From a virus: a stretch of DNA of 20,494 nucleotides. Location of the stretch: positions 1 to 20,494 of the IMG/VR virus record IMGVR_UViG_3300032241_000034. One strand, 5' to 3'. Positions 1 through 20,494 of the stretch are shown here, piece after piece. Made by a program: the position numbers and the translations under genes. The first letter of the stretch is position 1. Each line of letters starts with the position of its first letter. The notes below the pieces were generated by a model. The model saw nothing but the letters and a program-made list of their open reading frames with translations, made no database searches and had not been told where the DNA came from.

Positions 1-1
1 A

Positions 2-856
2 GGATTTAACCCCGCAGGTGGTACAGCTAGATTTATTGGTAGCGGAACTTCTGGTGTGATTGAATACTTCACATACACTGGAATTACAAGTGCGGCTAAT
101 TCTTCTACAGGTTATCCACAGTTAACTGGTTTAACTCGTGGTACAACTGGTGGATCTGCGGCTACAGCATTCACATACTCTGCAACTGCTCCTGTGGCTA
201 TTGAGTATGCGGCTCCTGATTCTGCGGCTATGCTTTCTCACTGGGGTTCTTCAGTGGTGATGGACGGTGGATTTAACCAAGACGTATCTGCCATTTACAA
301 CTACGGTATGTTGACCGCCTTGACTAGCCCTAACAGCACTACAAACGTGCCAATTATGGCTATTCGCTTGGCTCCATCCGTGGATAACGGCACAGTTGGA
401 TTGCTTGGTGTTAAAGAGGTTATCAACCGCTTACAGTTACAGTTGAATGAGATTGCCGTTGTGACCAACACGACCTATCTAATTCAATTGGTGCTCAATG
501 GTATACCTTCTGGAGCATTCTCTGGATCGTTTGTGTCTCCCGTTCAAGGCGGTACAAACACCAGTTCATTGGTTCAAATTGCTGTTAACACAACTAACAC
601 TATAACAATTAGTGGTGGTGAATCAATTGCGGCTTTCTATACCAATAGCTCAGGTCAAACTGGTTATCCTTTGGCATCCATCTCTGCGATTGGTAACTCT
701 GCCAACGGTGGTGGTACATCTAACAGTGTGCCAACATCTCAAGCAGGTCAGTACCCAGATGGTCCAGACATTTTGTACATTGTTGCTACAACACTCAATG
801 CGGGTGCTTCTAACACCATCGTAGCTCGTCTCAACTGGCAAGAGTCACAAGCATAA
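2..856 (+). CDS. Virion structural protein, 5'-truncated by the window edge
   Basis: The frame is open from base 2 to a TAA at 854-856, giving 284 visible residues, so the true start lies upstream; the GTG at 56 is only an internal codon. The protein is rich in Gly, Ser, Thr and Asn, as expected for beta-structured phage virion proteins. It carries the segment [14 protein letters not shown] at visible residues ~78-91, followed by a stretch around ARG-poor '[15 protein letters not shown]' and '[11 protein letters not shown]'. I recall this SHWG-MDG pattern from conserved structural proteins of aquatic podoviruses, but cannot assign a domain. The C-terminal part (from '[13 protein letters not shown]') looks like a final beta-domain. 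A secreted or capsid decoration role is inferred only from composition and from the structural genes downstream. It is followed after 10 bases by the first of three small basic genes. Confidence 0.75.
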
Positions 857-866
857 AGGAAATAAT

Positions 867-1052
867 ATGCCACTAATCAAATCAAAGTCTAAAAAAGCTT
901 TTAAACATAATGTGGAGGCTGAAATCCATGCGGGAAAGCCTCCCCGTCAAGCGGTGGCGATTGCATACAGCGAGAAACGTCATGCTAAAAAGGCTCACGG
1001 TGGTCATATTACTACCCATGAGCACAATAGCAAACATAAAGGATGCTGGTAA
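867..1052 (+). CDS. Small basic phage protein (61 aa), C-terminal Trp
   Basis: A 61-residue, Lys/His-rich protein beginning [20 protein letters not shown], with a short predicted helical segment '[16 protein letters not shown]' at residues ~23-38 and a His/Lys-rich tail. I recognise the 'SKSKKAF..N...[13 protein letters not shown]' pattern as a widespread small phage protein of unknown function, usually next to structural genes. The start at 867 is supported by AAAGGAAA eight bases or so upstream. Its only tryptophan is the last residue (codon TGG then TAA). The TAA overlaps the next gene's ATG by one base, which suggests translational coupling. A nucleic-acid-binding or virion-associated role is plausible from its charge but is inference. 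Confidence 0.8.
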
Positions 1053-1447
1053 TGAGTAAGCCTGGACTCTATGCCAACATCCATAAAAAACAAGAAAGAA
1101 TAGCACATGGATCTAAAGAACATATGCGTAAACCTGGTAGCAAAGGTGCGCCAACTGCTGAAGCGTTTAGGGAATCAGCAAAAACAGTAAAGAAAAAAGA
1201 TGGTGGTGTGAGTCTTGCGGTAGGTCGTGGAGAGAAGAAACCTACAAGCCAAGGAGCAGGTCTGACACAAAAGGGTAGAGAAAAATACAATCGTGAGACT
1301 GGGTCTCATCTTAAAGCACCACAGCCACAAGGGGGATCTAGAAAAGATTCATTTTGTGCAAGAATGAGTGGAGTAGTTGAACACTCAAAAGGAGATGCGC
1401 CAAGAGCTAAGGCATCCCTTAAGAGATGGAATTGTCCAGGATGGTAA
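1052..1447 (+). CDS. Basic protein with FCARMSG motif (131 aa; DUF6321-like)
   Basis: A 131-residue Lys/Arg/Gly-rich protein. The ATG at 1052 overlaps the upstream TAA by one base and has AAAGG about ten bases upstream. An in-frame ATG at 1043 would sit directly on that ribosome binding site, so I prefer 1052. The N-terminus ([20 protein letters not shown], then 'SKEHMRKPGSKGAP') and C-terminus ('GLTQKGREKYNRETGSHLK', then 'RKDSFCARMSG' and 'LKRWNCPGW') resemble a small conserved phage family I remember as DUF6321; that name is from memory and unverified. The function is unknown. It sits between two other small basic genes, and like both of them it ends in Trp. Two cysteines (FCARM and WNCPG) might bind metal, but there is no recognisable zinc-finger spacing. 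Confidence 0.8.
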   Translation: MSKPGLYANIHKKQERIAHGSKEHMRKPGSKGAPTAEAFRESAKTVKKKDGGVSLAVGRGEKKPTSQGAGLTQKGREKYNRETGSHLKAPQPQGGSRKDSFCARMSGVVEHSKGDAPRAKASLKRWNCPGW

Positions 1448-1459
1448 TAGGAGAAAATT

Positions 1460-1693
1460 ATGGAAAAACCAGATATTAAAGTTCGTAGTTTATACGCAAA
1501 AACATATGCAAAACATGGGAAAACAATTGGCGAATCAAAAAATGCAATGAATAAAGCATATGAAGAAGTTGAAAAAAAACATGGTAAAGAAATGCGAGAT
1601 AAATTAAGCGCATTTCATAGCGCAAATGAACGTGGTGAAAATGATGGTATGAAACGTGGCGGTTCTGCTAAAAAGAAACACGCAAACTGGTAA
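1460..1693 (+). CDS. Small basic, helix-rich protein (77 aa), C-terminal Trp
   Basis: A 77-residue protein dominated by Lys, Glu and Ala. GGAG lies at the right distance before the ATG. Residues ~5-52 look helical ('LYAKTYAKHGKTIGESKNAM', then 'AYEEVEKKHGKEMRDKLSAF'), and the tail is Gly/Lys-rich and ends KKKHANW. As in the first gene of this trio, the only tryptophan is the terminal residue. I do not recognise a named family. Its position between the other basic proteins and a connector-like gene suggests a virion-associated or DNA-binding role, but this is inference from charge and neighbourhood. Confidence 0.75.
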   Translation: MEKPDIKVRSLYAKTYAKHGKTIGESKNAMNKAYEEVEKKHGKEMRDKLSAFHSANERGENDGMKRGGSAKKKHANW

Positions 1694-1701
1694 AGTAAAA
1701 A

Positions 1702-2772
1702 ATGGCATATAGTGGAACTGTTGGTACAACTGTAGTTACAGTACAGAACTTCATTGATCAAGGTGCTCGCATGTCGGGCAAACTTGCGGAAGAGCTTACT
1801 GTTGAGCAAGTACAAGGTTCTAAACAAGCATTATTCTTTATTCTCAGTAATTTAATCAATCAAGGTATAAATTATTGGGCAATAAGCAAGAATGTTTATG
1901 GGCTTAATGCCGATCAATATGAGTACTTGCTACCTGTGGGTGGGGTAGATGTTTTAAATGCGTTGTATAGGCGTTTAAATCGTCCTACACCAGCTTCTGG
2001 TGGTGGTTATTATTCATCATCTGGTGTAACTGGTTTAGCATTTGACAACAATGTGTTGACATCTGATGCTCAAACATCTCCAAATGGAACTATTGGAATA
2101 AATTATGGATTAAACAATCCTATTTATGCTGGATCTATTGGTATTTTGCCAGCCGTTTCTGGGTCATTTCACATTATTTTAGAAACATCAAATGATGGTG
2201 TAACTTTTACAACATTAGAAGATACTGGAGTTACTCAGTGGGTGGCTGGTCAATGGTTATGGTATGACATTGATCCTGGAGTTACTGCTCAATATTATCA
2301 AATGCGAGAAACTTCAGGTAATACATTAAATGTTGCTGAGTTTTATGTTGGAAATAATTCAACAGAAGTGACAATGGCTAGGTTAAATCGTGATGATTAC
2401 ACAAACTTACCTAACAAGAACTTTACTGCAAATCAGCCTTATCAGTACTGGTTAAACAGAACTATTCCACAAGCTACGATTACTCTTTGGCCCGCACCAA
2501 GTGATCCATTTGTTCAGATGACTATTTGGTACTCACGCCAAGTCATGGATGTTGGTCAGTTAAATGGTGAATTAGAGATACCACAATTTTTTAATCAGGC
2601 TATACAGATGATGCTAGCTCACCAAATGAGCTTGATATTGCCTGGTGTTGATGTTAGTAGGATTCAATACTTAGAAGGTCAAGCAGATAAGTATTTCATC
2701 ATGGCAGAAAACGAAAACAGAGATAAAAGTCCGATATATTTTGCACCCAATATCGCTCCATATACGAGGTGA
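1702..2772 (+). CDS. Head-tail connector/adaptor-like structural protein with beta-sandwich insert
   Basis: A 356-residue protein. The N-terminal ~90 residues are helical and typical of phage connector or tail-accessory proteins ('ELTVEQVQGSKQALFFILSN', then 'GINYWAISKNVYGL' and 'VGGVDVLNALYRRLNRP'). Residues ~114-218 form a beta-rich segment resembling a discoidin or F5/8C-like jelly roll ('GSIGILPAVSGSFHI', 'ETSNDGVTFTTLEDTG', 'YYQMRETSGNTLNVAEFYVG'). The C-terminal third returns to a helical pattern ('ATITLWPAPSDPF', 'IWYSRQVMDVG', 'EIPQFFNQAIQMMLAHQMS') that parallels the adaptor protein encoded at 15024. I infer a second connector or tail-structural component; the jelly-roll assignment is by eye. 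The ATG has only a weak AAAGTAAAA leader. Confidence 0.65.
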   Translation: MAYSGTVGTTVVTVQNFIDQGARMSGKLAEELTVEQVQGSKQALFFILSNLINQGINYWAISKNVYGLNADQYEYLLPVGGVDVLNALYRRLNRPTPASGGGYYSSSGVTGLAFDNNVLTSDAQTSPNGTIGINYGLNNPIYAGSIGILPAVSGSFHIILETSNDGVTFTTLEDTGVTQWVAGQWLWYDIDPGVTAQYYQMRETSGNTLNVAEFYVGNNSTEVTMARLNRDDYTNLPNKNFTANQPYQYWLNRTIPQATITLWPAPSDPFVQMTIWYSRQVMDVGQLNGELEIPQFFNQAIQMMLAHQMSLILPGVDVSRIQYLEGQADKYFIMAENENRDKSPIYFAPNIAPYTR

Positions 2773-2775
2773 CAT

Positions 2776-3135
2776 ATGCCAATGTTCCTTAATACTGAGG
2801 GTAATGCATCAATAGCAATCTTTATTTGCGACAGATGTAGGATGAAAAGACCTATTATTCAGGCTATGCCTGACCCCAATTTTCCTGGTTTGAAGGTTTG
2901 TCAGCAAAACTGTGCTGATCAAAAAGATCCTTATCGATTACCTGCTAGAAAGACTGAGAAGATTACATTACAATTTCCAAGACCTGATGTTAGTGTGGCA
3001 GTTGAGCCCTATGATATTGTTACTTACCCATATGGAGGTGAGGTTCTTAGTACTCAGCAGTCTACTAATAATCCAAGTGACAATGGAAATGTTGACGTTA
3101 TCTATACACAACCTAGCCCACCTGAACCTAAATAA
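2776..3135 (+). CDS. Small four-cysteine (zinc-ribbon-like) phage protein
   Basis: A 119-residue protein. The cysteine pattern C18-x2-C21 ... C42-x3-C46 (CDRC and CQQNC) suggests a small metal-binding knuckle in the first 50 residues, followed by a Pro-rich, probably flexible C-terminal half ending SPPEPK. GAGGTG just before the ATG serves as ribosome binding site and overlaps the end of the upstream connector-like gene. Its TAA shares one base with the ATG of the long fibre gene, so translation is probably coupled. Proteins of this type sit between connector-like and fibre genes in related phages, from memory. Whether it is a virion part or an assembly factor cannot be told. Confidence 0.7.
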   Translation: MPMFLNTEGNASIAIFICDRCRMKRPIIQAMPDPNFPGLKVCQQNCADQKDPYRLPARKTEKITLQFPRPDVSVAVEPYDIVTYPYGGEVLSTQQSTNNPSDNGNVDVIYTQPSPPEPK

Positions 3136-6100
3136 TGTCATCACAAGTAACAATCACCCAACTGCCTAATGCTTTGCCTTTAACGGGTACAGAGGCAGTT
3201 CCTATTGTCCAAAATGGTGTGACAGTACAGACGACCACATCTTCAATATCTGGTGCTGGAGCTCTTAATTACCCATTTTTAACTGTAAGCGGAACACAAG
3301 GTCTTACACAGGCTAGGTATCTTGCTACAGGATCGGGTTTGTCATTAACTGATAATGGAATAGGAAATTCTTTACAGATAAATCTAACTGGTGCAGCGCA
3401 ATCATTAGACACTAGTTCTAGTGGTATACAAGTTAAAAATGGTTCTGGTGTATTGAATGGGGTACAGATAGCTACTTCAGGTAGTGGCTTATCTGTTACA
3501 AATGCGGATGGAACTACAGGCAATCCCACATTGGCTTTAACTGGGATTGTTGCTAATTTAGCATCAACATCAGGATCTGGATTGTTGGTAGCAAATAATG
3601 GTTCAATTTCACCCACATCAATAAATGGTACAAGTGGGCAGATTAATGTTACAAATGGTAGTGGAGTAGCGGGTAATCCAACAGTTGGACTTGTAGCAAG
3701 TGGAGTATCGGCTGGTAGCTATACAAATACAAATTTAACTGTAGATTCTTATGGAAGGATTACAACTGCCGTTAGTGGATCATCAATAAGTGGTGTTACA
3801 TCTGTAGCTGCTGGAACTGGAGTTTCAGTTACTGGAAGTGGATCAGGACCATTTACAGGTGCAGTTACAGTTAACATAGCTAACACAGCAGTAACCGCAG
3901 GTTCTTATACAAATGCGAATATTACTGTCAATGCTCAAGGTCAGGTTACTTCAGCAAGTAATGGATCTCCTGGTGGTGTTACAACATTCCAAACAAATCT
4001 ATCAGGATTGACCCCTTCTACGGCTAGTACAGGCGCAATTACATTGGCTGGTACATTGGGTATAGCAAGTGGTGGAACATCATCTACGACCGCATCTGAT
4101 GCTTTGACTGCGCTTGGCGCACAGCCGTTGTTTACTGCACAGACTGCTAATACTGTGTATGCAGGACCAACAACTGGGGCATCTGCAACACCATCATTTA
4201 GGGCTTTGGTGTCTAGCGATATACCCACATTGCCATACGGCACAGGAACTGTTACAAGTATTACCGCAGGTACTGGTTTATCTGGCGGTACGATAACAAC
4301 TACAGGTACGATAGCTTTAGCTAACACAACGGTTACTGCGGGTACTTATGGGTCTAGCGTGGCTATACCATCAATCACGGTCAATGCGCAGGGGCAAATA
4401 ACCTCTGCCACTACCAACCCATTAAACTCACCATCCTATCAGGGAACGTGGAATGCGGCTACAAACAGTCCTACACTAACCTCTAGTGTTGGCACAAACA
4501 ACAATTATTATGTTGTCTCGACAGCAGGAACAACTACACTGAATGGTATTTCATTATGGTCTGTTGGCGACTGGGCGATATTTAATAGCACTACAAGTGC
4601 TTGGGAAAAGATTAACGGAAGTTCTTCAGAGGCATTTAATAGCATTACAGTAACTGGGTTGACTGGTTATATGTACGCCAATGGGTCTAGTGCTGTAACA
4701 ACCCAACAGCCAGTAACCTCTGTAGGATTAGCACTTCCTGCATCTGTATTTAATGTGACTGGGTCTCCTGTTACGACCACAGGAACACTAACAGGAACAT
4801 TGGCTACACAACCAATTAATACTTTGTTTGCAGGACCTGCATCTGGTAGTGCGGGAACGCCCACATTTAGGTCTTTGGTGACTGCGGACATACCCGCACT
4901 ACCTTATGCTCCGTACCCAGGTGCGGGTATACCTTTGAGTACAGGAACTGCTTGGGGTACAAGTTACTCAACAACTGGATCAAATAAAGTAGTTTTAAGT
5001 ACAGCTCCTACATTTGATACAACAACCGCATATACATCTATAGCACAACCAAGTTATGCCGAAGGAATGCTTTGGTATGACAGTACACAAAAGGCTTTAA
5101 GTTATTTTAATGATGTTAGCGGTAATGTAATAACTATTGGTCAAGAAACACAAGTTAAAGTTAAAAATAACACAGGATCATCCATAGCGGCAGGAATTGC
5201 TGTTTATGTAACGTCTACATCAAGCGGTGCTATTTACCCTCTTGTAGCTCCTGCCCAAGCAAATTCTTTATCAACATCTGCGGTTATAGGATTAACAACT
5301 CAAGCTATTGCATCAGGAGCAGTTGGTTATGTAACTACTGCGGGTTTACTTACTCCTGTAAATACGGGCACATTTACTGTTGGCGATGTTTTGTATCTAA
5401 GCCCATATTCTGCTGGACAAATACAAAATACTGTACCTCCAACTGGTTATCCTGTTCAAATTGGTGTGGTTGCTTACTCAAATACTCCAAATGGATCTAT
5501 TTACGTCAAACAAACTACACCATTAGCAGTTTCTGCTGCCACTTTAACAGGTCAAGTTGCATTAACTAATGGTGGTACTAATGCCAGTTTAACGGCTAGT
5601 GCGGGTGCGGTTACATATTCTGGAGCAAGTGCTTTAGCTTTAAATACACCTGGTACTAGCGGACAACCTTTAGTGTCTGGCGGTACGGGCGCACCTACAT
5701 TCACATCTGCACTAACTGGTCTAACTATAGACAATTCAACAATTGGTGCTACAACTGCTAATACAGGTAAATTCACAACCCTAGAAGTTACAGGAACATC
5801 AACCCTTGGAGATGCTTCTACTACTTATATTCAGGTGGTGGGAGATGCTTCTTATCCTGCAATTAAAGCGGCAGGAGGAACAAATACACCTCTTGTTTTG
5901 CAACCATTGGGTACAGGCGCACTTCAAGCACAAAAAACAGATTCTACTGCTACAGGTGGTAATGCTAGGGGTGCTAATGCGGTTGATTTTCAAACTGTTC
6001 GAACAACTGCAACGCAAGTAGCTTCAACTTTAAGTTCGGTAATTGTTGGCGGTCAAAATAATACTGCAAACGGAAGTTATGCCACAGTTTTAGGTGGTGT

Positions 6101-7595
6101 TAGCAATGTAAGCGGAGGTTATCAGTCTGCTACCGCAGGTGGTGGTTCAAATGCTAATTACGCAAATAATGGATTTGTTGGTAGTGGGTCAAGTAACACA
6201 ACTGGAAATTCAAGTATTAACAATGCTTATGGGGCAATTGTTGGAGGACAATCAAATTCTGCTTTAGGTTTTTATAACTTTATTGGAGGAGGATTTACAA
6301 ATTCTGGAACACCTAGTGCGGCAGTAACAACAAACACAACCACAATTTCATTAACTGCACAAACAACTGTCTATTTATCTAGCACCAATGCTAACATTAA
6401 AGTAGGGCAGTTAATTACTGGTACAGGTGTTACTTCTTACACTTACGCAACATCATCTGTAACAACAGGAACTCCTGCGGTGATGGCAACGTCCACTATC
6501 TCAGGTACAACTCTTACAGTAGGTTCTTTAACTTCGGGAACAATAATAGCAGGACAAGTATTAACAGGTACAGGGGTTACTGCGGGAACATACATTGTTT
6601 CAGGCTCTGGTTCTACATGGACAGTTTCAGCATCTCAATCAGTATCCTCTACGACAATAACAGGAACTGCTTATACATTCACAATATCTCAGGCGGCAAC
6701 GACTACTGCGGGTATAACCCTATCTTTCTACACACCTCATGGAGTAGTAGTAGCAGGAGGAAATAACCAAGCAACAGGAGCATATAGCTTTATTGGTGGA
6801 GGAGGCGATGCGGGTACTGCGGCTAATAGGAACGTGGCATCTGGGGATTGGAGTTTTGTTGGAGGGGGTATTAAAAACACACCTAGTGGAATTGGTTCAG
6901 TAGTTGTTGGAGGTGGAACTTATGGTGGAACTGTTGTTGGAAATACAGCAAGTGGTGGTGGCGCATCTGTTTTAGGTGGGGTTTCAAATACTGCTTCAGG
7001 ATTTTTAGCAACAGCAACAGGTGGATATTTTAATACTTCTTCACAAACTGGTTCATTTGTTGGCGGTGGTTATTACAACAATGCTAACGCAAACTATTCA
7101 AGTATTTCTGGTGGATATTATGGAACTGCTAGAAGCATTATAGGAAATGCTATTTTTCCTGCTAATTCCGCTCCTTTAGCTGGAGTTGGTATGTCACAAG
7201 GCGCATTATTAGTTCTTGCTACACAAACCACAACGGCAACCGCAACAGTTCTTACAAGTGATACAAACTCAGCAGGAACAACAAACCAAGTAATCTTAGC
7301 AAACAACGCAGCATATTCATTTAGAGCAACAATAATTGCAGGAGTTACTGGGGCAGGAAATACGGCATCTTGGATTCTTCAAGGTGCAATCAAACGTGGT
7401 TCTGGAGTTGGAACAACTGCAATAGTTGGAACAGTAAACTCAATACTATTAGCTCAAGACTCAGGCGCATCTACTTGGACAGTTGCAGCAACCGCAGATA
7501 CAACCAATGGCGGTTTAGCAATTACAGTTACTGGTCAAGCCTCAACTACAATTAGATGGGTTTGTAAGGTAGAGACAACAGAAATGACATACTAA
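3135..7595 (+). CDS. Long tail fibre protein (1486 aa) with YadA-head-like beta-roll
   Basis: A very long Gly/Ser/Thr/Asn-rich protein with the usual tail-fibre N-terminal signature 'GTEAVPIVQNGVTVQTTTSS' near residues 18-37, likely the tail-attachment end. Residues ~180-430 hold repeated 'VTAGxYxxxxxTVNAQGQxTSA' shaft modules. A 'YAEGMLWYDSTQKALSYFND' segment starts near residue 637. Residues ~968-1057 and ~1201-1337 contain Gly-rich 'VGGQNN.A.G.YA.VLGGVSN' repeats like the left-handed beta-roll of YadA-type trimeric adhesin heads. An unrelated Thr-rich domain of ~140 residues interrupts this beta-roll. The last ~140 residues match a recurring fibre C-terminal domain ('NQVILANNAAYSFRATI', 'ADTTNGGLAITVTGQA', 'TIRWVCKVETTEMTY'). 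No Peptidase_S74 chaperone is visible here. It probably forms a trimeric receptor-binding fibre. Confidence 0.9.
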   Translation: MSSQVTITQLPNALPLTGTEAVPIVQNGVTVQTTTSSISGAGALNYPFLTVSGTQGLTQARYLATGSGLSLTDNGIGNSLQINLTGAAQSLDTSSSGIQVKNGSGVLNGVQIATSGSGLSVTNADGTTGNPTLALTGIVANLASTSGSGLLVANNGSISPTSINGTSGQINVTNGSGVAGNPTVGLVASGVSAGSYTNTNLTVDSYGRITTAVSGSSISGVTSVAAGTGVSVTGSGSGPFTGAVTVNIANTAVTAGSYTNANITVNAQGQVTSASNGSPGGVTTFQTNLSGLTPSTASTGAITLAGTLGIASGGTSSTTASDALTALGAQPLFTAQTANTVYAGPTTGASATPSFRALVSSDIPTLPYGTGTVTSITAGTGLSGGTITTTGTIALANTTVTAGTYGSSVAIPSITVNAQGQITSATTNPLNSPSYQGTWNAATNSPTLTSSVGTNNNYYVVSTAGTTTLNGISLWSVGDWAIFNSTTSAWEKINGSSSEAFNSITVTGLTGYMYANGSSAVTTQQPVTSVGLALPASVFNVTGSPVTTTGTLTGTLATQPINTLFAGPASGSAGTPTFRSLVTADIPALPYAPYPGAGIPLSTGTAWGTSYSTTGSNKVVLSTAPTFDTTTAYTSIAQPSYAEGMLWYDSTQKALSYFNDVSGNVITIGQETQVKVKNNTGSSIAAGIAVYVTSTSSGAIYPLVAPAQANSLSTSAVIGLTTQAIASGAVGYVTTAGLLTPVNTGTFTVGDVLYLSPYSAGQIQNTVPPTGYPVQIGVVAYSNTPNGSIYVKQTTPLAVSAATLTGQVALTNGGTNASLTASAGAVTYSGASALALNTPGTSGQPLVSGGTGAPTFTSALTGLTIDNSTIGATTANTGKFTTLEVTGTSTLGDASTTYIQVVGDASYPAIKAAGGTNTPLVLQPLGTGALQAQKTDSTATGGNARGANAVDFQTVRTTATQVASTLSSVIVGGQNNTANGSYATVLGGVSNVSGGYQSATAGGGSNANYANNGFVGSGSSNTTGNSSINNAYGAIVGGQSNSALGFYNFIGGGFTNSGTPSAAVTTNTTTISLTAQTTVYLSSTNANIKVGQLITGTGVTSYTYATSSVTTGTPAVMATSTISGTTLTVGSLTSGTIIAGQVLTGTGVTAGTYIVSGSGSTWTVSASQSVSSTTITGTAYTFTISQAATTTAGITLSFYTPHGVVVAGGNNQATGAYSFIGGGGDAGTAANRNVASGDWSFVGGGIKNTPSGIGSVVVGGGTYGGTVVGNTASGGGASVLGGVSNTASGFLATATGGYFNTSSQTGSFVGGGYYNNANANYSSISGGYYGTARSIIGNAIFPANSAPLAGVGMSQGALLVLATQTTTATATVLTSDTNSAGTTNQVILANNAAYSFRATIIAGVTGAGNTASWILQGAIKRGSGVGTTAIVGTVNSILLAQDSGASTWTVAATADTTNGGLAITVTGQASTTIRWVCKVETTEMTY
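3680..4412 (+). repeat. Three imperfect shaft repeats inside the long fibre gene
   Basis: Three related coding units at about 3680-3772, 3871-3960 and 4309-4412 encode variants of 'VTAGSYTNxNxTVxxxGxxTxA'. They are clear at protein level and diverged at DNA level, so these are old duplications. Such repeats normally build the fibre shaft. Confidence 0.65.
4149..4909 (+). repeat. Two-copy 'AGPxxG...FRxLVxxDIPxLPY' module in the long fibre
   Basis: About 31 codons starting at 4149 and again at 4818 encode near-identical units: NTVYAGPTTGASATPSFRAL then VSSDIPTLPY, and NTLFAGPASGSAGTPTFRSL then VTADIPALPY. This is a spaced internal duplication within the shaft. The DNA is similar but not identical. 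Confidence 0.75.
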
Positions 7596-7604
7596 GGAAC
7601 TAAC

Positions 7605-7880
7605 ATGGCATTACAAATTAATCTCGCATCAACACAATTTGGCGCACCTGCTCCACAGGCTTATGCTAGAGTCACAAACTTTTTTGGAAACAAAGACAAC
7701 ATCCAAGTACAGGTAAGCGTACATTACAACGCAGATGCAAGACATGGAAATATGTCTCCTGTGATGGAACACGCACACTACATTGGATTAGCAGATTTGG
7801 CGGGTAAGGGTGAGCTAATGACTGCAATATACACAGTTCTTAAAACAATGTCTCAATACCAAGGCGCAACGGACGTTTAA
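7605..7880 (+). CDS. Conserved fibre-associated protein (91 aa), function unknown
   Basis: A 91-residue protein with AAGGAACT before the ATG, directly after the long fibre gene. It begins MALQINLASTQFGAPAPQAY and has a central beta-like part ('ARVTNFFGNKDNIQVQVSVHY') and a helical end ('GELMTAIYTVLKTMSQYQ'). I recall similar short proteins downstream of fibre or baseplate genes in other phages, but no function is established. It has no signal peptide or membrane segment. A fibre cap, chaperone or attachment role is possible by position only. Confidence 0.75.
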   Translation: MALQINLASTQFGAPAPQAYARVTNFFGNKDNIQVQVSVHYNADARHGNMSPVMEHAHYIGLADLAGKGELMTAIYTVLKTMSQYQGATDV

Positions 7881-7882
7881 TC

Positions 7883-8089
7883 ATGGCTATTAACCAAGAC
7901 AACGTAGCAGACAAACTTATCCCCACAACTGGGGCTTTAAGTGTACAGGGGTTAGTTCTTAACTCTACGACTCTTACTACGTCTGTGGTTATTCCAACTG
8001 GTTATTCAGCAAGTAGTGTAGGTCCGATAACTTTGAGTAATGGTGTTTCAGTAACAGTGCCGAGTGGGTCACGGTGGTTGGTGTTCTGA
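7883..8089 (+). CDS. Short fibre-type protein (68 aa) ending in beta-motif SGSRWLVF
   Basis: A 68-residue protein starting two bases after the previous stop. Its second half, 'VVIPTGYSASSVGPITLSNG' followed by 'VSVTVPSGSRWLVF', matches a terminal beta-motif common in phage fibre proteins. The same motif in diverged form closes the next gene ('STIPSGTNGFSVGPVTINSG', 'ITVTVSSGQRWVVV'). The protein may be a free-standing copy of this terminal domain. I am confident that it is coding because the motif is preserved, and unsure of its role. Confidence 0.65.
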   Translation: MAINQDNVADKLIPTTGALSVQGLVLNSTTLTTSVVIPTGYSASSVGPITLSNGVSVTVPSGSRWLVF

Positions 8090-8123
8090 ATGAATATAGA
8101 TACAATAGTGAAAAGGATTTAAT

Positions 8124-8648
8124 ATGTCGCAGACTGGATTCACGCCCATACTTTTGTTCGGAAGTACGACTTCTGGGAATACTCCATCATCTGCAAATCT
8201 AACTACAAGTTCTAATGGTGTAGAGATAGCTATTAATGCTACAGATGGAAAGTTGTTTTATAAGGACAACTCAGGAACTGTACAGACAATGGCAACAAGT
8301 GGGATAGGTAACAATCTAACTTATTCTGCTACAAATACAACATTTTTGTTCAATAGTACGGGGTCTACTCAATTACCGATTGGAACGACTGCACAACGTC
8401 CAGGAACTCCAGCCACCGCAATGCTGAGGTACAACACAACACTGGCGCAGTTTGAGGGCTATAACGGCTCGGTGTGGGGTGGGATTGGTGGTGGTTTGGG
8501 TGGTGGGTCTATATTGACCAACACGACCACGGTGACAACCAGTTCAACGATCCCTAGTGGGACGAATGGTTTTTCAGTAGGTCCTGTGACGATCAACTCA
8601 GGAATTACGGTAACGGTCAGCTCAGGGCAAAGATGGGTAGTTGTGTAA
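8124..8648 (+). CDS. Small tail fibre-like protein (174 aa)
   Basis: A 174-residue Ser/Thr/Gly/Asn-rich protein, with AAAAGGATTTAAT before the ATG as a clear ribosome binding site. It contains 'VEIAINATDGKLFYKDNSGT' near residues 33-52 and 'QRPGTPATAMLRYNTTLAQF' near residues 93-112, followed by 'EGYNGSVWGG'. These are typical phage fibre elements that often precede a receptor-binding tip. It closes with the SVGP...GxxVTVxSGxRW motif shared with the preceding 68-residue protein. It is probably a short tail-fibre or fibre-tip subunit. No chaperone domain is present. Confidence 0.75.
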   Translation: MSQTGFTPILLFGSTTSGNTPSSANLTTSSNGVEIAINATDGKLFYKDNSGTVQTMATSGIGNNLTYSATNTTFLFNSTGSTQLPIGTTAQRPGTPATAMLRYNTTLAQFEGYNGSVWGGIGGGLGGGSILTNTTTVTTSSTIPSGTNGFSVGPVTINSGITVTVSSGQRWVVV

Positions 8649-8662
8649 TATAAAGGATTAAT

Positions 8663-9886
8663 ATGAGTTCAATTGCATCAGGAACAACGACAACGACAGG
8701 CTTAGTATATACGTCTGATACAACAGGTAATCTAGTTTTACAAACCAACGGCACGACTACTGCAGTAACAATAGATACAAGTCAAAGGGTTGGTATAGGT
8801 ACAAGTAGTCCTAGCACTTTTTTACAAATAGGTAGTACTACAGCAAATTCTAATTCAGTTATTACATTTGGAAAAACAACATCAACATTGCAATCCACAT
8901 TACCTACAATTTACTGTGGGAGTGTAATTCAATCAGGAACTTCTCCAGATTTAGTTTTGCAAACAGGCTCTACAAGTGGTGGAGTTGTTTTTGTAACAGG
9001 CGGTAGTTTAAATAACAATCTAATTTATGACTCCAACGGTAACTTAGGATTAGGAGTTACTCCTAGTGCTTGGCAATCTGGAAGAAAAGCATTTCAAGTG
9101 GGTAATGCTTCAATAAATTCTGTTACACCTTCTCAAAATCAAATTGGTGCTAATTTTTATTATGATGGTACAAATAATAAATACATTTCATCTGACTATG
9201 CCTCGTTATACCAACAATTAAGTGGCACTCACCAATGGTATATAGCACCATCAGGAACTGCGGGTAACACAATTACAGGCTTTAGTACTGCGGCAATGAC
9301 ACTAGATAATAGTGGTAATTTGTTGGTTGGGGCAACTGCTACATCTGTAACAACTGGTGGATTTGCTTTACAACCCGCTTCAGGCGGTTCCGCTATAAAT
9401 ATTGGACATACTTCTGGAACATCGTCTGGGTCTTCCTACACGCAATTTTTGTATAACGGTTCTGCAATTGGAACTATTACACAAAACGGAACAACAGCAG
9501 TAGCGTACAACACCACATCAGACCGAAGACTTAAAACTAATATTGCAGACCTCACAAATAGCGGAACAGTAATTGATTCTCTTAAACCAAGATCATTTAC
9601 TTGGATTTCTGATAATTCTGCTGATGCAGGATTTATTGCCGATGAGATTCAACAAGTCTTGCCAAAAGCAGTAACTGGACAACCTAATGCAACAAAAGAA
9701 GAAGAGTACGAAGTAACTCCTGCGGTTAAAGATTCTGAAGGAAATATCACAACTCCTGCGGTCATGGGCACAAGAACAGTTCCTGATTATCAAATGATTG
9801 ACGCATCACAACCAGAGTTAATTGCTTATTTGGTAGCAGAAGTTCAATCCCTAAGAGCAAGATTAAAAGCGGCTAACATAGCTTAA
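8663..9886 (+). CDS. Tail fibre with C-terminal Peptidase_S74 chaperone (407 aa)
   Basis: A 407-residue fibre. The N-terminal module 'TGLVYTSDTTGNLVLQTNG' and 'TIDTSQRVGIGTSSP' is related to the N-termini at 9897 and 10606. The middle has 'LGLGVTPSAW' and 'AMTLDNSGNLLVG', shared with the fibre at 10606. The C-terminal ~122 residues are a Peptidase_S74 intramolecular chaperone: it starts at S286 in 'TTSDRRLKTNI' with K291 five residues later. That Ser-Lys spacing matches the catalytic dyad of endosialidase chaperones, which fold the trimer and then self-cleave just before the Ser. The tail ends in a coiled-coil-like 'AEVQSLRARLKAAN'. AAAGGATTAAT precedes the ATG. Relative to the other two S74 domains it has a ~25-residue insertion around 'KEEEYEVTPAVKDSEG'. 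Confidence 0.9.
   Translation: MSSIASGTTTTTGLVYTSDTTGNLVLQTNGTTTAVTIDTSQRVGIGTSSPSTFLQIGSTTANSNSVITFGKTTSTLQSTLPTIYCGSVIQSGTSPDLVLQTGSTSGGVVFVTGGSLNNNLIYDSNGNLGLGVTPSAWQSGRKAFQVGNASINSVTPSQNQIGANFYYDGTNNKYISSDYASLYQQLSGTHQWYIAPSGTAGNTITGFSTAAMTLDNSGNLLVGATATSVTTGGFALQPASGGSAINIGHTSGTSSGSSYTQFLYNGSAIGTITQNGTTAVAYNTTSDRRLKTNIADLTNSGTVIDSLKPRSFTWISDNSADAGFIADEIQQVLPKAVTGQPNATKEEEYEVTPAVKDSEGNITTPAVMGTRTVPDYQMIDASQPELIAYLVAEVQSLRARLKAANIA
9294..9330 (+). repeat. 37-bp repeat, copy 1 (in fibre at 8663)
   Basis: This segment matches 11009-11045 at 36 of 37 positions, differing at 9312 (g) versus 11027 (c). It encodes 'AMTLDNSGNLLVG'. Nearby exact repeats are 9056-9073 with 10768-10785 (18 bp) and 9252-9267 with 10970-10985 (16 bp), all in the same order in both genes. 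Confidence 0.9.
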
Positions 9887-9896
9887 GGAACATAAT

Positions 9897-10622
9897 ATGT
9901 CATCAAATATTCTCAAAGCCGACAATGGCGTATCAAGTGGCACAACGGGTTTAGTCTATACCGCTGGGAGTGCTTGTGCCGTTTATTGGCTGAAGTTATC
10001 TGAGCATGATGATATGTTTACTCAAGGTTATATTGGCGTTTCTTCCGATGTTGAGTTTCGTTGGAGACAGCATTTAAAGAAAAAAGAAAATCCTCACCTT
10101 GAGCACGCTATTAATAAGTATGGTGAACACAGCATAATCAAGCAAATAGTACTTATTGCCGAAAGAGATTACTGCTTAGATATTGAGAAAAAGCTACGTC
10201 CAGATCCAAAGATTGGATGGAATATAGCTATTGGCGGAGGAAATCCACCAACGGATTATGGAGTTAAGTTCCAAAAAGGTCATGTAAGTTGGAAGACAGG
10301 CGTGCCAGTTCCCGAGGAAACACGCCAGAAGATTGCAAATACACTAAAGGGTAATATTCCTTGGAACAAAGGCAAAAAAGGATTACAGGCGGCTTGGAAT
10401 AAAGGAAAGCCTTGGTCAGAAGAAGTCCGTAAACAAATGTCAGTGACAAGGAAGGGTAGAAAACCATCTGAAGAGACTAGACAAAAGAAGAGAGAAGCTA
10501 TGCTAGGTAGAAAGCCTTACGAGATGACCGATGAGATTAGGGCAAAAATATCCGCAGGATTAAAGAGAAGACATCAACTATTGGTTGAAGCAAAGGAGCA
10601 AGATAATGGCATCAATAATTAA
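9897..10622 (+). CDS. GIY-YIG homing endonuclease with NUMOD3-like repeats, fused to a fibre N-terminus
   Basis: A 241-residue protein in three parts. Residues 1-25 ('ILKADNGVSSGTTGLVYTA') are a tail-fibre N-terminus, like that of the gene at 10606. Residues ~28-117 are a GIY-YIG nuclease: V29-Y30-W31 in place of GIY, then Y45-I46-G47. R55 and H59 lie 10 and 14 residues after that Tyr, the same spacing as R27 and H31 of I-TevI. E97 in 'DIEKKL' is the likely catalytic Glu and N109 in 'GWNIA' the conserved Asn. Residues ~134-226 hold about four NUMOD3-like DNA-binding units ('PEETRQKIANTLKGN', 'SEEVRKQMSVTRKG', 'SEETRQKKREAMLG', 'TDEIRAKISAGLKRR'). It is expected to nick or cut fibre DNA and spread by repair. 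AAGGAACATAAT precedes the ATG. Its last codons overlap the next fibre's start by 17 bases. Confidence 0.9.
   Translation: MSSNILKADNGVSSGTTGLVYTAGSACAVYWLKLSEHDDMFTQGYIGVSSDVEFRWRQHLKKKENPHLEHAINKYGEHSIIKQIVLIAERDYCLDIEKKLRPDPKIGWNIAIGGGNPPTDYGVKFQKGHVSWKTGVPVPEETRQKIANTLKGNIPWNKGKKGLQAAWNKGKPWSEEVRKQMSVTRKGRKPSEETRQKKREAMLGRKPYEMTDEIRAKISAGLKRRHQLLVEAKEQDNGINN
9972..10605 (+). mobile_element. Probable homing-endonuclease insertion within a fibre gene 5' end (approximate limits)
   Basis: Fibre-like coding stops at about codon 25 of the ORF at 9897, and fibre coding resumes with a fresh start at 10606. The material between is the endonuclease body and its DNA-binding repeats. The left limit is placed where similarity to other fibre N-termini ends, so it is uncertain by a few bases. 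I see no intron-like conserved core or terminal repeats, so this looks like a free-standing homing gene, not an intron or transposon. Confidence 0.55.
10592..10598 (+). promoter_or_regulatory. Ribosome binding site deciding the start at 10606
   Basis: AAAGGAG lies seven bases before the ATG at 10606, inside the last codons of the endonuclease ORF. It decides against the in-frame TTG at 10585, which precedes this site. It also means the downstream fibre's translation signal lies inside the endonuclease coding sequence. Confidence 0.8.
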
Positions 10623-11550
10623 GGCTGACAACGGTGTTTCGTCAGGTGTGACGGGAATAGTACAGACTGCCGATTCCAGTGGGCAACTTGCTTTGCAAAC
10701 GACCACTTCAGGTGGTACGGCAACTACTGCAATAACGATAGATAACTCACAAAACGTGGGTGTGGGTGTTACTCCTAGTGCTTGGACAACTTCAGGTTCT
10801 ACTAAAGCATTAGAAATGACTAATGGAGTTTCTTTATCTTCTTATGGTAGTGCCGCTGGTCTGTATCAAAACGCTTATGTTGCTAGTGGTGGCTACACTT
10901 ATAAAACTACTGCAACCGCATCTGCGTATCAACAAGGTGGAGGTGTTCATTATTGGTTAAATGCACCACCAGGAACTGCGGGTAATCCTATAACCACTTT
11001 TACCCAAGCAATGACACTAGATAATACTGGTAATTTGTTGGTTGGACAAACAACGCAAACTTATACATCAGTTGGTTTTAGCGTATTAGGTACTGGAAGT
11101 GCCGCACCTGGAACAGTTAACTCCACTTTATCAACTTCAACTAATGCAGTAAGTTCATACAATTTATATTCAACAGGGGCAAGTGCTTTTAGATTTTATG
11201 TGACAATGGATGGTACTATTCATGCCACATCAACTTCTATTACTGCTATTTCTGATGTATCACTTAAGACTAATATTAAACCTTTAGAAACAGGTCTTGC
11301 AGAAATTAATCGTCTTCAACCTAGAAGGTTTGACTGGCTTGATCAAACTGTAAATGAAGGTACAAACATAGCAGGGTTTATTTCTCAAGAAGTGCAAGAA
11401 GTTTTACCTGATTTAACCCCTAATTTTAAATACAACGAAACAGAAACAAAACTTGGTTTAAAAATGGGTGACATGATACCCACAATGGTAAAAGCCATTC
11501 AGGAGTTATCAGCAGAAGTAACGGCTCTTAAAGCCAAAATTGGAGTTTAA
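10606..11550 (+). CDS. Tail fibre with C-terminal Peptidase_S74 chaperone (314 aa)
   Basis: A 314-residue fibre started at the ATG with an AAAGGAG site, not the upstream TTG at 10585. The N-terminus MASIIKADNGVSSGVTGIVQ shares about 18 of 25 residues with the N-terminus of the endonuclease fusion. The middle ('VGVGVTPSAW', 'PPGTAGNPITTF', 'AMTLDNTGNLLVG') is paralogous to the fibre at 8663, including a near-identical 37-bp DNA stretch. The chaperone begins at S216 in 'ISDVSLKTNI' with K221 as dyad partner, and contains 'NRLQPRRFDW' and 'GFISQEVQEVLPDL'. It ends in a predicted coiled coil ('QELSAEVTALKAKIGV'). It is expected to trimerise and release its chaperone by self-cleavage before S216. 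Confidence 0.9.
   Translation: MASIIKADNGVSSGVTGIVQTADSSGQLALQTTTSGGTATTAITIDNSQNVGVGVTPSAWTTSGSTKALEMTNGVSLSSYGSAAGLYQNAYVASGGYTYKTTATASAYQQGGGVHYWLNAPPGTAGNPITTFTQAMTLDNTGNLLVGQTTQTYTSVGFSVLGTGSAAPGTVNSTLSTSTNAVSSYNLYSTGASAFRFYVTMDGTIHATSTSITAISDVSLKTNIKPLETGLAEINRLQPRRFDWLDQTVNEGTNIAGFISQEVQEVLPDLTPNFKYNETETKLGLKMGDMIPTMVKAIQELSAEVTALKAKIGV
11009..11045 (+). repeat. 37-bp repeat, copy 2 (in fibre at 10606)
   Basis: Partner of 9294-9330, identical at 36 of 37 positions and in the same reading frame and gene position. Such blocks could allow recombination or gene conversion between the two fibre genes on either side of the endonuclease. Confidence 0.9.
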
Positions 11551-11551
11551 T

Positions 11552-12442
11552 ATGACAACAGTTATTGGGGGATCAGCCCCATCAATTACGTTTAGTGACT
11601 CAACAACACAGTCTACTGCGTTTACAGGTCTAAACCAATCGGCTTCGCCTTATACAACCTCGTTGGGGTATCAGGCATTAAATAGCAATACTGGAGCTAA
11701 CAATACAGTAGTAGGGTATCAAGCGGGATATAGTAATACAACAGGCACTTACAATAATTATTTAGGATATCAAGCAGGATATTCAAACAGCACTTCAACA
11801 CAAAACAATGCTTTTGGATACTATGCTTTACAGGCTTGCACAGGTGGTTCTAATTCTGCATTTGGTCATGGTGCAGGATATTTAATAACTACTGGTTCAT
11901 ATAACACTATCCTTGGAGCTTACTCAGGCAACCAAGGTGGTTTAGACATTCGTACATCTAGTAGTTATATTGTTCTATCAGATGGGGCTGGAAATCCAAG
12001 GGGTTATTTCAATAGTACTGGCGACTGGGTTGTTACAGTAGGAGATATAAACTGTTATGGTTCTTATTCAAATACAACCGCTAACGCAGCAAACTTAAAT
12101 GTTGCATCTGATGGATACTTTAGGCGGTCAACTTCAGCTTTGAAATACAAAACAAATGTTCGTGATTTGCCAACAATAGATATTACTAAATTTAGACCAG
12201 TAGTTTACAACTCTAATTGCGAAGGTGATGATAAAACTGTTGACCATTTTGGTTTTATTGCAGATGAAGTTGACCAAGCAGGATATAAACAATTAGTATC
12301 TTATGGCGCACAAGGAGAAGTTGAAGGCTTCCAATACGAACGTATGACCGCAGTATTGACTCAACAAGTTCAACAATTACTTGCAACCGTAACAGCCCAA
12401 GCAACAGAGATAGCCGCACTTAAAGCTAAGGTAGGAATATGA
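11552..12442 (+). CDS. Tail fibre with YadA-like repeats and variant Peptidase_S74 chaperone (296 aa)
   Basis: A 296-residue fibre, starting at the ATG at 11552 with GGAG just upstream; the in-frame TTG at 11540 lies before that site. Residues ~30-125 carry repeats of the type 'LGYQALNSNTGANNTVVGYQ' and 'AGYSNTTGTYNNYLGYQAGY', like YadA-type adhesin heads and quite different from the two fibres upstream. The chaperone begins near S195 with K200 ('TSALKYKTNV'). The Ser-Lys spacing of five is kept, but the usual Asp after Ser is Ala. It continues with 'FGFIADEVDQAGYKQLVSYG' and ends in a coiled coil, 'TAQATEIAALKAKVGI'. The TGA overlaps the following holin-like gene by four bases (ATGA). It is probably a further receptor-binding fibre; whether it still self-cleaves is open. 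Confidence 0.9.
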   Translation: MTTVIGGSAPSITFSDSTTQSTAFTGLNQSASPYTTSLGYQALNSNTGANNTVVGYQAGYSNTTGTYNNYLGYQAGYSNSTSTQNNAFGYYALQACTGGSNSAFGHGAGYLITTGSYNTILGAYSGNQGGLDIRTSSSYIVLSDGAGNPRGYFNSTGDWVVTVGDINCYGSYSNTTANAANLNVASDGYFRRSTSALKYKTNVRDLPTIDITKFRPVVYNSNCEGDDKTVDHFGFIADEVDQAGYKQLVSYGAQGEVEGFQYERMTAVLTQQVQQLLATVTAQATEIAALKAKVGI

Positions 12443-12633
12443 ACCAACTCACCACACTATTAAAAGACAAGCACGTTCTTTGGGCTTTGTTTATTGCCAT
12501 ACTCTCAGTATTGCAGGGTTTCTTATTTGTTTTTCCGCTGACTCCTGTTCACCAGATGTTAGTGGGCATTATAATTTCCGTGGTCGTGGTATTACTGCGA
12601 TACATTGAACTTAACCAACCTACAGGGAATTAA
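12439..12633 (+). CDS. Holin-like protein with two membrane segments (64 aa)
   Basis: A 64-residue protein with two hydrophobic segments at residues ~14-34 ('WALFIAILSVLQGFLFVFPL') and ~40-57 ('MLVGIIISVVVVLLRYI'). A short turn separates them, with a charged N-terminal 'LLKDKH' and a polar C-terminus. Size and topology fit class II-type holins, which permeabilise the inner membrane at lysis. The gene overlaps the last fibre by four bases and opens the lysis and membrane block. A second two-span candidate lies at 14286 next to the endolysin, so which one is the true holin (the other perhaps an antiholin) is unresolved. Confidence 0.65.
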   Translation: MNQLTTLLKDKHVLWALFIAILSVLQGFLFVFPLTPVHQMLVGIIISVVVVLLRYIELNQPTGN

Positions 12634-12634
12634 T

Positions 12635-12778
12635 ATGCAAGAAGTAAAACTATCAGTACAAACACTCAACATGGTTATGAGCTATCTTGGAACAAAGCCT
12701 TTTCAAGAAGTATTCCAGATCATTGAGGCGGTGCAAAAAGAAGTGAATGCACAACAAGCCGAGGCTCCAAAAGAGTAA
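12635..12778 (+). CDS. Very small conserved-type protein (47 aa)
   Basis: A 47-residue ORF: MQEVKLSVQTLNMVMSYLGT, then 'KPFQEVFQIIEAVQKEVNAQ' and a short 'QAEAPKE' tail. It fits tightly between two genes (one base after the previous TAA, two bases before the next ATG), with AGGGAATTAAT as leader. It is predicted helical, with no membrane segment. I recall comparable peptides with 'L..I..YLG..P..EV..LI..I' next to holin genes in aquatic phages. The function is unknown; a regulator of holin or lysis timing is conceivable by position only. Confidence 0.7.
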   Translation: MQEVKLSVQTLNMVMSYLGTKPFQEVFQIIEAVQKEVNAQQAEAPKE

Positions 12779-12780
12779 TC

Positions 12781-12975
12781 ATGGATGATGTTGAAACTCG
12801 CATTGCTGTTCATGAAGCCATTTGTGCTGAAAGATACAAACGCATAGAAGAGTCATTAGATCTAGGAGAAAAGAGGATGACCAAAATAGAGTATTTACTC
12901 TATGGGGTTATGCTTTGTGTCTTGCTTGGACCAGGCGTTGCGGCTGAATTCATCAAGAAAATCTTTGGGATATAA
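12781..12975 (+). CDS. Small membrane protein with N-terminal amphipathic/coiled region (64 aa)
   Basis: A 64-residue protein. The first ~37 residues are charged and helical ('MDDVETRIAVHEAICAERYK', 'RIEESLDLGEKRMTKIE'). One hydrophobic segment follows at ~38-55 ('YLLYGVMLCVLLGPGVAAEF'), then a Lys-containing end 'IKKIFGI'. This is a single-span protein with a soluble coil, similar to small accessory lysis or membrane proteins of phages. It may be a pinholin, antiholin or membrane anchor, but no family assignment is secure. Its last codons overlap the open upstream extension of the next gene. Confidence 0.7.
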   Translation: MDDVETRIAVHEAICAERYKRIEESLDLGEKRMTKIEYLLYGVMLCVLLGPGVAAEFIKKIFGI

Positions 12976-13043
12976 AAATTGACCCGTTTACCCTCATCGC
13001 CACCGCCAACATTGCCTTCAAAGCAATCAAGCAAGGATGTGAG

Positions 13044-13691
13044 ATGTTCCGAGAGGGACAAGCCATTGTCAAAGATGTTGTCAAGACGGCTAACGAAGTC
13101 AAGGCGATTGGCAAGGAAGTCGGTGGCATTTTTGGTTTTTTCAAGAATTTATTTGTTTCTAAAGAACAAGAAAGAAAACTTGAAGATTTAAGACCTGTTA
13201 AACAGGCTAAAAAGAAAGCAGATGAGTTTGATCCAACGGCTTTGTACTCTGAGATCAGCAAGAATTTGACAGCGTTCTACAAGGCTTATAACGCTCTCAA
13301 GATGCATATTGCGGATGAGGAGGAAAAGTCAAAGACTGTTTACGATCCCAATGGAGATCAGACAGAAAGAGCAATTAACAGGGTTCTTGCAATGACCAGA
13401 ATGGAAGAGATGCAAGTAGAACTAAGGGAGTACATGATTTATCAAGTACCCCCTGAACTGAAGGATTTGTACACCCGTGTGAGGGAAATGATTGGAACTG
13501 TACAACAGGAACAGTTGGTTGCTAGGAGGGCTTATTTTCGCAATAAAAAGAAAATAGAAGAGGAAATTGCAGAAAAAAAGCAAAAAGAGTGGTTTAAAGT
13601 GGCTTGTACTGTTGCAATAGCGTTTGTGGCAATTTACTTAATGGGTTTTATGTGGGCACTTCATCGAGTGAGTCATGGGCGTATGTACTGA
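13044..13691 (+). CDS. C-terminal-anchored coiled-coil membrane protein (215 aa from ATG; start uncertain)
   Basis: From the ATG at 13044 the protein has 215 residues. AAGGA six bases upstream supports this start. The frame stays open and protein-like upstream to 12948, including 'IDPFTLIATANIAFKAIKQG', without any ATG, GTG or TTG. Phage proteins I recall of this architecture begin with M-(I/L)-DPFT, so an ATA (12972) or ATT (12978) start is possible, giving 239 or 237 residues. The body is highly charged and helical ('QAKKKADEFDP', 'TRMEEMQVELREYMIY', 'KKIEEEIAEKKQKEW'). One membrane span near residues 187-205 ('VACTVAIAFVAIYLMGFMWA') follows. The function is unknown. It sits in the lysis block and overlaps the next small gene. 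Confidence 0.75.
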   Translation: MFREGQAIVKDVVKTANEVKAIGKEVGGIFGFFKNLFVSKEQERKLEDLRPVKQAKKKADEFDPTALYSEISKNLTAFYKAYNALKMHIADEEEKSKTVYDPNGDQTERAINRVLAMTRMEEMQVELREYMIYQVPPELKDLYTRVREMIGTVQQEQLVARRAYFRNKKKIEEEIAEKKQKEWFKVACTVAIAFVAIYLMGFMWALHRVSHGRMY

Positions 13692-13843
13692 TCATTGTGA
13701 TACTGGCATTGTTGTTTGTTTTGATTATTCCTGTTCTTGGTTTCATGTACATGGATATTCGTCAAGAGAGAATTTTGATGGAGTCCAATATCAAGCGGAT
13801 TGAAAAGCTGAAGAAAGAAGTAGAGGCTGAGAAAGAAAAATAA
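13652..13843 (+). CDS. Small single-span membrane protein (63 aa; GTG start proposed)
   Basis: The frame encodes 'SSSESWAYVLIIVILALLFV', 'LIIPVLGFMYMDIRQER' and a charged helical tail 'KRIEKLKKEVEAEKEK'. That is one strong transmembrane segment followed by a cytoplasmic-type coiled coil. There is no ATG before the hydrophobic core. GTG at 13652 gives 63 residues and overlaps the previous gene by 40 bases, while a TTG at 13604 would add an unlikely Cys/Asn-rich extension. The ribosome binding site is poor for either. Its TAA shares a base with the ATG of the Rz-like gene. The role is unknown; it could be a lysis accessory. Confidence 0.6.
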   Translation: MGTSSSESWAYVLIIVILALLFVLIIPVLGFMYMDIRQERILMESNIKRIEKLKKEVEAEKEK

Positions 13844-14289
13844 TGTTTAGTTTAACGAATCCTTGGATATTGATAGGTATTTTGTCTGTGGTGATCAGTA
13901 GTTACTTCTATGGTCACCATCAGGCGTATATTGAGCAAGAGGCTGAGGTGGCTAGACTGAACCTGATTGAGCGTGAAAAAGAAGCTGAGATGGTTAAAAT
14001 AGTTGATAGCCATGCAACTGAATTAAGGAAAGCAAATGATCAAGCTAAAGCCGAGATTACTAAATTACAGTCTGATGTTGCTAGTGGGGCTATACGGCTG
14101 TCAATCGCCACCCGCAGCATTCAAACCAGCTCAGATACCGCCCCTACCTCTGGAAATACAGAAGCAAGATCCGAACTTGACCCAGAGGCTGCTAACGCTC
14201 TTATCACCATCGCCTCAGACGGAGACAAAGCCATCCGTTCCCTCAACGCCTGTATTGACATCTACAACGAAGTAAGGAGTAAACAATGA
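13843..14289 (+). CDS. Rz: Rz-like inner-membrane spanin (i-spanin, 148 aa)
   Basis: A 148-residue protein with an N-terminal membrane anchor at residues ~7-24 ('PWILIGILSVVISSYFYG'), then a long charged coiled-coil periplasmic region ('EAEVARLNLIEREKEAEMVK', 'KANDQAKAEITKLQSDVAS'). A 'RLSIATRSIQTSSDTAPTSG' segment and 'ALITIASDGDKAIRSLNACI' close the protein. This is the layout of Rz i-spanins, which with an Rz1 lipoprotein fuse the inner and outer membranes in the last step of Gram-negative lysis. The embedded +1-frame lipoprotein gene at 14036 strongly supports the call. The start shares one base with the previous TAA; the stop overlaps the next gene by four bases. Confidence 0.85.
   Translation: MFSLTNPWILIGILSVVISSYFYGHHQAYIEQEAEVARLNLIEREKEAEMVKIVDSHATELRKANDQAKAEITKLQSDVASGAIRLSIATRSIQTSSDTAPTSGNTEARSELDPEAANALITIASDGDKAIRSLNACIDIYNEVRSKQ
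14025..14030 (+). promoter_or_regulatory. Ribosome binding site for embedded Rz1
   Basis: AAGGAA lies five bases before the ATG at 14036, inside the Rz coding sequence. Its position supports independent initiation of the embedded lipoprotein gene. Confidence 0.7.
14036..14275 (+). CDS. Rz1: Embedded Rz1-like outer-membrane lipoprotein (o-spanin, 79 aa)
   Basis: This ORF lies wholly within Rz in the +1 frame, as in lambda Rz/Rz1. It has a lipoprotein signal peptide: basic n-region (MIKLKPR), hydrophobic core 'LLNYSLMLLVGL' and lipobox L-Y-G-C with the acylated Cys at residue 22. The mature part would be 58 residues and starts Pro-rich ('CQSPPAAFKPAQIPPLPLEI'), typical of Rz1 o-spanins. A good ribosome binding site precedes the ATG. 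A chance shadow ORF would hardly combine lipobox, basic n-region, Pro-rich mature domain and Shine-Dalgarno site at the expected place. It should pair with the Rz protein across the periplasm. Confidence 0.85.
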   Translation: MIKLKPRLLNYSLMLLVGLYGCQSPPAAFKPAQIPPLPLEIQKQDPNLTQRLLTLLSPSPQTETKPSVPSTPVLTSTTK

Positions 14290-14513
14290 AAGACTGGACG
14301 CTAAAAGGATGTGTAACTATGATTGCAACTCTCTCCTTGATGGGTGTGATTGCATCAATGATTTGGATGTTTGTCCAAGCGGTTCTTGACCCTACTGTGG
14401 ATGACAAGATTGTGTTTGATATTGTTGGACCTGCATTTCAGTCTATCTGTGGTGGGTTCTTAGGTTTAATTACAGGTATCCATATTGGAAAGGCACAAAA
14501 TGAATCTCAGTGA
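14286..14513 (+). CDS. Two-span membrane protein, holin candidate (75 aa)
   Basis: A 75-residue protein with two hydrophobic segments, ~9-33 ('VTMIATLSLMGVIASMIWMF') and ~42-66 ('IVFDIVGPAFQSICGGFLGL' then 'ITGIHIG'). They are joined by an acidic loop 'DPTVDDK', and the tail is short and polar. It overlaps the Rz stop by four bases (ATGA), has AAGGAG ten bases or so upstream, and overlaps the endolysin start by 14 bases. Its size, topology and contact with the endolysin gene suggest a holin, though I cannot name a family. With the 12439 gene it makes two holin-like candidates in one block. Confidence 0.65.
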   Translation: MKDWTLKGCVTMIATLSLMGVIASMIWMFVQAVLDPTVDDKIVFDIVGPAFQSICGGFLGLITGIHIGKAQNESQ

Positions 14514-14967
14514 AAACTTTACATTAGAAGAGCTAACTCACACAGATCACCGTGAGTTGGATAACACCCCTACAGATCATGAAAAATGTATTGTGGATGG
14601 TAAAGAAGAAATTATTGATGCTATAGCTAACTTGCCTCGTTTGGCTGCTTTCTTAGAGGAAGTTAAAAAGGTGCTTGGTGGTAAGCCAATTATGGTTAAC
14701 AGTGCCTTTAGGTCTGAGGCGGTTAATAATGCGGTAGGGTCTAAGAATACGTCTGATCATAGGAGAGGCTGTGCTGCGGATCTACGAGTTCCAGGCATGA
14801 CACCAGATGAGGTGACCAAGGCAATTATTGCTTCTGATCTGCCTTACCAACAGGTTATCCGTGAATTTGATCGCTGGACACACGTGTCGATGGTTACGCA
14901 TATTGGCGACACACCCAAGAAGTCAAAGTTGATTATTGACAAATCAGGTACACGAGTTTATGCGTAA
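14500..14967 (+). CDS. M15-family peptidase endolysin (155 aa)
   Basis: A 155-residue enzyme with the fold signature of the D-Ala-D-Ala carboxypeptidase / L-alanyl-D-glutamate endopeptidase family M15 (M15A type). The N-terminus 'MNLSENFTLEELTHTDHREL' is typical of phage members. 'VNSAFRSEAVNNAVGS' precedes the zinc motif 'SDHRRGCAADLRV', with H87 and D94 as ligands. H128 in 'WTHVSMV' is the third ligand. No signal peptide or separate wall-binding domain is present, so access to peptidoglycan needs a holin. The ATG at 14500 has GGAAAGG about six bases upstream; an earlier in-frame codon at 14485 lies before that site and is rejected. It cuts peptide bonds in peptidoglycan at lysis. Confidence 0.9.
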   Translation: MNLSENFTLEELTHTDHRELDNTPTDHEKCIVDGKEEIIDAIANLPRLAAFLEEVKKVLGGKPIMVNSAFRSEAVNNAVGSKNTSDHRRGCAADLRVPGMTPDEVTKAIIASDLPYQQVIREFDRWTHVSMVTHIGDTPKKSKLIIDKSGTRVYA

Positions 14968-15023
14968 TGAGTTGGGGTGACTTTTTTCCCAATACCATTT
15001 AAAATAGGGGGAAAGGGGTAATT
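14968..15023 (+). other. Longest gap of the 3' half (56 bp)
   Basis: It contains a possible 11-codon ORF (MSWGDFFPNTI) whose ATG at 14967 overlaps the endolysin TAA, and the AAAGGGG ribosome binding site (15012-15018) of the adaptor gene. A weak TTGGG/CCCAA inverted repeat is present, but not a convincing terminator or promoter. Confidence 0.5.
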
Positions 15024-15674
15024 ATGACTGTATCCAGTGTGAATCCATCATGGGTGATGACTTATAGCAGTCTAACATCCATTGTACTTCAGTATTTGGA
15101 GCGTAGTGACACGGCTGTTGTAAATGCCATTCCTACGTTTATTACTCTAGCTGAGTTTGAGATTGCCCAAGAAATCAAGACTTTAGGGCAGTTACAACTT
15201 GTACAGTCTCAAGTATCTATAGGAAACCCAGTCTTACAAAAGCCCGCTAGATGGCGCAAGACAGTATCACTAAATATTACTGATTCTAGTGGTAATAAGA
15301 ATCCAGTATTACTACGCAAGTATGAGTATCTGACTAATTATTGGCCCAACAATACATTGACTGCTCAGCCTTTGTATTATGCAGATACTGATTGGGATCA
15401 TTTTTATTTAGCTCCTACACCAGATCAGGCTTATACCTTTGAGTTGCTTTATTATGAAAGAATCCAACCTTTAAGTAGCACAAACCAAACAAATTGGTTG
15501 ACACAGAATGCTCCAAATGCAATGTTATTTGGCACTTTATTACAGGCTGTGATGTTCTTAAAGAATGATCAGAGAACTATTTTTGAGCAGAAATATCAAG
15601 AAGCTATACAAGCACTCAAGACTGAAGATGTCTCTAGGGTTGGAGACAGACAGGCTGTGGCAGTAGATAGCTAA
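15024..15674 (+). CDS. Head-tail adaptor protein (SU10 adaptor-like, 216 aa)
   Basis: A 216-residue protein matching the phage adaptor pattern: N-terminal helices 'SLTSIVLQYLERSDTAVVNA', 'IPTFITLAEFEIAQEIKTLG', then 'PARWRKTVSLNI' and 'LLRKYEYLTNYWPN'. A beta-turn 'FYLAPTPDQAYTFELLYYER' follows, and the C-terminal helical region is 'NAPNAMLFGTLLQAVMFL' and 'FEQKYQEAIQALK'. I recognise this as the adaptor family of podoviruses such as SU10 and of P22 gp4-type tail accessory proteins. It binds below the portal and links it to the nozzle. AAAGGGG precedes the ATG. The C-terminal layout resembles the connector-like gene at 1702. Confidence 0.8.
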   Translation: MTVSSVNPSWVMTYSSLTSIVLQYLERSDTAVVNAIPTFITLAEFEIAQEIKTLGQLQLVQSQVSIGNPVLQKPARWRKTVSLNITDSSGNKNPVLLRKYEYLTNYWPNNTLTAQPLYYADTDWDHFYLAPTPDQAYTFELLYYERIQPLSSTNQTNWLTQNAPNAMLFGTLLQAVMFLKNDQRTIFEQKYQEAIQALKTEDVSRVGDRQAVAVDS

Positions 15675-15685
15675 AAGGAAACAAA

Positions 15686-16945
15686 ATGACAACCTATGTT
15701 AATCCCTATACTGGTCAAACAATTGATCCCTCACAAGTTGGCTATGAGAGCATAACTCTTAGTCAGACTACATTTTTACAGTGGCCCATCAATGGTACGA
15801 CTGCTGGGGGTGTAGTTGCTAATATCATGGAAGTAACTGCGACAGCTAGTGGGTTGTTATTGGTTTTACCTAGTGCACTTCAGGTATCAGTTGGACAGGC
15901 ATTTATTGTTAGAAACATAGGAACATCAGGAAACTATTCCTTTACAGTTACTGATAGTCTTTCTAATACGATTGTCAATATACCTATATCATCATCAGGA
16001 ACAAACTCTAATACTTACTATATTTATCTTACAAACAACTCTACAACTCAAGGTACTTGGGCTAGTGTTGCGATGGGTATTGGTACATCCTCTGCGGTAG
16101 CTGGAACTCTAGCAGGTCTAGGTCTGACTGCTATTAATAATACTTTAAATGAATCTACCCCAATAGCTCAGTTTTCAGCAAGTTATCAATTCCAAACTAC
16201 TGATAGAGCATCTCTATATGTGTGGACTGGTGGTGCAGGGACTGGTACTCTACCTTTGGCATCTTCTGTAGGAGCTGGGTGGTTTGTTATTGTCAAGAAT
16301 GATGGTACTGGAGTTTTAACGATTGCAGCATCAGGATCAAACTACATTGACTCAGCGACTACTACATCTGTACAAGTTCAAATAGCTAGTTCAAGTGTAT
16401 TTGTAACTGATGGATCAAATTGGTTTTCTTATGGTTTAGCTCAGAATAATGTATTTAATTACACGCAATTATTGTTGAATGTGACTGGAGTTGGGTCTAC
16501 ATACAACCTAACCGCAGCTCAATCTAAGAATGTCATCCAAGAGTACACAGGTACTTTATCTCAAAATCTATTAGTGACTGTCCCCCCAACAGTTCAGTTG
16601 TATTCATTCCAAAATAAAACATCTGGATCTTATACGCTGACATTTGGAGTTTATGGGTCTAGTGGTACAACTGTTATTGTCCCTGCGACCACAGCTATTT
16701 TGGCTATATCTGATGGTACTAATGTATACAATGCCAACTCAGCATCAAATAGTTTTATTCAGCTTTTAACATTAGGTAGTGGTTCTGTTACTGCTCCATC
16801 TCTTACTTTCCAATCAGATACATCTACTGGACTTTATCTAGGTGCTACTGGGCAATTAGGTGCAGCGGTATCTGGTGTGCAAGGATTTACTATATCTACT
16901 TCAGGAATGAAAGTTCCTGTTGGAATTAATGGTGGGTCTTTCTAA
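15686..16945 (+). CDS. Tail structural protein with three tandem beta-sandwich repeats (419 aa)
   Basis: A 419-residue Ser/Thr/Gly-rich virion protein. Three related beta-domains are visible, at residues ~27-134, ~162-250 and ~258-353. Each has a 'LxVxLPxxxxVG..F.V.N..T.G.YTLT....G' core and the last two end in 'SDGTN' or 'TDGSNW' turns. The last ~60 residues ('PSLTFQSDTSTGLYLGATGQ', 'LGAAVSGVQGFTISTSG') match a recurring element of fibre and tail proteins. It stands between adaptor and nozzle genes, which suggests a tail or short-fibre component. AAAGGAAACAAA precedes the ATG, and the stop shares a base with the nozzle gene's start. No enzymatic motif is seen. Confidence 0.75.
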   Translation: MTTYVNPYTGQTIDPSQVGYESITLSQTTFLQWPINGTTAGGVVANIMEVTATASGLLLVLPSALQVSVGQAFIVRNIGTSGNYSFTVTDSLSNTIVNIPISSSGTNSNTYYIYLTNNSTTQGTWASVAMGIGTSSAVAGTLAGLGLTAINNTLNESTPIAQFSASYQFQTTDRASLYVWTGGAGTGTLPLASSVGAGWFVIVKNDGTGVLTIAASGSNYIDSATTTSVQVQIASSSVFVTDGSNWFSYGLAQNNVFNYTQLLLNVTGVGSTYNLTAAQSKNVIQEYTGTLSQNLLVTVPPTVQLYSFQNKTSGSYTLTFGVYGSSGTTVIVPATTAILAISDGTNVYNANSASNSFIQLLTLGSGSVTAPSLTFQSDTSTGLYLGATGQLGAAVSGVQGFTISTSGMKVPVGINGGSF

Positions 16946-18966
16946 TGACTCAAAAAGTTGTAGTCCTTCAAACAGCCGCTGGTATCCAACGGGATGGGAC
17001 TATCTTTGCCTCTCCATCTTATGTAGATGGTCAGTGGGTTAGGTTTCAATATGGCAGACCTAGAAAAATTGGAGGCTATTACGGATCATTTTTGAATGCG
17101 ATGGATATCAGTAGAGGGATGATCATCCAATCTCAAAATGGTCAGAGTTGGGTTATTTCAGGTTTTGCTAATGGGATACAACAGTGGATCATTGCGAATG
17201 ATCAAGCCATAGGTACTGGACCTACATCTATTTTGCCTCTTGGACCTTTAGGTAGTGTAACAATCACCAATCAAGGTGGAGCTTATACCAATGGTACTTA
17301 TACTGGGGTTGGCATTACTACCACAAGCGGACTTGGAACAGATGCAACATTTACGGTATATATCAGTAGTAACCAAATCACAACTTTAACAATTACGAAT
17401 GTAGGTTCTGGGTATGAGTATTCAGATACATTCTCAATATCTGCTGCATCTATTGGGGGTACTGGATCTGGGTTTATAGGTACGATCAGTTCTATATCTT
17501 ATTACTCACCGAATGCGAATACTTTATGGCAATTTGATTCTGGGTATGATCCAAATGGTACTGGTAATAACAATTTAATAGCTCACCCAGGACAAAATCT
17601 ACAGTACATAGATAGTACAACCAATACAAGACCTTTAATTGGTACATTTACTGGTTCTACTCTGAGTGCGGTTGGGGTGTTTACTGCCTCTGGAACAACC
17701 ACCAGTGGGTCTGCAAGTATAACTTTTGCTACAACTATAGTAGCCATAGGTCCAGGTGTTTTAGTATCTGGTACAGGTATACCAGCTAATGCATATGTTA
17801 TCTCAGCTACAACATCAGGAGGAGTGTGGACGGCTACTATAAGTGCCAATGCTACAGCCTCTGGAACTGTGACATTGACATTTGATAACAACATTAGTGT
17901 GTCTGGTGGTGTTGTGATGTTGTACCCATATCTTTTTGTGTATGGTAATAATGGACTGATTCAGAATTGTTCTGCTGGTAACTTTAATAATTGGACATCT
18001 GCGGACTCTAATGCAAACAATGTATCTGCTACTAAGGTTGTCAAGGGATTGCCTCTAAGGGGTGGTACAACCTCTCCATCAGGCTTATTTTGGACACTAG
18101 ATTCTTTGGTGAGAGTATCTTATGCTCCACAGTCTGTGGGAACATCCACCTTGTACTGGAGATATGACATTGTCACTCAACAAACATCTATATTGAGTAG
18201 CTCATGCGTGATTGAGTATGATGGTATTTTTTACTGGGCTGGTACAGATAGATTCTTGATGTATAACGGTGTTGTACAAGAAGTTCCAAATTCACAAAAT
18301 CAAAACTGGTTCTTTGATGGATTAAATATCAGCCAGCGTCAAAAGGTATGGGTAAGTAAAGTACCTCGTTGGGGTGAGATATGGTGGTTCTACCCAAGGG
18401 GTACAGCTACTGAATGTAATGATGCAATTATCTTTAATGTGCGTGAGAAGTGTTGGTATGACGCAGGTCTAGCTGATGGGGCTAATCGATCAGCAGGAAC
18501 ATTCTCTGAGGTGTTCAGAAAGCCTATATGGGCAAGTAATGTTGCTAACTCAACAAGTAATTACACCCTTTGGTCGCATGAGCAAGGAACAGATCAAGTT
18601 TATTTGAATAATGTAAATGCAATCAATTCTTATTTTGAGACAAATACTTTAGGATCTGATAATGGGTTAGTTGGAACATCTCAAGGCGGTGATAACTTGT
18701 GGACAAGATTAGAGAGAGTTGAGCCTGACTTTGTCCAAACTGGCAATATGACAATGACTGTTACTGGTAAGGGTTATGCTGATGATACAGATCAAGTATC
18801 CACACCTTATCCATTTACTCCTACTACTCTCAAGATAGACTTAAAAGAACAGCGTAGAGAGATGAGAATAAGATTCACAAGTAACACTCAAAATGGAAAT
18901 TATTTCATGGGTCGAGTTATTCTCAATGTTGAGGCTGGTGATGTACGTGGAACGGGATCACCATAA
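16945..18966 (+). CDS. Tail nozzle protein (P22 gp10-type, 673 aa)
   Basis: A 673-residue protein with the family's N-terminal signature 'GIQRDGTIFASPSYVDGQWV' then 'RFQYGRPRKIGGYYGSF', and later propeller-like strands ('FWTLDSLVRVSYAPQSVG', 'CVIEYDGIFYWAGTDRFLMY', 'WVSKVPRWGEIWWFYPRG', 'ECNDAIIFNVREKCWYD'). Proteins of this type form the hexameric nozzle below the adaptor that keeps packaged DNA in. Two segments look like insertions: residues ~103-186 (Gly-rich, 'ITNQGGAYTNGTYTG', 'NVGSGYEYSDTFSIS', 'IGGTGSGFIG') and ~245-313 ('VLVSGTGIPANAYVISATTS'). The second resembles a segment of the long fibre. Start and stop each share one base with a neighbour. Family naming is from memory of the pattern. 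Confidence 0.8.
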   Translation: MTQKVVVLQTAAGIQRDGTIFASPSYVDGQWVRFQYGRPRKIGGYYGSFLNAMDISRGMIIQSQNGQSWVISGFANGIQQWIIANDQAIGTGPTSILPLGPLGSVTITNQGGAYTNGTYTGVGITTTSGLGTDATFTVYISSNQITTLTITNVGSGYEYSDTFSISAASIGGTGSGFIGTISSISYYSPNANTLWQFDSGYDPNGTGNNNLIAHPGQNLQYIDSTTNTRPLIGTFTGSTLSAVGVFTASGTTTSGSASITFATTIVAIGPGVLVSGTGIPANAYVISATTSGGVWTATISANATASGTVTLTFDNNISVSGGVVMLYPYLFVYGNNGLIQNCSAGNFNNWTSADSNANNVSATKVVKGLPLRGGTTSPSGLFWTLDSLVRVSYAPQSVGTSTLYWRYDIVTQQTSILSSSCVIEYDGIFYWAGTDRFLMYNGVVQEVPNSQNQNWFFDGLNISQRQKVWVSKVPRWGEIWWFYPRGTATECNDAIIFNVREKCWYDAGLADGANRSAGTFSEVFRKPIWASNVANSTSNYTLWSHEQGTDQVYLNNVNAINSYFETNTLGSDNGLVGTSQGGDNLWTRLERVEPDFVQTGNMTMTVTGKGYADDTDQVSTPYPFTPTTLKIDLKEQRREMRIRFTSNTQNGNYFMGRVILNVEAGDVRGTGSP

Positions 18967-19217
18967 TGTTGTCATTTGACCCTAGAGGGATGACATGGGA
19001 CTTATGGTGTGCTTCTATGGCTCAACAATTTGCCTCAAACCAATTAGGAACTGTTCCAGAGGATCATTGGAGAGACTGGGCAAGTGGTATGCAAGGGATT
19101 GGATACTTTGTACAAAGTGGTGTACCTGATCCTAGAGGATATGAGAATTGGCAAGACTGGGCGCAGAATCTAGTTGGCATTATGAACATAGCACAAAATC
19201 AACAGAGTATTTATTAA
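18966..19217 (+). CDS. Small Trp-rich phage protein with three W-x-x-W units (83 aa)
   Basis: An 83-residue protein with six Trp residues arranged as three W-x-x-W pairs: WDLW (11-14), WRDW (35-38) and WQDW (62-65), about 24-27 residues apart. The segments 'EDHWRDWASGMQGIGYF' and 'YENWQDWAQNLVGIM' are recognisably repeated. Its ATG shares one base with the nozzle gene's TAA. I recall short proteins of this kind directly after nozzle genes in aquatic podoviruses, but no function is known. The position suggests a nozzle plug, tail-tip or ejection-related role. It has no signal peptide. Confidence 0.75.
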   Translation: MLSFDPRGMTWDLWCASMAQQFASNQLGTVPEDHWRDWASGMQGIGYFVQSGVPDPRGYENWQDWAQNLVGIMNIAQNQQSIY

Positions 19218-19218
19218 C

Positions 19219-20494
19219 ATGGCATTAGATACAACACAATATGCAACTACAGTTGAAGGCAGAGGAGGTGCTCCTATTACCACCTATGCTCCTGATACAA
19301 CATTAGGATATTTAAATTCCACAATTGCTGCTATACCTGGTCTATCTGATGCAATAAATGGTAGAAATGGAAATCAAACATTGCAAGATGCAATGGCTAA
19401 CCCTACTCAATGGGTTGAGCAAAATCATTTGTTTAATGCTTTGGGCAATGGTGATCAGAATTCAGTAGATGAAAGTTTAAAATTTCTATCATCACAAGGA
19501 TTAGATTCAAATACAATTTCAAATGATTTAACAAACTATACCAATTACATCCAACAATCTAGTGCTTCTGGAATGTTTGGCGATAGTTTTATTGGTAATG
19601 TATTAAATTCAGTTTCATCCCCTACAGCTATAGCATCAATGATGGCTAATGCAGTAGCTCCAGGGTCTGGTGCTTTAATTCCAGCAATATCGGCAGTTGC
19701 AAGTGGTAAAGAAAATTTAACACAACCATTAGAAAATTTAGCTATTAGTGGTGCAATAAGTGGAACAGGTTTAGGTCAAGCAGCCAATAGTGATATATCT
19801 AATCAAATACAAGATTTAACTGGTGCATCACCTCAATTGGCAAATGGTTTGGCTACTGGTGCTTTATCTACCGTAGGATCTTTAGCATCAGGTCAAGATT
19901 TACAAAATGCTTTAGCTCAAGGAACAATAAGTGGATTAAATTCTGGATTAAGTTCTCAACAAACGAGTTCACCAGATCCAAATTCACCTAATTACATTGG
20001 ACCACCACAAGGAACATCACCACTTACTGATTCAAGTGGTAATCCTTTGCCATCAACAATAACATCAACACTTGCACCACCATCTTCACCACTTGATTCA
20101 TCTGGTGGACTTACTCAAATTAATTCAGGTAATGGATTAGGTAATACATTACCTATGTCTCCATCAAATGGAACATCATTTGATCCAACTGCATTTCAAG
20201 ACATAAATAGTATTTCACAAAGTGTTACTAGTGGCTCTACAGATCCAACAGCACAAGATACAACTGGATTGCCACCTATAGATACAACACAACCCAATTT
20301 AAATGATATTACACAAGAAGTAGCTCCTACAGATGCTTCTGGAAATCCAAATCTGACTGCACAAATACTTCCATCTGGTACAGACATAATCAGCACTGTC
20401 AATAATTTTGATGGAACATCTACTGTAACTTATGCAGATGGATCAACTCAAACAATAGAAACACCAAATAGTGCTCCTAACTATGATGGTTCAG
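19219..20494 (+). CDS. Long Ser/Thr/Gln/Asn-rich virion protein, 3'-truncated by window (425+ aa)
   Basis: The ATG at 19219 follows the previous TAA after one base and the frame is open to the window end, giving 425 complete codons. The N-terminal ~65 residues start MALDTTQYATTVEGRGGAPI and have a helical part 'NSTIAAIPGLSDAINGRNGN'. Residues ~120-245 are Gly/Ala/Ser-rich helices with mild hydrophobicity ('PTAIASMMANAVAPGSGALI', 'LENLAISGAISGTGLGQAAN', 'LASGQDLQNALAQGTISGLN'). From ~250 on there is a long low-complexity Pro/Ser/Thr linker, then 'TSTVTYADGSTQTIE'. Its place after the nozzle suggests an internal or ejected virion protein, but no lysozyme or other catalytic motif appears in the visible part. 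The protein is probably much longer. Confidence 0.75.
   Translation, partial: MALDTTQYATTVEGRGGAPITTYAPDTTLGYLNSTIAAIPGLSDAINGRNGNQTLQDAMANPTQWVEQNHLFNALGNGDQNSVDESLKFLSSQGLDSNTISNDLTNYTNYIQQSSASGMFGDSFIGNVLNSVSSPTAIASMMANAVAPGSGALIPAISAVASGKENLTQPLENLAISGAISGTGLGQAANSDISNQIQDLTGASPQLANGLATGALSTVGSLASGQDLQNALAQGTISGLNSGLSSQQTSSPDPNSPNYIGPPQGTSPLTDSSGNPLPSTITSTLAPPSSPLDSSGGLTQINSGNGLGNTLPMSPSNGTSFDPTAFQDINSISQSVTSGSTDPTAQDTTGLPPIDTTQPNLNDITQEVAPTDASGNPNLTAQILPSGTDIISTVNNFDGTSTVTYADGSTQTIETPNSAPNYDGS

Follow-up and report, generated by a model that had tools for sequence, protein, structure and literature searches.

The stretch analyzed here, a 20.5-kb virus record that we call the window, comes from a tailed phage whose tail module is akin to that of siphovirus ctpbd312, the tail adaptor being 80% identical. 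Between positions 8663 and 12442, it carries three fibre-like genes, two of them with clear S74 chaperone domains, and these genes and the features mapped between them lie on the plus strand. The slot 1 fibre (8663 to 9886) was recognized by Pfam PF13884 and as a tail fibre in PHROGs; the slot 2 fibre (10606 to 11550; PF13884, E = 2e-13) is intact and is position-equivalent to 5995 to 6942 of the relative L083, with 66% identity; and the next fibre or tail gene (11552 to 12442) occupies the same third slot in the relatives L083 and L101. Throughout the cluster and its relatives, the fibre genes are mosaics of a common N-terminal block, a variable middle, and swappable S74 C-terminal ends, and the S74 ends of slot 2 are near identical between L083 and the window.

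Between slots 1 and 2 lies an open reading frame of 241 amino acids (9897 to 10622), which a first-pass annotation, made from the sequence alone, had read as a GIY-YIG homing endonuclease carrying the N terminus of a tail fibre. This reading holds. The product matches the PHROG homing endonuclease family (E = 4e-22) and the Pfam NUMOD3 DNA-binding motif (PF07460; E = 1e-8) at residues 140 to 161 (10314 to 10379), while its GIY-YIG score is marginal, 21.9 bits lying just below the cutoff of 22.6, which the relatives L206 (24.9) and L208 (24.3) exceed. The nuclease residues that had been called intact are indeed conserved: in alignments of 26 to 29 relatives, Y45, R55, E97, and N109 are invariant, as is Y30, and H59 is nearly so. 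In an AlphaFold2 model built with 29 relatives, most of the core has a pLDDT above 80, its first strand being predicted from residue 26, whereas residues 1 to 20 score only 33 to 37 and residues 1 to 23, all below 50, are predicted to be unstructured. A Foldseek search with the whole model gave no significant match, the sole GIY-YIG nuclease among the matches listed being Slx1 (6seh; E = 4), and a search of the PDB by sequence returned nothing significant. The zinc-finger-like C-terminal end present in many relatives is missing. We considered whether the C-terminal EAK might be the end of a fibre (TALEAKVG) and rejected this; the AAGGAGCAA/KEQ end is common to MEP301-type nucleases, so that the end of the window nuclease is probably native.

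The catalytic core begins at residue 26 to 28, and reading of the open reading frame sequence revealed no in-frame ATG, GTG, or TTG between the fibre ATG and the core. The core can thus be translated only from the fibre start, making the fusion obligatory for an intact enzyme. What precedes the core (9972 to 10622, as delimited by Pfam, PHROGs, the catalytic residues, and the structure model) is a captured stretch of fibre codons 1 to 25 (MSSNILKADNGVSSGTTGLVYTAGS; 9897 to 9971), the sole start of the nuclease, so that fibre codons are fused in frame to a nuclease core without a start of its own. The first-pass annotation had compared residues 1 to 25 with the fibre at 10606, and we recovered the 18 of 25 matching residues that it reported, with one gap. 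Its further statement that the two segments diverge far more at the DNA level stands for that comparison (39 of 75 nucleotides differ without gaps and 29 with them) but not for the true donor, since the fibre at 10606 is not the source. As judged from DNA comparison, the leader derives from another fibre allele, MSSNILKADNG..., which is intact in nuclease-free relatives (L083, L101, and L127 to L135), where the fibre starts MSSNILKADNGVSSGTTGLVYTAGNDGTLQLA. The window leader differs from the intact fibres of L083, L101, and L127 at only 5 to 7 of 75 nucleotides (5 for L127 and likewise for L130), and the leader of the fused nuclease in L149 (contig L149/L118) is identical to L127 and L130 at all 75, indicating that either the capture itself or the last exchange with an intact fibre was recent.

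Relatives that lack the nuclease provide the corresponding empty site. L083 and L101 both have an intact fibre with the same N terminus and the same upstream flank, and in the alignment of L083 with the window, the flank match continues through codon 25. The left flank (9797 to 9896), comprising the end of fibre 1 and the intergenic stretch, is one base off that of the L083 MSSNIL fibre in pairwise alignment and includes a Shine-Dalgarno-like AAGGA (9885 to 9889) that is the same in nuclease-free L083. Originally the fibre gene's, this site is now the nuclease's, which bears out the earlier proposal that the insertion took over a fibre gene's start together with its ribosome site.

At the other end of the nuclease, the fibre is made whole again. 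A second Shine-Dalgarno-like site, AAAGGAG (10592 to 10598), lies within the nuclease 3' end, with similar sites at the equivalent position in L001, L206, and L207, and is followed by a second, DNA-diverged version of fibre codons 1 to 31 (MASIIKADNGVSSGVTGIVQTADSSGQLALQ; 10606 to 10698), which overlaps the nuclease stop codon (10620 to 10622) and gives the two genes a 17-nucleotide overlap. From codon 32 onward, an 87-nucleotide right-hand arm (10699 to 10785) agrees at 86 positions with the MSSNIL-type fibre that is intact in L101. Compared with an intact fibre, the order in the window is therefore codons 1 to 25, nuclease, alternative codons 1 to 31, and the remaining fibre, with the original codons 26 to 31 absent. 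This clean two-arm comparison pertains to the window alone, and its arms come from two different relatives, L083 on the left and L101 on the right. We rejected the reading that fibre exons are spliced around a group I intron: no Rfam match was found in the window, no splicing domain was matched in Pfam, and the downstream fibre has a full N terminus of its own.

The fused nuclease is present in the window, L001, L002, and L149 and absent from L083, L101, and L127 to L135. L001 shares the entire block of nuclease and fibre start with the window (9892 to 10766; 97%), with the MASIIK codons 1 to 31 again sitting between the nuclease and the right arm as an alternative version of the separated gene end; its flanking fibres are different genes, and the upstream fibres differ before the same fused nuclease in L001, L002, and L149. 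The nuclease-free loci that we read have either an MSSNIL or an MASxIK N terminus, never both, and the two alleles occur together only in the nuclease-bearing loci of the window and L001. The contigs of L002 and L149/L118 both break inside the fused nuclease, at residues 50 to 70, probably owing to strain mixtures there.

Other nucleases also lie at gene starts in these phages. A second, different NUMOD3 nuclease directly precedes the slot 1 fibre in L001 (126 to 776) and L002 (4387 to 5037), its stop overlapping the fibre ATG, so that fibre starts are targeted by more than one nuclease family. Another GIY-YIG/NUMOD3 type (MNAHIYIVTN...) is found at the start of a fibre or tail gene in L101 (5195 to 6001) and L012 (2276 to 3010), ending on the next ATG. 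In L199/L200 (153 to 668), a nuclease of the same clade as that of the window precedes a homologue of the window open reading frame at 2776 to 3135 (MPxFLNTEGN...), a nonfibre gene of the tail region; in the window, no nuclease is inserted before that gene.

The layout is not confined to the close relatives of the window. A search with the core recovered about 70 distinct nuclease relatives, most of them directly before tail-fibre starts and many with overlapping stop and start codons. Most have a short beginning of their own, M-x-S-V-Y-W, only 2 to 4 residues ahead of the core, so that fusion is not needed for function. Searching these relatives for fused fibre N termini, as the first-pass annotation had proposed, revealed seven further cases. 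In the cultured phage MEP301 (L206), the nuclease begins MASIKLQGDTS and the fibre MASIKLQGDVSG; the corresponding pairs are MASIKLKGDTS and MASIKLKGDVSG in L207, MSSIKLTGDTS and MSSIKLQGSTSG in L208, MSSIVIQGDTV and MSSLVIQGDTSG in L209, MSNIAMQGGAT in both genes of L263 (both from TTG), MTVSINGT and MTVSISGT in L275, and MASIVV and MASIVVSG in L281. MEP301 is a Methylophilales phage whose nuclease is annotated only as an endonuclease (PMC8024684). Over 52 nuclease-fibre pairs, N-terminal identities sum to 78, compared with a mean of 38.7 after shuffling of partners (standard deviation, 6.2; maximum, 67; none of 20,000 shuffles reaching 78), part of the relatedness among pairs remaining in this shuffle. 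On a core tree, which is short and poorly resolved at depth, the fused state must have changed at least five times, and supported branches force three of these changes.

Two comparisons reveal how the start segment behaves. The nucleases of MEP301 and L207, which have unrelated genes upstream, share about 99% identity between codon 11 and roughly codon 150, and yet 8 of their first 30 nucleotides differ, while 25 of the first 27 nucleotides of the L207 nuclease are those of the fibre that follows it. L278, sister to L263, matches it in flank and core but lacks a fibre N terminus, whereas the 11-residue leader of L263 is identical at every residue to that of the fibre downstream, although 8 codons differ. 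Near-identical nucleases have thus exchanged their start segments, which are supplied by whichever fibre gene houses the nuclease. In L263, the nuclease (2953) and the next fibre (3761) both appear to start from TTG after a strong ribosome site; gene calling limited to ATG would thus miss the true N termini. For MEP301, no nuclease-free close relative at the same site was found among MEP401, MEP402, and Venkman, the upstream match with MEP401 ending 13 nucleotides before the nuclease start, where a different fibre follows. Only distant relatives of gp19 were found in viral contigs, and bacterial genomes yielded seven matches, only two of them near this clade, with no new fused case.

Considering these data, we propose that a free-standing GIY-YIG homing endonuclease was inserted in frame inside the 5' end of a fibre gene and that the fibre was kept via a second start, a reading that we regard as probable. 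In this model, the nuclease gene, having lost its own start codon, would be translated from the ribosome site, the start codon, and the first 25 codons of the fibre. Within its 3' end and overlapping its last codons lie a fresh ribosome site and the start and N terminus (codons 1 to 31) of another fibre allele, with the fibre resuming at codon 32. The nuclease may cut intact fibre genes near codon 26, whereupon repair would copy the nuclease and the replacement N terminus into the cut genes, and the different DNA of the replacement may protect it from cutting or from recombinational loss. More tentatively, and with somewhat less than even confidence, we envisage a natural home-and-rescue family whose members would cut conserved fibre 5' ends, enter in frame, and bring or select an uncuttable N terminus with a ribosome site, so that the fibre works and neighboring variants spread along with the nuclease.

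Where nuclease and fibre encode the same residue, 49 of 69 codons across the fused loci differ between the two starts. Such a difference in spelling is consistent with selection that disfavors self-cutting or recombinational deletion. Since silent positions vary freely among the fibre starts of these phages, the plain use of a different natural allele would be consistent with it as well, and we do not claim it as a proven adaptation. In L207 and L263, the nearest known copy of the nuclease leader is the phage's own downstream N terminus; strong divergence of the two starts is thus not universal. With respect to the origin of the second copy, the L207 case fits a duplication of the recipient's start, and the window case fits the arrival of another allele.

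The layout might instead reflect passive deletion within a tandem fibre array: the nuclease would have entered one fibre after codon 25, the rest of that fibre would have been lost, and the apparent second start would be simply that of the next, paralogous fibre. These phages do bear arrays of fibres with similar N termini, fibre number differs between relatives, and so do the neighbors of the nuclease-bearing loci. Nevertheless, the two N-terminal alleles stand in tandem in none of the nuclease-free loci that we read, the fibre count is the same in the window as in L083 or L101, the right arm picks up a fibre of the same type at codon 32, and the layout is repeated in other lineages; we therefore consider a passive deletion unlikely. 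That the nuclease is the pseudogene-like remnant of a chance fusion, decaying within a hypervariable fibre cassette, strikes us as very improbable. The missing zinc-finger-like end and the subthreshold GIY-YIG score could be taken as signs of decay, but the frame is open in the window and L001 with the catalytic residues intact, the whole nuclease gene differs between the two by 10 synonymous and 5 nonsynonymous changes, and the fusion has recurred independently.

The remaining question is whether the peptide does anything in the nuclease. The first-pass annotation had suggested that it may be under selection in both genes and had speculated that the nuclease could be loaded into virions. Docking of the enzyme onto tails by the fibre peptide, for carriage into the next host, would be in keeping with captured N termini that recur and follow the neighboring fibre. 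However, the captured length ranges from about 4 to 25 residues across the fused relatives, most relatives having none at all, residues 1 to 23 are predicted to be disordered, and nothing marks these first residues as the docking part of the fibre. With donor DNA this close to identical, there is no conservation in need of explanation, and protein-level similarity is no evidence of selection on the peptide within the nuclease. Between the window and L001, codons 1 to 25 have three synonymous changes and one nonsynonymous change (7 and 4 in the rest of the gene), too few for a selection test. Relatives with the same endonuclease and an unrelated N terminus, which that annotation had named as pointing to passive fusion, do exist in the cores that start at M-x-S-V-Y-W. 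Since most relatives lack a fibre N terminus and the peptide is predicted to be unstructured, neither virion loading nor selection on the peptide finds support; we hold the docking explanation to be extremely improbable, and the 25-residue peptide is most likely a passive leader.

According to the general view, a homing endonuclease avoids damage to its target gene only if it is housed in an intron or intein or placed between genes. The present group appears to repeat another route, namely, borrowing the start of its target and leaving the target a second one, and the recurrence of this layout in several phage lineages suggests a way to spread without breaking the invaded gene. The recurrent combination of a hijacked start and a second start would be a new form of intronless homing; we found no description of fused fibre starts on nucleases among the open-access papers searched.

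Intronless homing itself is known from the free-standing GIY-YIG endonucleases of T-even phages, the Seg family (PMC2988022), which the window nuclease resembles in lacking an intron, lying among structural genes, being variably present, and having start/stop overlaps that hint at translational coupling. Seg-type enzymes, however, occupy intergenic positions and cleave at distances of hundreds or thousands of base pairs (PMC2988022), whereas the window nuclease sits inside a fibre 5' end, uses the start codon and codons of its host gene, and has a second fibre start behind it. Phage free-standing homing endonucleases are usually intergenic, and a gene that is entered is split, as with mobE in nrdA of Aeromonas phage Aeh1, likewise an intronless insertion within a phage coding sequence (PMC2988022). 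There, nrdA became two reassembling polypeptides (PMC2988022), while the window fibre is made whole by its second start. Another parallel is found in fungal mitochondria, where mobile endonuclease open reading frames (in Allomyces atp6 and in Glomus atp6, atp9, cox2, and nad3) are inserted in a gene, sometimes in phase, and bring a foreign replacement for the severed end (PMC3630166). In that case, the C terminus is replaced (PMC3630166); in the phages, it is the N terminus together with a ribosome site, and several times over, so that the phage arrangement is an N-terminal mirror image of the fungal one plus a ribosome-site takeover. Engineered home-and-rescue drives (HomeR; PMC7968924) also home into a gene while supplying the disrupted part; they are CRISPR based, whereas the phage version is natural and the cleavage resistance of its replacement is putative.

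The phage arrangement may thus be a natural counterpart to engineered rescue drives, and one that is testable in the cultured phage MEP301. A borrowed start would also explain how a nuclease survives inside fast-evolving tail-fibre clusters and would tie such nucleases to the spread of fibre variants. Translation of an endonuclease as a fusion from the start of its host gene has a precedent in fungal mitochondrial intron open reading frames that are in frame with the upstream exon. Those host genes are restored by splicing, whereas no intron was found in the window. For annotation, the locus carries a caution, in that a protein with an N-terminal fibre match need be neither a fibre nor a virion component.
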